A stretch of 64,000 nucleotides of DNA from NCBI GenBank assembly GCA_001899205.1, contig MKVL01000038.1, positions 249,938 through 313,937 of the forward strand, written 5' to 3'. A program made the translations under genes and the position numbers. Positions 1-64,000 of the stretch are shown piece after piece. Below the pieces are notes generated by a model, which saw only the letters and a program-made list of their open reading frames with translations, was not told where the DNA came from and searched no databases. The DNA is from Mesorhizobium sp. 65-26. GTDB lineage: Bacteria; Pseudomonadota; Alphaproteobacteria; Rhizobiales; Rhizobiaceae. Each line of letters opens with the position of its first letter. Position 1 is the stretch's first letter.

Positions 1-2145
1 TTCCTGACCATCGTCGCCATCGCGGTACTGGCCGGAATGGCGCATCTGACGGGCGCGCCGATCTTCATCACGGTCGGCCTGCTGGCCACCGGCATAGCCG
101 GTCTTTTCATGCATCTGCGCTCCCGGCGCGCCGAACGCCGCGCGGCGGCCCTGCTCGACGAGACCACGGCCCGCAATCGCGCGGAGATCGAGACGCTCGC
201 CGACCGCATGTGGGAGATGCAGGAGAGCGAGGAGCGCTTCCACGGCCTGATCGACGCCCTCGGCGACCTCGTCGTGCACCGCGACCGCGACGGCCACATC
301 GTCTACGCCAACAAGGTGTTCGCTGATCTTGTCGAGACCGACCAGCGCGACCTGGCGGGCAAGACCCTTGCCGAGCTCGGCATCGATGTCGGCGTCGTTC
401 CGGATGCCGCATTCTCTGATCACGAATGCCTGAGCTCTACCGACGTCGCCATCCGCGCCAAGGGAAGTCCGCGCTGGTTCTCCTGGATCGAGCTGTCCGT
501 GCGCGACAGCGAGAGCGGCACCGTCTCGCACCGGGCGATCGCCCGAGACATCACCGCGCGCAAGCGCGCGGAGGCCTCGCTGATCACGGCTCGTGAGCGC
601 GCCGAATACGCCAGCCAGGCCAAATCGCGTTTCCTTGCCACGGTGAGCCACGAGATCCGCACGCCGATGAATGGCATCATGGGCATGGCCCGGCTTCTCG
701 CCGACACCAGCCTTTCGCCCGAGCAGCAGACCTATGTCGGCGCCATCTCGACATCGGCAAGCGCCCTTCTCGCCCTTATCGAGGACCTGCTCGACTATTC
801 CAAGATCGAGGCGGGACGCTTCGATCCGGAGCCGCAGCCCATGTCGGTACGCGAGATCGCCGACAACATCATCGAACTGCTGGCCGCTCGCGCCTTCGGC
901 AAGGACATCGGCCTTGCCTGCCATGTCGAACCCGACGTGCCACAGATGATCACGGCCGATCCGGGCAGGGTCAGGCAGGTGCTGCTCAACCTGATCGGCA
1001 ACGCCATCAAGTTCACCGACACCGGTGGCGTCTCGCTCAGCATCGCGCGCGCCAGGACGGAGAGCACGGACCGCATCTGCTTCACCATCGCCGACACCGG
1101 GCCGGGCCTGCGCGAGGAGGACCTGGAGCGCATTTTCGAGGATTTCGAGCAGGCGGACGGCACGTCGACGCGCACCCATGGCGGCGCCGGGCTGGGGCTC
1201 GCCATTTCACGCCGCCTCGTGGTGGCGATGGGCGGCACCATTTCGGTGTCGAGCCGGCTCGGCCAAGGCTCCGAATTCGTCTTCGAAATCCCCGCCGTGG
1301 CGGCTACCGAGCCACCGCAAGGCCGCCTCGACATACTGTCCGGCCGGCGCGCGGTCATCGTTTCGAAGAACGCGGTCGAGGCCGACGCGATCGCCCGCAC
1401 CATCCGCGCCCATGGCGGCGTGGCGGAGCTGGCGGCGACCGCCGCGCAGGCCATTCCGCTGGCGGCTCGCTGCGATGTTCTGCTGGTCGACGCCGCGATG
1501 GAGGAAAGCGATGGAAGGCTGCTCAAGCGCCTGCGTCACAACGGCTTCGCCGATTGCGAGGCCATCACGCTGATCGCGCCGACGGATCGCGGCATGCTGG
1601 GCGAATTCCGCGCCAACGGCTATGCGACCTTCCTTGCGCGCCCTGTGCGCGGCGCGACCCTGCTGCGCGTCCTGCTCAGCCAGGCGACGACGCTTGCCCA
1701 GCCGCATGTCGAGAAACGCGGGACGCCCTCGCCGCGTGCCGGCAACGGCCGGCGGCAGGGCCTGTCCGTGCTGATCGCCGAGGACAACGACATCAACGCC
1801 ATGCTGGCCCGCGCCACGCTGGTGAAGGCCGGACATAGGGTGAAAGTGGTCGGCAACGGCAAGGCGGCGGTCGAGGCGGTGACCGGCGCCGGCCAGAAAC
1901 AGCGCTTCGACGTGGTGCTGATGGACCTGCACATGCCGGTCATGGACGGGCTGGATGCCATCGCGGCCATTCGTCGCCATGAAGAGGAAACGGCCGTGCC
2001 CCCGGTTCCGATCATGGTGCTGTCGGCCGACAGCCAGGAGAAGACACGGCATGCCGTGCTGGCCCACGGCGCCAGCGGCTTCGTCACCAAACCACTCGAT
2101 CCGGAGGCGCTGGTCGACGCCGTCGAGGGCCAGGTCGCCGCCTGA
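1..2145 (+). CDS. Hybrid sensor histidine kinase, 5' end outside window
   Basis: Membrane-anchored two-component hybrid kinase. The reading frame is open to base 1, and residues before the ATG at 37 continue a hydrophobic helix, so the true start probably lies upstream. Counting from that ATG: a membrane segment (about 1-28), a short coiled linker, a PAS domain (about 65-180), HisKA with phospho-acceptor His205 in the motif [10 protein letters not shown], and HATPase_c with N box ([11 protein letters not shown]) and G boxes ([15 protein letters not shown]). Then follow a degenerate receiver lacking the N-terminal acidic pair (about 440-560) and an intact receiver (AEDND, phospho-acceptor Asp630 in LMDLHMP). 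The signal sensed is unknown. No cognate regulator is adjacent, so the C-terminal receiver may pass phosphate to a distant phosphotransfer protein (inference). Confidence 0.93.
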
Positions 2146-2242
2146 CGCGGTGCTATCCTGGCTGTCGGCGAAATCCGGAACCTAGCCGGTTGACCGCATT
2201 CCCCAGCCGACGAAGTATTGCTCGCGGCGGCGTATCACGGTA

Positions 2243-2260
2243 CTGTCACAATCCTGTTGC
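2243..2260 (+). promoter_or_regulatory. Possible Pho box upstream of olsB
   Basis: Two 7-mers, CTGTCAC and CTGTTGC, are separated by 4 nt, the 11-bp-period layout of a PhoB box (consensus CTGTCAT-N4-CTGTCAT). Ten of 14 bases match. It lies about 50 bp before the olsB start. PhoB control of olsB is established in Sinorhizobium meliloti; its use here is inferred. Confidence 0.4.
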
Positions 2261-2311
2261 ACCTACACCGTATCCCCGTGCCAAGAGGGATGGCTCGAAG
2301 GAGAATCACTC

Positions 2312-3199
2312 GTGCATACAGTCATGCCGGAATGCGACACTCGGCCGAATGCCAGCGGTGCCATGCTCGCTGGGCGGACTGTCGGCGCTGTTGCAAATGG
2401 GGCACCACTGGGACGGATCGGCAATCTTGAGGTGCGGCTTGCCCGCAACGAATCGGAGATCGCCGCGGCCCAGGAAGTGCGCTACCGGGTGTTTTATGAC
2501 GAGCTCGGCGCCCGCAAGGACCTGTTCCAGGCTCAGGACCGGCGCGATTCGGATCGATTCGATCCGCTGTGCGATCATCTTCTGGTTCTCGACATGTCGC
2601 TTCCCGGTCCGGAGCATCGCCGCATCGTCGGCACCTACCGGCTTCTGCGGCAGGAGATCGCCGCGACCGCGGGCGGCTTCTATTCGGAAGGCGAGTTCGA
2701 GCTGACCAAGCTGATCGCCCGGCATCCCGGACAGCGCTTCCTCGAGCTCGGCCGCTCCTGCGTCCTGCCGGAATACCGCTCCAAGCGCACCATCGAGGCG
2801 CTCTGGCAGGGTATCTGGGCCTACATCAACCACTACGAAATCGGCGTGATGACCGGCTGCGCCTCCTTCCACGGCACGGTGCCGGCGGCGCATGCCGAGG
2901 CCCTCACCTATCTCGCCCACCATTGCCGCACCAAGTCGGCCTGGGACGTGCGCGCGGTCGCCGGCCGCTATTGCTCCATGGACCTGATGCCGATCGAAGC
3001 GGTCAACACCAAGGCCGCGATCGCCGCCATGCCGCCGCTGGTCAAGGGCTACCTGCGTGTCGGCGCGCGCATCGGCGACGGCTGCGTGATCGATCACGAA
3101 TTCTCGACCGTCGACGTTTTCGTGGTCATGCCGGTCAAGGAGATCGGCGCCCGCTACGTCAACTACTATGGCGGCGAAGGCCAGCGTTTCGCCGCCTGA
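2312..3199 (+). CDS. olsB: L-ornithine N-alpha-acyltransferase OlsB (ornithine lipid synthesis)
   Basis: Transfers a 3-hydroxyacyl group from acyl carrier protein to the alpha-amino group of ornithine, giving lyso-ornithine lipid, the first step in making the phosphorus-free membrane lipid. The 295-residue length matches rhizobial OlsB. It has the GNAT-like hemolysin-related fold with the motifs EVRYRVFYDELGA (about 53-65), FELGRSCVLPEYR-type core (here FLELGRSCVLPEYRS) and GVMTGCASFHGT. The first in-frame ATG is used. olsA, for the second acylation, is not in the window. A Pho-box-like repeat lies upstream, fitting induction when phosphate is short. The last 32 bp overlap the next gene, suggesting co-transcription. 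Confidence 0.9.
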   Translation: MHTVMPECDTRPNASGAMLAGRTVGAVANGAPLGRIGNLEVRLARNESEIAAAQEVRYRVFYDELGARKDLFQAQDRRDSDRFDPLCDHLLVLDMSLPGPEHRRIVGTYRLLRQEIAATAGGFYSEGEFELTKLIARHPGQRFLELGRSCVLPEYRSKRTIEALWQGIWAYINHYEIGVMTGCASFHGTVPAAHAEALTYLAHHCRTKSAWDVRAVAGRYCSMDLMPIEAVNTKAAIAAMPPLVKGYLRVGARIGDGCVIDHEFSTVDVFVVMPVKEIGARYVNYYGGEGQRFAA

Positions 3200-3551
3200 A
3201 GGCGACCTTTCTGGCGCCTTCGAGGCATTGCGGGCGGCGGCGCGCCACCTGCCCGATATCGTGGAAACCACATCCTACGGCACGCCGGCCCTGAAGGTCG
3301 GCACGAAACTGCTCGCGCGGGTCAAGGACGCCGGGACGGTCGTGCTGATGTGTCCGCTCGACGAGAAGGAAATGCTGTTCGAGGCCGCGCCCGACATCTA
3401 TTTCGAGACCGACCACTACAAGGGCTGGCCCGCCATCCTGGTGCGCGTGCATGCCATCCCGCCTGAGGAACTGCGCCAGCGGCTGGAGCGCATATGGCAG
3501 CGGCAGGCCCCCAGGAAGGCGGTGACGGGCTGGCTGGCAGCGAAGAACTGA
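3168..3551 (+). CDS. MmcQ/YjbR-family protein
   Basis: A 127-residue protein of the MmcQ/YjbR (CyaY-like) superfamily, recognised by the pattern LPDIVETTSYGTPALKV, then LLARVKDAGTVVLMCPLDEKEML and the C-terminal Y-x-GWPAILVRV. Some members bind DNA, but no reaction is established. It overlaps the end of olsB in another frame. The ATG at 3168 fits the family start, although a slightly later start cannot be ruled out. The gene ends a few bases before a palindromic repeat. Confidence 0.75.
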   Translation: MAAKASVSPPEGDLSGAFEALRAAARHLPDIVETTSYGTPALKVGTKLLARVKDAGTVVLMCPLDEKEMLFEAAPDIYFETDHYKGWPAILVRVHAIPPEELRQRLERIWQRQAPRKAVTGWLAAKN

Positions 3552-3556
3552 CGTCT

Positions 3557-3607
3557 TAGAGCAATTCCAGGAAAAGTGTGTAACGGTTTTCCGTCCGGAA
3601 TTGCGGT
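3557..3607. repeat. Rhizobial palindromic repeat, AGAGCAATTCC type, short form
   Basis: Arms GCAATTCC (3561-3568) and GGAATTGC (3597-3604) flank inner arms GGAAAA and TTTTCC. It is the core of the longer element at 16297-16426. It sits between two convergent genes and could work as a bidirectional terminator. Confidence 0.75.
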
Positions 3608-3610
3608 GGA

Positions 3611-4243
3611 CTATGGTATGTCTTCCGGCCGCCGGCCGGGCCGGCTCCTGTAAGACGGGAAAGACCAGCCGAATTTGAGCGCCCCGCCACGCACCGCGAA
3701 GGCGACCGCGAAACCGGCCAGCCCGGAAACCGGCTGCGGCAGGCCGGCGACGTCGCCGAGGGTGAAGATCGCAGCGCCCGCCAGCGCCGCGCTGACGTAG
3801 ATTTCCGGGCGCAGCAGCACGGAGGGCTCGCCCGCCAGAAGGTCGCGCAGGATGCCGCCGAAGGTGGCCGTCAGCATTCCCGTGATGATGGAAACCGCCG
3901 GCGAACCGGTGACGGCCATGCCCTTGGCCGCGCCCATCACCGAAAAGGCGGCAACGCCGATGGCGTCGAGCCAGAGCAGAAGCTTGTAGCGGGATTCGAC
4001 ACGGTGTGCGGCTAAGAACACGACGACCGCCACCACCGCGCAGATCAGCACATAGTCACGGTTGACGACCCAGAACACGGGAACGTTGAGGATGAGGTCG
4101 CGGAACGTGCCGCCACCGATGCCGGTGACGCTGGCCAGGAACAGAAAGCCGATGATGTCGAGCTGCTTGCGCGATGCGGCAAGCGCGCCGGTCGCCGCGA
4201 AGACGGCGACACCGGCATAGTCGAGCAGCGCGATCGGGTTCAT
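3611..4243 (-). CDS. TRIC-family cation channel (UPF0126)
   Basis: Integral membrane protein of about 210 residues with about seven hydrophobic helices. It has the internal duplication typical of prokaryotic TRIC channels: each half carries a G-G-x-x-R-D signature, first GGGTFRDLI and then GGILRDLL. Bacterial TRIC proteins form homotrimeric monovalent cation channels; the physiological role here is unknown. The Met beginning MNPIALLDYAG at 4243 is chosen over the ATG at 4288, because the upstream 15 residues are not family-like. It lies downstream of grpE on the same strand, 99 bp away. Confidence 0.85.
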   Translation of the reverse strand: MNPIALLDYAGVAVFAATGALAASRKQLDIIGFLFLASVTGIGGGTFRDLILNVPVFWVVNRDYVLICAVVAVVVFLAAHRVESRYKLLLWLDAIGVAAFSVMGAAKGMAVTGSPAVSIITGMLTATFGGILRDLLAGEPSVLLRPEIYVSAALAGAAIFTLGDVAGLPQPVSGLAGFAVAFAVRGGALKFGWSFPSYRSRPGRRPEDIP

Positions 4244-4342
4244 GGCAGGGGCAGTAGGGCCGTAGGAAGATGCAAATGTGTAAGCCAAACCTACACAATT
4301 GCCTACTGGCTAACATATTGCCTTGCTGCCCTACTCCCTCAG

Positions 4343-4972
4343 CTAAGCGTCCTTCTCGGCCTGCTCATTCACCGGGCCGGGCTCAACGGGCGCCTCGGCG
4401 GCCTGCTTCGGACCGCCCTTGGAAACGCCGACCATGGCCGGCCGCAGAACCCGCTCGCCGATCGAATAGCCGGGCTGCACCACCTGGAGCACGGTTCCGG
4501 TCGGCACGTCGGGGTTGGGTATCTCGAACATCGCCTGGTGGAAGTTCGGGTCGAACTTCTCGCCCTCCGGCGCCAGCTTCTTCACGCCGTGCCGTTCCAT
4601 TGCCGACAGCATGGCGCGCTCGGTGAGATCGACGCCTTCGATGAGAGCCTTGAAGCCGGCATCACCGGCGGCCTTGGCCTCGGCCGGAATGGCGTCGAGC
4701 GCGCGCTGCAGATTGTCCGACACCGACAGCATGTCGCGCGCGAAATTGGCGACCGCGTAGGTGCGCGCGTCATGCACGTCGCGCGCCGTGCGCCGGCGCA
4801 GGTTCTCCATCTCGGCCGCGACGCGAAGCGCGCGGTCCTTCAGTTCCTCGTTTTCCTTGAGCAGGCGCACCAGCGCCTCGTAATCGTCGGTGCTGCCTTC
4901 CGTGCGTTCCGCGGCAGCCTCGGCCGCCTCGATTTCATCGGGCGCGCGTTCGTTTCTGGCCTGGTCGCTCAT
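4343..4972 (-). CDS. grpE: Nucleotide exchange factor GrpE
   Basis: Co-chaperone that releases ADP from DnaK in the Hsp70 cycle. The 209 residues start with an acidic leader, then a long coiled coil (about 30-110, with [22 protein letters not shown]), and end in the beta-rich exchange head carrying the family signature [13 protein letters not shown] and [20 protein letters not shown]. The ATG at 4972 has a GGGAAA upstream and matches homologues; the 19 extra residues of the longer frame do not look like GrpE. hrcA, often next to grpE in this order, is not adjacent here. A plausible promoter lies 40-70 bp upstream. Confidence 0.95.
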
Positions 4973-5012
4973 CGCAATTTCCCGTCTTCGAATGATCTGG
5001 ATTTTGAGCCCG

Positions 5013-5044
5013 ATATCGAGGTTTGGCACTCAAAAATCAAGGGG
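5013..5044 (-). promoter_or_regulatory. Candidate grpE promoter
   Basis: On the minus strand CTTGAT and CGATAT are separated by 17 bp, close to the rhizobial housekeeping consensus CTTGAC-N17-CTATAT. The preceding CCCC also resembles the CnCTTGAA start of alphaproteobacterial RpoH promoters, so heat-shock control is possible. No start-site data. Confidence 0.4.
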
Positions 5045-5186
5045 TAAGCCGCCTTGCCCGCGCCTCGCCCGATCAATCGACTTTAATTCAAATTTTACTC
5101 TAACGGCTGACTCTGCTTGCGGGCGGGCCGCCGTGCTGGAACCATTCGGCAACCGGGGGCGTTTCGAAGCCGAGTTAGGACTTGAG

Positions 5187-5390
5187 ATGATGACCCGCAA
5201 CAACGGCGATATACAGGACGGACTCGCCAGCGAGATCAGGCGTCAATTCGGCAGCGAGGCGATCAAGCGCTTCGCGCGTTCGATGCCCACATTTCGCGCC
5301 GAAACCGATATCCCCGATCACCTTCGGGACCTGCTCGACGAGTTGGAAGGGGTGGAAACCAGCCCGGCCGGCGACAGGCGCAGCCGATAG
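5187..5390 (+). CDS. Small hypothetical protein, 67 aa
   Basis: A short charged protein beginning MMTRNNGDIQ, with a predicted helical body and the segment IPDHLRDLLDELEG. The start is supported by AGGA at 5177-5180, 6 nt before the ATG at 5187; the longer upstream frame crosses the grpE promoter and is unlikely. No recognised domain. It is divergent from grpE and followed 83 bp later by the desaturase. Function unknown. Confidence 0.5.
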   Translation: MMTRNNGDIQDGLASEIRRQFGSEAIKRFARSMPTFRAETDIPDHLRDLLDELEGVETSPAGDRRSR

Positions 5391-5473
5391 ACACATTCGC
5401 GCGTCAATTACGCGCAGTAATTTTGCGTGATGTCAGGCTTGCGGCGGACGAACGCCTCTGCCTATGCTCCTTG

Positions 5474-6502
5474 ATGAACACGGTTTCCCCCGAAGCAGCC
5501 GCCGACAGCAGGCGCGCATGGCTGAAGATCCTGGCTCGTTACAAGAAGCCGGACAGGCGACGCAGCGCCGTCGAACTTGCCATCACCCTCATTCCCTTCG
5601 CGACACTCTGGGCGCTGTCATCAGCGGCCTATGCCTACGGGCATTGGTGGGGATTGGTGCTCATACTGCCGGCGGCAGGCTTCCTGGTGCGGATTTTCAT
5701 GATCCAGCATGATTGCGGCCATGGCTCGTTCTTCGCCAATCGCGCCGCAGACGACTGGATCGGCCGCGCGCTCGGCATTCTGACGCTGACCCCCTATGAT
5801 TGCTGGCGTCGCGCCCATGCGACCCACCATGCCACGGCCGGCAATCTCGACGCGCGCGGCATGGGCGACATCAGGACGTTGACCGTCGCGGAATACCGGC
5901 GGCTCTCCTGGCGAGGCCGCCTCGCCTACCGGCTCTATCGACACCCGCTGGTCATGTTCGGTCTCGGGCCGATCTGGCTGTTCATCTTCTCGCAAAGACT
6001 GCCCGTCGGCATGATGCGTGGTGGCTTCACGCCATGGATGTCCTCCATGTCCACCAATGTCGCGATCGCTCTCGCCGCGGCCGCACTCATCTGGCTGATC
6101 GGGCCGGGCGCGTTCCTCATCGTGCACCTGCCCATCGTCATCCTCGCCGGCTCGGCCGGCGTCTGGCTGTTCTATGTCCAGCACCAGTTCGAGGAGACGG
6201 AATGGGCGAACGACACCGAATGGGAATTCCAGCGAGCCGCGTTGCACGGCTCCTCCTACTACGATCTGCCACCGGTGCTTAACTGGTTCACAGGCAATAT
6301 CGGCGTGCATCACGTCCATCACCTCTCCGCCAAGGTGCCCGGCTACCGGCTTCCGGAAGTGCTGAGGGACTATCCGGAACTGCGCGGCATCGGCCGGGTG
6401 ACGCTTCTCGACAGCCTGCGCTGCGTCAAGCTCGCGCTGTGGGACGAAAGCCGTGGCAAGCTGGTATCCTTCCGCGAGGCGCGAATGGCGCTCCAGGGCT
6501 GA
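5474..6502 (+). CDS. Fatty acid desaturase (delta-12/omega-6 type)
   Basis: Membrane di-iron desaturase that introduces a double bond into acyl chains. The three histidine boxes are present: HDCGH (residues 79-83), HATHH (115-119) and HHVHH (279-283), with four hydrophobic segments between and around them. Length, 342 residues, is normal for the FADS12-like family. The ATG at 5474 (MNTVSPEAA) is preferred to the upstream start at 5423. The family includes phospholipid-acyl delta-12 desaturases, but regioselectivity cannot be read from sequence. Confidence 0.88.
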   Translation: MNTVSPEAAADSRRAWLKILARYKKPDRRRSAVELAITLIPFATLWALSSAAYAYGHWWGLVLILPAAGFLVRIFMIQHDCGHGSFFANRAADDWIGRALGILTLTPYDCWRRAHATHHATAGNLDARGMGDIRTLTVAEYRRLSWRGRLAYRLYRHPLVMFGLGPIWLFIFSQRLPVGMMRGGFTPWMSSMSTNVAIALAAAALIWLIGPGAFLIVHLPIVILAGSAGVWLFYVQHQFEETEWANDTEWEFQRAALHGSSYYDLPPVLNWFTGNIGVHHVHHLSAKVPGYRLPEVLRDYPELRGIGRVTLLDSLRCVKLALWDESRGKLVSFREARMALQG

Positions 6503-6560
6503 TCGATATCCTGGCGCGATCCCCTGACGTGCCGTGACCACCAGCAAAAGACATGGACCC

Positions 6561-7511
6561 ATGAGCCATCCGCGCGTTCTTTCAGATGCCTTCATCCCCG
6601 AACTTCCCAACCGTTACAGCGGCAAGGTGCGGGAAAATTACGACCTGCCGGATGGCCGGCGCATCATCATCGCCACCGACCGCATCAGCGCCTTCGACGC
6701 CATCCTGACCTCCATCCCGTTCAAGGGAGAAATCCTCACCCAGATTGCCCGGTACTGGTTCGAGGAGACGGCGGATATCTGTCCCAACCACGTCCTCGAA
6801 TATCCCGATCCCAACGTCGTCGTGGGTACCCGGCTCGAAATCTTGCCGGTCGAAATCGTCGTTCGCGGCTACCTGGCGGGAACCACCAGCACCTCGATCC
6901 TGACCAAGTACAGGAACGGCGAGCGTGAAATGTATGGCACGGTCCTGCCGGATGGATTGCGGGCCAATGAAAAGCTTCGCGAAGCGATCATCACCCCAAC
7001 CAGCAAGGCCTTTGACGGTGGTCACGACGAGCCCCTGTCAGAGGCCCAGATACTCGCCCAAGGCCTTCTGACGCCGGCGCAATGGCATACCGTGTCGAAC
7101 TATGCCCTGAAGTTGTTTGCCCGCGGGCAGGCGCGGGCCGCCGAGCGCGGCCTGATCCTCGCCGATACGAAATACGAGTTCGGCGTCGACAAGGACGGGG
7201 CGATCCTGCTCGCCGACGAGATCCATACGCCCGACAGCAGTCGCTACTGGATCGCCGCGACCTACGAAAAGGCCTTCGAGGCCGGCGACCGTCCAGAGAG
7301 CTTCGACAAGGATTTCATCCGGTCGTGGGTCACGGCGCGATGCGATCCATACAAGGATCCGATCCCGACGATTCCCGACGAGATCGTCAACCAGGCATCT
7401 CGGGTTTATGCGCAGGCCTATGAAGCGATCACCGGCAAGACGTTCTTGCCCGACCTTTCGGTAGACACGGTGCTCGATCGCGTCCGCGCCAATCTCAAGC
7501 GCTACTTCTAG
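6561..7511 (+). CDS. purC: Phosphoribosylaminoimidazole-succinocarboxamide synthase (long form)
   Basis: SAICAR synthetase of de novo purine synthesis: couples CAIR and aspartate with ATP. The 316 residues are the longer, yeast ADE1-like form, showing [13 protein letters not shown] near the N terminus, [12 protein letters not shown], and [14 protein letters not shown]. The ATG at 6561 ([11 protein letters not shown]) fits better than the upstream GTG at 6534. It is not near other pur genes. Rhizobia often also carry a short purC of about 254 residues beside purS/purQ, so this may be a second copy (not testable in the window). Confidence 0.92.
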
Positions 7512-7521
7512 TCTGGGCGGC

Positions 7522-7549
7522 TTCCGCCGCGCCACACGGCGCGGCGGAA
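7522..7549. terminator. Perfect 12-bp hairpin between convergent genes
   Basis: TTCCGCCGCGCC (7522-7533) and GGCGCGGCGGAA (7538-7549) form a 12-bp GC-rich stem with an ACAC loop between purC and the DJ-1 gene. There is no T-run, so it may act as a bidirectional transcription barrier or mRNA-end stabiliser. Confidence 0.6.
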
Positions 7550-7565
7550 CTGTCGATATACAGGA

Positions 7566-8186
7566 TCAGGCCGCCTGACGCTCGTTGCGCATCAGGATCT
7601 CGCCGTGGCGGATCTCGGTGCCCAGAACTTTCAGGCATTCACGGATGAAGTTGGACAGGCCTGGCCAGCCCTTGGCGGAAACGAGATTGCCGTCGACATG
7701 CGCGCCCGTCGGCGCGACATCGACATAGATGCCGCCGGCGAGCGTCACCTCCGGTTCGCAATATTGCAGCGCCGCGACCTCCCTGCCGCGCACGACGCCG
7801 TCGACGGCGATCAGGATCTGCACGCCATGGCAGATGGTGAAGATCGGCTTGCCGGCTTCATGGAAGTGCCGCACCAGCCCCTGAACGCGTTTGTCGATGC
7901 GGATATATTCCGGCCCCCTCCCGCCGGCCGCGTAGACCGCGTCGTAATCGGCCGGATCGACCTCGGAAAAGGTCTTGTTGAGAATGTAGTCGTGGCCGAG
8001 CTTTTCGGTATAGGTCTGGTGACCCTCGAAATCATGCAACGAGGTCTTCAGGATCTCGCCAGCTTTCTTGTCAGGACAGACGACATGCACCGTGTGGCCG
8101 ACGGCATGCATGGCCTGTTCGAAAACGAAAATCTCGTACTCCTCGCTGAACTCGCCAACGAGCATCAATATCTTCTTGCCGGCCAT
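7566..8186 (-). CDS. DJ-1/PfpI-family protein
   Basis: Class I glutamine amidotransferase-like fold of about 206 residues. The nucleophile-elbow cysteine sits in TICHGVQ, with the acidic partner expected in the N-terminal GEFSEEYE. The family includes glyoxalases, deglycases, amidases and stress proteins, so the reaction is open. Two ATGs are possible; the one at 8186 (MAGKKILMLV) has an AGGGAGGA box at good spacing, while the ATG at 8192 directly abuts that box. An inverted repeat lies just upstream. Confidence 0.85.
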   Translation of the reverse strand: MAGKKILMLVGEFSEEYEIFVFEQAMHAVGHTVHVVCPDKKAGEILKTSLHDFEGHQTYTEKLGHDYILNKTFSEVDPADYDAVYAAGGRGPEYIRIDKRVQGLVRHFHEAGKPIFTICHGVQILIAVDGVVRGREVAALQYCEPEVTLAGGIYVDVAPTGAHVDGNLVSAKGWPGLSNFIRECLKVLGTEIRHGEILMRNERQAA

Positions 8187-8204
8187 TCCCATTCCTCCCT
8201 TCGC

Positions 8205-8236
8205 GGCTATTTATTTTGAGTGACAAAATAATAGCC
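8205..8236 (-). promoter_or_regulatory. AT-rich inverted repeat upstream of the DJ-1 gene
   Basis: GGCTATT and ATTTTG (8205-8218) are mirrored by CAAAAT and AATAGCC (8224-8236), a 13-bp imperfect palindrome with a 1-nt bulge. It lies 20-50 bp before the start codon, so it is a candidate operator or 5'-UTR hairpin. Confidence 0.4.
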
Positions 8237-8422
8237 CATCCTAGGCGGAGGATGCCCGAAGGGAAAGCCGCAATCGTAAAATTGGTCTTACCAGTTTTTA
8301 CGAGATGGCGTTTTTCCTAGCCGATCTTACAAGCGGACAATCAATAATTGCCATCCTGGCAGGACCAGAATGACATCGATCGACTCGCCAAAGGATTTTG
8401 CGGATCGAACCTGGCGCGAGGC

Positions 8423-8947
8423 TCAGACGGCGCGCGAGCGCCGCCAGGAATATTTCTCACCTTTGGGCTCGACCCTCGCGACCGGCTGGTAGTGAACCGG
8501 CAAAAGGCCGGTGCGGCCTTCCGCGAGCCGACGCAGGAGCACCGGGTTCGATATCTCGAACTCGTCGAAACCGAGGCGCAGCATGTGCGGAAGCTGATCC
8601 ACCAGAACCTGGCCGACAGCGCGGATGGCTCCGGCGAAGTGATGACGGCCGCGCAGCAGCTCCGCCTTGGAGAAACTGCGACCATCATTGAACGCCGGGA
8701 AGGCAAGCGCCACCAGCGACAACTGGTCGAGCAGGCCGGCGATCTTGTCGAGCTGGTCGCCGGGCTGCAGCACGACACCCAGCCGCTCCCTGGCGGAGCG
8801 GCGCACATCCGCGTCGAGATCGAGGAAGACCTGCAGCGGCAGGATGAAACGGCCATTGCCGGCAAGCGCCTCGGCGCCGGCGGCATGGGTCCATTCGTCG
8901 TCGCGGAAACCCTGCGGCGTCCAGAGGCGGATCGTGTTCTCGGTCAT
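8423..8947 (-). CDS. DUF934 protein of the sulfite reductase cluster
   Basis: A 174-residue DUF934 protein, recognised by the body LGVVLQPGDQLD, FPAFNDGRSFSKAELLR and DQLPHMLRLGFDEFEI. The family almost always sits beside cysI/cysH in proteobacteria and is presumed to help assimilatory sulfite reduction; no activity is established. Here it is the last gene of the minus-strand cys cluster, separated from cysH by a palindromic repeat of about 90 bp. The ATG at 8947 is the only reasonable start. Confidence 0.85.
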   Translation of the reverse strand: MTENTIRLWTPQGFRDDEWTHAAGAEALAGNGRFILPLQVFLDLDADVRRSARERLGVVLQPGDQLDKIAGLLDQLSLVALAFPAFNDGRSFSKAELLRGRHHFAGAIRAVGQVLVDQLPHMLRLGFDEFEISNPVLLRRLAEGRTGLLPVHYQPVARVEPKGEKYSWRRSRAV

Positions 8948-8995
8948 GCGATATCCTGACTGAAGGCAAGTTCCGCGGAAGGGCCTGACGGCTCT

Positions 8996-9090
8996 CCCGC
9001 GAAAAGCACCAGCGCATTCCCTTGGGAATTGCGCGGAAACAATGAGATGGAGCTGTTCGACATTTCCATGAAACGCTGAATGGCTCTAAA
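8996..9090. repeat. Degenerate rhizobial palindromic repeat at the cysH 3' end
   Basis: Shares CCCTTGGGAATT and AAACAATGAGA-type blocks with the element at 16297-16426, and on the minus strand begins TTAGAGCCATTC. The TAG stop of cysH lies inside its edge. It separates cysH from the DUF934 gene. Confidence 0.65.
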
Positions 9091-9850
9091 GCGATGCGTC
9101 GGTGAGCGACTTCTCCAACCCCGAAAGGTGGATGCCGCATTCGGTCTTGGCGTGGCCGGCCCAGCGGCCGCTGCGCGCGTCCTCGCCGGGCTGCACCGGC
9201 TGCGTGCAGGGGAAGCAGCCGATCGACAGATAGCCATAGGCGACCAGCGGGTTTTCCCGCAGCGCATGCGCGCGCATGTAGGCTGCCTGGTCAGCCGTCG
9301 TCCAATGGGCCAGCGGGTTGATGCGGATGCGCGAGCCGACGGCCTCGAAGACCGGAAGCGCGGCGCGCGTCGATGCCTGGAACCGCTTTCGCCCGGTGAA
9401 CCAAGCCCGGAAGGGCTCGACGCCCCGCGCCATAGGCTGCACCTTGCGCACGTCGCAGCAGGCATCGGTGCTGCTCTCGTGCAGATTGCCCTTGGGATCG
9501 ACACGCGCGAGCGCCGCTTCGTCAGGCTTGATCACCTGGATGTTGGTCAGGCCGAAATCGGCGGCAAGCGCGTCGCGATAGCCGAACGTCTCCTCGAAAT
9601 GCTTGCCGGTGTCGAGGAAGATGATCGGCAGGGAGCGGTCGATCTCGGACACCATGTGCAGCAGCACCGCCGAATCCGCGCCGAACGACGACACGGCCGC
9701 GACCTCGCCATGGAAGATGTCCATGACCGATCGTTCGATGATCCGCAGCGGATCGAGATGGCCGTGCAGCGCGTCCAGCCCCGCCGCCTCGGCGGCGACG
9801 CCGGCTTCGACATCGGCAATATGATCAAGCGGCCTTGGCTTCGCCAGCAT
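9086..9850 (-). CDS. cysH: Adenylyl-sulfate (APS/PAPS) reductase CysH
   Basis: Reduces activated sulfate to sulfite. The 254 residues contain the ATP-pyrophosphatase-like nucleotide loop SSFGADSAVLLHM and the catalytic Cys near the C terminus in TECGIHL. The extra cysteines DACCDVRK and GCFPC bind a 4Fe-4S cluster. That set marks the APS-reducing type (plant-like, common in rhizobia) rather than the cluster-free E. coli PAPS reductase. The start ATG at 9850 overlaps the cysI end by 26 bp, so translation is likely coupled. The TAG stop is supplied by a palindromic repeat. cysD and cysN are not in the window. Confidence 0.93.
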   Translation of the reverse strand: MLAKPRPLDHIADVEAGVAAEAAGLDALHGHLDPLRIIERSVMDIFHGEVAAVSSFGADSAVLLHMVSEIDRSLPIIFLDTGKHFEETFGYRDALAADFGLTNIQVIKPDEAALARVDPKGNLHESSTDACCDVRKVQPMARGVEPFRAWFTGRKRFQASTRAALPVFEAVGSRIRINPLAHWTTADQAAYMRAHALRENPLVAYGYLSIGCFPCTQPVQPGEDARSGRWAGHAKTECGIHLSGLEKSLTDASL

Positions 9851-11495
9851 AGAGCGCCTCCTTGAACGGCGCGGGACCGACACGGCGGTAAGCGTCGATG
9901 AAACGTTCGGACGGACCGAGCCGCAGGCCGAGATAGGTCTCGACGATCTGCTCGATGGCGTTGGTGATCTCCTCGGAGCTGAAGCCGGGACCGATGATCT
10001 CGCCCACCGAGGTGTTCTCGTCGGCCGAACCGCCGAGCGTCACCTGGTAGAGCTCGCTGCCCTTCTTCTCGACCCCGAGGATGCCGATATGGCCGACGTG
10101 ATGGTGGCCGCAGGCGTTGATGCATCCCGAGATCTTCAGCTTCAGTTCGCCGATCTCCCGCTGCCGCTCCAGCGAAGCGAAGCGGCGCGAGATCTCCTGC
10201 GCCACCGGAATGGAGCGGGCCGTCGCCAACGAGCAATAATCGAGCCCGGGGCACGCGATGATATCGGAGATCAGATTGGAGTTGGCGGTGGCCAGGTCGA
10301 TCTCGACCAGCGCGTCGTAGACAACCCTGAGGTCGGCGCGCGCCACATGCGGCAGAATCAGGTTCTGCTCATGACTGACCCGCAGCTCGTCGAAAGCATA
10401 TTTCTCGGCGATGTCGGCCACAGCTTCCATCTGGCTGGCAGTCGCATCGCCAGGCGCTTCGCCTATGCCCTTCAGCGAGATCGTAACCGCTGCGTAGTCG
10501 GGATGGCGGTGCGTGACCACGTTCTGGTCGAGCCATTCCGAGAAGCTCCTGGAATCCAGGCGATCGCGCTTGACCGCGGCGTCGCCTTCCGGCCGATCGG
10601 TCAGCGCCGGGGGCGCGAAATACGCCTCGATGGCGTGGATGTCGCTTTCGGGCAGGCGAAGGCCGGCATCCTTGAGCGCCTCCCACTCGGCCTCGATCTG
10701 GCTGGCGATCTCCTCGACACCGGTCTCGTGGACCAGGATCTTGATACGCGCCTTGTACTTGTTGTCGCGGCGGCCGTTGAGATTGTAAACGCGCAGGATC
10801 GCCGTGCAGTAGGACAACAGATCGGCTTCCGGCAGGAAGTCGCGGATCTTCTTGGCCACCATCGGCGTGCGCCCCTGGCCGCCGCCGACATACACGGCAA
10901 AGCCGAGTTCGCCGGCCGCGTTCTTCTTCAGGTGCAGGCCGATGTCGTGGGTCTGGATGGCGGCGCGGTCACGCTCGGCGCCCGTCACCGCGATCTTGAA
11001 CTTGCGCGGCAGGTACGAGAACTCCGGATGCACCGACGACCACTGGCGCAGGATTTCCGCATAGGGCCTGGGATCGGCGACCTCATCGGCGGCGGCGCCC
11101 GCGAAATGATCGGCGGTGACGTTGCGGATGCAGTTGCCGCTGGTCTGGATGGCGTGCATCTCGACGCTGGCGAGGTCAGCGAGGATCGCCGGAATGTCCG
11201 ACAGCGCCGGCCAGTTGAACTGGATGTTCTGCCGCGTGGTGAAGTGGCCGTAGCCCTTGTCGTACTTGCGCGCGATGTGGCCGAGCATGCGCAGTTGCCG
11301 GCTGTTCAGCGTGCCGTAGGGCACCGCGATGCGCAGCATGTAGGCATGAAGCTGGAGATAGACGCCGTTCATCAGCCGTAGCGGACGGAACTGGTCCTCC
11401 GTGATCTCACCCGCAAGCCGGCGCTGGACCTGGTCGCTGAACTCGGCGACGCGGGCCTTGACGAAATCGTGGTCGAACTCATCGTAACGGTACAT
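9825..11495 (-). CDS. cysI: Sulfite reductase hemoprotein CysI (nitrite/sulfite reductase family)
   Basis: Six-electron reduction of sulfite to sulfide. The 556 residues show the duplicated ferredoxin-like and siroheme/4Fe-4S domains. Cluster ligands are visible as C-x5-C in ACPGLDYCSLA and C-x3-C in ISGCINACGHHH. The ATG at 11495 (MYRYDEFDHDF) is the family start; upstream residues in the same frame are out-of-frame translation of the DUF2849 gene. The electron donor is probably ferredoxin or a separate flavoprotein, since no cysJ is present. It lies in the cysG-DUF2849-cysI-cysH cluster. Confidence 0.94.
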   Translation of the reverse strand: MYRYDEFDHDFVKARVAEFSDQVQRRLAGEITEDQFRPLRLMNGVYLQLHAYMLRIAVPYGTLNSRQLRMLGHIARKYDKGYGHFTTRQNIQFNWPALSDIPAILADLASVEMHAIQTSGNCIRNVTADHFAGAAADEVADPRPYAEILRQWSSVHPEFSYLPRKFKIAVTGAERDRAAIQTHDIGLHLKKNAAGELGFAVYVGGGQGRTPMVAKKIRDFLPEADLLSYCTAILRVYNLNGRRDNKYKARIKILVHETGVEEIASQIEAEWEALKDAGLRLPESDIHAIEAYFAPPALTDRPEGDAAVKRDRLDSRSFSEWLDQNVVTHRHPDYAAVTISLKGIGEAPGDATASQMEAVADIAEKYAFDELRVSHEQNLILPHVARADLRVVYDALVEIDLATANSNLISDIIACPGLDYCSLATARSIPVAQEISRRFASLERQREIGELKLKISGCINACGHHHVGHIGILGVEKKGSELYQVTLGGSADENTSVGEIIGPGFSSEEITNAIEQIVETYLGLRLGPSERFIDAYRRVGPAPFKEALYAGEAKAA

Positions 11496-11566
11496 CAAAT
11501 CGTCTTTCCGGGCGCATCCGCCCGCTTGAACATCGAGGCCGGCCAGCGCCGGCAAATTCCAGTTCG

Positions 11567-11872
11567 TCAGGCAGCCTTGGCGGTTTGCGGGCGCGCCTGC
11601 TTGCCGAGATCGTTGCGGTTGGTCGGCCCGGCGGCGCGGATCTTTTCGCGCAGCCGCACGGGCTCGACGATGCCAGCGACGATCGTCACATCGATCAGGT
11701 TGACGTCGACCACGAGATTGTCGGCCGCCGCCTTGGCGCCGATCGCCTCCAGGCGCTCCTCGCCGGCCTTGTCGGCGACTGTGTCGGCAGCCTCGATCGT
11801 CTCGGCCCAGGCGCCGTTGGCGTACCAGACGACTTCGCCATCCCCGAGGCGGTTCGCGGTCAGGACCTTCAT
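11567..11872 (-). CDS. DUF2849 protein
   Basis: A 101-residue protein starting MKVLTANRLGDGEVVWY. This small alphaproteobacterial family is typically encoded between cysG and cysI, as here. Its start overlaps the cysG stop by 4 bp, so the two are translationally coupled. Context suggests a role in sulfite reductase or siroheme delivery; biochemical function is not established. Confidence 0.85.
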   Translation of the reverse strand: MKVLTANRLGDGEVVWYANGAWAETIEAADTVADKAGEERLEAIGAKAAADNLVVDVNLIDVTIVAGIVEPVRLREKIRAAGPTNRNDLGKQARPQTAKAA

Positions 11873-13317
11873 GATGCAACTCCTTCGATGGCCCGGACGG
11901 CCCTGCCTTCGTGCTTGCGGGCCGCGAGCGGCTCGGAATGGTCGAAATTCGCGCCGGCGACGGCATCGCCGATGATGGTCATGACCGGCCCGTCGAGATC
12001 GACGCGCGCCTCAAGCGACGGCAGGTCGGCGAGCGTGCCGTGGAAGCGCCGGCGGTTGCCGAGGCTGGCGTTCTCTACCACGGCGACAGCCGTGTCCGGC
12101 GACAACCCGGCCTCGATCAGCCGCCCTGCAACCTCGGCGGCCACCGAGCGGCCCATATAGACGGCTACGGTGGCGCCGGAGATGGCGAGCTTGGCCCAAT
12201 CCGGCAGCGAATTGCCCTTGAGGTCGTGTCCGGTGGTGAACACCATCGACGACGTCACGCCGCGCAGCGTCAGCGGCAATTCGAAATCAGCGGCGGCGGC
12301 GAAGGCCGCCGTGACGCCCGGCACCACCTCGTAGGCGATGCCGGCCTCGCGCAGCGCCGCCATTTCCTCGCCCGCGCGGCCGAACACCAGGGGGTCGCCC
12401 GACTTCAGCCGCACCACGCGCTTGCCCTGGCGGCCCAGTTCGACCAGCAGCGCGTTGATTTCGGCCTGGCTCTTTGTATGGCATCCCTTGCGCTTGCCGA
12501 CCGGAAGGCGCTCGGCATCGCGGCGGGCCATGGCGACGATGGCTTCAGGAACCAGCGCGTCGTGAACGATCACATCCGCTTCCAGCAACAGGCGATGGGC
12601 GCGCAGCGTCAGCAGATCCTCTGCGCCCGGGCCCGCGCCGACCAGCGCGATGTGCCCGGCGGCCGGAGCGTTGGTGGCAAGCAGGTCCAGCGCGGCGTCA
12701 CGCGCCTTGTCGTACTCGCCCGCCTCGATGGCCCGCGCCGGGGTGCCGGCGAAGAAATCGCTCCAGAAACGGCGGCGGCGGTTGCCCTTCGGCAGCCGCT
12801 CGGCGGCGGCGCGCAGCGAGGCCGCCAGAGCGGCCAGCCGGCCGAGCGAGGGCGGCAGCATGCGGTCTATGCGCCCGCGCAGCATCTGCGCCAGAACGGG
12901 GCCGGCGCCTTCGGTGCCGATCGCGATCGCGACAGGCGCGCGGTTGACCAGGGCCGGCGTGAAGAAATCGCACAGCTCGGGCCGGTCCACGGCATTGACG
13001 GGAATGCCGAGCCGGCGCGCATCGGTGGCGACGCGGCTGTCCAGCGCCTCGTCACCGCTGGCGGCGAACACCATCACCGCGCCATGAAGCTGCGATGCAT
13101 CGTAGGGCTGGCGGATATGGGTTGCGCCGCTGCCCGCGATGAAGGCCAGCAACTCCTCGCCGGCATCCGAAGCGATAATGCGCAGCACCGCGCTCGACTG
13201 GTCGATCAGACGGGCCTTCGCCAGCGCTTCCTCGCCGTTCCCGACGATGGCCACGGCTTCGCCTTCTACCCGCGCGAAGACGGGGAAGGCGTTGAGCTTT
13301 GGCGCGGCATGCGGCAT
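11869..13317 (-). CDS. cysG: Siroheme synthase CysG (multifunctional)
   Basis: Makes siroheme for CysI. The N-terminal half (about 1-200) is precorrin-2 dehydrogenase/sirohydrochlorin ferrochelatase with the NAD motif VAIVGNGEEALAKARLI. The C-terminal half (about 220-470) is uroporphyrinogen-III C-methyltransferase with VGAGPGAEDLLTLRA, VRLKSGDPLVFGRAGEE and VVPGVTAAFAAAA. The ATG at 13317 (MPHAAPKLNAF) with AGGA upstream is chosen; the frame upstream of it runs through a structured non-coding leader. The product is 482 residues, normal for full-length CysG. First gene of the operon. Confidence 0.93.
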   Translation of the reverse strand: MPHAAPKLNAFPVFARVEGEAVAIVGNGEEALAKARLIDQSSAVLRIIASDAGEELLAFIAGSGATHIRQPYDASQLHGAVMVFAASGDEALDSRVATDARRLGIPVNAVDRPELCDFFTPALVNRAPVAIAIGTEGAGPVLAQMLRGRIDRMLPPSLGRLAALAASLRAAAERLPKGNRRRRFWSDFFAGTPARAIEAGEYDKARDAALDLLATNAPAAGHIALVGAGPGAEDLLTLRAHRLLLEADVIVHDALVPEAIVAMARRDAERLPVGKRKGCHTKSQAEINALLVELGRQGKRVVRLKSGDPLVFGRAGEEMAALREAGIAYEVVPGVTAAFAAAADFELPLTLRGVTSSMVFTTGHDLKGNSLPDWAKLAISGATVAVYMGRSVAAEVAGRLIEAGLSPDTAVAVVENASLGNRRRFHGTLADLPSLEARVDLDGPVMTIIGDAVAGANFDHSEPLAARKHEGRAVRAIEGVAS

Positions 13318-13382
13318 GGCGAGCGGAATCCTGAACAGACCGCCAGTTCTACCCACCAGGGCGAAAAACCAGAAGAAACGCA

Positions 13383-13429
13383 CTCGCGCTTCGCATTGCG
13401 GGATGCAATCGCTTTTCTGAAAGCGCGAG
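13383..13429 (-). promoter_or_regulatory. Structured leader hairpin upstream of cysG
   Basis: A perfect 9-bp stem CTCGCGCTT/AAGCGCGAG (13383-13391, 13421-13429) encloses an inner ATTGC/GCAAT stem (13395-13399, 13405-13409). On the minus-strand transcript it lies about 65 nt before the cysG start and follows a T-rich stretch. It may be an attenuator, RNA-stability element or protein site; it matches no riboswitch I know. Confidence 0.35.
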
Positions 13430-13542
13430 GGGCCGGAGAAAAAAATTCCACACCAACGCGCAAAGCGAAGGGAAGTTGGCGCTTGTAGCCCCATTTCGCG
13501 GCTTTCTAGCGGGCAACGCAGCCGCTCGCAAAACAGATTTTT

Positions 13543-13567
13543 CTAATTTCTACTAATTTACTAGATT
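13543..13567 (-). promoter_or_regulatory. AT-rich direct repeats, likely cys operon promoter/operator
   Basis: CTAATTT occurs at 13543 and 13553 and a variant CTAGATT at 13561, an unusually AT-rich block in a GC-rich region. It is the best candidate for the cys operon control region, about 225 bp before cysG, which would imply a long leader. The rest of the 513-bp gap 13318-13830 holds the leader hairpin and nothing else I can name. Confidence 0.35.
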
Positions 13568-13830
13568 AAAGCGTCCGCCGCCGCAGCGGCGCGTGGCGCG
13601 CCCCTGAAGGTCATGGCCATGCAAGCGCCGGTCGACTGGAACTATCGCGCTTCGCGACACGTTTGGTTGCTGCATTCCGCATGCCGGGCGGCATCGACTG
13701 GCATCGCGCGAACGCGGTTGAAAACAGCTGGAACAGGAATGTTCGATCCGTTCGAATGCACCCGGCTCCAGCTATCCATACCGCCGGTTGGAACTTCGAT
13801 CGGCATACCTTGCAAGCCAGGAGGAACGCG

Positions 13831-14277
13831 ATGAGCATCAAACTTAAACATGGCCTTTGGGTCATCGTGGCGGACGGCGAGAAGGCGCTTTTCCTGCGCA
13901 ACCAGGGCGACTCCAGGTTTCCCAACCTGGAAGTGGTGCAGGAAATGGCGCAGGAGAACCCGCCGACGCGGGAGCAGGGAAGCGACAGGCCGGGCCGCTA
14001 TAATGATGGCCCCACGGTTCACCGCAGCGCTGTCCAGGACACCGACTGGCATCGCTTGAACAAGGACAGGTTCGCCAACGAGATCGCCGGGCGGCTCTAT
14101 AGGCTCGCGCACAAGGGTGAATTCGACGATGTAGTGTTGATCGCGCCGCCGCGCGTGCTGGGCGAGATGCGGCAGAAGCTGCACCAGGAAGTTGGCGACA
14201 AGGTGCGAGCGGAAATTCCCAAGACACTGACCAACCACACGATCGCCGAGATCGAGACCCTGCTCCAGTCGGTCTGA
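13831..14277 (+). CDS. Host attachment family protein
   Basis: A 148-residue member of the family named for an Agrobacterium protein needed for attachment to host cells. Features are the opening KHGLWVIVADGEKALFLRN, the segment NDGPTVHRSAVQDTDWH and the C-terminal VLIAPPRVLGEMRQKLH. The molecular role is unknown; it has no signal peptide, so direct adhesion is doubtful. A strong AGGAGGAA box precedes the ATG at 13831. It stands alone with its own upstream region. Confidence 0.82.
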   Translation: MSIKLKHGLWVIVADGEKALFLRNQGDSRFPNLEVVQEMAQENPPTREQGSDRPGRYNDGPTVHRSAVQDTDWHRLNKDRFANEIAGRLYRLAHKGEFDDVVLIAPPRVLGEMRQKLHQEVGDKVRAEIPKTLTNHTIAEIETLLQSV

Positions 14278-14485
14278 GCCAAACCTTGGACGCCCGCGCC
14301 AGACGTCGCGGCCGGTCTCATAGAGGTCGGCCGCGATTTTCTTCGCCTCAAGCCTGTCCCTGGGGCCGATTTCTGCGCCGCGATGGTTGCAACACCGCCG
14401 CACTCTCCACCATATTGCAAAAAGCGGCGGCCTTTCGGGCAGCGCTCATCCGACATCGCAATCACAGAAAGGCGCTCCATAGACA

Positions 14486-16300
14486 ATGCCGCATGACACG
14501 CCCCTTATCGCAACCATCGTCGCCGGTCTGGGGCTTGCATTCGTGCTCGGCGCCTTAGCCAATCGTTTCCGCATTCCGCCTCTCGTGGGCTATCTCATTG
14601 CCGGCGTGCTGGTTGGACCGAACACGCCCGGCTTCGTCGCCGATGGCGGGCTGGCCACCGAACTGGCCGAGATCGGCGTGATCCTGCTGATGTTCGGCGT
14701 CGGCCTGCATTTCTCGCTGAAGGACCTGCTGTCCGTGCGCGCGATCGCCGTGCCCGGCGCCGTGGTGCAGATCGGCTTCGCGACGCTCCTGGGCGTCGGC
14801 CTTGCCTGGATGCTGGGCTGGTCGATGGGCGCGGGCCTCGTCTTCGGCCTGGCGCTATCCGTCGCCTCAACGGTCGTCCTGCTGCGCGCCATGCAGGAGC
14901 GCCGCCTGATCGAGACGGAGCGGGGGCGCATCGCCGTCGGCTGGCTGATCGTCGAGGATCTGGCCATGGTGCTGGCGCTGGTGCTGCTTCCAGCCCTGGC
15001 CGGCGTGCTTGGCGGCGATCAGCAGCCGCAGACCCAGATCAGCGGCGTGATGTCCCTGCCCGCCAGCTACGGCATATGGGGGGTGCTCGGCATCACGCTG
15101 GCCAAGGTGGTGGCCTTCGTCGTCGTTATGCTGGTGGTCGGCCGCCGGGTCATCCCCTGGATTCTGCATTATGTCGCGCACACCGGATCGCGCGAGCTCT
15201 TCCGCCTTGCGGTGCTGGCCATCGCGCTCGGCGTCGCGTTCGGCGCCGCCAAGCTGTTCGGCGTGTCGCTGGCGCTGGGCGCCTTCTTCGCCGGCATGAT
15301 CATGAGCGAATCCGAGCTCAGCCATCGCGCGGCGGAGGAGTCGCTTCCGCTGCGCGACGCCTTCTCCGTGCTGTTCTTCGTTTCCGTCGGCATGTTGTTC
15401 GATCCGTTCAGCCTGGTCCACAATGGCTGGCCGATCCTGGCGACGCTGGCCATCATCCTCGTCGGCAAGTCGCTGGCGGCCTTCGTCATCGTCATCGCCT
15501 TCGGCTACCCGATCGCCACAGCGCTGATGATCTCCGCAAGCCTGGCGCAGATCGGCGAATTCTCCTTCATCCTGGCCGAACTTGGCGTCGGCCTGAACCT
15601 GCTGCCCGAGCAGGGCCGCGATCTCATCCTTGCCGGCGCCATCCTGTCGATCGTGCTCAATCCGCTGATGTTCCTGGCAGTTGACCGGATGAAGCCCTGG
15701 CTGGAAAAGCGGACCGGAAAAGGCGTCCCGCCGGCGGAGGCAAAGCCGGTTGGCCCGGCCACGGAGCCAGGCAAGGTGGCTTCGGTCGCCGCCGCGCCCA
15801 AGGAGGACGGACCGCCACCCAGGACGACGCTGGACGGCCATGCCATCCTGATCGGCTACGGCCGGGTGGGCAGTCTCGTCGGCGCCGCGCTGAAGCAGGC
15901 CGGCATGCCCTTCCTGGTCGTGGAGGATGCCGACAAGACACTTGCCCGGCTCAAGGCCGATGACATCGAGACCGTGGCCGGCAACGCCGCCAATGCGGAG
16001 GTTTTCGCCGCCGCCAATCCGGAAGGCGCGAAACGGCTGATCCTCGCCATTCCCAACGCGTTCGAGGCCGGCCAGATCGTGCTGCGGGCGCGCGCCGCGA
16101 ACCCCGCCATCAACGTTGTCGCCCGCGCTCACTCAGATGCGGAGGTCGAGCATCTCAAGGGTCTCGGCGCCGATACGGTGATCATGGGCGAGCGCGAGAT
16201 CGCGCGGGGTATCGTCGAGGAGGTGCTGGGCGGCGCGATGCCCCCCTCTCCGCCAGCGCAAGCGGCTTCAGCGCAGGAAGCCGCGGAGCCCGCGAGCTAG
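14486..16300 (+). CDS. CPA2 cation:proton antiporter with RCK/TrkA-N domain (YbaL/KefB-like)
   Basis: Membrane antiporter of 604 residues. About 12 hydrophobic helices fill residues 1-400 (starting GLGLAFVLGALANRF, with the conserved LVGYLIAGVLVGP and GVILLMFGVGLHF). A Pro/Ala-rich linker leads to a cytoplasmic TrkA-N/RCK domain (about 450-570, HAILIGYGRVGSLVG) that binds NAD(H) and gates K+ or Na+ exchange with H+. It resembles YbaL more than KefC; the ion is not determinable. The TAG stop codon overlaps the terminal CTAGAGCAA of a palindromic repeat. Confidence 0.9.
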   Translation: MPHDTPLIATIVAGLGLAFVLGALANRFRIPPLVGYLIAGVLVGPNTPGFVADGGLATELAEIGVILLMFGVGLHFSLKDLLSVRAIAVPGAVVQIGFATLLGVGLAWMLGWSMGAGLVFGLALSVASTVVLLRAMQERRLIETERGRIAVGWLIVEDLAMVLALVLLPALAGVLGGDQQPQTQISGVMSLPASYGIWGVLGITLAKVVAFVVVMLVVGRRVIPWILHYVAHTGSRELFRLAVLAIALGVAFGAAKLFGVSLALGAFFAGMIMSESELSHRAAEESLPLRDAFSVLFFVSVGMLFDPFSLVHNGWPILATLAIILVGKSLAAFVIVIAFGYPIATALMISASLAQIGEFSFILAELGVGLNLLPEQGRDLILAGAILSIVLNPLMFLAVDRMKPWLEKRTGKGVPPAEAKPVGPATEPGKVASVAAAPKEDGPPPRTTLDGHAILIGYGRVGSLVGAALKQAGMPFLVVEDADKTLARLKADDIETVAGNAANAEVFAAANPEGAKRLILAIPNAFEAGQIVLRARAANPAINVVARAHSDAEVEHLKGLGADTVIMGEREIARGIVEEVLGGAMPPSPPAQAASAQEAAEPAS

Positions 16301-16426
16301 AGCAATTCCAGCAAAAGTGCGTAGCGGTTTTGCCGGGAAAAGCGCGTAGCGCTTTCCCTTGGGAATTTCTAAAAACAAAGAGTTAGAGCAATGCCGGCGA
16401 TTCAATTTTCGCCGGGGTTGCTCTAG
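16297..16426. repeat. 130-bp palindromic repeat with 9-bp terminal inverted repeats
   Basis: Ends are CTAGAGCAA (16297-16305) and TTGCTCTAG (16418-16426), perfect inverts. Inside are the AGCAATTCC core, nested AGCGCGTAGCGCTT hairpins and CCCTTGGGAATT. It fills a convergent junction and resembles a non-autonomous MITE-like rhizobial repeat. Confidence 0.8.
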
Positions 16427-16485
16427 CGGCATCGGGCATCCCACCCGGTCTGCGCGAAGCCGGGCGATCCGACCTGGCGGCCGAC

Positions 16486-17235
16486 TCAGACGTGCTGACC
16501 GCCATTGATATGGATCTCCGAGCCGCTCACATAGGCGGCCTGCCCCGAGCACAGGAAGAAGATGATGTCGGCGACCTCGGCCGTTGTACCGAGGCGCCGC
16601 AACGGGATCGCCTCGACGATCTTGTCCGTGCCCGGCGAGAGAATCGCGGTGTCGATCTCGCCCGGCGCGATGGCGTTGACGCGGATGCCATGCGGACCGA
16701 AGTCATGCGCCATTTCGCGCGTCAGCGAGCCGAGCGCCGCCTTCGACGTCGCGTAGGCCGTGCCGGCGAAAGGATGCACGCGGGTGCCGGCGATCGAGGT
16801 GACGTTGACGATCGAGCCCTTCGCCGCCGCCAGCTCCTTGAACAGACCGCGTGCCAGCATGATCGGGGCGAAGAAATTGACCTGGAAGACGTCGCGCCAG
16901 ACATGCATCGGCGTGTCGATGGAGTTCAGGCGCTCGCCTTCCTTGAGCTTGGGCGAGATGCCGGCATTGTTGACCAGCGCGTGCAACTGCCCGCCATGCG
17001 GCTCCAGCCGGTGGCGGATCTCGGCGACGGCGATACCGACGTCCTCCTGATCGGCGAGGTCGACCTTGATATGGTCCTCCGGGCCAGCCGGCCATGGACA
17101 ATCCTCGGCGAAGGCCTGACGAGAGCAGGTGATGACGCGCCAGCCCTCGCGCGAAAAGCGCTTTACGGTCGCATGGCCGATACCACGGCTGGCGCCCGTG
17201 AGGACGATGGTCTTTCTGGTGTCGGCTTCGGCCAT
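16486..17235 (-). CDS. SDR-family NAD(P)-dependent oxidoreductase
   Basis: Classical short-chain dehydrogenase of 249 residues. It has the Rossmann glycine motif TGASRGIGHA (about 13-22), NNAGIS, the catalytic Ser in the VTSIAGT region and Tyr-x3-Lys in YATSKAALG. The C-terminal FLCSGQAAYVSGSEIHINGG is typical of the FabG-like group. Substrate is unknown and neighbours give no clue. It ends opposite the antiporter with a repeat between them. Confidence 0.88.
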   Translation of the reverse strand: MAEADTRKTIVLTGASRGIGHATVKRFSREGWRVITCSRQAFAEDCPWPAGPEDHIKVDLADQEDVGIAVAEIRHRLEPHGGQLHALVNNAGISPKLKEGERLNSIDTPMHVWRDVFQVNFFAPIMLARGLFKELAAAKGSIVNVTSIAGTRVHPFAGTAYATSKAALGSLTREMAHDFGPHGIRVNAIAPGEIDTAILSPGTDKIVEAIPLRRLGTTAEVADIIFFLCSGQAAYVSGSEIHINGGQHV

Positions 17236-17331
17236 GGCTTGGTCTCCGGCGCGTGGTCTAGCCGAATATGGTTATAGTGGCGAGAGGTCACTAGAGATTG
17301 CAGGCCGGTAGCGGGACACGTCTATCGCGGT

Positions 17332-17670
17332 TCAGTAGCAGGTCGGGCACTGCACATGCAGGCCAAGGTTGAGAAGAAAAACCAGACCTGCCAACGTCCA
17401 GAGAACTCTCAAGAAAATGCTGCGCGACCGCTTGGCGAGGCGCGCCACCCCCCAAGCCACTCCATAAGGCAGCAAAAGCCCCATGATAACGGAACCGAAT
17501 ATCGCGCCGATTCTCTCGTGATCCAGATATGCCGGATTGGGGAAATAGAGATATGGCAGATGTCGTATCACCACGACACAAACAGTCATTCCGAGCAACA
17601 AAAGCCACTGCCACGCGCTCAGACGCTTGTATGCTTTCACATCAACCGGCTCGGCCAGTTCGCCGGTCAC
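17332..17670 (-). CDS. Hypothetical membrane protein, 112 aa
   Basis: Three hydrophobic segments (about 20-38, 57-75, 87-105) and a C-terminal Cys pair in QCPTCY. No recognised family. It begins 4 bp after the PBP stop codon on the same strand, suggesting translational coupling. Its base composition looks less GC-rich than its neighbours, by eye. It could be a small envelope protein. Confidence 0.55.
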   Translation of the reverse strand: MTGELAEPVDVKAYKRLSAWQWLLLLGMTVCVVVIRHLPYLYFPNPAYLDHERIGAIFGSVIMGLLLPYGVAWGVARLAKRSRSIFLRVLWTLAGLVFLLNLGLHVQCPTCY

Positions 17671-17674
17671 ATTC

Positions 17675-19939
17675 TTAGCCGCCGCTCAGGATGTCGAGGA
17701 TCGAGGTGTTGCGACGCTTCGTCGGCCCGCCGACGTTGCCGGGCGGTACCGGATGCTTGACCGATGCGGTCGAACCGTTGTCGCTTGGCATGTCGAAGCC
17801 GTCGGCATCGACCGTCTGCGCCGGACGTGACGGGCGCACGGGAGCGGCCGGCTGCGCGGCCGGAGCCGCCGGCGCCGACTGACCGACCGGGGTTGCGGGA
17901 ACCGGTGCCGGCGATGCGTCGGCGGACGGTATCTCGTCGGGGACGATCGTGTCGGCCGGCGTCGATTTCCAGGTTCCAGGCAGCGGCCGCACGGGCACGC
18001 CTTCATGCGCCGCGACCATGAATTCATGCCAGGCCTGCGCCGGCAGGGCGCCGCCCGTCACCTTCTTCATCGGGCTGCCGTCGTCGTTGCCGAACCAGAC
18101 GCCGGTGGTGAGATTGGCGGTGTAGCCGACGAACCAGGCGTCGCGCGAGTTCTGGCTGGTGCCCGTCTTGCCGGCGGAGGGCCAGGCGAAGGCGGCCTTC
18201 TTGGCCGTGCCCGTCTCGACGGTACCGGTCATCATCGCGTTCATCATGCCGACGACCTCCGGCTTGACGACGCGCGGCGCGCTGCCGCCGTTGTTCTCGT
18301 AGAGCACCTTGCCCGCGGTGGTCGTGATGCGGCGGATGAAGTGGACCTCGGGCCGGTAGCCGCCATTGGCGAACGGAACATAGGCTGATGTCAGCTCAAG
18401 CGGCGTCACTTCGGACGTGCCGAGCGCGATGGCGGTATTGGTCTGCAGGTCGGACTGTATGCCCATGCGGTGCGCCGCCTCGATGACGGCGCTGGGCCCG
18501 ACCTCCATGGTCAGCTGCGCGGCGACAGAGTTCAGCGACTTGGCCAGTGCCGTCGCCAGTGTCACCTTGCCATAGTATTTGCCGCCGTAATTGTCGGGCG
18601 TCCAGTTGCCGATCTTGATCGGCGCGTCATTGCGCACGCTGTCCGGCGTGCGGCCGGCCTCGAGCGCGGCCATGTAGACGAACGGCTTGAAGGCGGAGCC
18701 CGGCTGCCGGCGGGCTTCCGAGGCGCGGTCGAACTGGCTGGTGGCATAGTCGTAGCCGCCGACCATCGCGCGCACCGCGCCCGAATCGTCGATCGACACC
18801 AGCGCGCCCTGCGTCACGTTCAGCTTCTTGCCGCTTTCGTCGATGAGCCTGCGGATCGACTTCTCGGCCAGCTTCTGCAGCGTCAGGTCGACCGTTGTGT
18901 CGACGACGATGTCGCTGCGCACGTCGCCGATCAGGTCGGGCAGTTCCTCCATCACCGTGTCGGCGACGTAGTTCTCCGAACCGGTCCAGTAGGACGGCGC
19001 GCGCGTTGCCGGCGCGCTCATCGCCGTCGTGAGTTCCTTGGCGCTGATCATGCCCTCGTCGCGCATGGCCGCGAGCACCAGTTGGGAGCGATCCTCGGCC
19101 GCCTTCGGGTCGCGCGCCGGCGACAGCCGTGACGGCGCCTTGAGCAGGCCGGCCAGAAGCGCGGCCTCGGCGAGCGTCACGTCGCGCGCGCTCTTGCCGA
19201 AATATCGCCGGGAGGCAGCCTCCACGCCATAGGCGCCCGAGCCGAAATAGACCCGGTTCAGGTACATTTCGAGGATCTGGTCCTTGGTGTGCTTGTGTTC
19301 GAGCCACAGCGCCAGAAGCACCTCCTGCACCTTGCGCTCAAGCGTGCGGTCGGGCGTCAGGAAGAGGTTCTTGGCGAGCTGCTGCGTCAGCGTCGAGCCA
19401 CCCTGCGAGAAATGCCGGCCGAGCAGGTTGGTGACCATGGCGCGCGACAGGCCGATCGGGTCGATGCCGAAATGCGAATAGAAGCGCCGGTCCTCGATGG
19501 CGACAACGGCCTTGGGGATATAGGGCGACATCTCGCGCAGGCTGACCGCCTCGCCGCCGCTCGTGCCGCGATTGGCGATCAGGTTGCCGTCGACGGAGAC
19601 GATCTTGATGTTGGGGGCACGATCGGGCACCGACCATGTCGTGGCCGCCGGCATCTTGGCGCCGTAGTAGATGACCACGCCTGCCACCGCGATCCCGCCC
19701 CAGATCGCCAGCACGAAGCACCAGTAGACCAGCCGTCCGAGCACGCCGAACAGGCCCCGGCCGCTCCGGCTCCGGCCGCCACCGCGTGATGATTTTGCTT
19801 TTGCGGGCTTGCGCCTTGCTGAGGCTTTGCGGCTTGGCACGACGCGGTCCTCTTCGCTCACCGAAAGACCAGCCGGGGTTTTCGCCTTCGGCGAGCCCTC
19901 GAAACTGGGTTCGATGCGACTGTCTCTGCGGTTCGCCAT
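17675..19939 (-). CDS. Class A penicillin-binding protein (PBP1A-like)
   Basis: Bifunctional peptidoglycan synthase, 754 residues. After a basic, disordered N-terminus and one membrane anchor (about 68-92) comes the GT51 transglycosylase (about 120-300, with EDRRFYSHFGID and the GGSTLTQQLAKNLF motif). The transpeptidase follows, with SxxK in GSAFKPF, SLN in KSLNSVA and KTGT in GKTGTSQNSRDAWFVGYT. A long Pro/Ala-rich tail (about 660-740) is probably disordered. All catalytic motifs are intact. It acts in the inner membrane facing the periplasm. A small membrane protein gene follows after 4 bp. Confidence 0.93.
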   Translation of the reverse strand: MANRRDSRIEPSFEGSPKAKTPAGLSVSEEDRVVPSRKASARRKPAKAKSSRGGGRSRSGRGLFGVLGRLVYWCFVLAIWGGIAVAGVVIYYGAKMPAATTWSVPDRAPNIKIVSVDGNLIANRGTSGGEAVSLREMSPYIPKAVVAIEDRRFYSHFGIDPIGLSRAMVTNLLGRHFSQGGSTLTQQLAKNLFLTPDRTLERKVQEVLLALWLEHKHTKDQILEMYLNRVYFGSGAYGVEAASRRYFGKSARDVTLAEAALLAGLLKAPSRLSPARDPKAAEDRSQLVLAAMRDEGMISAKELTTAMSAPATRAPSYWTGSENYVADTVMEELPDLIGDVRSDIVVDTTVDLTLQKLAEKSIRRLIDESGKKLNVTQGALVSIDDSGAVRAMVGGYDYATSQFDRASEARRQPGSAFKPFVYMAALEAGRTPDSVRNDAPIKIGNWTPDNYGGKYYGKVTLATALAKSLNSVAAQLTMEVGPSAVIEAAHRMGIQSDLQTNTAIALGTSEVTPLELTSAYVPFANGGYRPEVHFIRRITTTAGKVLYENNGGSAPRVVKPEVVGMMNAMMTGTVETGTAKKAAFAWPSAGKTGTSQNSRDAWFVGYTANLTTGVWFGNDDGSPMKKVTGGALPAQAWHEFMVAAHEGVPVRPLPGTWKSTPADTIVPDEIPSADASPAPVPATPVGQSAPAAPAAQPAAPVRPSRPAQTVDADGFDMPSDNGSTASVKHPVPPGNVGGPTKRRNTSILDILSGG

Positions 19940-20118
19940 GCGCTCGCTGTCTGTTCCGGTGCCTATGGCGCTCGGCTTCGAGGCTAGATGCGGCGGTTTA
20001 AAGGCGGGTTAAAGCAGGGTTTCAGCAGCACGTTGAATTTTATTACGAATTTCTAAATGCGCTGCCGTTCGTCCGGACCGGCCGCGCAAACGGCTGTTTT
20101 GCGTAATACCTCGGGTCG

Positions 20119-20787
20119 TCAGGAAGAGCGCTTCTCATATCCGAGGCGGCTCATCATCTCGCCGTTGGCCCGCCAGAAAGTATCGCCAGCTTCGCACTCC
20201 ACCCGCTCGATGCCAGGCGCGTTTCGGCCAACACCGAAATATTGCGGTCGTATCTTGTTCAGATCGGAAAAGGCGATCTCAAAAGGACGCAGGATTGGCC
20301 GGTCGATGAACTTGCTGATAGCTTCCAGAGGCGGGCAACCCTCGGCCGTCAGGTCCTCGAAGCGAAGGAAGAGGACATTGGGATTGTCTATCCAGTTGCT
20401 GACGTGCTGTGCCCAGGTCATGGCAAGCGGCCAACCCACGCTGATTTGCTCCAGCGTGAAGTCGAGATTCTCGAGATCTCGCAGAAACCGCTGATAGGAA
20501 TGAACCGCGGCGCGGCCGTCGCGAACAACGTAGATAGCCCGATCCTTGGGTTCAGGCGTTTCGGCGTGGGTCTTCACGAAATGGAACCCGGATGTTCCTC
20601 GCAGGCGACTTATCAGAGCGCCCCGTTCGCCAGAGTAATGCAGGAGCCCACCGAGATTGCTGAATTCCGGATCACCTGTCCCGCTGGTGGCGACATCCCC
20701 GTAACTCCATACGTCAAAGCAGTTGCGCAGAATGATCCGCAACAACGTGTTTCCCGACCGTGGATAGGACGCCAACCAGACAATCAT
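20119..20787 (-). CDS. Sulfotransferase-domain protein
   Basis: A 222-residue PAPS-dependent sulfotransferase-like protein. The 5'-phosphosulfate loop is YPRSGNTLLR (about 8-17), and the 3'-phosphate binding motif is YVVRDGRAAVHSYQRF (about 86-101), with RFEDL following. The acceptor is unknown; family members sulfate small alcohols, glycans or Nod factors. No glycan or nod genes are nearby. Codon and base use look less GC-rich than the surroundings, so acquisition by transfer is possible. Confidence 0.85.
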   Translation of the reverse strand: MIVWLASYPRSGNTLLRIILRNCFDVWSYGDVATSGTGDPEFSNLGGLLHYSGERGALISRLRGTSGFHFVKTHAETPEPKDRAIYVVRDGRAAVHSYQRFLRDLENLDFTLEQISVGWPLAMTWAQHVSNWIDNPNVLFLRFEDLTAEGCPPLEAISKFIDRPILRPFEIAFSDLNKIRPQYFGVGRNAPGIERVECEAGDTFWRANGEMMSRLGYEKRSS

Positions 20788-21226
20788 CGTGCTGTTCCGT
20801 TCAGGCCTTCACGCGAAACTCCGCGACAATTGTTGTCCCAAGCCCTCAGGGCAGCTTTAATCCGTCGAGGCGGGACTTGTGATCGAACCGGAACAGTCGG
20901 TCGACGGGAAACAGTTGAACATGCACCATCCTGTGTCAACCTGCATCGAGGCGATGTCAGATAATGCTGTTGTGTGCCTTGTCGATCGGCACAACGGGCA
21001 AATTTTGCGCGCCCCAACTCGGCAACGCCCCAATGAAATCAGTTCTTTAGACAGGTGAGTCGCGACATGCCAAAGCCTCCCGCCGGAGAGGATGGGAGGC
21101 AGCGCATTTTCGGCAGGCCGGGCCGCAGCGGCCGTCATGTCTGCAAGTGCGTGGCCGGCGAATTCATCGCCGGCCACGCCGGCCTGTGCTCGTGACCGCC
21201 AAGTTCGAGGCTTGGCCGATCAGGCG
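20788..21226. other. 439-bp intergenic region with hairpins
   Basis: No convincing gene on either strand. It holds a GCCTCCC/GGGAGGC hairpin (21075-21100) and, nearer the 21227 gene, a perfect 13-bp hairpin (see the terminator entry). The left half is comparatively AT-rich. Confidence 0.5.
21149..21179. terminator. Perfect 13-bp hairpin downstream of the 127-aa gene
   Basis: GCGTGGCCGGCGA (21149-21161), a 5-nt loop, then TCGCCGGCCACGC (21167-21179). It lies 48 bp after the stop of the minus-strand gene at 21227, where a transcript end is expected. It lacks a clear T-run. Confidence 0.5.
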
Positions 21227-21610
21227 CTAGCCCAGGGCGGCGCGAACGGACAGCGCCGCCCTCGACGACTGCATCACTTCGCCGACATGGCAGTAGCAGA
21301 CGATCTCGTGCAGCTGGTTGTCCGTCAGCTCGAAGAAACGCTTGGCTTCGCCATAGCTGTCGTCGGCAAGGCCCTCGTCGCGCAGGATCGGGTCCGCCGC
21401 GGCGACCGAGATCGGCGAGCCGTCGCCGCGCATAAGATCACGTTGCTCCGGCGCACGATATTCGGTCCCGGTCAGCGCGGTCAGGAGCCGGCTGGGCTCC
21501 CGCTCTAGGAGCTCCGCCCAGCGCACAAGGCGCTGAGTCCGGCTCATGAGCGGTTGTGTGATGTCGACCTCGGCTACAGCGTGCAGCTGGTCCAGTGTTT
21601 GGTGTTTCAT
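21227..21610 (-). CDS. Conserved-looking hypothetical protein, 127 aa
   Basis: A soluble protein with no recognised domain. The start is well supported: AGGAGG lies 6 nt before the ATG at 21610. The N-terminal half is helical (SRTQRLVRWAELLERE); the C-terminal half carries NQLHEIVCYCHVGEVM, a CxCH cluster that could bind metal (inference). It heads a run of small minus-strand genes. Function unknown. Confidence 0.65.
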   Translation of the reverse strand: MKHQTLDQLHAVAEVDITQPLMSRTQRLVRWAELLEREPSRLLTALTGTEYRAPEQRDLMRGDGSPISVAAADPILRDEGLADDSYGEAKRFFELTDNQLHEIVCYCHVGEVMQSSRAALSVRAALG

Positions 21611-21860
21611 GGCAACCTCCTATTGGCTAGGTTGGTTGGCCCCAAACGCCCTATGTCCGCATGATACCGCCGAAGCGCCCTGACGTCATCCGGATTCGCG
21701 ATCGCCGCCAGACACGCTGTCGCGAGATTGGCTGCATATCGCGCTGCGAACGGCACGCGCGGGCTCGAGATAGCCGCATGGAATCAAGCCCCTAGGAAAG
21801 ACCCCAAGATCACGATGACCGAGACCCGCCTCGTCGTCTTGCCGGCCCCGGCCCCGCGCC

Positions 21861-22007
21861 TCAATTCTGCTGGATCGAGATGCCCTTGTCGTCGATCTTG
21901 AGCTCGACGCCCTTCGGCTTGGTCTGCTCGCGATAGACATAGGCGCCGAGCGCTATGACCACGACGACGAGCGCGCCGATGATGAGATAGAGCATGTTCT
22001 GCTTCAT
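21861..22007 (-). CDS. Small single-pass membrane protein, 48 aa
   Basis: MKQNMLYLIIGALVVVVIAL forms one N-terminal membrane helix, followed by a short polar tail ending ELKIDDKGISIQQN. The ATG at 22007 begins the hydrophobic segment directly; the longer upstream frame is arginine-rich and unlikely. Such tiny proteins are common beside GlsB-type genes in rhizobia. Function unknown. Confidence 0.6.
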   Translation of the reverse strand: MKQNMLYLIIGALVVVVIALGAYVYREQTKPKGVELKIDDKGISIQQN

Positions 22008-22021
22008 GGGCGCGCCTCGTC

Positions 22022-22075
22022 TGGAGCACGATGCCGAAACGGGTGAAACGGTCCGCGCGGGCACCATGCGCGATC
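22022..22075. repeat. Degenerate GAGCATGATCC-type repeat
   Basis: GAGCACGATGCCGAAACGGGTGAAACGG-like sequence (22024 onward) resembles the rhizobial GAGCATGATCCCGAAAAGTG element but is decayed. It lies between two small genes. Low certainty. Confidence 0.35.
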
Positions 22076-22116
22076 TCTTCGATCTGGAGCCTGAAATCAT
22101 CCGGCTCCCGTGGAAA

Positions 22117-22371
22117 TCAGGCCCTTTTGAAGACCTTGATCAGCACCAGCAGGATGACGGCGCCGATCGTGGCGTGAATGATCGATGCAAGCACCCCGCC
22201 GCCGATCGAAAAACCGATCATGGGGAAGAGCCAGCCGGCGATGAGCGCGCCGACGATGCCGACCACGATGTTGCCGAGCAGGCCAAAGCCGAAGCCGGAT
22301 ACGATGAGGCCGGCGAGCCAGCCGGCCACGGCGCCGATGATGATGAAGATAAGCAGGCTTTCGATACCCAT
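22117..22371 (-). CDS. GlsB/YeaQ/YmgE-family stress-response membrane protein
   Basis: An 84-residue glycine-rich membrane protein of the transglycosylase-associated family. Three membrane segments carry the signature IIGAVAGWLAGLIVSGFGFG, LLGNIVVGIVGALIAGWL and GFSIGGGVLASIIHATIGAVILLVL. The family is induced by stress in enterobacteria; the mechanism is unknown. The ATG at 22371 (MGIESLLIF) matches homologues; the longer upstream frame does not. Confidence 0.85.
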   Translation of the reverse strand: MGIESLLIFIIIGAVAGWLAGLIVSGFGFGLLGNIVVGIVGALIAGWLFPMIGFSIGGGVLASIIHATIGAVILLVLIKVFKRA

Positions 22372-22527
22372 TGGGCGTTTCCTCCGCGAGGAAGCGACAG
22401 CGAAGCCTCCGGGCTCCGAATCGCCCTCCATGTCAACAGCTTGAGGCTATGCGAAAGTGATTGGAGCCGCCAGCGGCCGCCTCATCGGACGTAGCCGAGA
22501 GCACCCATGAATTCGGCGCGAAGCGCG

Positions 22528-22728
22528 TCACTCGTCATCGTCGCTGGACGCGGGCCGCCAGCTGATCGGCTGGACCTTTTTCTGCGTGTTGCTGTCGGTG
22601 TAGGTCCACCAGCCGTCGTCGCGGTATTGCGCGATCGACTCGTTGATGACGCCGTCGCCGTCCTTCCAGTAGACGGTTACTTTCGATCCATCGGTCGGAG
22701 CGGTCGCTATCGGTTTGCGGTCGGCCAT
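22528..22728 (-). CDS. Small hypothetical protein, 66 aa
   Basis: Begins MADRKPIATAPTDGSKVTVY, with a WKDGDGV and YRDDGWWTYTD core, an acidic C-terminus and many aromatic residues, suggesting a compact beta fold. It has a very strong AGGAGGGG box 6-8 nt before the ATG at 22728. It resembles small rhizobial proteins with an APTDG opening, but I cannot name a function. Confidence 0.65.
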   Translation of the reverse strand: MADRKPIATAPTDGSKVTVYWKDGDGVINESIAQYRDDGWWTYTDSNTQKKVQPISWRPASSDDDE

Positions 22729-22837
22729 ATCATCCCCTCCTGTCGCATGCCACGCTGGATCGCGCCAAACCGGAAACGATCCCGAGGCGACGAAACGCCG
22801 GTTGGCGGCGTCTGGTTCCCGACGACCAGCCGCGCCG

Positions 22838-23461
22838 TCAGCTGTGGGCGAAGATATCTTCCTCGCCCCAGCCCATGAGGTCGAGCTTCGCACGCGTCGG
22901 CAGGAAGCGGAAGCAGGCGTCGGCCTCCCTGGTGCGATTTTCCCGCTCCAGGCGCGTCGACAGCACCTCGCGCAGCCGGTGCAGGTAGAGGACGTCGGAG
23001 GCCGCGTATTCGAGCTGCTCCGGCGACAAGGTCTCCGCCGCCCAGTCGGACGATTGCTGCGCTTTCGACAGGCTGACGCCCAGCAGCTCGTTGCAGATGT
23101 CCTTCAGCCCGTGGCGGTCCGTATAGGTCCGCGTCAGCCGCGAGGCGATCTTGGTGCAGAAAACAGGTTCCGGCATGACGCCGAAGGCGTTGTAGAGCAC
23201 GGCGAGGTCGAAGCGGCCGAAATGGAAGAGCTTGGTCACCTTGCGGTCGCGCAGCAGGCTGACGAGGTTCGGCGCCTTCTTCTGTCCCGGCGCGATCTGG
23301 ATAACGTCGGCGCTGCCGTCGCCGGGCGAGATCTGCACCACGCACAGCCGGTCGCGGTGCGGATTGAGGCCGAGCGTCTCGGTATCGATGGCGACGGCGT
23401 CGACATTGTAGTGGGACAGGTCCGGCAGGTCGTTCTTGTGGAAACGGATGTCGGCAGCCAT
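22838..23461 (-). CDS. Ribonuclease D-like 3'-5' exonuclease
   Basis: A DEDDy exonuclease of 207 residues. Exo I is AIDTETLGL (about 25-33), Exo II is the HFGRFDLAVL region, and Exo III is the YAASDVLYLHRL segment with its Tyr. It lacks the HRDC domain found in E. coli RNase D, as do many short alphaproteobacterial versions. Predicted to trim 3' ends of structured RNA such as tRNA precursors. The start at 23461 (MAADIRF) is taken over the ATG just before it. Confidence 0.87.
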   Translation of the reverse strand: MAADIRFHKNDLPDLSHYNVDAVAIDTETLGLNPHRDRLCVVQISPGDGSADVIQIAPGQKKAPNLVSLLRDRKVTKLFHFGRFDLAVLYNAFGVMPEPVFCTKIASRLTRTYTDRHGLKDICNELLGVSLSKAQQSSDWAAETLSPEQLEYAASDVLYLHRLREVLSTRLERENRTREADACFRFLPTRAKLDLMGWGEEDIFAHS

Positions 23462-23596
23462 CATCTTCTCCGGGTCACGGGTCCGTGGCGCCGGTCGGCA
23501 ACGCCACGGCGCGTTTACATTATCAGCCCGTCCTTGCCGCGATCGGCGGAAAAATCAACAAAAACTTGATTTTCCCGCCTCTCGAGCTTTCCCGGC

Positions 23597-24982
23597 TCAG
23601 CGGGTCAGCGCGTCGAGGATGCGCGCCCAGGACCGCTGGCCCTTGTGGAACGAGCTCATCTCGTACTTCTCGTTGGGCGAATGGATGCGGTCGTCGTCCA
23701 GCCCGAAGCCGACCAGCAGCGACTCCATGCCGAGATAGGTCTGGAAATCGCCGACCACCGGTATCGAGCCACCGCTGCCCGTGGTCACGGCCTGCTTCGG
23801 CCACTCGTCGGACAACGCGTCCTTGGCCTTGGCGAGAAACGGCGAGTCGTAGGAAAGCTGGATCGCCGGCGAGCCGCCATGCGGGTGGAACTCGACCGAA
23901 CAGTCGCGCGGAATGCGCTCCTCGACGAATTTGCGGAACGCGGCGCGGATCTTCTTCGGATCCTGCTTGTGGACGAGGCGGAACGAGACCTTGGCTGAGG
24001 CCTCGGCCGCGATCACCGTCTTGAAGCCCTTGCCGGTGTAACCGCCTATGATGCCGTTGAACTCGGCCGTCGGCCGCGCCCAGGTCAGCTCCAGGACGGT
24101 GCGGCCCTTCTCGCCCGAGGGGATCGACAGGCCGACCGGTCCGAGGAACGTTTCGGCGGTCTCGCCGAGCGTTTCCCACGACTTCAGCACCTGCGACGGT
24201 GTCTCCTCGACGCCGTCATAGAAGCCGGGGATGGTCACATGGCCGTCCTTGTCATGGATGTCTGCCAGAACCCGCGCCAGGATGCGGATCGGATTGGCGG
24301 CAGCGCCGCCGTAAAGGCCGGAGTGCAGGTCGCGGTCGGCGGCCTTCACGGTGATCTCCTCGCCCACCAGCCCGCGCAGCGTCACGCAGATCGAAGGCGT
24401 ATCGCGGTTCCACATGCTCGTGTCGCACACCAGCGCGAAATCGGCCTTCAGCTCCTCGGCATTCGCCTCGAGGAACGGCTTCAGCGACGGCGAGCCGGAT
24501 TCCTCCTCGCCCTCGAACAGGATGGTGATCCGGCACGGCATGTTGCCATGAACCTGCTTCCAGGCGCGGCAGGCCTCGACGAAGGTCATCAACTGCCCCT
24601 TGTCGTCGGCGGAGCCACGCCCGGTGATCACCTTGCGGCCGGGTTCGATTTCCTTGACCGACGGCGCGAACGGATCGTTGTCCCAAAGCTCGATCGGATC
24701 GACCGGCTGGACGTCGTAGTGGCCGTAGAAAAGCACGTGCGGCGAGCCCGCCGGGCCTTCGTGATGCGCAACCACCATCGGATGACCGGGCGTGTCGCGC
24801 ACGCTGGCATCGAAGCCTATTAGCCTGAGCTCGGCGACCAGCCATTCCGCCGCCTTGCGGCAGTCAGCGGCATAGGCGGGATCGGTGGAGATCGACTTGA
24901 TCGCCAGCAGGCCGAACAGGCGCTCGAGGCTCTGGTCGAGATTCTTGTCGAGGCGATCGAGAACGGGGGAAATTGCGGACAT
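23597..24982 (-). CDS. M20-family metallo-dipeptidase
   Basis: Di-zinc peptidase of 461 residues, M20 family (CNDP/DapE-like). Metal ligands are visible in LFYGHYDVQPVD (His, with the catalytic Asp two residues on), GSADDKGQ (bridging Asp), EGEEESGS (general-base Glu and ligand Glu), CDTSMW (Asp), and a C-terminal His in DRIHSPNE. The dimerisation (lid) domain occupies about 200-360. Likely a cytoplasmic broad-range dipeptidase. Confidence 0.9.
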   Translation of the reverse strand: MSAISPVLDRLDKNLDQSLERLFGLLAIKSISTDPAYAADCRKAAEWLVAELRLIGFDASVRDTPGHPMVVAHHEGPAGSPHVLFYGHYDVQPVDPIELWDNDPFAPSVKEIEPGRKVITGRGSADDKGQLMTFVEACRAWKQVHGNMPCRITILFEGEEESGSPSLKPFLEANAEELKADFALVCDTSMWNRDTPSICVTLRGLVGEEITVKAADRDLHSGLYGGAAANPIRILARVLADIHDKDGHVTIPGFYDGVEETPSQVLKSWETLGETAETFLGPVGLSIPSGEKGRTVLELTWARPTAEFNGIIGGYTGKGFKTVIAAEASAKVSFRLVHKQDPKKIRAAFRKFVEERIPRDCSVEFHPHGGSPAIQLSYDSPFLAKAKDALSDEWPKQAVTTGSGGSIPVVGDFQTYLGMESLLVGFGLDDDRIHSPNEKYEMSSFHKGQRSWARILDALTR

Positions 24983-25003
24983 GTCTTTGAGGCCTTTCGA
25001 TTG

Positions 25004-25104
25004 AGAGCATGATCCGCGACCGCGAAATATCGGTCTTCCGCCGGATCGCGCCCACGCAAGAACATGGAGCGCGATGACGATTCGGGAAATGTATCACGCT
25101 CCAT
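25004..25104. repeat. Degenerate GAGCATGATCC-type repeats upstream of the dipeptidase
   Basis: AGAGCATGATCCGCGA (from 25005) with a CGGATCGCGCC counterpart, followed by a second palindrome with perfect arms ATGGAGCG (25064-25071) and CGCTCCAT (25097-25104). Both look like decayed members of the rhizobial repeat seen cleanly at 57014-57056. Confidence 0.5.
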
Positions 25105-25179
25105 TTGCGGGAACCGTAGCGGCAGCGCGCGGAAACGGAAAGCCGTGAGCGTTGGACCAAGGCGGGAAAGGCTGAGGGC

Positions 25180-25327
25180 AAAAAAATGCCGCCGTGGTGG
25201 AGGGGGAACCACGGCGGCCTTTTACTCGAAACGATGCGGCAGCCCGGAGAGGGGGGATAGGCTGCCGCAGTTGTCCGGTATAGGCGGGGGACGGGCCTTG
25301 CTCCGGACTTCGGCGAAAACTGCCGAT
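25180..25327 (-). ncRNA. Candidate trans-acting small RNA, three C-rich-loop hairpins (alpha-r14-like)
   Basis: On the minus strand three hairpins follow one another. The first is GTCCGG/CCGGAC (25303-25308, 25273-25278), with GUCCCCCGCC in the loop. The second is a perfect 9-bp GCGGCAGCC/GGCTGCCGC stem (25260-25268, 25236-25244), with a UAUCCCCCCUCUCCG loop. The third is a perfect 11-bp GCCGCCGTGGT/ACCACGGCGGC stem (25208-25218, 25188-25198), with a UCCCCCUCC loop, directly followed by seven U. This is the layout of rhizobial alpha-r14 RNAs such as NfeR1, whose loops pair with Shine-Dalgarno sequences. Length about 148 nt. Family membership is inferred, not searched. The rest of the gap 24983-25481 holds only repeats. 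Confidence 0.6.
25188..25218 (-). terminator. Rho-independent terminator of the small RNA
   Basis: Perfect 11-bp stem (25188-25198 with 25208-25218), 9-nt loop, and seven U at 25186-25180 on the minus-strand transcript. A shorter T-run (25220-25223) on the plus strand could make it weakly bidirectional. Confidence 0.8.
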
Positions 25328-25333
25328 GACGTG

Positions 25334-25362
25334 TATTTGTGTCTGGGAACGTGGCGATTCAA
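25334..25362 (-). promoter_or_regulatory. Candidate promoter of the small RNA
   Basis: On the minus strand TTGAAT (25357-25362) and CAAATA (25334-25339) are separated by 17 bp. The -35 is good and the -10 weak. It lies about 120 bp past the end of the ABC ATPase gene, so the RNA would be independently transcribed. Confidence 0.35.
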
Positions 25363-25481
25363 GGGCACGAAAATTACACTTTTGTAACATAGGCGTGAGT
25401 GTGCCGATCGCGCGGGCCTGAAGTCCCGCGAACGCCGTGGAAAACCTGGAAATTGGCCCCGTTAGAGCCGCGTCTGAGGGC

Positions 25482-26567
<1,086 letters not shown>

Positions 26568-26577
26568 GGGTTCTTCC

Positions 26578-27401
26578 TTACTTGACGGCGCCTTCGGTCA
26601 GGCCGGAGACGAACCAACGGCCGATGAAGGCAAAGAGGGCGACGACGGGGACGATGGCGGCGGTCGCGCCGGCCAGCAGCAGGCCCCAGTCGATCTGGTA
26701 CTGGCCGATGATGCCGGCAAAGCCGACAGGAATGGTGCGCCGCGCGTCAGACACGATCAGCACGGAGGCGAAGAGATATTCGGTCCAGGACGAGATGAAG
26801 GCGAAGATCGCGACGCTGGCGATGCCCGGCGCGATCAGCGGCATCAGGATGCGCAGGAGGATGGTTGTCGTCGGGGCGCCGTCGACGACCGCCGCCTCCT
26901 CGATCTCGCGCGGAACGGTGGCGAGGAAGGAGCGCATCATCCAGATCGAAAAAGGCAGTGCCAGAGCCACGTTGACGATGACCAGCGCCACGGGGCTGTC
27001 GATCAGCCCGACCTTGGCGAACAGCCCGTAGAGCGGGATCAGCACCACCACGCCGGGAAACGCATAGGCGAGCAATATCGTGCGGTAGAGCGTGTTGCGG
27101 CCTGGAAATTCCATGCGGAAGAAAGCATAGGCGGCCGGCAGTGCCAGGAGCACGGTGAAGGCCGTCGAAAACACCGCCACGATGACGCTGTTGAGCAGAT
27201 AGACGGGAAAGTCGGACGCCTGCAGCAGCTTCTCGAAATGCTGCAGCGTGAAGGAGTGCGGGATCATCGTCGGTTCGCGCTGGATGATCTCGCGCGGCAG
27301 CTTGATGGAGCCCGTCACCACCCACCAGAACGGAAGCCCGATGATGAGCGCGAGAGCGGCGAGACCGCCATAGAGCGCGCTTGCCTGACGCCAGCTTCGT
27401 T

Positions 27402-27405
<4 letters not shown>
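26578..27405 (-). CDS. Carbohydrate ABC transporter permease (MalG-like)
   Basis: Inner-membrane permease of 275 residues with six hydrophobic helices. The EAA loop that docks on the ATPase is [26 protein letters not shown]. The ATG at 27405 (MKRSWRQAS) overlaps the upstream permease stop by 4 bp. Partner of the 27402-28274 permease in a CUT1 heterodimer. Confidence 0.92.
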
Positions 27406-28274
<869 letters not shown>

Positions 28275-28293
28275 GCGTCTGCCCTGCCCGTTG

Positions 28294-29580
28294 TTACTTC
28301 TTGGCGATCTCGGACATCTTCGCCTCGCCCGCCTTGACGGCGTCGGCCGCGCTCTGGCCATCGACGACGATGTGCTGGAGCGTCTCGGCGATCACGTTCT
28401 GCGCCGAGATTGCGCCGATCGACGGGAACACCTTGCCGGTGGTGAAGCCGAACAGCTTGCCGTTCTGCGAGTTGGCGATCATCGTCTCGATCTGCGGCTT
28501 GTACTTGGTCACGACCTTGTCGTTCCAGAACGAGTCCGCCTTGGCGCCGTCATTGGTGACCGGCAGGAACAGGCCCGGCTCCATGGTCAGGAAGCGGCCG
28601 TAGTTGGCCGGCTCGAGAAGCCAGGCCAGGAACACCTTGGCGGCATCCTGCTTGGCCTTGTCCTTGGTGGTGAGCATGATGGCGTTGGAGTAGGAAATCG
28701 TCGCCGACTCCTTCTCGCCATCCTCATGCGGGACCGCGGCGACGCCGAGGTCGGCGGCATCGCCCTCGGCCTGCGTGTCATAGGTGTTGATGACGCTGAA
28801 CTGCAGGATCATGCCGCAGGTGTTGCTGGCGAAGCAGGCTTCCGCCTCGCCCCAGGTCCAGGACGCGTTGTCGGCTGGCGAGAGCTTGGCCAGCTTGCTG
28901 TAGAAGTCGTAGGCCTTCACCGTCCCGGGCTTGTCGAAGTCGATCGAGCCGTCATCCTTGTAGATGTCGGCGGCGCCGCTGTTGACCATGAAGCCGTAGA
29001 CCGTCTGGTCCGTGTAGAGCTGCTTGTTGGCCGGCAGGCCAATGCCGTAGCGGCCGTCGCCGCCCAGCTTCTCGGCGGCCGCCTGCCATTCGCTCCAGGT
29101 CTTCGGCACTTCGATGCCGGCCTTCTTCAGGGCGCTGTTGCGGTACCACAGCGAGATCGCCATGTTGTAGGCCGGAACCGCCCAGACATGGTCGTCATAC
29201 TTGTAGGGCGCGATCGTTGCCGGCACGAAACCGTGCTTGGCGTCGAGGTCCTTGGCCAGGTCGTCCACCGGCACGACGGCGTCGATCTTCCTCAGCACGG
29301 TGGTGAAATCGGGAATGGTGAACAGCAGGTCCGGGCCGTTGCCGGCGGCGAAGGCGGCCGGCGCCTTGGCGTAGACCTCGCCCCAGCTCTGCGGTTCCTG
29401 GCGCACCTGGATATCGGGATGGGCCTTGTTGAACTCGTCAAGCAGTTCCTGCATGCGCTGCACCCGGTGCGGCGGCTGCTCCATATGCCAGAGCGTGAGC
29501 TTGACCGGATCGGCGTGGGCCGTACCCGAAAGAAGCAGCGCGGCGAACCCGGCTGCGGTGAAAAGTCTGGTAGGCTTCAT
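28294..29580 (-). CDS. Sugar ABC transporter periplasmic binding protein (family 1)
   Basis: A 428-residue extracellular solute-binding protein. A signal peptide of about 23 residues (ends GTAHA-DP) leads into VKLTLWHMEQPPHRVQ, typical of the CUT1 group. The length suits a di- or oligosaccharide, glycoside or amino-sugar ligand; specificity is not readable. It lies between the SIS gene upstream and the permeases downstream. Confidence 0.9.
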   Translation of the reverse strand: MKPTRLFTAAGFAALLLSGTAHADPVKLTLWHMEQPPHRVQRMQELLDEFNKAHPDIQVRQEPQSWGEVYAKAPAAFAAGNGPDLLFTIPDFTTVLRKIDAVVPVDDLAKDLDAKHGFVPATIAPYKYDDHVWAVPAYNMAISLWYRNSALKKAGIEVPKTWSEWQAAAEKLGGDGRYGIGLPANKQLYTDQTVYGFMVNSGAADIYKDDGSIDFDKPGTVKAYDFYSKLAKLSPADNASWTWGEAEACFASNTCGMILQFSVINTYDTQAEGDAADLGVAAVPHEDGEKESATISYSNAIMLTTKDKAKQDAAKVFLAWLLEPANYGRFLTMEPGLFLPVTNDGAKADSFWNDKVVTKYKPQIETMIANSQNGKLFGFTTGKVFPSIGAISAQNVIAETLQHIVVDGQSAADAVKAGEAKMSEIAKK

Positions 29581-29616
29581 GCTGTTCTCCCTTTTGCGGC
29601 CCCCTGGCCGGCTTCC

Positions 29617-30354
29617 CTAAAGATGGCGGTTGCGCTTGCGATAGCGGGCGATGAGCCCTTCGTTGACTTCCTTGGCGCCGGGCATGTTGGCGCTGAGATA
29701 GACCGGAGCGTCGGTGCCCGAGGCCTGCAGGCGCACGGCGGCCTCGGCGAAGATGGCGTTCATCAGCGCCGCGCCGATCGAGGTCGATATCGGGCCGACG
29801 CGCAGTTCGCTGCCGGGCACCTTCATGATCGCGTCGCCGGGAGGCGCGCCATTGTCGAGCACGATGTCGGCCACGTCGGCGAGCCGGGTGCGGCCGTGCG
29901 CGGCCTGGCGCGAATACTCCTGCGAGGTGATGGCGATGACGGTGGCGCCGCGCTGCTTGCCGAGCTGCGCCGCCTCGACCGTGGCCGCGTTGACACCGCT
30001 GTTGGAGACGACGATCAGCACGTCGTTGGCGTCCATCGGATAGTGCTCGAACACCGGCACGATCACGCCCGACATGCGCTCGAAGGCGGTGCTCGCCACC
30101 GCGCCTTCGTGCACCATCAGCGGCGTGGACAGGATCGGCACGGTGAGCGCGAGGCCGCCGGCCCGGTAGTGGGCCTCCTCGGCCATGGTATGGCTGTGGC
30201 CGGTGCCGAAGATGTAGACCAGCCCGTCGGCCCGCGCCGTGCGCTCCACCGCATCCGCGGAGGCCGCGATCGCCTCGGCATTGTCTTCGATCAGCCGGCC
30301 GATGCGGGTGGTCAGTTCCGCCAGGTAGGCGGCGGCTGTGGGTGTCTTGCTCAT
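29617..30354 (-). CDS. SIS-domain sugar-phosphate protein (UPF0309-like)
   Basis: A 245-residue SIS (sugar isomerase) domain protein. The phosphosugar loop is GTGHSHTMAEE, followed by VVSNSGVNAATVE and ITSQEYSRQ. UPF0309 members are uncharacterised; relatives include MurNAc-6-P etherases and fructosamine deglycases, so it may isomerise, deaminate or cleave a phosphorylated amino sugar (inference). The ATG at 30354 overlaps the GntR stop by 4 bp, giving tight co-translation with its regulator. Confidence 0.82.
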   Translation of the reverse strand: MSKTPTAAAYLAELTTRIGRLIEDNAEAIAASADAVERTARADGLVYIFGTGHSHTMAEEAHYRAGGLALTVPILSTPLMVHEGAVASTAFERMSGVIVPVFEHYPMDANDVLIVVSNSGVNAATVEAAQLGKQRGATVIAITSQEYSRQAAHGRTRLADVADIVLDNGAPPGDAIMKVPGSELRVGPISTSIGAALMNAIFAEAAVRLQASGTDAPVYLSANMPGAKEVNEGLIARYRKRNRHL

Positions 30355-31088
30355 GCGTCCTTTCCAAGTGTCAGATTGGCCCGCATGACAAAGCAATCGC
30401 CGCGATAGATCGAGCGGACATATTCGAGCGGGCGTCGCGTCGCGTCGAGCGTGCGGCGGGTCAGGATCAGAACCGGGCTCTGCAGCGATATGCCCAGCGC
30501 CGCCGCGCTTGCAGCGTCGGGGTGAGCGGACCGAAGCCCCTGTTCCGCGAATGTCGGATAGAGGTGGTAGATGTCGCGCAGGACGCGGTAGAGCGATGCC
30601 GTGCGGAAGTCGGCGCGGTCGAACAGGCCGGGCGCCAGCTCCAGCGGTATCTCCGTCTTTTCGATCCCGACGGGCTCGCTGTCCGCCATGCGCACCCGCA
30701 CCAGCCTGTGCACGGCGGCGCCCTCCGCCAGGCCGAGCGCGTCGGCGGTCTCGCGGTCGGCGACGCCGATGCCGGCGTCCAGGACGATGCTGGAAGCAGT
30801 ACGGCCGCCGCGCTGCATGTCCTCGGTGAAGCCGGTCAGCGTGCTGAGCTGCTGCTCGATCTGCAACTGCGCGACGAAGGCGCCGCGCCCGACGCGCGTC
30901 TCCACCAGCCCCCGCTTTTCCAGCAGCTTCAGCGCCTGCCGCGCCGTCATGCGACTGGCGCCCAGCTCCTCAGCCATCTGGCGTTCCGAGGGCAGCCGCT
31001 CGCCGGCCTTCAGCGCGCCGGATGTGATCTGCGCCGTGAAGTCGTTGGCGATGCGCTGGTAGAGAGGCTGACCGGCCGTGTTGTTCAT
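30351..31088 (-). CDS. GntR/HutC-family regulator (UTRA domain) of the SIS-ABC operon
   Basis: A 245-residue repressor: N-terminal winged helix (about 8-70, LPSERQMAEELGASRMTARQALKLLE, recognition helix SRMTARQ), then a UTRA ligand domain (about 90-240). It is the first gene of the operon GntR-SIS-binding protein-permeases-ATPase. Two TGGTAT-type palindromes lie immediately upstream, pointing to autoregulation. The effector is presumably a sugar phosphate handled by the SIS protein. Confidence 0.9.
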   Translation of the reverse strand: MNNTAGQPLYQRIANDFTAQITSGALKAGERLPSERQMAEELGASRMTARQALKLLEKRGLVETRVGRGAFVAQLQIEQQLSTLTGFTEDMQRGGRTASSIVLDAGIGVADRETADALGLAEGAAVHRLVRVRMADSEPVGIEKTEIPLELAPGLFDRADFRTASLYRVLRDIYHLYPTFAEQGLRSAHPDAASAAALGISLQSPVLILTRRTLDATRRPLEYVRSIYRGDCFVMRANLTLGKDA

Positions 31089-31092
31089 CAGA

Positions 31093-31126
31093 TGGTATAT
31101 ACCTTAGCTACTCGTGGTATGTACCA
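31093..31126 (-). promoter_or_regulatory. Paired GntR operators
   Basis: TGGTATATACCT (31093-31104) and TGGTATGTACCA (31115-31126) have centres 22 bp apart, two helical turns. They lie 5-38 bp before the GntR start and look like HutC-type operators for the adjacent regulator. Confidence 0.65.
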
Positions 31127-31149
31127 TGTGTCCCGGAGCTGTAAAGCGG

Positions 31150-32643
31150 CTATCGGGCCAATATTTTGTCGCGATGCCTGCGGTAGGCGGCAAAGGCCTG
31201 GTCCCATTGCGGCGCGAGCGCGGCGTCCGGCTCGTGCCGGCGCTGGATGGCGCGGGTCGACACGGAAGCCTCGCGGATCGAGCCGAAACGGCCGATGGCG
31301 GTTGCCGCCAGCAGCGCCGCGCCGCGCGCGCCGAATTCCGTTCCCTCCGGAACCAGCACCGTGGCGCCAAGCGCGTCGGCCACCATCTGCGTCCACATCG
31401 GGCTGCGGGCGCCTCCGCCGGTAAGCAGGATCTCCCGGCTCCCGCCGTCGAGTTCGCGGTAAAGGTCGCGCAAGGCCAGCACCACGCCCTCGTAGACGGC
31501 GCGGACCATGTGCGGCCGGCCATGGCGTGGCGTCAGCCCATGGAAGCCGGCGCGCGCCTCGACATCGACCACGGGGGCGATGATGCCGCTTTCGCTGAGA
31601 TAGGGCAGATAGGTGACGCCCTCGCTGCCGATGGGCAGCGGCGCGATCATGGCCTCGATCCGCTGGTAGAGATCCGGCTTCGACGCAAGGTCGGGCAGCA
31701 GCGTCTCGACCGCCCAGTCGAGATTGAGCGTGCCGGCGACATTGACCATGGCCCTGTACCAGCGCTCGCCGGGCATGGTGAAAAGCAGCCCGAGGTCTGG
31801 CGGAGTGAAAACCGGCCGGTCGTGCACCACGCCGATCATGCAGGTGGTGCCCAGCACCGCCATCGCCGCCCCGGTCTCCAGCGCGCTGGCCCCGGTGACC
31901 GTGCAGGGCACGTCGCCCGCCCCGATGGCCACCGGCGTGCCGGCCAGCAGGCCCGTCGCTTCCGCCGCCTCCGGCGTAATCGTTCCGCCTATGGATTCGG
32001 ATTCGGCGACAGCCGGCAGCTTGCCGGCGAGGTCCGAGACGCCGAACAAATCCAGCATCTCCTGGCTGCGGTCCCGCAAGAGCGCGCTGCCCGGCGCGAC
32101 CGCGGCTTCCGTGCGGTCGGCGGCGACCCTGCCCGTCAGCCTCAGCCTGAGGAAATCCTTGTAGCACAGCACATGGGCCGCCCGCCCCAGCACGTCGGGC
32201 TCATGCGCCTTCAGCCACATCAGCAGCGGCAAGGTGCAGCCCTGCTGCAGCACGCATCCATCGGAAAGGAAGATGCGATGGTAGAAGTCGGGGATTTCGG
32301 CGGCCCGTGCCTCCAACATCTCCTGCGCGCGGCTGTCCTCCCAGACGATGCCAGGGCGAAGCGCATTGCCCGCTTCGTCGGAAAGCCATGCGCCGACCAT
32401 GGCGGCCGAAAGGCCGACGGCGGCGATGTCCCGGCCCGTCACGCCGGCATCCTGCATCGCCGCGCGGATGGCGAACACCATCGCATCCCAGGCGGAATCA
32501 GGGTCGATTTCCGACCATCCCGGATTTGGCCGTTGCAGCCGGATCCGGTGCATGCCGGCGCCGAGCTGGCGGCCCCGGTCGTCGAATATGGCGGCCTTGG
32601 TGATAGAAGATCCGGCGTCGATGCCAAGCAGGTAGCGGCTCAT
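31150..32643 (-). CDS. FGGY-family carbohydrate kinase
   Basis: Sugar kinase of 497 residues (xylulokinase/gluconokinase fold). N-terminal phosphate loop YLLGIDAGSSITKAAIFD, catalytic-region VWEDSRAQEM, second-domain GAGDVPCTVTGA, and C-terminal LTGGGARSPMWTQMVAD. The substrate is unassigned. The ATG at 32643 follows the upstream GntR gene by 75 bp, so these two form one transcript. The adjacent SIS/ABC operon probably supplies the sugar. Confidence 0.88.
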   Translation of the reverse strand: MSRYLLGIDAGSSITKAAIFDDRGRQLGAGMHRIRLQRPNPGWSEIDPDSAWDAMVFAIRAAMQDAGVTGRDIAAVGLSAAMVGAWLSDEAGNALRPGIVWEDSRAQEMLEARAAEIPDFYHRIFLSDGCVLQQGCTLPLLMWLKAHEPDVLGRAAHVLCYKDFLRLRLTGRVAADRTEAAVAPGSALLRDRSQEMLDLFGVSDLAGKLPAVAESESIGGTITPEAAEATGLLAGTPVAIGAGDVPCTVTGASALETGAAMAVLGTTCMIGVVHDRPVFTPPDLGLLFTMPGERWYRAMVNVAGTLNLDWAVETLLPDLASKPDLYQRIEAMIAPLPIGSEGVTYLPYLSESGIIAPVVDVEARAGFHGLTPRHGRPHMVRAVYEGVVLALRDLYRELDGGSREILLTGGGARSPMWTQMVADALGATVLVPEGTEFGARGAALLAATAIGRFGSIREASVSTRAIQRRHEPDAALAPQWDQAFAAYRRHRDKILAR

Positions 32644-32718
32644 CGCGCAATTCCTACGCAGGTTTGCGCAAGGGACAGGCAAGCCCGGCCGGGCTTCGAC
32701 GGTTCGGGTGATGTCATG

Positions 32719-33474
32719 CTATGCTCCGAGACCGAGCTCGGCCACGAAGTCGTAGGCGTCGCCGCGGAAGATGGAATGGCTGAATTCCACGATGCGGCCG
32801 TCCTGCAGCCGGGTCGTGCGGTGAATGTCGAGCGCCGCCGAACCGGCAGGAACCTGCAACAGGCGCGCGTTCTCGGCATCGACATTGATGGCGGTGAAGT
32901 GCTGGGTGGCGCTGACGGGACTATGTCCCAGGGCTCGCAGCGTCTCGTAGAGCGACGCGCCGACCTGTCCGGGATCGGCAAGCATGTTTGCCGGCGAAAG
33001 CGACCACTCCACGGCAATCGGTTCGTCATCGGCCAATCGTAGTCGCCGCAGGCGCACAACGGGATCGCCCTCGATCAGGCCCAGCAGCGCCGCCTCGCCC
33101 GCGTCGGCGAGGCCCCGCTCCCGCGACAGCCACTGCGTACCGGCCCGGCGCCCCCGCGCCGTCATGTCCTCGGTGAAGGAATAGAGCCGGCTGAGGCTCT
33201 GCGCATAGCGCTTGGGCTGGCGCGAGACGTAGTTGCCGCTGCCGTGCCGTTGCTCGACAAGTCCCTTGGCGACCAGTTCGGCCAGCGCCTTGCGCACAGT
33301 GACGCGCGAAATCCCGAGCGCGGCGGCCATGTCGCGTTCCGAAGGCAGCGCCGCATCGGGCAGCAACTCCCCGGTGCCGATGGCCTCGGCCACCAGTAGG
33401 TAGAGTCGCCGATAGGCGGGCGCGGGATCGCCCGTATCGAAACGCCGGGGGTCGAATATGTCCAGGGGAGCCAC
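32719..33474 (-). CDS. GntR/HutC-family regulator (UTRA domain) of the FGGY kinase
   Basis: A 251-residue regulator with GTG start at 33474. The winged helix is at about 15-85 (LPSERDMAAALGISRVTVRKALAELV), and the UTRA domain at about 105-245. The promoter region carries two TGGTATT repeats separated by 4 bp, the form of a NagQ box, which suggests amino-sugar control. It lies directly before the FGGY kinase. Confidence 0.88.
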   Translation of the reverse strand: MAPLDIFDPRRFDTGDPAPAYRRLYLLVAEAIGTGELLPDAALPSERDMAAALGISRVTVRKALAELVAKGLVEQRHGSGNYVSRQPKRYAQSLSRLYSFTEDMTARGRRAGTQWLSRERGLADAGEAALLGLIEGDPVVRLRRLRLADDEPIAVEWSLSPANMLADPGQVGASLYETLRALGHSPVSATQHFTAINVDAENARLLQVPAGSAALDIHRTTRLQDGRIVEFSHSIFRGDAYDFVAELGLGA

Positions 33475-33492
33475 CTTCGAGGCCTGAAGAGC

Positions 33493-33510
33493 AATACCAA
33501 ACTAATACCA
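33493..33510 (-). promoter_or_regulatory. NagQ-like operator: two TGGTATT repeats, 4-bp spacer
   Basis: Plus-strand AATACCA at 33493-33499 and 33504-33510 are separated by AACT. On the minus strand this reads TGGTATT-AGTT-TGGTATT, matching the NagQ box described in Xanthomonas (two TGGTATT separated by 4 bases). It is 19 bp upstream of the GntR start. I see nothing else definite in the gap 33475-33779. Confidence 0.6.
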
Positions 33511-33779
33511 ATTGGAACGCGACCGCAACCCTTGGCACGCGGCTCGCGCGACATTGGCATACAGTATCCACGACATATCGAAGGATGGCGCCCGCGACGT
33601 ATTTCCCGGTTATCCCAGGCAGGCTTCGGAAAACTGTCCCGGGCTTTCCCGGCAAAACCCGTGGATACAGCATTCGTCCGCCGAGGCGCCCGCCAGGAAT
33701 GTCAGGGGCTTGCCGTAGTCAGCGGAAACGGGCGCCTTTGCCATGGACCGCGAAGCGCCGCCGCGCTATCCCTGCCGGC

Positions 33780-36731
33780 ATGAAAAAAGGCGATCATCTC
33801 TTCCTTGTCGACGGTTCCGGCTACATCTTCCGCGCCTATCACGCGCTGCCGCCGCTCACGCGAAAATCCGACGGGCTGCCGGTGGGCGCCGTCTCCGGCT
33901 TCTGCAACATGCTTTGGAAGCTGATGAAGGATGCCCGCAACACTGATGTCGGCGTCGTGCCGACGCATTTCGCGGTCATCTTCGACTATTCCTCGAAAAC
34001 CTTCCGCAACGACCTCTACCCCGAATACAAGGCCAACCGCTCGGCGCCGCCGGAGGACCTGATTCCACAGTTCGGCCTGATCCGGCAGGCGACCAGGGCC
34101 TTCAACCTGCCCTGCATCGAAATGGAAGGCTTCGAGGCCGACGACCTGATCGCCACCTATTGCCGCCTGGCCCGCGAAGCCGGCGCCGACGCCACCATCG
34201 TTTCCTCCGACAAGGACCTGATGCAGCTGGTCGGTGAATCCATCGGCATGTACGACCCGATGAAGGATCGCCAGATCGGCATTCCCGAAGTGATCGAGAA
34301 GTGGGGCGTACCGCCGGAGAAGATGGTCGAACTGCAGGCGCTGACAGGCGATTCCGTCGACAACGTGCCCGGTGTGCCGGGGATCGGGCCGAAGACCGCC
34401 GCGCAACTGCTGGAGCAGTTCGGCGACCTCGACGGGCTTCTGGCGCGCGCCGGCGAGATCAAGCAGGAAAAGCGGCGGGAATCGATCATCGCCAATGCCG
34501 ACAAGGCGCGCATCTCGCGCGAGCTGGTGACACTCAAGAACGACGTGCCGGTGGCCGAAGGCCTGGACGAGCTCGTGCTGCAGGCGCCGGACGGTCCAAA
34601 GCTGATCGGCTTCCTCAAGACCATGGAATTCTCCTCGCTGACGCGGCGCGTCGCCGAGACCACCGGCACCGAGGCCGGCGATGTCCAGGCCGTCGCCGTG
34701 ACCATAGAGCGCGCCGATGCTGCGCATGGTCCCGATGTCGGTGCGGGCGCGCCCCGGGCGGCGGAGGCCGCATCGGCAGAGACGACGCCGGCGGCTGATG
34801 CCGCGGACGGTCCCGCCAAGGCGGGCGACACGCCCTCCCTGCTTTCGGCAATCCGCCTCGAGGCAGCCGCCTCGCGCAAGATCGACCCGTCCGCCTACCA
34901 GATCGTCCGCGACGCGGCCGGGCTGAAGGCCTGGGTGGCCGAGGCGCTGGAAGCCGGCATTGCCGCCTTTGACGTCCAGGCAACCTCGGGCGACCCGATG
35001 CTGGCCGAGCCGATCGGCTTTTCGCTGGCGACGGCGCCCGGGCGTGCCGCCTACGTGCCGCTGACCCATCGCAGCGGCAGCGGCGACCTGCTCGGCGGCG
35101 GAACCGTCGAGAACCAGATCCCGATCCGCGAGGCGCTGGCCTTGCTGAAGCCGCTGCTCGAGGACGCCTCGGTTCTCAAGGTCGGGCATAATGTGAAATA
35201 CGCGCTTGTGGTCATGAGCCGGCACGGGATCGAGATTTCGTCCCACGACGACACGATGCTGATCTCCTACGTGCTCGACGCCGGCACGTCGGGCGGGCAC
35301 GACCTCGACGCGCTGGCCGACAAGTGGCTCGGCCATGCGCTGACGCCGCTGAAGGATCTTGCCGGCTCCGGCAAGTCCGCCATCGGCTTCGACCAGGTCG
35401 AGATCGACAAGGCAGCCGCCTTTGTCGGCCAGAAGACCGATGTGACGCTTCGGCTGTGGCGCGTGCTGAAGCCGAGGCTGGCCGCCAAGGGCCTTGTCTC
35501 GGTCTACGAGCGGCTCGAAAGGCCGCTGGTGCCGGTACTGGCGCGGATGGAACAGCGCGGCATCTCGGTGGACCGCCAGATCCTGTCGCGACTTTCGGGC
35601 GAGCTGGCGCAGGGCGCCGCACGCCTCGAGGAGGAAATCTACCAGCTCGTCGGCGAGCGCATCAACATCGGCTCGCCCAAGCAGCTCGGCGACATATTGT
35701 TCGGCAAGATGGGCCTGCCCGGCGGCACCAAGACCAAGACCGGGCAATGGTCGACCACGGCCCAGCTCCTGGAGGATCTGGCCGCCGAAGGCCATGAACT
35801 GCCGCGCAAGATCGTCGACTGGCGCCAGCTCACCAAGCTGAAGTCGACCTATACCGACGCCCTTCCCGGCTTCATCAATCCAGACACAAAGCGCGTCCAC
35901 ACCTCCTACGCGCTCGCCTCGACGACGACCGGGCGCCTGTCGTCCTCCGACCCCAATTTGCAGAACATCCCGGTGCGTACCGCCGAGGGCCGCAAGATCA
36001 GGACGGCCTTCATCGCCGAGAAGGGCCACAAGCTGGTCTCGGCCGACTACAGCCAGATCGAGCTGCGCGTTCTCGCTCATGTCGCGGAAATCCCACAACT
36101 GCGCCAGGCCTTCGCCGACGGCGCCGACATCCATGCCATCACCGCCTCGGAGATGTTCAACGTGCCGGTCGAGGGCATGCCATCCGAAATCCGTCGCCGC
36201 GCCAAGGCGATCAATTTCGGCATCATCTACGGCATCTCGGCCTTCGGCCTTGCCAACCAGCTCTCCATTCCGCGCGAAGAGGCGGGCAACTACATCAAGA
36301 AATATTTCGAGCGCTTTCCCGGCATTCGCGACTACATCGAGGAAACCAAGGCCTATGCCCGCGAGCACGGTTTCGTCGAGACCATCTTCGGGCGGCGCAT
36401 CCACTATCCGGAAATCCGTTCCTCCAACCCCTCGATCCGCGCCTTCAACGAACGCGCGTCGATCAACGCCCGGCTGCAGGGCACCGCGGCCGACATCATC
36501 CGCCGCGCCATGGTGCGCATCGAGGAGGCGCTAGACACGGCGAAGCTGTCGGCGCGCATGCTGCTGCAGGTGCATGACGAACTGATCTTCGAGACAGTCG
36601 AGGCGGAAGTCGCCGCGACGATTCCCGTGGTGCGGAAAGTGATGGAGAACGCCGCCATGCCGGCGGTGGCCATGTCCGTGCCGCTGCATGTCGACGCGCG
36701 CGCCGCCGACAATTGGGACGAGGCCCACTGA
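33780..36731 (+). CDS. polA: DNA polymerase I, with degenerate proofreading site
   Basis: Repair and Okazaki-fragment polymerase, 983 residues. The 5' nuclease (about 1-300) has intact acidic motifs (EADDLIATY, SSDKDLMQL, TGDSVDNVPG). The polymerase domain (about 580-983) has motif A SADYSQIELR, motif B RRRAKAINFGIIYG and motif C QVHDELIFE. In the middle 3'-5' exonuclease domain the E. coli catalytic set D355, E357, D424, D501 aligns with D398, Q400, A475 and K552, so proofreading is probably lost. The ATG at 33780 (MKKGDHLFLVDGSG) is the family start; the 65 residues upstream are not PolA-like. Confidence 0.95.
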   Translation: MKKGDHLFLVDGSGYIFRAYHALPPLTRKSDGLPVGAVSGFCNMLWKLMKDARNTDVGVVPTHFAVIFDYSSKTFRNDLYPEYKANRSAPPEDLIPQFGLIRQATRAFNLPCIEMEGFEADDLIATYCRLAREAGADATIVSSDKDLMQLVGESIGMYDPMKDRQIGIPEVIEKWGVPPEKMVELQALTGDSVDNVPGVPGIGPKTAAQLLEQFGDLDGLLARAGEIKQEKRRESIIANADKARISRELVTLKNDVPVAEGLDELVLQAPDGPKLIGFLKTMEFSSLTRRVAETTGTEAGDVQAVAVTIERADAAHGPDVGAGAPRAAEAASAETTPAADAADGPAKAGDTPSLLSAIRLEAAASRKIDPSAYQIVRDAAGLKAWVAEALEAGIAAFDVQATSGDPMLAEPIGFSLATAPGRAAYVPLTHRSGSGDLLGGGTVENQIPIREALALLKPLLEDASVLKVGHNVKYALVVMSRHGIEISSHDDTMLISYVLDAGTSGGHDLDALADKWLGHALTPLKDLAGSGKSAIGFDQVEIDKAAAFVGQKTDVTLRLWRVLKPRLAAKGLVSVYERLERPLVPVLARMEQRGISVDRQILSRLSGELAQGAARLEEEIYQLVGERINIGSPKQLGDILFGKMGLPGGTKTKTGQWSTTAQLLEDLAAEGHELPRKIVDWRQLTKLKSTYTDALPGFINPDTKRVHTSYALASTTTGRLSSSDPNLQNIPVRTAEGRKIRTAFIAEKGHKLVSADYSQIELRVLAHVAEIPQLRQAFADGADIHAITASEMFNVPVEGMPSEIRRRAKAINFGIIYGISAFGLANQLSIPREEAGNYIKKYFERFPGIRDYIEETKAYAREHGFVETIFGRRIHYPEIRSSNPSIRAFNERASINARLQGTAADIIRRAMVRIEEALDTAKLSARMLLQVHDELIFETVEAEVAATIPVVRKVMENAAMPAVAMSVPLHVDARAADNWDEAH

Positions 36732-36732
36732 T

Positions 36733-37362
36733 GTGAGCGAGCTGCTTCCGCTCCCCGCAGGCACGTTCCTGTCCTTCATGGTCGCAAGCCTGCTGATCGA
36801 GCTGACACCAGGGCCGAACATGACCTACCTGGCGCTGGTCTCCGCCAGCAACGGCCGTCGCGTCGGCTTCGCCACCGTGGCGGGTATAGCGCTGGGGCTC
36901 GCCATAGTCGGCGCCATTGCCGCCTTCGGCGTCGCCGAACTCATTCAGGCGTCACGGCTGCTGTACGAGGGTCTTCGCTGGGCCGGCGTGCTGTTCCTGC
37001 TCTATCTCGCATGGGAAGGCTGGACCGCTCAAACCGAAGCCGTCTCGGCCGATGGCGAGGCCGACGGCAGGTATTTTGCCCGTGGGCTGTTCACCAACCT
37101 GCTCAATCCGAAGGCCGCCATCTTCTACATCGCCGTGCTGCCGACCTTCGTCGACGACAGCCGCCCGGTTCTCGCCCAGACCGCATTGCTGACGGCGATC
37201 TATGTGGCGATCGCGACGGTCATACATGCGGTCATCGTGGTGCTGGCCGGCACGCTGGAACCATTCCTCAACGATGCCCGCCGCGAACGGATCAGCCGGC
37301 GATTGCTATCCGCCATGCTCGCCGTGGTGGCGTTGTGGTTCGCCTGGTCGACCAAACGATAG
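36733..37362 (+). CDS. LysE/RhtB-family amino acid exporter
   Basis: Membrane exporter of 209 residues with six hydrophobic segments. It has the family motif LTPGPNMTYLALVSASNGRRVGFATVAG split over the first loop, and GLFTNLLNPKAAIFYIAVLPTF. Exports amino acids or related metabolites; substrate unknown. The GTG at 36733 starts one base after the polA stop, so translation is coupled. An internal ATG at 36779 would remove part of helix 1. Confidence 0.85.
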   Translation: MSELLPLPAGTFLSFMVASLLIELTPGPNMTYLALVSASNGRRVGFATVAGIALGLAIVGAIAAFGVAELIQASRLLYEGLRWAGVLFLLYLAWEGWTAQTEAVSADGEADGRYFARGLFTNLLNPKAAIFYIAVLPTFVDDSRPVLAQTALLTAIYVAIATVIHAVIVVLAGTLEPFLNDARRERISRRLLSAMLAVVALWFAWSTKR

Positions 37363-37408
37363 TATGCTTTGGCGCCCGGTCGCGTCGCTCGCCGCGTCTT
37401 TCCGAGCG

Positions 37409-37813
37409 TCAGGCCGCTTCAGCGCGGCACTTGGCGCAGATGCCGCGGAACTCGATCACCGCCTTCTTGGCGGCGAAGCCGTTGGAGCGCACCCACTCGT
37501 TGAGCCGGTGATCGATGTCGTGGTCGGACATCTCGGTGACCTGGCCGCAGCTGTCGCAGATGGCGAAGGCGGTCATCGAATGGCTGTGATCATGCGGCTC
37601 GGCGCAGGCAACGAAGGAGTTCAGGCTTTCGAGCCGGTGCACCAGCCCAGACTTCACCAGCGTGTCGAGCGCGCGATAGACCTGAAGCGGAGCGCGGAAG
37701 CCGCGCTCGCGAAGCTGGTCGAGCAAGGTGTAGGCGCTGAGCGGCCCGCTGGCGGCCTCGAGCTTCTCGAGCACGCATAGCTGGTTCTTCGTCAGCGCAG
37801 TCCTTGCAGTCAT
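37409..37813 (-). CDS. zur: Fur-family regulator, Zur type
   Basis: Zinc-uptake repressor of 134 residues. A winged-helix DNA-binding half (about 1-75, LSAYTLLDQLRERGFRAPLQVYRALDTL) and a metal-binding dimerisation half. The structural CxxC pairs are CDSCG and CAKC at the C-terminus, and the HDHSHS segment provides regulatory Zn ligands. Its length and motif order fit Zur better than Fur, Mur or Irr. znuABC is not adjacent. I see no canonical Zur box upstream, only a TTTGC-GCAT-GCAAA palindrome at 37842-37855. Confidence 0.85.
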   Translation of the reverse strand: MTARTALTKNQLCVLEKLEAASGPLSAYTLLDQLRERGFRAPLQVYRALDTLVKSGLVHRLESLNSFVACAEPHDHSHSMTAFAICDSCGQVTEMSDHDIDHRLNEWVRSNGFAAKKAVIEFRGICAKCRAEAA

Positions 37814-37965
37814 CGTTCCGTTCCGATCGTCGCTCGCGCCATTTGCGCATGCAAACGGTTACAATTCCACTGAGATAGCGACGAACGAACGTTTTTGCCA
37901 CTGCCCGCTATGGACAGGGGCGCCGCGGCGGAAAACCCGGCGCGGCGCATTCTGGCCTTGTGGCC

Positions 37966-39012
37966 CTATTTGCGGGCCGGGCCGGCGCGCTCCGAGGAGG
38001 CGGCCCAGAGATTGATGTCGGCCTCGCGGGCATAGCCGTCGATCTCGGCGAGCTCGGCATCGCTGAAATCCAGGACCTTCAGCGCGCCGACGCAATCCTC
38101 GACCTGCTCGGGCCGGCTGGCGCCGATCAGCGCCGAGGTCACGCGGCCCCGGCGCAGCACCCAGGCAAGCGCCATCTGCGCCAGCGTCTGCCCGCGCCGG
38201 GAAGCGATCGCGTTGAGCGCCCTGATGTTGGTGATCGTGTGTTCGTTGATGAAGGCCGGGCGCAGCGACTTGCCCTGGGAAGCGCGGCTGCCATCGGGAA
38301 TGCCGCCGAGATATTTGTCGGTCAGCATGCCCTGCGCCAACGGCGAGAACACGATGGAGCCGACGCCAAGTCCTTCCAGCGTGTCGAGCAGCCCGTCCTC
38401 CTCGACCCAGCGGTTGAGCATCGAATAGCTCGGCTGGTGGATGATGCAGGGCGTGCCGAGCTTCTTCAATATGTCGGCCGCCTCGCGCGTGCGCTGCGAA
38501 TTGTAGGAGGAAATGCCGGCGTAGAGCGCCTTGCCGGAGCGCACCGCATGGTCGAGCGCGCCCATCGTCTCTTCCAGCGGCGTCTCGGGATCGAAGCGGT
38601 GCGAGTAGAAGATGTCGACATAGTCGAGCCCCATGCGCTTCAGGCTCTGGTCGAGGCTTGCCAGCACGTATTTGCGGCTGCCCCATTCGCCATAGGGCCC
38701 GGCCCACATCTCGTAGCCCGCCTTGGTCGAGATGATCAGTTCGTCGCGATAGCCGGCGAAGTCGGTGCGCAATATATCGCCGAAGGCGATCTCGGCGGAA
38801 CCGGGAGGCGGGCCGTAATTGTTGGCGAGGTCGAAATGCGTGATGCCGAGGTCGAACGCCTTGCGCACGATCGCCTGCTTGGTCTGGTGCGGCGTGTCGT
38901 TGCCGAAATTGTGCCACAGCCCCAGCGAGATCGCGGGCAGCTTCAGCCCGGTGCGACCGCAGCGGTTGTAGATCATGTTTTCGTAGCGGTTCTCGGCGGG
39001 CGTATAGGGCAT
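37966..39012 (-). CDS. Aldo/keto reductase (YghZ/L-glyceraldehyde-3-phosphate reductase-like)
   Basis: NADPH-dependent reductase with a TIM-barrel fold, 348 residues. Catalytic Asp and Tyr are in FDLANNYGPPPG, Lys in IISTKAGYEMW and His in YSHRFDP. The C-terminal GASRPEQVEDCV binds NADP. Sequence is close to the YghZ/potassium-channel-beta group. The ATG at 39012 (MPYTPAENRYE) is chosen; the longer frame crosses a repeat. It is the last gene of the LacI-controlled sugar operon. Confidence 0.9.
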   Translation of the reverse strand: MPYTPAENRYENMIYNRCGRTGLKLPAISLGLWHNFGNDTPHQTKQAIVRKAFDLGITHFDLANNYGPPPGSAEIAFGDILRTDFAGYRDELIISTKAGYEMWAGPYGEWGSRKYVLASLDQSLKRMGLDYVDIFYSHRFDPETPLEETMGALDHAVRSGKALYAGISSYNSQRTREAADILKKLGTPCIIHQPSYSMLNRWVEEDGLLDTLEGLGVGSIVFSPLAQGMLTDKYLGGIPDGSRASQGKSLRPAFINEHTITNIRALNAIASRRGQTLAQMALAWVLRRGRVTSALIGASRPEQVEDCVGALKVLDFSDAELAEIDGYAREADINLWAASSERAGPARK

Positions 39013-39085
39013 GGGAAATCCTCGAAGCAAAACGACGTGGCATCGATCCGCCGTACGCGTGAGTCGATGCTGCCCGTCACCCTTA

Positions 39086-39113
39086 CCCTCTCCCCGAAAG
39101 AACGGGGAGAGGG
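39086..39113. repeat. CTCTCCCCG hairpin repeat inside the sugar operon
   Basis: Perfect 11-bp arms CCCTCTCCCCG (39086-39096) and CGGGGAGAGGG (39103-39113), with loop AAAGAA. It is the core of a common rhizobial intergenic repeat and lies between the Gfo/Idh/MocA and aldo/keto reductase genes. It may lower expression of the distal gene. Confidence 0.65.
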
Positions 39114-39142
39114 GTCGTTGTGTAAGGGCTCGACGACGCGGC

Positions 39143-40285
39143 CTATTTCTTCTTCGCCAGCAGGTCCTTCGCCTCCTTGACACCAAGCGCGGCCGGCCGC
39201 TCGCAGGTCGTCTGCATGGCGACGAACTTGCCGGTCTCGCCCGAGCGCAACAGTCCGGTCATGACGTCGACCGCATGCAGCGCGAGCTCCATCGAACAGC
39301 GGTGCGGCCTGCCCTCCCCGATCGCCAGCGCCATGTCGGCGAGACCAGCGGTGCGGTAGTTGGCCATCATGCCGTGTCCGTGCATCTCGTTGGGCACGCC
39401 GAATGGGTGTTGCCATTTCGGCAGCTTCTTCACCACCTTGGGGCCGTCGGTGAAGACCACCTCGCCGCCGAAGAAGTTCGGGTCCGGCACGTATACGGTT
39501 CCCGCCTCGCCATAGAGCTCCATCGGCGAGTGGGCGTGGCTCCAGACGTCCCAGCTCGTGTTGAGCGTCACCACCGCGCCGTTCTCGAACTCCAGCACGC
39601 CGTGGATGGTGGTGGGCGTGTTGACCGGGATCTTCTCGCCCGCGCGCGGCTTCGAGCCGATGGTGCGTTCCTTGGCCGGCGTCGACGCGAAGGCCGCCAC
39701 CTGTTTCACCGGCCCGATCAACTGAATCAGGTTGGTTACGTAGTAGGGCCCGATGTCGAGCACAGGCCCGGCACCCGGCTGGAAGAAGAAGTCCGGATTG
39801 GGGTGCCAGTTCTCCATGCCATGGCTCATCACATGGCAGGTGCCGCTGGTGATCCGGCCAACGCGGCCGGTATCGATCAGGTTGCGCACCAGCTGATGCG
39901 CGCCACCGAGGAAGGTGTCCGGCGCCGAGCCGACGCGCAGTCCTTTCTTCTCCGCCCGCTTCTTGAGGTCGAGCCCTTCCTTGACCGACAGCACGAACGG
40001 CTTTTCCGAATAGACGTGTTTGCCGGCGTCCAGCACCGCCTTCGAGACTTCGTAGTGCACCGCCGGGATCGTCAGGTTGACGATGATGTCGATGTCGTCT
40101 GCCTTGAGCAGCGCGTCGACCGTTTCGGCGCGCAGGCCGAACTCCTTCGCCCTCGCCCGCGCGGCGTCCATGTTGATGTCCGCGCAGGCGCGCATCTCGA
40201 TGCCGCGAAACAGCGGCGCCAGCGAGAAATACGCCTTCGAGATGTTGCCGCAGCCGATAACACCTACGCCAAGTTTCCTTGCCAT
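39143..40285 (-). CDS. Gfo/Idh/MocA-family oxidoreductase
   Basis: NAD(P)-dependent sugar or cyclitol dehydrogenase, 380 residues. Rossmann motif GVIGCGNISKAY (about 7-18), family motif SEKPFVLSV (Lys catalytic), and C-terminal beta-sheet domain with DIGPYYVTNLIQLIGP. Likely oxidises a hydroxyl of the imported sugar. The ATG at 40285 follows the isomerase by 11 bp. Confidence 0.9.
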   Translation of the reverse strand: MARKLGVGVIGCGNISKAYFSLAPLFRGIEMRACADINMDAARARAKEFGLRAETVDALLKADDIDIIVNLTIPAVHYEVSKAVLDAGKHVYSEKPFVLSVKEGLDLKKRAEKKGLRVGSAPDTFLGGAHQLVRNLIDTGRVGRITSGTCHVMSHGMENWHPNPDFFFQPGAGPVLDIGPYYVTNLIQLIGPVKQVAAFASTPAKERTIGSKPRAGEKIPVNTPTTIHGVLEFENGAVVTLNTSWDVWSHAHSPMELYGEAGTVYVPDPNFFGGEVVFTDGPKVVKKLPKWQHPFGVPNEMHGHGMMANYRTAGLADMALAIGEGRPHRCSMELALHAVDVMTGLLRSGETGKFVAMQTTCERPAALGVKEAKDLLAKKK

Positions 40286-40296
40286 CTTGCCTGCTC

Positions 40297-41043
40297 CTAC
40301 CAGCTCTTGGCCGCCGCGATCGAACGCCGGGCAAAGCGCTCGATGTCGTTGGGATTGTCCTGCTCCATGACGTAGTACTGGGTGGCGCTTTTGGCGCGCA
40401 AGGCCTTCACCATCCCCGCCCAGTCGATCGTGCCGTGGCCGACATCGGACCAGCCGTCCTCGTCCAGCCCCTCGCCTGGCTTCGCCATATCCTTGACGTG
40501 GACGGCGACGATGCGCTTGCCGTGCTTCTCGATCCACGGCAGCGGATCGGCGCCGCCGCGCACGACCCAGGCAAGGTCCATCTCCCAGCCGATGTCGGGC
40601 GCGGCCGACAGGATATGGTCCTGCGGCACCGAGCCGTCGGCGAGCTTCTTGAACTCGAAATCATGGTTGTGCCAGGCGAAGCCGTAGCCGGCCTTTTTCG
40701 CCGCCTCGCCGACCTTGGCCAGGCGTTCGCCGAAGCCGCGCCATCCGGCGGCATCTCCCGGCCGCGCCTCCGCCACCAGATAGGGGCAGATCAGCAGCGA
40801 AATGCCGAGCGCGTCGGCCGTCCTGCGCACGCCGTCGAAATCCTTTTCCAGCGCCTCGATCGAGAAATGTCCAGTCGGCATGGCGAGCCCGTTCCTGTCG
40901 AGCTCGGCGCGGAAGGCCTTGGGGTCGTCATAGACGCCGCCAAAACCCTCGACCTGCGCATAGCCGAGCTTGCCCAGCATCTGGAGCACATCTGTCCACG
41001 GTTGGAAATTGCGGGCGCTGTAGAGTTGGAATGACCATTTCAT
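40297..41043 (-). CDS. Sugar phosphate isomerase/epimerase (xylose isomerase-like TIM barrel)
   Basis: A 248-residue AP-endonuclease-2/IolE-IolI-like barrel. Metal-ligand regions are visible in FAWHNHDFEF, GWEMDLAWVVRGG and AVHVKDM, ending in YYVMEQDN. Such enzymes isomerise, epimerise or dehydrate keto-sugars. It sits between the ATPase and the Gfo/Idh/MocA dehydrogenase, so it probably acts on the oxidised sugar. Start ATG at 41043 (MKWSFQLYSA). Confidence 0.88.
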   Translation of the reverse strand: MKWSFQLYSARNFQPWTDVLQMLGKLGYAQVEGFGGVYDDPKAFRAELDRNGLAMPTGHFSIEALEKDFDGVRRTADALGISLLICPYLVAEARPGDAAGWRGFGERLAKVGEAAKKAGYGFAWHNHDFEFKKLADGSVPQDHILSAAPDIGWEMDLAWVVRGGADPLPWIEKHGKRIVAVHVKDMAKPGEGLDEDGWSDVGHGTIDWAGMVKALRAKSATQYYVMEQDNPNDIERFARRSIAAAKSW

Positions 41044-41080
41044 TTCGATTGTCCGTTCTGGCTGGGGTGGTTCCTGGGAG

Positions 41081-42184
41081 TCAAAGTCGGTTGCCGGTCT
41101 GCGCATCGAACAGCGAGGCGCGCATCGGGTCGAAACCTATGCCGACCGCATCGGCGTTTCTCGGCGTGCGTTCGGAGGTCACGCGCACGGTGAAGTTCTG
41201 CTTGCCAAGCTTGAGCCAGACCAGCGTGTCGGAGCCCATAGGCTCGACGACCTCGACATTGGCCGTGGCGGTGAACGGCCAGTCCATGCCGCTGTTCACG
41301 GCCACATGCTCCGGGCGGATGCCGAGGACGGCGGGCCCAGGGACCGGTTGCCTTTCGAAAGCATAGGTCGCGAGCGGGATGCGCAAATCCTCGGCGGCGA
41401 AGTGCCAGTCACCGTCCCGTTTCTCCAGCCCGCCGTTGAGGAAGTTCATCGCCGGCGAACCGAGAAAGCCGGCAACGAAGCGGTTGACCGGCCGGTTGTA
41501 GATGGTCTGCGGCGCGTCGAGCTGCTGGATGACGCCGCCCTTCATCACCGCGATGCGGTCGGCCAGCGTCATCGCCTCGATCTGGTCATGGGTGACGTAG
41601 ATCATGGTGTTCTTGAGCCTGCGGTGCAGCAGCTTGATCTCGACACGCAGTTCCGAGCGCAGCTTGGCATCGAGATTGGACAGCGGCTCGTCGAACAGGA
41701 AGACGTCGACATCGCGCACCAGCGCGCGCCCGATCGCCACGCGCTGGCGCTGGCCGCCGGAAAGCGCCGAAGGCTTGCGCTGCAGCAGCGGCTCGATCTG
41801 CAGGATCTCGGCGGCGCGCGCGATGCGTTTGGCGATCTCGTCCTTGGGCACGCCGGCGACGCGCAGGCCGAAGGAGAGGTTCTTCTCCACCGTCATCTGC
41901 GGATAGAGCGCATAGGACTGGAACACCATGCCGATGCCGCGATCCTTCGGCTCCTCCCAGGTGACGTTCTTGCCCTTGATGAAGATGCGGCCGTCGGAAA
42001 TGTCGAGCAGGCCGGCAATGCAGTTAAGCAGGGTGGACTTGCCGCAGCCGGATGGCCCGAGCAGCACGATGAACTCGCCGTCAGCGACGTCGAGGTTGAG
42101 GGTTTGCAGCACCGAGACGGCGCCGAAATTGAGCGACAGGTCCTGGATCGAGACGCTGGGATTGGCGGGCTGCAGCATCGTCAT
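41081..42184 (-). CDS. Sugar ABC transporter ATPase (UgpC/MalK type)
   Basis: CUT1 importer ATPase, 367 residues. Walker [10 protein letters not shown], signature [14 protein letters not shown], Walker [14 protein letters not shown]-loop VTHDQ, and a C-terminal TOBE regulatory domain (GIRPEHVAV). The ATG at 42184 overlaps the permease stop by 4 bp; a second ATG two codons in is equally possible. Paralogue of the ATPase at 25482-26567. Confidence 0.93.
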   Translation of the reverse strand: MTMLQPANPSVSIQDLSLNFGAVSVLQTLNLDVADGEFIVLLGPSGCGKSTLLNCIAGLLDISDGRIFIKGKNVTWEEPKDRGIGMVFQSYALYPQMTVEKNLSFGLRVAGVPKDEIAKRIARAAEILQIEPLLQRKPSALSGGQRQRVAIGRALVRDVDVFLFDEPLSNLDAKLRSELRVEIKLLHRRLKNTMIYVTHDQIEAMTLADRIAVMKGGVIQQLDAPQTIYNRPVNRFVAGFLGSPAMNFLNGGLEKRDGDWHFAAEDLRIPLATYAFERQPVPGPAVLGIRPEHVAVNSGMDWPFTATANVEVVEPMGSDTLVWLKLGKQNFTVRVTSERTPRNADAVGIGFDPMRASLFDAQTGNRL

Positions 42185-43113
42185 CCTTTCACCGCGCCGG
42201 CGGCGATGCCACGCACGAACAGCTTGCCGGACACGAAGTAGACGACGAGCGGGACAAGCCCGGTCAGGATGGTGGCCGCCATGTTGACGTTGTACTCCTT
42301 CACGCCCTGCACGGAATTGACGATGTTGTTGAGCTGTACGGTCATCGGATAGGTGTCGGGACGGGTGTAGACGACACCGAACAGGAAATCGTTCCAGATG
42401 CCGGTCACCTGCAGGATGACGGCGACGACGAAGATCGGCAGCGACATCGGCAGCATGATGCGCAGGTAGATGCCCCAGAAGCCGGCACCGTCGACGCGCG
42501 CCGCCCGGAAAAGCTCCTCCGGCATCGACGAGAAATAGTTGCGGAACAGCAGCGTCAGGATCGGCATGCCGAAGATCGAATGCACGATGACGAGACCCGT
42601 CAGGCTGCCGTAGAGACCGATCTCGCGCAGGATGATGACGATCGGGTAGATCATCACCTGATACGGGATGAAGGCGCCGACGATGAGGATGACGAAGAAG
42701 GTGTCGGCCCCCTTGAAGCGCCAGTTGGCGAGCGCGTAGCCGTTCACCGAGGCGATGGCGATCGACAGGATCACCGAAGGCACGGTGATCCGCACCGAAT
42801 TCCAGAAGCCGCGCGAAAGCCCGTCGCAGTTGAGACCCGTGCAGGCGCTCGACCAGGCCTTGACCCAGGGCTCGAAGGTGATCTCGAGCGGCGGCGAGAA
42901 GATGTGGCCGAGGCGGATCTCGGGCATGCCCTTCAGTGAGGTGACCACCATCACGTAGAGCGGCAGCAGATAGTAGACCGCCACCAGGATGAGCGTCCCG
43001 TAGAGGAAGATGTTGCGGCGTGACAGCGCGTGCCGTGGCTTCGGCCCGCTAGGCCCGCTGGCGGCGCTCCGGAGCGCCCTTGCGTCCGGGAGAGAGGCGA
43101 CAAGGTCAACCAC
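42181..43113 (-). CDS. Carbohydrate ABC transporter permease (MalG-like)
   Basis: Permease of 310 residues with six helices after an unusually long cytoplasmic N-terminus (about 35 residues). The EAA loop is FRAARVDGAGFWGIYLRIMLPMSLP. The GTG start at 43113 overlaps the upstream permease by 8 bp. A later start inside the N-terminal tail cannot be excluded. Confidence 0.92.
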   Translation of the reverse strand: MVDLVASLPDARALRSAASGPSGPKPRHALSRRNIFLYGTLILVAVYYLLPLYVMVVTSLKGMPEIRLGHIFSPPLEITFEPWVKAWSSACTGLNCDGLSRGFWNSVRITVPSVILSIAIASVNGYALANWRFKGADTFFVILIVGAFIPYQVMIYPIVIILREIGLYGSLTGLVIVHSIFGMPILTLLFRNYFSSMPEELFRAARVDGAGFWGIYLRIMLPMSLPIFVVAVILQVTGIWNDFLFGVVYTRPDTYPMTVQLNNIVNSVQGVKEYNVNMAATILTGLVPLVVYFVSGKLFVRGIAAGAVKG

Positions 43114-44011
43114 GCTTGCGGCCTCCGAATTCGAGATAGGCCCACGGCACGATGACGATCACCACCGACAGCAGCATCATCGTCGAGGCGGCGAAGCCCT
43201 GGCCGAGATTCTGGGCGAAGAACATGTAGTCGTAGACATACTTGGCCGGTACTTCGGAGGCGATGCCAGGGCCGCCGCTGGTCTGCGCCACGACTAGGTC
43301 GTAGACCTTGACGATGCCGGCCGCGATGATCACCAGCGTGGTGATGAACACCGGACGCATCATCGGGATGATGACGAAGAGATAGGTCTTCCAGGTGGGA
43401 ATGCCGTCAACGCGCGCGGCCTTCCAGATATCCTCGTCGATGCCGCGCAGGCCGGCCAGCATCAGGCACATGACAAGCCCCGTGCCCTGCCACAGCGCCG
43501 CGATCGAGATGCCGTAGATGACGATGCTGGAATTGTAGAGCGGGTCGAAGGCGAAGCTCGTCCAGCCGAGGTCGCGTACCACCCTCTGCACCCCGAAATC
43601 GGGATTGAGAAGCCACTGCCAGACCAGCCCGGTGACGATGAAAGACAGCGCGAACGGGTAGAGGAAGACGGTGCGGAACACATCCTCGAAGCGGATCTTC
43701 TGGTCGAGCAGCGCGGCGAGCAGGAAACCGATGACCAGCGAGAACACCAGCGAGATGACCCCGTAGATCAGAAGGTTCTCGATCGAGATCAGCCAGCGCG
43801 GTGTCGCCCACAGCCGGTAGTACTGATCGAGCCCGACGAAGCTCATGCGCGGCAGCAGCTTCGAATTGGTGAAGGAGTAGAGAACCGTCCAGGCCGTGCC
43901 ACCGACGAAGACCACAAGCGCGGTCAGGATCATCGGGATCGACGCCACCTTCGCATTGAGGTTGCGGAAAAGCCGTGTCGGGCGTTCGCTCTTGCTCATC
44001 GCTACAGCCAT
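43106..44011 (-). CDS. Carbohydrate ABC transporter permease (MalF-like)
   Basis: Permease of 301 residues with six helices. The EAA loop is WKAARVDGIPTWKTYLFVIIPMMRP. It starts about 80 bp after the binding-protein stop; the ATG at 43996 (MSKSERP) is an alternative start. Forms the channel with the 42181-43113 permease. Confidence 0.92.
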   Translation of the reverse strand: MAVAMSKSERPTRLFRNLNAKVASIPMILTALVVFVGGTAWTVLYSFTNSKLLPRMSFVGLDQYYRLWATPRWLISIENLLIYGVISLVFSLVIGFLLAALLDQKIRFEDVFRTVFLYPFALSFIVTGLVWQWLLNPDFGVQRVVRDLGWTSFAFDPLYNSSIVIYGISIAALWQGTGLVMCLMLAGLRGIDEDIWKAARVDGIPTWKTYLFVIIPMMRPVFITTLVIIAAGIVKVYDLVVAQTSGGPGIASEVPAKYVYDYMFFAQNLGQGFAASTMMLLSVVIVIVPWAYLEFGGRKRG

Positions 44012-44091
44012 GCTGGATCGGGTAAGGGCGCCGGTCTCCCGCCCCCACCCCGCATCGGCGGAGTTGGGGACAGGACGTTGCGGGCTGATCG

Positions 44092-45330
44092 TCAGTCAGC
44101 CGAGGCGATGATGGCGGCGAAGCGCTTCTGCGCCTCTTCCACGGTCAGTTCGGGCTTGGCGAAGAACTCGGAGAACAGGTCCTCCTTCTGCTTCTGGCTG
44201 TCCTGCGACAGGAGCTGGTCGGTCCATGGCATGACCGCGCCCTTGGCGAGGATCGCCAGGCCCTTCTTCATGCAGTCGTTCGCCGTGTTGAGGTCGACGT
44301 CGCCGCGCACCGGCAGCGAGCCTTTCTTGAGGTTGAAGGCGACCTGCGTCTTGGGGTCGAGCAGCGTCTCGGCCAGCACTTCCTGCGCCTTGGCCTTGTC
44401 GGCATCCTTGAGCAGCGGGAAGTAGAAGGCATCGCCGCCGGTGGCGATCACTTCGTTCAGGCCGAGGCCGGGCAGGCAGGTGTAGTCCTTGCCGGCCGTC
44501 TTGCCGGCGACCTGGAATTCGCCCTGTGCCCAATCACCCATGATCTGGCCGCCGGCCTTGCCGGTGATGACCATGTTGGTGGCCTGGTTCCAGTCCTGCA
44601 CATTGGTGTTCTTGGCCATCTTGCGGGCGTCATCGGCCGCCTTGAACACCTTGGCGATCTCCGGCCCGGCCGCGAACTTGGCGTCCTTGTCCTTGTAAAC
44701 CTTGAGGAAGGTGTCGGTTCCGCCGACCGCGGCCATCAGCACGTCGAAAGCGCCGGACGCCTGCCAGGCCTGCCCGCCGACCGCGAGCGGCACGATGCCC
44801 GCTTTCTCCAGCGCCGGCGCGGCGGCCACGAATTCGTTCCAGTCCTTCGGCACCGGCACCCCGGCCTTGGCGAAGGCCTCGTTCGACAGCCATAGCCACT
44901 GCCAGGAATGGATGTTGACGGGCACGCAATAAATCTTGCCGCCGATGGTGCAGCTGTCGAGCAGGCTCTTCGGCCGCACGATCTCGGTCCATTTATCCTT
45001 GGTGGCGAGATCGGTGAGGTCGCGCATCAGGCCGGCCTGGACGAGCTCCTCCGCCTGCCGGCCATGGTTGAACTGGGTGGCGCCCATCGGATCGCCGCCG
45101 GTGATGCGGCTGATCATGATCGGCCGCGCCGTGCCGCCGGATCCGGCGATGGCGCCGTCGACCCAGTGGTTTCCGGTCGCGTCGAAGGCCTTGGCGAGTT
45201 CCGCCACCGCCGCCGCCTCGCCGCCCGAAGTCCACCAGTGGGTGACCTCCAGATCGGTGGCCGCGGCCGGACCGGCGAACGACAGCGCGGTCGCGGCCGC
45301 CAGCGCGGCGGCCATCAAATTGTATCGCAT
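44092..45330 (-). CDS. Sugar ABC transporter periplasmic binding protein
   Basis: Extracellular solute-binding protein family 1, 412 residues. Signal peptide of about 24 residues (LSFAGPAAA-TD), then LEVTHWWTSGGEAAAV, typical of the glucose/mannose-type CUT1 binders; the Trp-rich HSWQWLW would line a sugar site. The ATG at 45330 has GGGAGGAA 6 nt upstream. It is the first gene of the seven-gene minus-strand operon, and a LacI operator lies 19 bp before the start. Confidence 0.92.
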   Translation of the reverse strand: MRYNLMAAALAAATALSFAGPAAATDLEVTHWWTSGGEAAAVAELAKAFDATGNHWVDGAIAGSGGTARPIMISRITGGDPMGATQFNHGRQAEELVQAGLMRDLTDLATKDKWTEIVRPKSLLDSCTIGGKIYCVPVNIHSWQWLWLSNEAFAKAGVPVPKDWNEFVAAAPALEKAGIVPLAVGGQAWQASGAFDVLMAAVGGTDTFLKVYKDKDAKFAAGPEIAKVFKAADDARKMAKNTNVQDWNQATNMVITGKAGGQIMGDWAQGEFQVAGKTAGKDYTCLPGLGLNEVIATGGDAFYFPLLKDADKAKAQEVLAETLLDPKTQVAFNLKKGSLPVRGDVDLNTANDCMKKGLAILAKGAVMPWTDQLLSQDSQKQKEDLFSEFFAKPELTVEEAQKRFAAIIASAD

Positions 45331-45348
45331 TTCGGTTCCTCCCAGAAT

Positions 45349-45362
45349 CTGAAACGTTACAG
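45349..45362. promoter_or_regulatory. LacI-family operator O1
   Basis: CTGAAACGTTACAG, a near-perfect palindrome with the central ACGT typical of LacI-family sites. It is 19 bp upstream of the binding-protein start, where it would block transcription. The inverse sequence recurs at 45638-45651. Confidence 0.7.
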
Positions 45363-45637
45363 ATTTTCGATACGTCAATTGAGTGACCGGCGCAACCCCG
45401 GGATGTCGGCGCGACGCCGATATTTTTCGAAGCGCGAACAAATTCGACAGGCCTGCAGATCGACATGTGCACTGCAAAAGCCTCTGTTGCAGCGCAAAAC
45501 GGTAAAATTAGCTACAAACACTGCAAGACGCGTAGGCAAGCGAGATGTCTTTGACTTTCAACGGTTTTAGACAATGGACCTCGCCAGGCCCCGTAACAGG
45601 ATGGTGAACGGCCTGAAAATCCGTCGGCGTTGGCAAT

Positions 45638-45651
45638 CTGTAACGTTTCAG
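45638..45651. promoter_or_regulatory. LacI-family operator O2
   Basis: CTGTAACGTTTCAG, exactly the reverse complement of O1. It is about 100 bp upstream of the lacI-type gene; the centres of O1 and O2 are 289 bp apart, compatible with looping and autoregulation. I see no gene between them in the 422-bp divergent region. Confidence 0.7.
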
Positions 45652-45752
45652 TATATCTAGGCTTCGCTGCCCCGTGGCGTTGTCTTTGTCGCGGGCACAG
45701 CGATTGCCGGCCCGGCCGGCGACTGCTAAGCGCGCCTGACGGGCGGGATTCC

Positions 45753-46796
45753 ATGGACGAACGACAGACCGACAAGGAAGACGACACGGCCTCACGCCAG
45801 CGGCCGACACTGAAGACGCTGGCCTTCATGACGGGGCTCGGCGTCACCACCGTGTCGCGCGCGCTGAAGGACGCGCCGGAGATCGGCGCCGAAACCAGGC
45901 GCCGCGTCCAGCTCGTCGCAAGGCAGATCGGCTATCGGCCCAACCGCGCCGGCGTTCGCCTCAGGACCGGCAAGACCAACGTCATCTCCCTGGTGCTGAA
46001 CACCGAGCAGGAGATCATGAGCTTCGTCTCGGACATCATCTACGGCGTGTCCGAGGTGATCGCCGACACGCCTTACCACCTGATCGTCACGCCCTATTCG
46101 AGGGCGCAGGATCCGCTGGAGCCCATCCGCTACCTTGCCGAAACCGGTTCGGCCGACGGTGTCATCATCTCGCGCACCCAGCCCAACGATCCGAGGGCGC
46201 GCTACATGCTGGAGCGCGGCATACCGTTCGCCACGCACGGCCGCACCGAGATGGGGCTGGTCCATCCCTATCACGACTTCGACAATTATGCCTTCGCGAC
46301 CGAAGCCGTGCGCCGGCTGGCCGGCATGGGCCGCAAGAGACTGGCCTTGCTGACGCCGCCGGTCGGGCTGACCTATCACGGCCATACGGTGAATGGCTTC
46401 GCCGATGCGCTGAGCGAGGTCGGCGCCAGCGAGGTGCCGTTCAACACCGTCTCCATCGATCACTCGATCGAGCAGATCAGGATGCGCACCGCGCAGCTCA
46501 TGCGCCGTGACGTCAGGCCGGACGGCTTCGTCAGCAGCGCCGCCGCGGCGACGCTTGCCATCGTCGCCGGCATCGAGGATGCCGGGCTGAAGCTCGGCCG
46601 CGATGTCGACGTCGTTTCCAAGCAGTCATCGGAACTGCTGCACCTGTTCCGGAGGGAGCTGCTCGTCGTCAACGAGAACTTCAGGCTCGCCGGTTCCGAG
46701 CTAGCCCGCGCCGTCCTCGGCTGGATCGGCGGCAAGGAGCCCGGCTCGCTGCAGTCGCTCAGCAAGCCGAGCGAGGTCTTGTCCTACCGGGGTTAG
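45753..46796 (+). CDS. LacI-family transcriptional regulator
   Basis: Repressor of 347 residues. Helix-turn-helix at about 19-40 (TLKTLAFMTGLGVTTVSRALKD), hinge around GYRPNRAGVRLRTG, and a periplasmic-binding-protein-like sugar domain (about 75-340). It is divergent from the CUT1 operon, and the two shared palindromes identify that operon and itself as targets. The ATG at 45753 is chosen; the longer frame contains O2. The inducer is probably the transported sugar or an oxidised derivative. Confidence 0.9.
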   Translation: MDERQTDKEDDTASRQRPTLKTLAFMTGLGVTTVSRALKDAPEIGAETRRRVQLVARQIGYRPNRAGVRLRTGKTNVISLVLNTEQEIMSFVSDIIYGVSEVIADTPYHLIVTPYSRAQDPLEPIRYLAETGSADGVIISRTQPNDPRARYMLERGIPFATHGRTEMGLVHPYHDFDNYAFATEAVRRLAGMGRKRLALLTPPVGLTYHGHTVNGFADALSEVGASEVPFNTVSIDHSIEQIRMRTAQLMRRDVRPDGFVSSAAAATLAIVAGIEDAGLKLGRDVDVVSKQSSELLHLFRRELLVVNENFRLAGSELARAVLGWIGGKEPGSLQSLSKPSEVLSYRG

Positions 46797-46804
46797 TGCT
46801 GGTT

Positions 46805-46855
46805 CCCTTCGTCATCCACGGGCGAAGCGGACGCGGAGACCCGGGATGACGAGGT
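46805..46855. repeat. CGTCATCC palindromic repeat between convergent genes
   Basis: CGTCATCC (46810-46817) and GGATGACG (46844-46851) flank a GGCGAAGCGGACGCGGAGACC-like core. It is the same family as the element at 60862-60918. A likely transcription barrier between lacI and gnd. Confidence 0.7.
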
Positions 46856-46935
46856 TCGTAGGCTTCGGCCAATCTCGAACATTTGCGATCATTCACCGAC
46901 AGGGTGAACCTCGGCTACTGGCAGTCAATCCGAAC

Positions 46936-48360
46936 CTATCCTGCCGCCCCGCTGCCCCACGGCCCGTGGAACGCCCCCTGCTCGCCAATCCGCTCGAAGC
47001 CGTGCGCGCCGAAGAAGTCGCGCTGCGCCTGGATGAGGTTCGAGGTGCCGCGACCCTGGCGATAACTGTCGAAATAGGCGAGCGCGGAGGAAAGCGCCGG
47101 CACCGGCGAGCCTGCCTCCGAGGCCCTTGCCACGATGCGCCGGAGCGACGGATGCGCCTCGCGCATCATTTCCACGAAAGCCGGCGCCATCAGCAGGTTG
47201 ACCGACGCGTTTCCCTTGCCGAAGGCTTCCGCCATCGTGTCCAGCATCTGCGAGCGGATGATGCAGCCGGCCCGCCAGATCTTGGCGATCGTCGGCATCG
47301 GCAGGTTCCAGTCGAATTCCCTTGAGGCGCCGCTCATCACCGCGAAGCCCTGCGCGTAGGCGGCGATCTTGCCGGCGAACAACGCCAGTTCGAGATCCTC
47401 CAGCAGCGCATCCCGCGAACCGGAAATCCTGGTGACGCCGCCGCCATAGACCTTCTCCGCGGCGAGCCGCTCATCACGCATCGACGACAGCACGCGGGCC
47501 GCGACAGCGGCCTCGATCGCCGTTGCCGGAATGCCGAGCTGCTGCGCCTCGATGACCGACCACTTGCCCGTGCCTTTCTGGCCGGCGCGGTCGAGGATGA
47601 TATCGACCACCGGCTTGCCGGTCTTGGCATCGTCAGCGGCCAGCACCTTGGCTGTGATCTCGATCAGGTAGGAATTCAGCCGCCCCTTGTTCCATTCGGC
47701 GAACACAGCGCCGATCTCTTTCGGCCCCATGCCCAGCCCGTCGCGTAGTATGCCGTAGATCTCGGCGATCATCTGCATGTCGGCATATTCGATGCCGTTG
47801 TGGATGGTCTTGACGAAGTGGCCGGCGCCATTGGGGCCGAGCCAGGCGGCGCAGGGTTCGCCCTTGAACTTGGCCGAGATCGCCGTCAGCACCTTTTCGA
47901 CGCGCTTCCAGGAATCCTGCGTGCCGCCGACCATGATCGACGGCCCGTGACGCGCGCCCTCCTCGCCGCCCGACACGCCCATGCCGATGAAGGTCAGGCC
48001 CGAGCCCGAAAGCTCGGAGAAACGCCGCATCGTGTCGCGGAAATTGGCGTTGCCGGCATCGATGACGATGTCGTTGCCGGACAACACGCCGCGCAAGGCG
48101 GCGATCTGCTCGTCAACCGGCTTGCCGGCGAGAACCATGATGATGATCGGCCGCGGCGGCCGGATGGCGGCGGCCAGTTCCTCTAGGCTATGGCAGGGCA
48201 CCACCATGTCGCGCAGGGCGCCCGCGCTTTCGACGAAGGCGTCGGTTCGGGCCCGGGTGCGGTTGAAGACGGCGATGCGGTGCCCCTTTTCGGCGATGTT
48301 GAGCGCCAGGTTGGAGCCCATCGTGCCAAGGCCGATCAGGCCGATTTCGGCTTTTTCCAT
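46936..48360 (-). CDS. gnd: 6-phosphogluconate dehydrogenase (decarboxylating)
   Basis: Oxidative pentose phosphate pathway enzyme: 6-phosphogluconate + NADP to ribulose 5-phosphate + CO2 + NADPH. The 474 residues match the long dimeric form. Cofactor motif GLIGLGTMGSNLALNIAEKG, GMGVSGGEEGARHGPSIM substrate loop, catalytic Lys/Asn in AGHFVKTIHNGIEYADMQ, and the C-terminal tail QAQRDFFGAHGFER. The ATG at 48360 (MEKAEIGLIG) is the family start. It stands alone on the minus strand. Confidence 0.95.
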   Translation of the reverse strand: MEKAEIGLIGLGTMGSNLALNIAEKGHRIAVFNRTRARTDAFVESAGALRDMVVPCHSLEELAAAIRPPRPIIIMVLAGKPVDEQIAALRGVLSGNDIVIDAGNANFRDTMRRFSELSGSGLTFIGMGVSGGEEGARHGPSIMVGGTQDSWKRVEKVLTAISAKFKGEPCAAWLGPNGAGHFVKTIHNGIEYADMQMIAEIYGILRDGLGMGPKEIGAVFAEWNKGRLNSYLIEITAKVLAADDAKTGKPVVDIILDRAGQKGTGKWSVIEAQQLGIPATAIEAAVAARVLSSMRDERLAAEKVYGGGVTRISGSRDALLEDLELALFAGKIAAYAQGFAVMSGASREFDWNLPMPTIAKIWRAGCIIRSQMLDTMAEAFGKGNASVNLLMAPAFVEMMREAHPSLRRIVARASEAGSPVPALSSALAYFDSYRQGRGTSNLIQAQRDFFGAHGFERIGEQGAFHGPWGSGAAG

Positions 48361-48531
48361 CGTTTCATCCCTGCTTTCGAATTCTGTTGGAGGTGGTGTT
48401 TTGACCCGATGATTGACGACGCTTCGTCGCGGCGTCAACCGCCTCGCCGATTGTGGCGCCAAAGGAGCGCGCCAGGACTGGAAACACAGGCAACCGGCAT
48501 TTGCCGGCCGGCCTACCTGGATCTCGCGACG

Positions 48532-50160
48532 TCACTCGGCGCGGATGTCGATCGGCGCCTCGATCTTCACCATGTCAAAATCCGAGACGAGGATGTCGAG
48601 CCGCGCCGTCCAGCGTCCGGCGACGGGAATGACGAGCCCGTCGACCCGCCACGTGCCGTCGCCGGGCTTGGTAGCCGGCCGCTTCAGCGGCTCGATGCCG
48701 GAATCCGGCTTCGACAGCACCAGCGTCACCTCCTTGGCGTCGAGCGGTCCGAAGTCGCCCGTCATGATGACGATGGACGCGGTGACCGGTCCGGCGTGGC
48801 CGGGCGTGATGCTGAGGTCGGCCATGGCCTTCAGCGTGTGGATATGCGCCGATACAGGCTGGGCGGCGGCAATGGCGAGCGCGCGTGGCGGCGGCGTGAA
48901 GCGCCAACCGGCGGCAACGCCGAGAATTGCCAGTACGATCAGCATCTCCAGCACGATCGAACGCACGAGGCTGCGCCCAGCGAGTCCGTCGCCCGCTTCC
49001 GCCGGCACGGTGAACCGCCAACGGTTGAGCGCGGCGAGCGCGAAGAGAAGCAGGAGCAGCATCAGCTTGACCAGCAGCAGCCTGCCATAGGCTGTATCGA
49101 TCAACGCCTGTGGCGCCTGCACCTGGATGACCGCGAGCACGACGCCGGCGACCGCGAGCACTGCAACGACCGGCACGATGGCGCGCGAGAAGCGATGCAG
49201 GAACGGCACGGAACCGGTCGCCCGGCGACGCAGGGCGAGACCGAGCGGCGCCAGCGCCCCGGCCCAGAAAGCGATGCCGGCGCCATGCAGAAACACCATC
49301 GGCCGCGTCAGCCATTGCGGCGCCGCCGCGCTGGCGTGGCCGCTGGCGGCGAGCGCCGCGCCAACGCCGGCCAGTCCAAGCAGCGCGAGCGGCTTCGCGA
49401 TGGCTCGCGGTCCGGCAAGCGAAAGCAGGCCGAGGCCGAGTGATATCAGGGCAATGAGCACGGTCCAGGCAAAGCTGGTGCCCGCCGCCGTGCGCCATAT
49501 CACCGGGTCGGCGAAACGCGCCAAGGGCGCTCCAAGCGCGTCCAACCCCTGCAGGCCGAAGGAAACCACGGCCGCCGCCAGCCCGCACAGCAGCGCCGCG
49601 ACCACGAGCCTCTGTCCGGCGCGCGCCTCGCCAGCCAGCCATGCCAGCGCGAAGGCCCCGCCCACACCGATGAAAAGCCCGACATAGAGCAGAACCTTTG
49701 CCGCCCAGATCGCCGAACGGAGGCTCCAGTCGGTCGCCTCGGATACAGCCGGCGCGGCACTGGGCGCGCCGATGGAAAACAGCAGCGAACCGCCGACCGG
49801 ATGGCCGTCGGCCGAGATGACGCGCCAGCTCAGCACATGCGTGCCGGACACCAGCTTGCCCGGATTGTCGATCTCGACGGTCTGGTCGTCGAGCCTGAAG
49901 GAGGTAAGTGCCTGCGGTGTCCCGTCGGGCCGCACCAGGGTCAGCGCCAGCGGCGACACCGGCTCGCTGAAGGTCAGCGAGAAACGCTGCGGGCTGTCCG
50001 CGAGCACCGCTCCGTCAGCCGGATCGGTCTTGACAAGCGCGGCATGGGCAAGGGCAGCATTGGGCAGCGCAAGGACGAGCAGCAGAAGGATCGCGACCAG
50101 TCCGCCGGCGAACCGGCAGGCGGTTCGGCCAAAGACGGGAAACGGCTGCACTGCGCACAT
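48532..50160 (-). CDS. Copper resistance CopC-CopD fusion protein
   Basis: Fusion of 542 residues. Signal peptide (about 1-38, ends AALAHA), then a periplasmic CopC domain with the N-terminal copper-binding His in HAALVKTDPADGAVL and a C-terminal DGHPVGG. An eight-helix CopD membrane domain (about 165-430) follows, and a C-terminal YtkA/FixH-like beta domain (about 440-540). Proposed to move copper across the inner membrane. It follows the YcnI-like gene and has its own start at 50160 (MCAVQPFPV). Confidence 0.88.
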   Translation of the reverse strand: MCAVQPFPVFGRTACRFAGGLVAILLLLVLALPNAALAHAALVKTDPADGAVLADSPQRFSLTFSEPVSPLALTLVRPDGTPQALTSFRLDDQTVEIDNPGKLVSGTHVLSWRVISADGHPVGGSLLFSIGAPSAAPAVSEATDWSLRSAIWAAKVLLYVGLFIGVGGAFALAWLAGEARAGQRLVVAALLCGLAAAVVSFGLQGLDALGAPLARFADPVIWRTAAGTSFAWTVLIALISLGLGLLSLAGPRAIAKPLALLGLAGVGAALAASGHASAAAPQWLTRPMVFLHGAGIAFWAGALAPLGLALRRRATGSVPFLHRFSRAIVPVVAVLAVAGVVLAVIQVQAPQALIDTAYGRLLLVKLMLLLLLFALAALNRWRFTVPAEAGDGLAGRSLVRSIVLEMLIVLAILGVAAGWRFTPPPRALAIAAAQPVSAHIHTLKAMADLSITPGHAGPVTASIVIMTGDFGPLDAKEVTLVLSKPDSGIEPLKRPATKPGDGTWRVDGLVIPVAGRWTARLDILVSDFDMVKIEAPIDIRAE

Positions 50161-50270
50161 CTGGCTCACATCCTTGCCTGGGCAGGTCCGATCGCAAAGC
50201 CGTGGGGCATTCTTTCGGAATCCTGCGTACGGAGCGGCACGCCCGCGCGGGGCGCGCCGCTCCGGGGACA

Positions 50271-50789
50271 CTACTTCTTGGGCAGCAGGTTGATAGCGGG
50301 CGCCGGGAATTCCAACGCGTCCTCGTCCTGCCCCGCCGCCGGAATCTCGATCCAGCGGTCGGCGACGCCCTCGCATTCCTGCACAACCGGGAAATAGAGC
50401 TTCTGGCCGGCTGGCAGGTCCGCCGCCAGCGTGCCGCGGAAGACGAACTCGTCATAGAATTCATCCGGCAGGTTGCCGCCGCTCCAGTCCACTTCCTTCA
50501 CCCCTTCGGAAACCGCCTGGCCCCAGAGCTGGTAAGACTTGTCGTACTTGCCCTTCTTGGTTTGCAGCGTCCAGCCGGGCTTCGGCATCGGCTTGACCGA
50601 GAGGACGCCCTCGGGGATCTGCACGCGCACGCCGGTTGTCGCCTTGCCGTCGCAGCCATGCGGTACCCGCAGCACCGCCTTGTAGGTCGAGCCAACGGCC
50701 GCTTCCTGCGTCTCCAGCGTGATGTGTGCGGACGCGGCGCCCGTTCCGAATGCCAGCAGGACGCCGACGGACAGAAGATACTTTCTCAT
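50271..50789 (-). CDS. YcnI-family copper-binding protein (DUF1775)
   Basis: Periplasmic protein of 172 residues. After a signal peptide of about 20 residues, the mature N-terminus HITLETQEA offers the His used by YcnI to bind Cu(II), and the conserved Trp in GWTL is present. The middle part VRVQIPEGVLSVKPMPKPGW is diagnostic. It lies between the PCuAC-like and CopC-CopD genes. Confidence 0.88.
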   Translation of the reverse strand: MRKYLLSVGVLLAFGTGAASAHITLETQEAAVGSTYKAVLRVPHGCDGKATTGVRVQIPEGVLSVKPMPKPGWTLQTKKGKYDKSYQLWGQAVSEGVKEVDWSGGNLPDEFYDEFVFRGTLAADLPAGQKLYFPVVQECEGVADRWIEIPAAGQDEDALEFPAPAINLLPKK

Positions 50790-50823
50790 GATGATCCCTC
50801 CGAAAATCGAACCGCGTTTGCGC

Positions 50824-51357
50824 TCAGTCGCCATGGTCCATGCCCATCTCGCCCATGCCTTCGACGGCGAAATCGACGGTGACGCTGCCGGCCTTCTCGA
50901 AGGTCAGCGTCGCGGAGAATTTCTCGCCCTGCTTGGGTTGCCGCTTCAGGTCGATGAACATCAGGTGGTAGCCGCCCGGCTTGAGCTCGACCTTGCCGCC
51001 GGCGGGTATTTCCAGCCCCTCGGTCACTGCGCGCATCGACATGACGCCGTCCTTGACGGCCATCTGGTGCAGTTCCGCCTTGTCGGAAACGTCTGACGAA
51101 ATGGACACCAGCCTGTCGGCCGAAGTGCCGTTGTTGGTGACGGTGAAGTAGCCGCCGGCGACCTTGGCGCCAGCCGGCGTGGCACGCGACCACGGATGCC
51201 CGATTTCGAGATCGCCGACCTTGAATTCATGCGCCATCACCGCCTGGGCGCTGGCGAACAAAAGGGCGAAGACGAGGACGGCGATGCCGAGCCGCTCTTC
51301 GAAACTGCGCAGCAGGCGGCCATTGCGGCCGAAAGCTGCGTTGAGGAAATGAGACAT
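50824..51357 (-). CDS. Copper chaperone PCu(A)C
   Basis: Periplasmic Cu(I) chaperone of 177 residues that feeds copper to cytochrome oxidase. A long N-terminus with a membrane segment or signal peptide (about 23-42) leads to HPWSRATPAGAKVAGGYFTV. The metal set is visible as ELHQM with nearby Met residues (VMSM), then HLM in GGYHLMFIDL. A Met/His-rich C-terminus (GMGEMGMDHGD) may add metal binding. The YcnI-like gene starts 35 bp on. Confidence 0.9.
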   Translation of the reverse strand: MSHFLNAAFGRNGRLLRSFEERLGIAVLVFALLFASAQAVMAHEFKVGDLEIGHPWSRATPAGAKVAGGYFTVTNNGTSADRLVSISSDVSDKAELHQMAVKDGVMSMRAVTEGLEIPAGGKVELKPGGYHLMFIDLKRQPKQGEKFSATLTFEKAGSVTVDFAVEGMGEMGMDHGD

Positions 51358-51460
51358 GATTGCTCCATGAACAGGGAGTCGCGCCGGGGAGCCGGTCGCG
51401 AAGTGATTTGCTGTTGGATGATGACGCCCGGGAAAGGTTCCGCGGGCAGGCCGAATGGCG

Positions 51461-51844
51461 CTATGCCACCAGCGGCGGTGCGCGCGGATTGGACGGACTG
51501 CGTTCGCGCGGGAAATCCAGGTGCGGCGAGACCGCCGGCACGAAGGCGAGGATCTCGATCGAGCGATTTGCCAGCGCCAGCACCGCGCTCGGCGGCGGCG
51601 CATGAGCGGACGACAGCATGCTGCAGCCGAGCATGCAGCATGTCGGCAGATGCGATGGATGCTGGTCGCTGTCGGGAAGTTGGCCTGCCCCGTCATGGGT
51701 GCAGATGACGTTGCCGAACGCGTCGAGCTGCGAGGCGGACGGGCTGATGCCGAAGGCGAAGGCGCCGAGAACCGACTGGAGCAACAGCAGATAGGCCGCG
51801 ACAAGCGCGACCGGCATGCTCCACTGTCTCCCCGCTTTCCTCAC
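51461..51844 (-). CDS. DUF2946-like small membrane protein
   Basis: About 127 residues: one N-terminal hydrophobic helix (VALVAAYLLLLQSVLGAFAFG), then a Cys/His/Met-rich stretch (ICTHDG, HPSHLPTCCMLGCSM). That pattern and its location fit DUF2946 proteins that accompany copper genes. A GTG at 51844 gives the usual short basic leader; the upstream ATG (51901) and downstream ATG (51817) are alternatives. First gene of the copper cluster. Confidence 0.65.
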   Translation of the reverse strand: MRKAGRQWSMPVALVAAYLLLLQSVLGAFAFGISPSASQLDAFGNVICTHDGAGQLPDSDQHPSHLPTCCMLGCSMLSSAHAPPPSAVLALANRSIEILAFVPAVSPHLDFPRERSPSNPRAPPLVA

Positions 51845-51959
51845 GACCCAGCCTCTTGCGGCAACGGTCGTGATACCTATCACGAGCATGGCGGACGGCA
51901 AATCGCCAAATCAGCGCTGCGGCAACGCGGCGCGATGCGTCCGACTGAAGAATTCGCCC

Positions 51960-52859
51960 CTAGGGCTGTGGCTGGCGGCCCTCCGGGATGGAGCTCAGCA
52001 GTGTCTGACGCGCCGACTTCAGATGCTTGCGGCAGGCCGCGTCGACCTTGCCCGGATCGCGCGACTTCAGGGCCGCGATGTAGACCAGGTGCTCGCCGAT
52101 CGCCACTTCGTTGCGCTCGCGCTCCTGTGCCTTGTTCCACTGGTAGTGATAGTGGAAGATCATCGCGATGACATCATAGAAATCGACGATGAAACGGTTG
52201 CGCGAGGCACTGTGGATCAACCGGTGGAAACGTTCGTCGAGCTCTGAGAACGCGTTGAAGCGGGTGGCGATCTCACCCGCCAGCACATGATGCTCCGCTT
52301 CCAGCCGCTCGAGGTCCGCCCAGACCGGGCTGTCCGGAGGCAGGGCGACGAAGGCGGCGGCCGAGCGCAGCTCGAACATCTCGCGGATCTCGGTCAGCTC
52401 CAGCGCGAAGGCGCGCGTGAAGCCCTTCAGCACCCAGTGGCTGTTGCGGCGTTTCTCGATCAGCCCGAAGCGCGAGAAGCGGATCAGGAATTCGCGCACG
52501 CTGGTGGTGCCGACGCCGATCTCGCGCGCCAGCTCCAGCTCGTTGATCTGCATGCCGGCCTCGGCGCCGCCGGCGAGCAGCCGGCGCATGAAGGAGCGCT
52601 CGATGATCTCCGCCAGCGTGTCGGTCTCCTCCTCGGGGAAGAAATCCTCCGGCGTCGGGTCGCGCAGCACCGTCTTGCTGCGCTTGGCCCAGGCGATCAG
52701 CCCCGTCTCCTCCATGCGCGTCAGGATGCTGCGCACCGTGGTGCGGCTGACGCCGAGCAACGTTCCGAGTTCCGGCTCCGAAGGCAGGTTCCTGGTCTCG
52801 CCCAGCAGCCGCAGGCAGCGATTATAGGCGTCCTTATAGACGTTGTTGCTCTTCGACAT
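51960..52859 (-). CDS. GntR/FadR-family regulator with tandem winged helices and FCD
   Basis: A 299-residue regulator with unusual architecture. A first winged helix (about 8-68, LPSEPELGTLLGVSRTTVRSI) is followed by a second GntR-type helix-turn-helix (about 80-146, NELELAREIGVGTTSVREFL). Next comes an FCD ligand domain (about 150-290) with metal-binding-type Asp/His in ELDERFHRLIH and GEHLVYI. It is divergent from the UxaA-aldo/keto reductase-ABC cluster, so it probably represses it, with a sugar acid as effector (inference). Confidence 0.88.
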   Translation of the reverse strand: MSKSNNVYKDAYNRCLRLLGETRNLPSEPELGTLLGVSRTTVRSILTRMEETGLIAWAKRSKTVLRDPTPEDFFPEEETDTLAEIIERSFMRRLLAGGAEAGMQINELELAREIGVGTTSVREFLIRFSRFGLIEKRRNSHWVLKGFTRAFALELTEIREMFELRSAAAFVALPPDSPVWADLERLEAEHHVLAGEIATRFNAFSELDERFHRLIHSASRNRFIVDFYDVIAMIFHYHYQWNKAQERERNEVAIGEHLVYIAALKSRDPGKVDAACRKHLKSARQTLLSSIPEGRQPQP

Positions 52860-52920
52860 CCCTTGCCTCGTTGCAGGCTGGTGCCCGCCGGCTTGCCCGA
52901 CACGCGATACGATTTGCTTT

Positions 52921-52976
52921 CGCGCATGCTCCTTTCCGAAAATCGGGTATGATTTTCAAGGTCATCAGCGGCGCGA
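52921..52976. repeat. Degenerate GCATGCTCC/GAAAATCGGG-type repeat
   Basis: GCATGCTCCTTTCCGAAAAT (52923 onward) with a following GTATGATTTTCAAGGTCAT resembles a decayed rhizobial GATGATCCCGAAAA element. It lies between the GntR and UxaA genes. Confidence 0.4.
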
Positions 52977-53012
52977 CCGCCCCGGGGACGCACCAAGCGC
53001 TTGAAAAAACAA

Positions 53013-53041
53013 TTGACGCTAAAATGTTTTTTCCCGATAAA
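53013..53041 (+). promoter_or_regulatory. Promoter and operator of the uxaA-type gene
   Basis: TTGACG (53013-53018) and GATAAA (53036-53041) have 17-bp spacing. The spacer and -10 form AAATGTTTTTTnnnGATAAA (53022-53041), repeated before the ABC binding protein at 55866. A repressor bound here would cover the promoter. Confidence 0.55.
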
Positions 53042-53112
53042 AGACATTACCCGTTAACTGCCGCGTGTCAATCCGTCCCCCGCCTCCCAGGACCGTACCC
53101 AGGAAACTGCCC

Positions 53113-54618
53113 GTGAACCCCTCCAACAGCATCCTTCTGTCGCCCGCCGACAATGTCGCCGTCGCCAACGGCCGCATCGAGATCGGCACGGCGCTGCCGG
53201 GTGGCGCCACGGCCACCCAGGTGATCGAGCCCGGCCACAAGGTGGCGATCAAGCCGATCGCGACGGGCGAGGCGGTGGTCAAATACGCCCAGGCCATCGG
53301 CCGCGCCACGCAGGACATCGCGCCGGGAGAACACGTCCATTCGCACAATCTGGTGTTCGAGAGCGGACGCCTGCCCGTGGTGCCGCCGAGCGAAGCCGAG
53401 CATGCCACCGAAGCCGACCGCAAGCGCACCTTCATGGGCTACCGCCGCCCCGACGGTCGCGCCGGCACGCGCAACTTCATCGGCATCATCGCCAGCGTCA
53501 ACTGCTCGGCGACCGTCTGCCACGCCATCGCCGACGAAGCCAACCGTACGCTTCTGCCACGCTATCCCGGCATCGACGGCTTCGTGCCGATCGTCCATGG
53601 CCAGGGTTGCGGCATGAGCGCCACCGGCGACGGCATGATGGTGCTCCACCGCACCCTCGCCGGCTACGCCCGCCACCCCAATTTCGGCGGCGTGCTGATG
53701 GTGGGCCTCGGCTGCGAGGTCAACCAGCTTACCCTTTACGGCCAGAAGGGCGTTGCCGCGGGAAAACGGCATTTCAACATCCAGGACGCCGGCGGCTCGC
53801 GCAAGGCGGTCGAGAAGGCTATGGGCGTGCTTGCCGAGATCGCCGAGGAGATCGGCCAGTTGAAGCGCGAGCCGATCCCGGTCAGCGAGATCGTCGTCGG
53901 CCTGCAATGCGGCGGTTCGGACGGCATGTCGGGCATCACGGCCAATCCGGCGCTTGGCGCCGCCGTCGACATCCTCGCCGGCGTCGGCGGCATAGGCATC
54001 CTGTCGGAGACGACTGAGATCTACGGCGCCGAGCATCTCTTGGCCTATCGCGCCGCCACACCCGAGATCGCCGCCAAGCTCGACGGCTATGTGAAATGGT
54101 GGGAGGATCATGTCGCCAAGCATGGCGCCTCGATCGACAACAACCCCTCGCCCGGCAACAAGCGCGGCGGCCTCACCACCATACTGGAGAAATCGCTGGG
54201 CGCCGTCGCCAAGGGCGGGCAGACGCCGCTCAACGGCGTCTTCGGCTATGCCGAAAAGGTCACCGGCAACGGGTTGGTGTTCATGGACACGCCCGGCTAC
54301 GACCCCGTCTCGGCGACCGGCCAGGTGGCCGGCGGCGCCAACATCATCGTCTTCACCACCGGGCGCGGCTCGTGCTTCGGCTGCCGGCCGACACCTTCGA
54401 TCAAGGTCGCCACCAACTCGACCATGTACCACCAGATGGAAGACGACATGGACGTCAATTGCGGCGTCATCGCCTCCGGCGAGAAGACGATCGCCGGCAT
54501 GGGGCGCGAAATTTTCGAGCTGATCATCGAGACGGCCTCGGGCCGCAAGACCAAGAGCGAGGACTTCGGCTACGGCGACAACGAATTCGTTCCGTGGCAC
54601 CTCGGAGCAACGCTTTGA
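53113..54618 (+). CDS. uxaA: UxaA-family sugar-acid dehydratase (altronate dehydratase-like)
   Basis: A 501-residue dehydratase of the altronate/galactarate family. The N-terminal SAF domain (about 1-90) is fused to the catalytic UxaA C-terminal part: MGYRRPDGRAGTRNFIGI, HGQGCGMS, GLGCEVNQ, QCGGSDGMSG, RGSCFGCRPTPSIK and NCGVIASGE, with many iron-ligand cysteines. It removes water from an aldonate to give a 2-keto-3-deoxy acid. D-altronate is one candidate; given the aldose dehydrogenase partner, another aldonate is possible. The GTG at 53113 with AGGAAA upstream is preferred to GTG 53065. Confidence 0.85.
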   Translation: MNPSNSILLSPADNVAVANGRIEIGTALPGGATATQVIEPGHKVAIKPIATGEAVVKYAQAIGRATQDIAPGEHVHSHNLVFESGRLPVVPPSEAEHATEADRKRTFMGYRRPDGRAGTRNFIGIIASVNCSATVCHAIADEANRTLLPRYPGIDGFVPIVHGQGCGMSATGDGMMVLHRTLAGYARHPNFGGVLMVGLGCEVNQLTLYGQKGVAAGKRHFNIQDAGGSRKAVEKAMGVLAEIAEEIGQLKREPIPVSEIVVGLQCGGSDGMSGITANPALGAAVDILAGVGGIGILSETTEIYGAEHLLAYRAATPEIAAKLDGYVKWWEDHVAKHGASIDNNPSPGNKRGGLTTILEKSLGAVAKGGQTPLNGVFGYAEKVTGNGLVFMDTPGYDPVSATGQVAGGANIIVFTTGRGSCFGCRPTPSIKVATNSTMYHQMEDDMDVNCGVIASGEKTIAGMGREIFELIIETASGRKTKSEDFGYGDNEFVPWHLGATL

Positions 54619-54657
54619 GGCGTTGAGCCGCCTCGACCCCCAGGGAGGCACCACCGC

Positions 54658-55653
54658 ATGGACAAACGCCGCGTCGGCAACACCGCGCTCGAAGTGACGG
54701 AGGTGAGCTTCGGCGGCGCCGCCATCGGAGGTCTCTACCGCGCCTGTCCGCGCGAGGCCGCCATGGAGACGTTGCAGACGGCCTGGGACCTCGGCCTGCG
54801 CTACTTCGATACGGCGCCCTTCTACGGCTTCGGCCTGTCGGAACGGCGCTTCGGCGACTTCCTGCGCTACAAGCCGCGCTCCTCCTACGTGCTGTCCACC
54901 AAGGTCGGCCGCCTGTTCCGCCCCGTGCCGGAAGACCAGGTTCCGGACCATTCCTACGTCGATCCGCTGCCCTTCGCGCTGGACTACGACTACTCCTACG
55001 ACGGCATCATGCGGTCCGTCGATTTCTCCTATGCCCGGCTCGGCCTCAACAGGATCGACATCCTGTTCGTGCACGACATCGGCGTCTACACGCATGGCGT
55101 CGAGAAGACGAAACTACATTTCCGTCAGCTGATGGACGGCGGGCTGAAGGCCCTCGAGGAGCTGAAATCCTCCGGCACGATTTCGGCCTACGGCCTCGGC
55201 GTCAACGAAGTCCGTATCTGTCTCGATGTCATGCGCCGCGCTCCGCTCGACTGCATCCTGCTGGCCAGCCGCTATTCGCTGCTCGACCGCAGCGCCGAGG
55301 CCGAACTCCTGCCCCTGTGCCGCGAGCAGCGCACCTCGCTGATCGTCGGCGGCGTATTCAATTCCGGCATCCTTGCGACCGGCCCGACCACAGGCGCGCA
55401 TTTCGACTATCTGCCGGCGTCCGAGGACATTCTCGACCGGGTCACCGCCATGGAGAAGATCGCGGCCGAGGGTGGCTATCCGCTTCCGGCGGCGGCCTTC
55501 CAGTTCCCGTTGCGCGACCCTGTCGTGGCCAGCGTCCTGACTGGCACCGCCAAGCCAACCAACCTGTCGCGCAATCTCGAACTGCTGGATATCCAGGTGC
55601 CGCAAGCAGAGTTCGCCAAATACGATCCGCTCACTGTCGTGCAGCAGCTTTGA
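54658..55653 (+). CDS. Aldo/keto reductase (aldose 1-dehydrogenase/pyridoxal 4-dehydrogenase group)
   Basis: A 331-residue AKR barrel. Catalytic Asp/Tyr in FDTAPFYGFGLSE, Lys in LSTKVGRLF, His in LFVHDIGVY. Closest by pattern to D-threo-aldose (L-fucose) 1-dehydrogenases and pyridoxal 4-dehydrogenase. A GGGAGG box precedes the ATG at 54658. Its place 40 bp after the dehydratase suggests it oxidises the imported sugar to a lactone, which becomes the aldonate substrate. Confidence 0.87.
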   Translation: MDKRRVGNTALEVTEVSFGGAAIGGLYRACPREAAMETLQTAWDLGLRYFDTAPFYGFGLSERRFGDFLRYKPRSSYVLSTKVGRLFRPVPEDQVPDHSYVDPLPFALDYDYSYDGIMRSVDFSYARLGLNRIDILFVHDIGVYTHGVEKTKLHFRQLMDGGLKALEELKSSGTISAYGLGVNEVRICLDVMRRAPLDCILLASRYSLLDRSAEAELLPLCREQRTSLIVGGVFNSGILATGPTTGAHFDYLPASEDILDRVTAMEKIAAEGGYPLPAAAFQFPLRDPVVASVLTGTAKPTNLSRNLELLDIQVPQAEFAKYDPLTVVQQL

Positions 55654-55865
55654 TGTGTCTGGCGGCTGTGCAACGGCTTCACGATTGCGCGACCCGAGAC
55701 AGAGAACATACGTTCCATATTGACTAAATACCGGAACTAACATTCCATTTCGCAACCAAATGCCGGCGCGGCGACGGAGGAACCGCCACGCCGTCGAAGC
55801 ACAGGAGGAGCCAGCCCGAGACTTCCGCTTGCATCACCTGGATCGATGCACTATCAAAAAGCGGT

Positions 55866-55885
55866 AAATGTTTTTTATTGATAAA
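55866..55885 (+). promoter_or_regulatory. Second copy of the AAATGTTTTTT-GATAAA motif
   Basis: AAATGTTTTTTnnnGATAAA with all 17 specified bases identical to 53022-53041, 69 bp before the binding-protein start. TATCAA (55853-55858) and TTGATA (55878-55883) make it part of a larger palindrome. Otherwise I see nothing in the 300-bp gap 55654-55953. Confidence 0.55.
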
Positions 55886-55953
55886 GTTCTGTTTGGGCCA
55901 CGCCTGTCCAGACGGGGCTTCCGCGTTCACCGGGCGACCTAGGGAGGAAACCT

Positions 55954-56949
55954 ATGAAGATCGTGACCAGCATGCTCAATCGCCGCGCCGTCATGGCGCT
56001 CGCGGCCGCTTCGATGCTCGCCGGCGTGATGCAGGCGGCGCCAGCCTGGGCCGCCGATGTGACCATTCCAATCATCGTCAAGGACACGACGTCCTTCTAC
56101 TGGCAGATCGTGCTCGCCGGCGCCCGCAAGGCCGGCAAGGACCTCGGCGTCAAGGTGCCGGAGCTCGGCGCCCAGGCCGAAACCGACGTCAACGGCCAGA
56201 TCTCGATCCTCGAGAACGCCGTGGCCGGCAATCCGGCGGCTATCGTCATCTCGCCGACCGAGTTCAAGGCGCTCGGCAAGCCGATCGATGAGGCCGCGGC
56301 CAAGGTGAAGATCATCGGCATCGATTCCGGCGCCGACTCGAAGGCCTTCACCTCCTTCCTGACGACCGACAACGTCCAGGGTGGCCGCGTCGCCGCCGAC
56401 GGCCTCGCCGCGGCGATCGGCGCCGCCAATGGCGGCAAGATCGAAGGCAAGGTCGCGCTCATCACCGCTCTTCCCGGCGCGGGCTCCCTCGAGCAGCGCG
56501 CGCAGGGCTTCAAGGAACAGCTGAAGGCCAAATATCCGGGCCTGCAGCTCGTCGCCGACAAATATGCCGACGGACAGGCCACGACCGGCCTCAACATCGC
56601 CACCGACCTGATCACCGCCAACCCCGATCTCAAGGGCATCTTCGCGTCCAACCTGATCATGGCGCAGGGCGTCGGCCAGGCAGTCGCCGAGAACAACCTT
56701 GGCGGCAAGGTCGCGCTGATCGGCTTCGACAGTGACGAGAAGCTGATCAAGTTCCTCAACGACGGCGTCATCTCCGGCCTCGTCGTCCAGGATCCGTACC
56801 GGATGGGCTATGACGGCATCAAGACCGCGCTCGCAGCCTCCAAGGGCGAGAAGGTCGAGGCCAATGTCGATACCGGCGCCAATCTGGTGACCAAGGCCAA
56901 CATGAAGGAGCCCAAGATCGACGCCCTTCTCAACCCCAAGCTCAACTGA
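55954..56949 (+). CDS. Sugar ABC transporter binding protein (ribose type, CUT2)
   Basis: Periplasmic binding protein of 331 residues (RbsB/peripla_BP_4 family). Signal peptide to about residue 33 (AAPAWAA-DV), then VTIPIIVKDTTSFYWQIVLAG and the hinge motifs ISPTEFKALG and IGFDSDEKLIKF. Ligands of this family are monosaccharides. A GGGAGGAAACC box lies before the ATG at 55954. Confidence 0.92.
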   Translation: MKIVTSMLNRRAVMALAAASMLAGVMQAAPAWAADVTIPIIVKDTTSFYWQIVLAGARKAGKDLGVKVPELGAQAETDVNGQISILENAVAGNPAAIVISPTEFKALGKPIDEAAAKVKIIGIDSGADSKAFTSFLTTDNVQGGRVAADGLAAAIGAANGGKIEGKVALITALPGAGSLEQRAQGFKEQLKAKYPGLQLVADKYADGQATTGLNIATDLITANPDLKGIFASNLIMAQGVGQAVAENNLGGKVALIGFDSDEKLIKFLNDGVISGLVVQDPYRMGYDGIKTALAASKGEKVEANVDTGANLVTKANMKEPKIDALLNPKLN

Positions 56950-57013
56950 GCAAGGCAGAGCTGTTTCCGGGGCCGCTGGCCCCGGAAACGGCCGGCTCCG
57001 ACATGCGCGGCTT

Positions 57014-57056
57014 GGATGATCCCGAAAAGTTGCGGACTTCCCGGATAGGGATCATG
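57014..57056. repeat. Rhizobial GATGATCCCGAAAA palindromic repeat
   Basis: ATGATCCC (57016-57023) and GGGATCAT (57048-57055) enclose GAAAAGTTGCGGACTTCCCGGATA-like sequence. It lies between the binding-protein and ATPase genes and may tune expression along the operon. Confidence 0.7.
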
Positions 57057-57185
57057 GTTAGATAGTTCCAGGGCGGGGATGACCGGTTCGACGAACCCTC
57101 ATCCTGCCCCATGCCTCGCTTCAAGATGCGCGCTCAAGACGCATCGCCGCGTACCCACGACTGAGATCGATCTGGGAGGATTGTC

Positions 57186-58739
57186 ATGACGTCGACGGCG
57201 CAACAGACGCATCCCGGCCCGGATCTGGCGCCAGGCGGAACCATCCTCGAACTGCGTGGGCTGGAAAAGAAATATCCCGGCACCCATGCGCTGAAGCCGG
57301 TCGACCTCGCCTTCAGGGCCGGCGAGATCCATGCCATCGTCGGCGAAAACGGCGCCGGCAAGTCGACGCTCATCAAGCTTCTCACCGGTGTTATGCCGCG
57401 CACCTCCGGCGAGGTCATCTGGGAGGGAAAGCCAACCGCGCTCGCTACGCCGCACGAAGCCATGGCGCTCGGCATCAATGCCGTGCACCAGGAAGTGGTG
57501 CTCTGCCGCCATCTGACGGTCGCCGCCAACATGTTCCTTGGCGAGGAGAGCTCGCGCTTCGGCCTGTTGCAGCAGCGCGCCATGATCAGGGAAGCGCAGA
57601 AGATCATCGACGGGCTCGGCTTCGACCTGCCGGCGCATGTCGTGCTCGGCGACCTCACCATCGGCCAGCAGCAGCTCATCGCGGCCGCCCGCGCCACCGT
57701 GCGCGGCACCAAGTTCCTGATCTTCGACGAGCCGACCGCCTACCTCACCCGCAAGGAAGCCGACCAGTTGTTCAAGCTGATCCGCCGGCTGAAGGGTGAA
57801 GGCGTCACCATCATCTACATCAGCCATCGCATGGAGGAAGTGTTCGAGCTTGCCGACCGCGTCTCCGTGCTACGCGACGGCACGCTCGTCGGCACCCGCG
57901 ACATCGCCGAGACGAGCGAGCCCGAGCTGGTCAAGCTGATGATCAACCGCTCGATCGAGCAGATCTACCACAAGGAGCATTTCACGCCGGGCGCCGCGAT
58001 CGTCGAGACCCGCGCGCTCACCGGCAAGGGTTTCGAGAACGTCTCGCTGTCGGTCCGCGCCGGCGAGATCGTCGGCCTCTACGGCCTGATCGGCGCCGGA
58101 CGCAGCGAGTTCGTCACCGCGCTCTACGGCCGCCATCGCAAGTCGGCGGGGCAGATCTTCTGGCAAGGCAAGGAAGTCGAGGTCAACTCCGAGCACGACG
58201 CGATCCGGCTCGGCATGGCGCTGGCGCCGGAAAGCCGGCGCGACCAGGGCCTCTGCCTCAACCTGCCGGTTGGCCTCAACCTGAACCTGCCGATCTACAA
58301 GCGCATTTCGAGCAACCTGCTGATCTCCGGCGCGCGCGAGAAGACCGAGGCCGACCGCCAGATCGCCGACCTCAGGATCAAGACCCCGACGCGCAACGCG
58401 CTCGCCTCCTCCCTGTCCGGCGGCAACCAGCAGAAGATCGTCATCGGCAAGTGGCTGGCGCATGGCGCCAAGCTGTTCATCTTCGACGAGCCGACGGTCG
58501 GCGTCGATGTCGGCACCAAGGCAGAGATCTACCGGCTGTTCTCGACGCTTCTGTCCAACGGCGCGGGCATCATCCTGATCTCGTCCTATCTGCCGGAGGT
58601 CTATGAGCTTGCCGACACGCTGCATGTGTTCCGGCGTGGCAAGCTGGTGGCCACGCACGGTTTCCGTACCGCGAGCCACGAGGACATACTGAGCCAGGCG
58701 CTGGCCGAGAAACAAGAAAAGACGGGAGGACAGACATGA
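57186..58739 (+). CDS. Sugar ABC transporter ATPase, two-domain (RbsA type)
   Basis: A 517-residue ATPase with two fused nucleotide-binding domains. The first has Walker A GENGAGKST, signature LTIGQQQLIAAARA and Walker B LIFDEPTAYL. The second has a degenerate Walker A GLIGAGRSE, signature LSGGNQQKIVIGKW and Walker B FIFDEPTVGVDVG. This pattern is normal for CUT2 importers. Its 3' end overlaps the permease by 4 bp. Confidence 0.94.
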   Translation: MTSTAQQTHPGPDLAPGGTILELRGLEKKYPGTHALKPVDLAFRAGEIHAIVGENGAGKSTLIKLLTGVMPRTSGEVIWEGKPTALATPHEAMALGINAVHQEVVLCRHLTVAANMFLGEESSRFGLLQQRAMIREAQKIIDGLGFDLPAHVVLGDLTIGQQQLIAAARATVRGTKFLIFDEPTAYLTRKEADQLFKLIRRLKGEGVTIIYISHRMEEVFELADRVSVLRDGTLVGTRDIAETSEPELVKLMINRSIEQIYHKEHFTPGAAIVETRALTGKGFENVSLSVRAGEIVGLYGLIGAGRSEFVTALYGRHRKSAGQIFWQGKEVEVNSEHDAIRLGMALAPESRRDQGLCLNLPVGLNLNLPIYKRISSNLLISGAREKTEADRQIADLRIKTPTRNALASSLSGGNQQKIVIGKWLAHGAKLFIFDEPTVGVDVGTKAEIYRLFSTLLSNGAGIILISSYLPEVYELADTLHVFRRGKLVATHGFRTASHEDILSQALAEKQEKTGGQT

Positions 58740-59704
58740 GCACCGAGGCTATCCCCGCCGAAAAGCGCAAGCGCAACTACAACGCCCTGTTCGGCCTGAC
58801 GCTTCTCGGGCTGCTCCTGCTGATGTGGATCGTGCTCGCGGTGGCGACACCATCCTTCGCGTCCGCGCTCAACATCACCAATCTTCTGCGCCAGGGCTCG
58901 CTGATCGCCATCCTCGCCGTGGGTCAGACCTTCGTCATCATCACCGGCGGCATCGATCTCTCCGTCGGCGCCATCGTCGGCTTCACCACCGTCATCGTCG
59001 CCTTGCTCATCAATGCGGGCTGGCCGATCTGGGCAGCGGTGCTGATCACGCTTCTGGTCGGCGTGGCCATCGGCCTGTTCCACGGTTTCGGCATCGTCAG
59101 GATGGGCCTGCCGCCCTTCATCATCACGCTGGCGACGATGACATCGCTGCGCGGCATCGGCCTCTTGATGACCAACGGCAACTCGATCTCGATCAACAGC
59201 GATCCGTTCCAGGCTTTCTCGCGCGGCTCGCTGCTCGGCATCCCCTATCTCTTCTGGATGGTCATCCTGGTCGCCATACCCTCCTACGTCTTCCTCCATC
59301 ACACGCGCTGGGGCCGCTACCTCTTCTCGGTCGGCTCCAACGCGGAGGCCGCGCGCCTTTCCGGCGTCAACGTCCCGCGCACCATCTACATGGCCTATGT
59401 GCTGTCCGGCCTGTGCGCCGCTTTCGTCGGGGTGCTGCTGGCCTCGCGCATCGGCATCGGCAACCCGACCCAGGGTGACACCTACGAGCTGCAGGCCATC
59501 GCCTCGTCGGTCATCGGCGGCACCTCGCTGTTCGGCGCCATAGGCTCCGTGCACGGGCCGCTGATCGGCTCGTTCATCCTCTCCACCATCAACAACGGCG
59601 CCAACCTGCTCAACGTCAACACGTTCTGGCAGCGCGTCATCACCGGAGCGCTGATCATCGTCATCGTCTACTTCGACGGCCTGCGCAGGCGCGGCGGCAA
59701 ATGA
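58736..59704 (+). CDS. Sugar ABC transporter permease (RbsC type)
   Basis: CUT2 permease of 322 residues with eight to ten hydrophobic helices. Family motifs are LAVGQTFVIITGGIDLSVGA and GGTSLFGAIGSVHGPLIGS. It forms a homodimeric channel with the 57186-58739 ATPase and the 55954-56949 binding protein. Confidence 0.94.
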   Translation: MSTEAIPAEKRKRNYNALFGLTLLGLLLLMWIVLAVATPSFASALNITNLLRQGSLIAILAVGQTFVIITGGIDLSVGAIVGFTTVIVALLINAGWPIWAAVLITLLVGVAIGLFHGFGIVRMGLPPFIITLATMTSLRGIGLLMTNGNSISINSDPFQAFSRGSLLGIPYLFWMVILVAIPSYVFLHHTRWGRYLFSVGSNAEAARLSGVNVPRTIYMAYVLSGLCAAFVGVLLASRIGIGNPTQGDTYELQAIASSVIGGTSLFGAIGSVHGPLIGSFILSTINNGANLLNVNTFWQRVITGALIIVIVYFDGLRRRGGK

Positions 59705-59781
59705 GCTCACGACGCGAGCGCGTTCGATCCGATGCGCCGGCATTGTCGTGAACCGACTGGAACCAGAATGAAAGCCCAAGC

Positions 59782-60798
59782 ATGAAGGCCATCGTCTGCC
59801 GTTCGCCCGGCGAGCTTGCCATGGACGATCGCCCCGCCCCCGGTTCGCCACCGCCTGGCTGGGCGCGGATCGCGGTCAGCCATGTCGGCATCTGCGGCAC
59901 GGACTATCACATCTTCGAGGGCAAGCACCCCTTCCTCGCCTATCCGCGCGTCATGGGTCACGAGGTCTCCGGCATCGTCACGGAACAAGGGGAAGGCGTC
60001 GACATCCCCGTCGGCACGCCGGTGATCATCAATCCCTATCTGTCCTGCGGCAAATGCATCGCCTGCCGGCACGGTAAGCCGAACTGCTGCGTGCGCATCG
60101 AGGTCCTGGGCGTGCATCGCGACGGCGCCATGTGCGAACAGATCCTCGTCCCGGCGGGGAACCTTTACCCGGCAAACGGCCTGTCGTTGGCCGATGCCGC
60201 GGCGGTGGAGTTCCTGGCCATCGGCGCGCATGCCGTCCGGCGCGCCCGCGCCGACGCGGGCGCCCGCGCGCTGGTCATCGGCGCCGGCCCGATCGGGCTC
60301 GGCACCGCGATCTTCGCCCGCATCGCCGGCCTCGACGTCAGCCTGCTCGACATGAGCAGCGAAAGGCTTGCCTTTGCCGTAGGCGAGCTCGGCTTCGCCA
60401 CTCTCGATGGCTCGCGCAAGCCGGTGCCTGACCTGGTCAGCGACGCGACGTCGGGCGAGGGTTTCGACACGGTGTTCGATGCCACCGGCAACACCCAGTC
60501 CGTGCAGGCTGCCTTTGCCCATGTCGCGCATGGCGGCACGCTGGTGCTGGTCAGCGTGGTCAAGGACGACATCGTGTTTTCCGACCCCGAATTCCACAAG
60601 CGCGAGATGATGCTTGTCGGCAGCCGCAACGCCCTGCGTGCCGATTTCGACCACGTCGCCGCCTCGATCCGCAACGGCGCGGTGCCGATCGCCAAACTCG
60701 TCACCCACCGGACCACGCTCGACGACACCCCACGCAACCTAGCCCGCTGGGCGCACGAGAAGTCCGGCCTGATCAAGGCTGTCATCGAGGTCGGGTGA
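59782..60798 (+). CDS. Zinc-dependent alcohol dehydrogenase (sugar-acid/polyol type)
   Basis: MDR-family dehydrogenase of 338 residues. Catalytic zinc Cys in GICGTDYH and HE pair in GHEVSG. Structural zinc cysteines are in SCGKCIACRHGKPNCC, and the Rossmann fold in GAGPIGLGTA. It resembles L-galactonate or L-threonine 5/3-dehydrogenases and probably oxidises a hydroxy acid in the same pathway as the UxaA dehydratase. It follows the permease by 77 bp. Confidence 0.88.
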   Translation: MKAIVCRSPGELAMDDRPAPGSPPPGWARIAVSHVGICGTDYHIFEGKHPFLAYPRVMGHEVSGIVTEQGEGVDIPVGTPVIINPYLSCGKCIACRHGKPNCCVRIEVLGVHRDGAMCEQILVPAGNLYPANGLSLADAAAVEFLAIGAHAVRRARADAGARALVIGAGPIGLGTAIFARIAGLDVSLLDMSSERLAFAVGELGFATLDGSRKPVPDLVSDATSGEGFDTVFDATGNTQSVQAAFAHVAHGGTLVLVSVVKDDIVFSDPEFHKREMMLVGSRNALRADFDHVAASIRNGAVPIAKLVTHRTTLDDTPRNLARWAHEKSGLIKAVIEVG

Positions 60799-60861
60799 GA
60801 CATCGGTTCGCGGACACTTTGGGATGAACCGGAACATCCACCGTAACTCTTCGCGAGGTCA

Positions 60862-60918
60862 CAGCATGGATTCCAGGGTCTCCGCGACGGAGCTTCGCCG
60901 CTCCGCCCGGGGATGACG
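60862..60918. repeat. CGTCATCC-type repeat between convergent genes
   Basis: GGATTCCAGGGTCTCCGCG followed by a GGAGC-x-GCTCC hairpin and GGGGATGACGACG. It matches the family of the 46805-46855 element. It fills the junction of the alcohol dehydrogenase and phnF. Confidence 0.7.
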
Positions 60919-60929
60919 ACGTGGGAGAA

Positions 60930-61688
60930 CTATTCGCTTGCCGACAGCTTCAGCTCGACCCGCTCGGCGGGAAAGCGCGACTCGGAAAACTGGATCGGCC
61001 GGCCATCCGGCGTGACGTTGATCGCCACCGTGACCAGCACAATGGCGCCCGGTTGCAGATCGAGCGCGGCGAGATCGTCGGCATCGGCATGACGCGCCGA
61101 CAACACTGTCGACTGCCTTAGATAGTCATCGACGCCGAAGCGTCTGAGCGAAGCGGTGATGGACCCGGTTTCGGCCATGGCGTCCTCGATGCCGGCAAAG
61201 CGCCCGGCCTCGAACCAGGCCGAGGCGCGCGACACCGGATGGCCATCGGCCTCGCCACGGGTCTCGAGCCGGATGACGGCGGCGCCCCTGGCGATGCCCA
61301 GCGCCTCGGCTATGCGCCGGGTCGCCGGTTCGGTCCATGAGGAAAGCAGCGCGATATGCCGTTCCGTCGTCTGGCCCTGCAGGCCCGTGGAAAAGCGTGT
61401 GCGCGCGCCGATGGGATAGGAGAGCCGCTTGCGTGACAGGACGAAGGTGCCGCGCCCCTGTTCGGCCCTGAGCACGCCATCCTGCACCAGGGCGGCGATG
61501 GCACTGCGCACCGTATGCCGGTTGACGCCGTAGCGCTCGGCCAGCGCCATTTCAGGCGGCAGCGCGGCATTCTCGGCGAAATCGCCGCTCGCGATCGCCT
61601 GCAGGATCTTGTCGGCGATCTGCCGCCACAGCGACACGCCGCTGCGCCGCTCGATGCTGTTTGCCTGTCCGCTCATGGCCCCCGCCAT
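60930..61688 (-). CDS. phnF: PhnF-type GntR regulator of the C-P lyase operon
   Basis: GntR/HutC regulator of 252 residues. Winged helix at about 20-85 (LPPEMALAERYGVNRHTVRSAIAALVQDG) and UTRA domain (about 100-245). Divergent from phnGHI, the usual position of phnF in rhizobia. An alternative start is the ATG at 61676 (MSGQANS). It likely represses phn when phosphonate is absent; PhoB may activate in parallel. Confidence 0.9.
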   Translation of the reverse strand: MAGAMSGQANSIERRSGVSLWRQIADKILQAIASGDFAENAALPPEMALAERYGVNRHTVRSAIAALVQDGVLRAEQGRGTFVLSRKRLSYPIGARTRFSTGLQGQTTERHIALLSSWTEPATRRIAEALGIARGAAVIRLETRGEADGHPVSRASAWFEAGRFAGIEDAMAETGSITASLRRFGVDDYLRQSTVLSARHADADDLAALDLQPGAIVLVTVAINVTPDGRPIQFSESRFPAERVELKLSASE

Positions 61689-61700
61689 TCGTCGCCGCCC

Positions 61701-61718
61701 GTGTCACGCATCCGTCAT
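61701..61718 (+). promoter_or_regulatory. Pho box upstream of phnG
   Basis: GTGTCAC and CCGTCAT separated by 4 nt, 11 of 14 matching the PhoB consensus CTGTCAT-N4-CTGTCAT. It lies 80 bp before phnG, with a weak TAGATA -10 about 10 bp downstream. C-P lyase is a classic Pho-regulated system. Confidence 0.55.
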
Positions 61719-61736
61719 GGACTCGCGCTAGATAGG

Positions 61737-61773
61737 AACTATAATTTGTATAGTTGTCTATATCAATAGACAA
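61737..61773. promoter_or_regulatory. Two overlapping inverted repeats between phnF and phnG
   Basis: AACTATA-N5-TATAGTT (61737-61755) overlaps TTGTCTA-N6-TAGACAA (61754-61773) by two bases. Both have perfect 7-bp arms. They are the natural candidates for PhnF operators. Confidence 0.65.
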
Positions 61774-61797
61774 ATATTACGCACAGGAGTGACCGCG

Positions 61798-62259
61798 ATG
61801 CGAGGACAGGAAGCCCGCGAGCAGGCCGGCCGCAAGGCGGCGATGGCGACGCTGGCGCGGGCCGGCGGCGATGAGATGCTGCGGCTATGGGCTGACGCGG
61901 GGCTGCCCGAGGACGCCGAGATGCTGCGCGGACCGGAAACCGGCCTGGTGACCGTGCGTGGCCGCATCGGTGGCGGCGGCGCGCCCTTCAACGTCGGCGA
62001 GGCGACCGTCACCCGCGCCACGGTCAGGCTGCCTTCCGGCCATGTCGGTCACAGCTACGCGCTGGGTCGCGATAAGCGCAAGGCAAGGCTTGCGGCGATC
62101 GCCGACGCGCTGTGGCAGGACCCTGCGCGCCGCGAGGAGATCGAGGCGCGCATCATCGCGCCGCTACGGGCGGAGCACGAGAAGGCGCATGAGCAGCGCC
62201 GCGCGGAAACGGCGGCAACGAAGGTGGACTTCTTCACCATGGTTCGCGGAGAGGATTGA
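61798..62259 (+). CDS. phnG: C-P lyase subunit PhnG
   Basis: Core subunit of the carbon-phosphorus lyase complex (PhnG2H2I2J2), 153 residues. Family motifs are GPETGLVTVRGRIGGGGAPFNVGEATVTRATVRL and GHSYALGRDKRKARLAAIADAL. The ATG at 61798 has CAGGAG at 9-nt spacing; the GTG at 61789 is too close to that box. Its stop overlaps the phnH start. Confidence 0.93.
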   Translation: MRGQEAREQAGRKAAMATLARAGGDEMLRLWADAGLPEDAEMLRGPETGLVTVRGRIGGGGAPFNVGEATVTRATVRLPSGHVGHSYALGRDKRKARLAAIADALWQDPARREEIEARIIAPLRAEHEKAHEQRRAETAATKVDFFTMVRGED

Positions 62260-62870
62260 TGGACGTCACGGCTCACGCAATCGACGGCGGCTTCGCCGAC
62301 CCGGTCTTCAACGCCCAGACGGTCTTTCGAGCCGTGATGGATGCGATGGCCCGTCCCGGGACCATCCAGCCCATGCCAGGCCTCGCCCGCCCGCCGGAGC
62401 CGCTGGCATCGGCCGCCGGGGCGGTTGCCCTGACGCTGTGCGACAACGACACCCCGGTCTGGCTCGACCACGCCTTGCAGGCGGCGCCCGCCATCAAGGC
62501 CTGGCTCGGCTTCCATTCGGGCGCGCCGCTCGCCAACACGCCGGCCGACGCGCATTTCGCGCTGGTGGCCGCTCCTGCCGAGATGATGGCGCTCGACGGT
62601 TTCTCGCAGGGCACGCAGGAATATCCGGACCGCTCGACGACGCTTGTCCTGCAGGTCGGCGACTTCACCTCGGGCACGCCGCTGCTGCTCGAAGGCCCCG
62701 GCATCGAGACAACCGCAACCATCGCCCCGGCGCGCATGCCGCGCCATTTCGTCGAGCAGTGGAAGCAGAACAGCCAGCGTTTCCCGCGCGGCGTCGACCT
62801 GATCCTCGCCGGCCCGAACGGCATCGCCTGCCTGCCGCGCACCACCCGCGTCAAGACGATGGAGGCCTGA
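62259..62870 (+). CDS. phnH: C-P lyase subunit PhnH
   Basis: C-P lyase complex subunit of 203 residues. Opening GFADPVFNAQTVFRAVMDAMARPG and the C-terminal HFVEQWKQNSQRFPRGVDLILAGPNGIACLPRTTRV are family signatures. Start ATG at 62259 shares the A of the phnG TGA (TGATG), so the two are coupled. Confidence 0.93.
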   Translation: MDVTAHAIDGGFADPVFNAQTVFRAVMDAMARPGTIQPMPGLARPPEPLASAAGAVALTLCDNDTPVWLDHALQAAPAIKAWLGFHSGAPLANTPADAHFALVAAPAEMMALDGFSQGTQEYPDRSTTLVLQVGDFTSGTPLLLEGPGIETTATIAPARMPRHFVEQWKQNSQRFPRGVDLILAGPNGIACLPRTTRVKTMEA

Positions 62871-62871
62871 T

Positions 62872-63984
62872 ATGTATGTGGCTGTGAAAGGCGGCGAAGC
62901 CGCTATTGCCAACGCGCATCGCCTCCTGGCCGATCGGCGTCGCGGCGATCGTTCGGTGCCGGCGCTGCGCCTCGACCAGATCGTCGAGCAGCTCGCGCTG
63001 GGTGTCGACCGGGTCATGAGCGAAGGTTCACTCTACGACCGCGAGCTTGCCGCGCTTGCCGTGGTCCAGGCGCGCGGCGACCTCATCGAGGCGATCTTCC
63101 TGGTGCGCGCCTACCGCACCACCTTGCCGCGCTTCGGCTACAGCAATCCCGTCGACACCGGCGCCATGCGCGTCGAACGCCGTGTCTCGGCAACCTACAA
63201 GGACCTTCCCGGAGGCCAGCTTCTGGGACCGACCTTCGACTATACCCACCGGCTGCTCGATCCCGAGCTGGCCGCGGGTGCCGACGTCGCCGAGCCGGCG
63301 CGGCGCGAAAGCGAGGCCGAACCCATGCCGCGCGTCTCGGCGATCCTCGCCCACGAAGGGTTGATCGAACCGGACGGCGACATGCCGCGCGACCATGTGG
63401 CCGGCGATATCACGCGCGAGCCGCTGGAATTTCCCATGGCGCGCGACATCCGTCTGCAGGCGCTGTCACGCGGCGACGAGGGTTTCCTGCTGGCGCTCGG
63501 TTATTCCACCCAGCGCGGCTATGCCCGCAACCATCCCTTCGTCGGCGAAGTGCGGATCGGCGAGGTCGAGCTGGAGCTCGACGTGCCAGAACTGCCGTTC
63601 GCCGTGCCGCTGGGCTCCATCCGCGTCACCGAATGCCAGATGGTCAACCAGTTCAAGGGCTCGGCCAAGGCGCCGCCGCAGTTCACGCGCGGCTACGGCC
63701 TTGTCTTCGGCCAGAGCGAGCGTAAGGCGATGGCCATGGCGCTGTGCGACCGGGCGCTGCGCGCCAGCGAACTGGGCGAGGACGTCGTCGCCGCTGCGCA
63801 GGACGAGGAATTCGTCATCTCGCACGCCGACAATGTCCAGGCGACCGGCTTCGTCGAGCATCTGAAGCTGCCGCACTATGTCGACTTCCAGGCCGAGCTC
63901 GATCTCGTGCGCCGCATGCGGGCCGAATACGACGCGCGTGCGAACGCCGGCCCGGTCGACGAGAAGCGCGAGGCCGCCGAATGA
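62872..63984 (+). CDS. phnI: C-P lyase subunit PhnI
   Basis: C-P lyase component that, with ATP, attaches the phosphonate to the ribose of a nucleotide. 370 residues, starting MYVAVKGGEAAIANAHRLL. Conserved DRELAALAVVQARGDLIEAIFLVRAYRTTLPRFGYS, FDYTHRLLDPEL and EFVISHADNVQATGFVEHLKLPHYVDF. It begins one base after the phnH stop. The end overlaps phnJ by 4 bp. Confidence 0.95.
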   Translation: MYVAVKGGEAAIANAHRLLADRRRGDRSVPALRLDQIVEQLALGVDRVMSEGSLYDRELAALAVVQARGDLIEAIFLVRAYRTTLPRFGYSNPVDTGAMRVERRVSATYKDLPGGQLLGPTFDYTHRLLDPELAAGADVAEPARRESEAEPMPRVSAILAHEGLIEPDGDMPRDHVAGDITREPLEFPMARDIRLQALSRGDEGFLLALGYSTQRGYARNHPFVGEVRIGEVELELDVPELPFAVPLGSIRVTECQMVNQFKGSAKAPPQFTRGYGLVFGQSERKAMAMALCDRALRASELGEDVVAAAQDEEFVISHADNVQATGFVEHLKLPHYVDFQAELDLVRRMRAEYDARANAGPVDEKREAAE

Positions 63985-64000
63985 TCGAGGGCCTTTCCCA
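63981..64000 (+). CDS. phnJ: Start of C-P lyase subunit PhnJ, cut by window edge
   Basis: ATG at 63981 overlaps the phnI TGA in ATGA, and only MIEGLS is visible. By operon order this is phnJ, the radical-SAM Fe-S subunit that breaks the C-P bond. The identification is by position only. Confidence 0.6.

Follow-up and report, generated by a model that had tools for sequence, protein, structure and literature searches.

The window analysed here, i.e., the whole stretch of 64,000 nt from Mesorhizobium sp. 65-26, carries on its minus strand a series of hairpins with C-rich loops, and this raises the questions of which small RNA is encoded there, whether it is a gene of its own, and how it would act. 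We have folded the minus strand from 25330 to 25180 and obtained a free energy of -67.2 kcal/mol (z = -6.2), while none of 200 shuffled sequences is as low. The fold consists of four hairpins, a weak one at the 5' end and three strong ones. Together with the covariance-model match described below, the following features are defined.

25183..25328, minus strand: αr7 sRNA gene (full RF02342 model); the transcript probably covers ~25330-25180, its ends being placed by analogy with SmrC7 of 148-150 nt (PMC2780559)
25310..25326, minus strand: weak 5' hairpin of 5 bp, from the fold; variable in relatives, with 67.7% of cells paired
25273..25308, minus strand: hairpin 1, with 6 outer and 4 inner pairs and the loop CCGUCCCCC, from fold and alignment
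25235..25269, minus strand: hairpin 2, of 11 bp, with the loop AUCCCCCCUCUCC, from fold and alignment
25180..25218, minus strand: hairpin 3, the intrinsic terminator, of 11 bp, with the loop UCCCCCUCC, from the fold

The observation from which the original prediction started, namely hairpins with C-rich loops, a run of U and promoter-like hexamers, is confirmed. Its three stem-loops of 6, 9, and 11 bp need some correction, since the hairpins are present but number four when the 5-bp one at the 5' end is counted, the middle stem has 11 bp instead of 9, and hairpin 1 is composed of 6 outer and 4 inner pairs. The C-rich loops are present in the fold, and the end with seven U is borne out as well (25186-25180), with one A between the 11-bp terminator stem and the U-run.

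For the identity of the RNA, we have scanned the whole window against Rfam with cmscan. The αr7 model (RF02342) matches the minus strand at 25183-25328 with 120.8 bits (E 3.5e-23; cut-off 60 bits) and over model positions 1-145 of 145, and this is the sole match above a curated cut-off in all 64 kb. In the published description of αr7, the two middle hairpins have strongly conserved loops and covarying stems, and a terminator hairpin forms the 3' end (PMC3927594); all of this is found at this locus. We therefore regard it as virtually certain that the locus is the Mesorhizobium copy of αr7, which is known in S. meliloti as SmrC7, SmelC023 or sra03 (names equated by a table in PMC2873474). It resembles the S. 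meliloti αr7 in the full-length model match, the hairpins, the conserved loops, the terminator, the divergent orientation of polA, and the single copy above cut-off, and differs from it in a block of ~8.3 kb with sugar-uptake genes that lies between αr7 and polA in this genome. The family is already catalogued in nitrogen-fixing rhizobia, and in this respect the locus is an ordinary one. In a covariance-model search of this genome, one αr7 copy is above the cut-off. Four further matches of 15.7-19.9 bits are below it and were treated as chance, because below-cut-off matches also appear in 8 of 14 control genomes in the same search.

The assignment proposed originally, to the αr14 family (RF02344; NfeR1/SmrC14, SmelA075, also called 'cuckoo' RNA), has a similar design in its favour. 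Like αr7, αr14 is a series of hairpins whose C-rich loops might pair with ribosome-binding sites, a rise in nodules is reported as common to SmrC7 and SmrC14 (PMC2780559), and the αr14 model does run over its whole length at this locus. However, in a scan with a permissive threshold it gives only 43.6 bits against a cut-off of 58.8, while αr7 scores 120.8 at the same place. In addition, αr14 is defined by three hairpins that each expose the same CCUCCUCCC as unpaired sequence (PMC10746234, PMC3927594), and for NfeR1, which has six copies in S. meliloti, this motif is reported in each loop (PMC7143759). Neither the window RNA nor any of the 60 sequences aligned with it contains the motif (0/61). 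That is, αr14 repeats one motif per loop, whereas αr7 has three different loops without CCUCCUCCC and occurs here in one copy; three αr14 genes above the cut-off sit at other loci of this genome. With the covariance score and the missing loop motif, membership in αr14 is ruled out for practical purposes, and we give this reading hardly any probability. Two other models with C-rich hairpin loops are even farther from the locus, i.e., 6C RNA (RF01066) with 28.3 bits against a cut-off of 47 and CcsR1 (RF02791) with 24 against 65.3.

As to the αr14 genes themselves, the three of this genome (L006, L007, and L008) are of the NfeR1 type, carry CCUCCUCCC in their loops, and are detected by Rfam as well. 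L006 is located at a contig end, and its first loop reads CCUCCUCCC followed by C, while the first loop of L007 reads CUUCCUCCC, which differs from CCUCCUCCC by a base.

Covariation among Mesorhizobium homologues had been named as a check of the prediction. We have aligned the window with 60 loci from 59 genera (one genus occurs twice), giving 61 distinct sequences, by MAFFT without structure; the loci are taken from those listed above the cut-off in the family search, and 37 genomes with below-cut-off matches were left out. When the window's own fold is imposed, 93.3% of 2219 cells pair, and both partners have changed in 29 of 37 pairs. The covariation score over the 61 sequences is 0.369, compared with 0.188 in shuffles, and none of 500 shuffles reaches it; at every slide of 1-3 columns it drops to 0.12 or less. 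Since the shuffles ignore relatedness and the structure is taken from one of the aligned sequences, we have given most weight to the double changes. The stems thus covary strongly. In hairpins 1-3, 93-98% of the helix cells are paired, and RNAalifold, which was given no structure, recovers the same three hairpins with double changes in 25 of 31 pairs. The low pairing of the 5' hairpin may perhaps come in part from misalignment; the 5' domain of αr7 is described as highly variable (PMC3927594).

The stems vary (the middle stem reads GCGGCAGCC or GGACAAAGGCC, for example) while the loops barely change across the 61 sequences, a contrast that is favoured by choosing the alignment rows by model score. 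In hairpin 1, the stretch GUCCCCCG, which comprises the loop and one stem base, is invariant (61/61). Hairpin 2 shows changes on both sides in 9 of its 11 pairs, and its loop stretch CCCCUCUCC is kept in 59 of the 61 sequences. For hairpin 3, double changes are seen in 10 of 11 pairs. In 56 of the 61 sequences, the final 45 nt contain the motif CCUCC, and in the window RNA its only perfect occurrence is in the terminator loop.

We have further analysed the region upstream of the RNA, for which the original prediction had claimed a promoter of its own. Hexamers resembling -35 and -10 boxes are indeed found there, in a region that is conserved in relatives.

25329..25399, minus strand: conserved promoter region; homology to nine same-genus polA-αr7 intergenic regions ends at 25398-25410
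25387-25374, minus strand: TTAC-N6-GTAA dyad, from the alignment
25363-25358, minus strand: CTTGAA of the -35 box CCCTTGAA, conserved in relatives
25339-25335, minus strand: CAAAT -10 region, with a conserved spacer between -35 and -10, from the alignment

Counting the window together with 96 loci, 97 upstream regions were compared. Of these, 95 could be aligned on the -35 box and show the consensus CCCTTGAAtcGCCAc-TTC with a CA-aT -10 region, although part of the box is already demanded by the anchor pattern, to which two loci did not conform. An unanchored count over 100 nt upstream gives CTTGAA in 89/97 and CTTGAC in 0/97. The dyad is likewise present in 89 of the 97 regions, against none for a control dyad. 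One 16-nt form of it (GTTACRAANNTGTAAY), the form that was searched in this genome, occurs at the αr7 promoter only. Compared with the published σH1 consensus CTTGAA-N15-16-CCTATAT (PMC4843759), the αr7 -35 box fits and the -10 region fits poorly. For SmelC023, RpoD and RpoH1/2 are listed in a review table (PMC7143759); for the SmrC7 promoter, the founding paper predicted σ70 alone (PMC2780559), and a mapping study cautions that promoters of these two types overlap (PMC3616915).

The genomic neighbourhood bears on whether the RNA is an independent gene.

23597..24982, minus strand: M20-family dipeptidase, the downstream neighbour (Pfam PF01546, NCBIfam NF006579)
25400..33688, no strand assigned: block of ~8.3 kb between αr7 and polA (flank alignments; Pfam gene names)
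33585..36731, plus strand: polA (DNA polymerase I) ORF (TIGR00593, 920 bits, and Pfam; model match 33798-36728)

We have compared 96 relative loci from 94 distinct genomes (two occur twice), 60 of them with 3-kb flanks (one cut at a contig end) and 36 with ~1.5 kb or less. A divergent polA match lies upstream of αr7 in 89 of the 96, and in 75 of these 89 it is at most 300 bp away, as measured to the aligned piece; an M20 dipeptidase match follows downstream in 80 of the 96. The same arrangement is reported in S. meliloti, where C7 is flanked by polA/SMc02851 in the orientation '< >' (PMC2780559). A position beside polA is described as the usual microsynteny of αr7, with RNA12 of A. tumefaciens C58 as an exception (PMC3927594, section 2.3), so polA adjacency should be taken as a usual and not a required feature of the family.

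In the window, polA keeps its usual orientation but is ~8.5 kb from αr7 and not adjacent to it. The block in between encodes a MalK-like ATPase, two permeases, a binding protein, a SIS isomerase, two GntR/UTRA regulators, and one ORF without a Pfam match. It is missing between polA and αr7 in 8 of the 9 same-genus loci compared, whose 700 nt upstream of αr7 align to the window in two pieces, with the polA side reaching 33689-33736 and the sRNA side 25398-25410; in the ninth (L019), the sRNA-side piece alone aligns. Since the short polA-αr7 arrangement is common in the family, we infer that the block arrived by insertion. At its junctions, a search of 25000-34000 found no repeats of 20 nt or longer; the four families of direct repeats and the single inverted pair detected there all lie elsewhere. 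At this αr7 locus, ~70 nt upstream of the RNA stayed intact though polA is no longer adjacent. Three other loci of the same genus (L031, L046, and L047) show no polA match within ~1.5 kb upstream of αr7, and their M20 match starts ~1 kb downstream; other rearrangements at the αr7 site are possible in them.

Another reading is that the structure only forms the 3' UTR or the terminator of the sugar ABC operon, which it had been said to follow. The placement holds for the window, where αr7 comes after the MalK-like gene and shares its strand, but it is not general, because most relatives have the divergent polA upstream of the RNA and not this operon. Besides, a conserved promoter region belongs to the RNA itself, and the 5' ends of the S. 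meliloti homologue were mapped by TAP-based RACE (PMC2780559). The operon reading is rejected by synteny, and we consider it highly improbable. Overall, the evidence is best explained, in all likelihood, by a copy of αr7 with its own promoter region and terminator, whose loops would pair with mRNAs in trans.

The distribution of αr7 was followed in three samples of genomes. In a sample of relatives, αr7 was detected in 36 of 61 genomes, the query included, i.e., in 36 of 37 from the same genus and in none of 24 from other families; the single same-genus genome without a match is 86% complete. An order-wide sample yielded 12 of 297 genomes, all 12 from the same family, under strict filtering, which misses weak matches. 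Within the family, 207 of 247 genomes have a match at E 0.01, and 170 of them are above the cut-off. The relatives, order-wide, and family searches gave no αr7 matches in the 14 control genomes. The statement in PMC5596092 that Smr7C has 'not been discovered' in M. huakuii 7653R sits oddly with the presence of αr7 in nearly all same-genus genomes of our sample.

For the S. meliloti founder SmrC7, a primary transcript of 148-150 nt and a processed form of 106 nt are reported, and its level is ~13-fold higher in nodules than in free-living cells (PMC2780559). A search for this RNA by the primer printed in PMC5928592 returned no match. By length alone, the corresponding processing site in the window would fall at ~25285, just 3' of loop 1. 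Thus αr7 is widely conserved in this bacterial family and its founder is strongly raised in nodules, yet no reported target of αr7/SmrC7 was found among the matches listed, which come chiefly from freely readable literature.

As for the mechanism, the C-rich loops may act in trans and without Hfq, by pairing with the G-rich ribosome-binding regions of mRNAs, and such pairing would lower the translation of these mRNAs. SmrC7 was not detected in Hfq co-immunoprecipitates, which its authors ascribe to absence of binding or very low affinity (PMC2848018), and NfeR1 is called Hfq-independent (PMC10746234). We have counted the loop complements located 3-12 nt before ATG in this genome, using the reversed pattern as control. 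The complement of loop 1, in a pattern that includes two stem bases, occurs 23 times against 8, and that of loop 3 16 times against 2, compared with 39 against 7 for part of the αr14 motif; these counts are small, and with the reversed control, targeting by the sRNA cannot be told apart from ordinary Shine-Dalgarno sequence. For loop 2, the strict complement shows no enrichment ahead of ATG (10 against 10), and only three of the ten ATGs concerned start a reading frame of 100 aa or longer; mRNA targets of loop 2 are accordingly not claimed. Judged from sequence, loop 3 looks like an ordinary anti-Shine-Dalgarno sequence, considering its excess before ATG. The likeness is weak for loop 1, and loop 2 shows none in the strict test. 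We infer that pairing with ribosome-binding sites is the likeliest mechanism, with roughly an even chance of being correct.

The main rival is that the loops bind an RNA-binding protein, the RNA serving as a sponge or as a protein-guided regulator, while pairing with mRNAs would be of secondary importance. Neither of the two loops with the best conservation is the canonical anti-Shine-Dalgarno CCUCC, one of them is loop 2 with its lack of complement enrichment, SmrC7 was not seen with Hfq, and conservation of the loops would fit protein binding too. On the other hand, there are more complements of loops 1 and 3 before ATG than in the control, CCUCC is retained by loop 3 in most relatives, and no protein partner of αr7 was met in the accessible literature searched, so that we consider protein binding rather unlikely. 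It is similarly doubtful, though conceivable, that αr7 is a stress-responsive and Hfq-independent regulator, as the σH1-like CTTGAA and the dyad might suggest, in which the two loops conserved throughout the family would serve for specific recognition of a protein or a few mRNAs and not as generic anti-Shine-Dalgarno sequences. Pairing to ribosome-binding sites is still the preferred mechanism. The alignment shows which bases are constrained, i.e., those of the two loops, the dyad, and the -35 box, and in this way directly guides the choice of mutants in loops and promoter.
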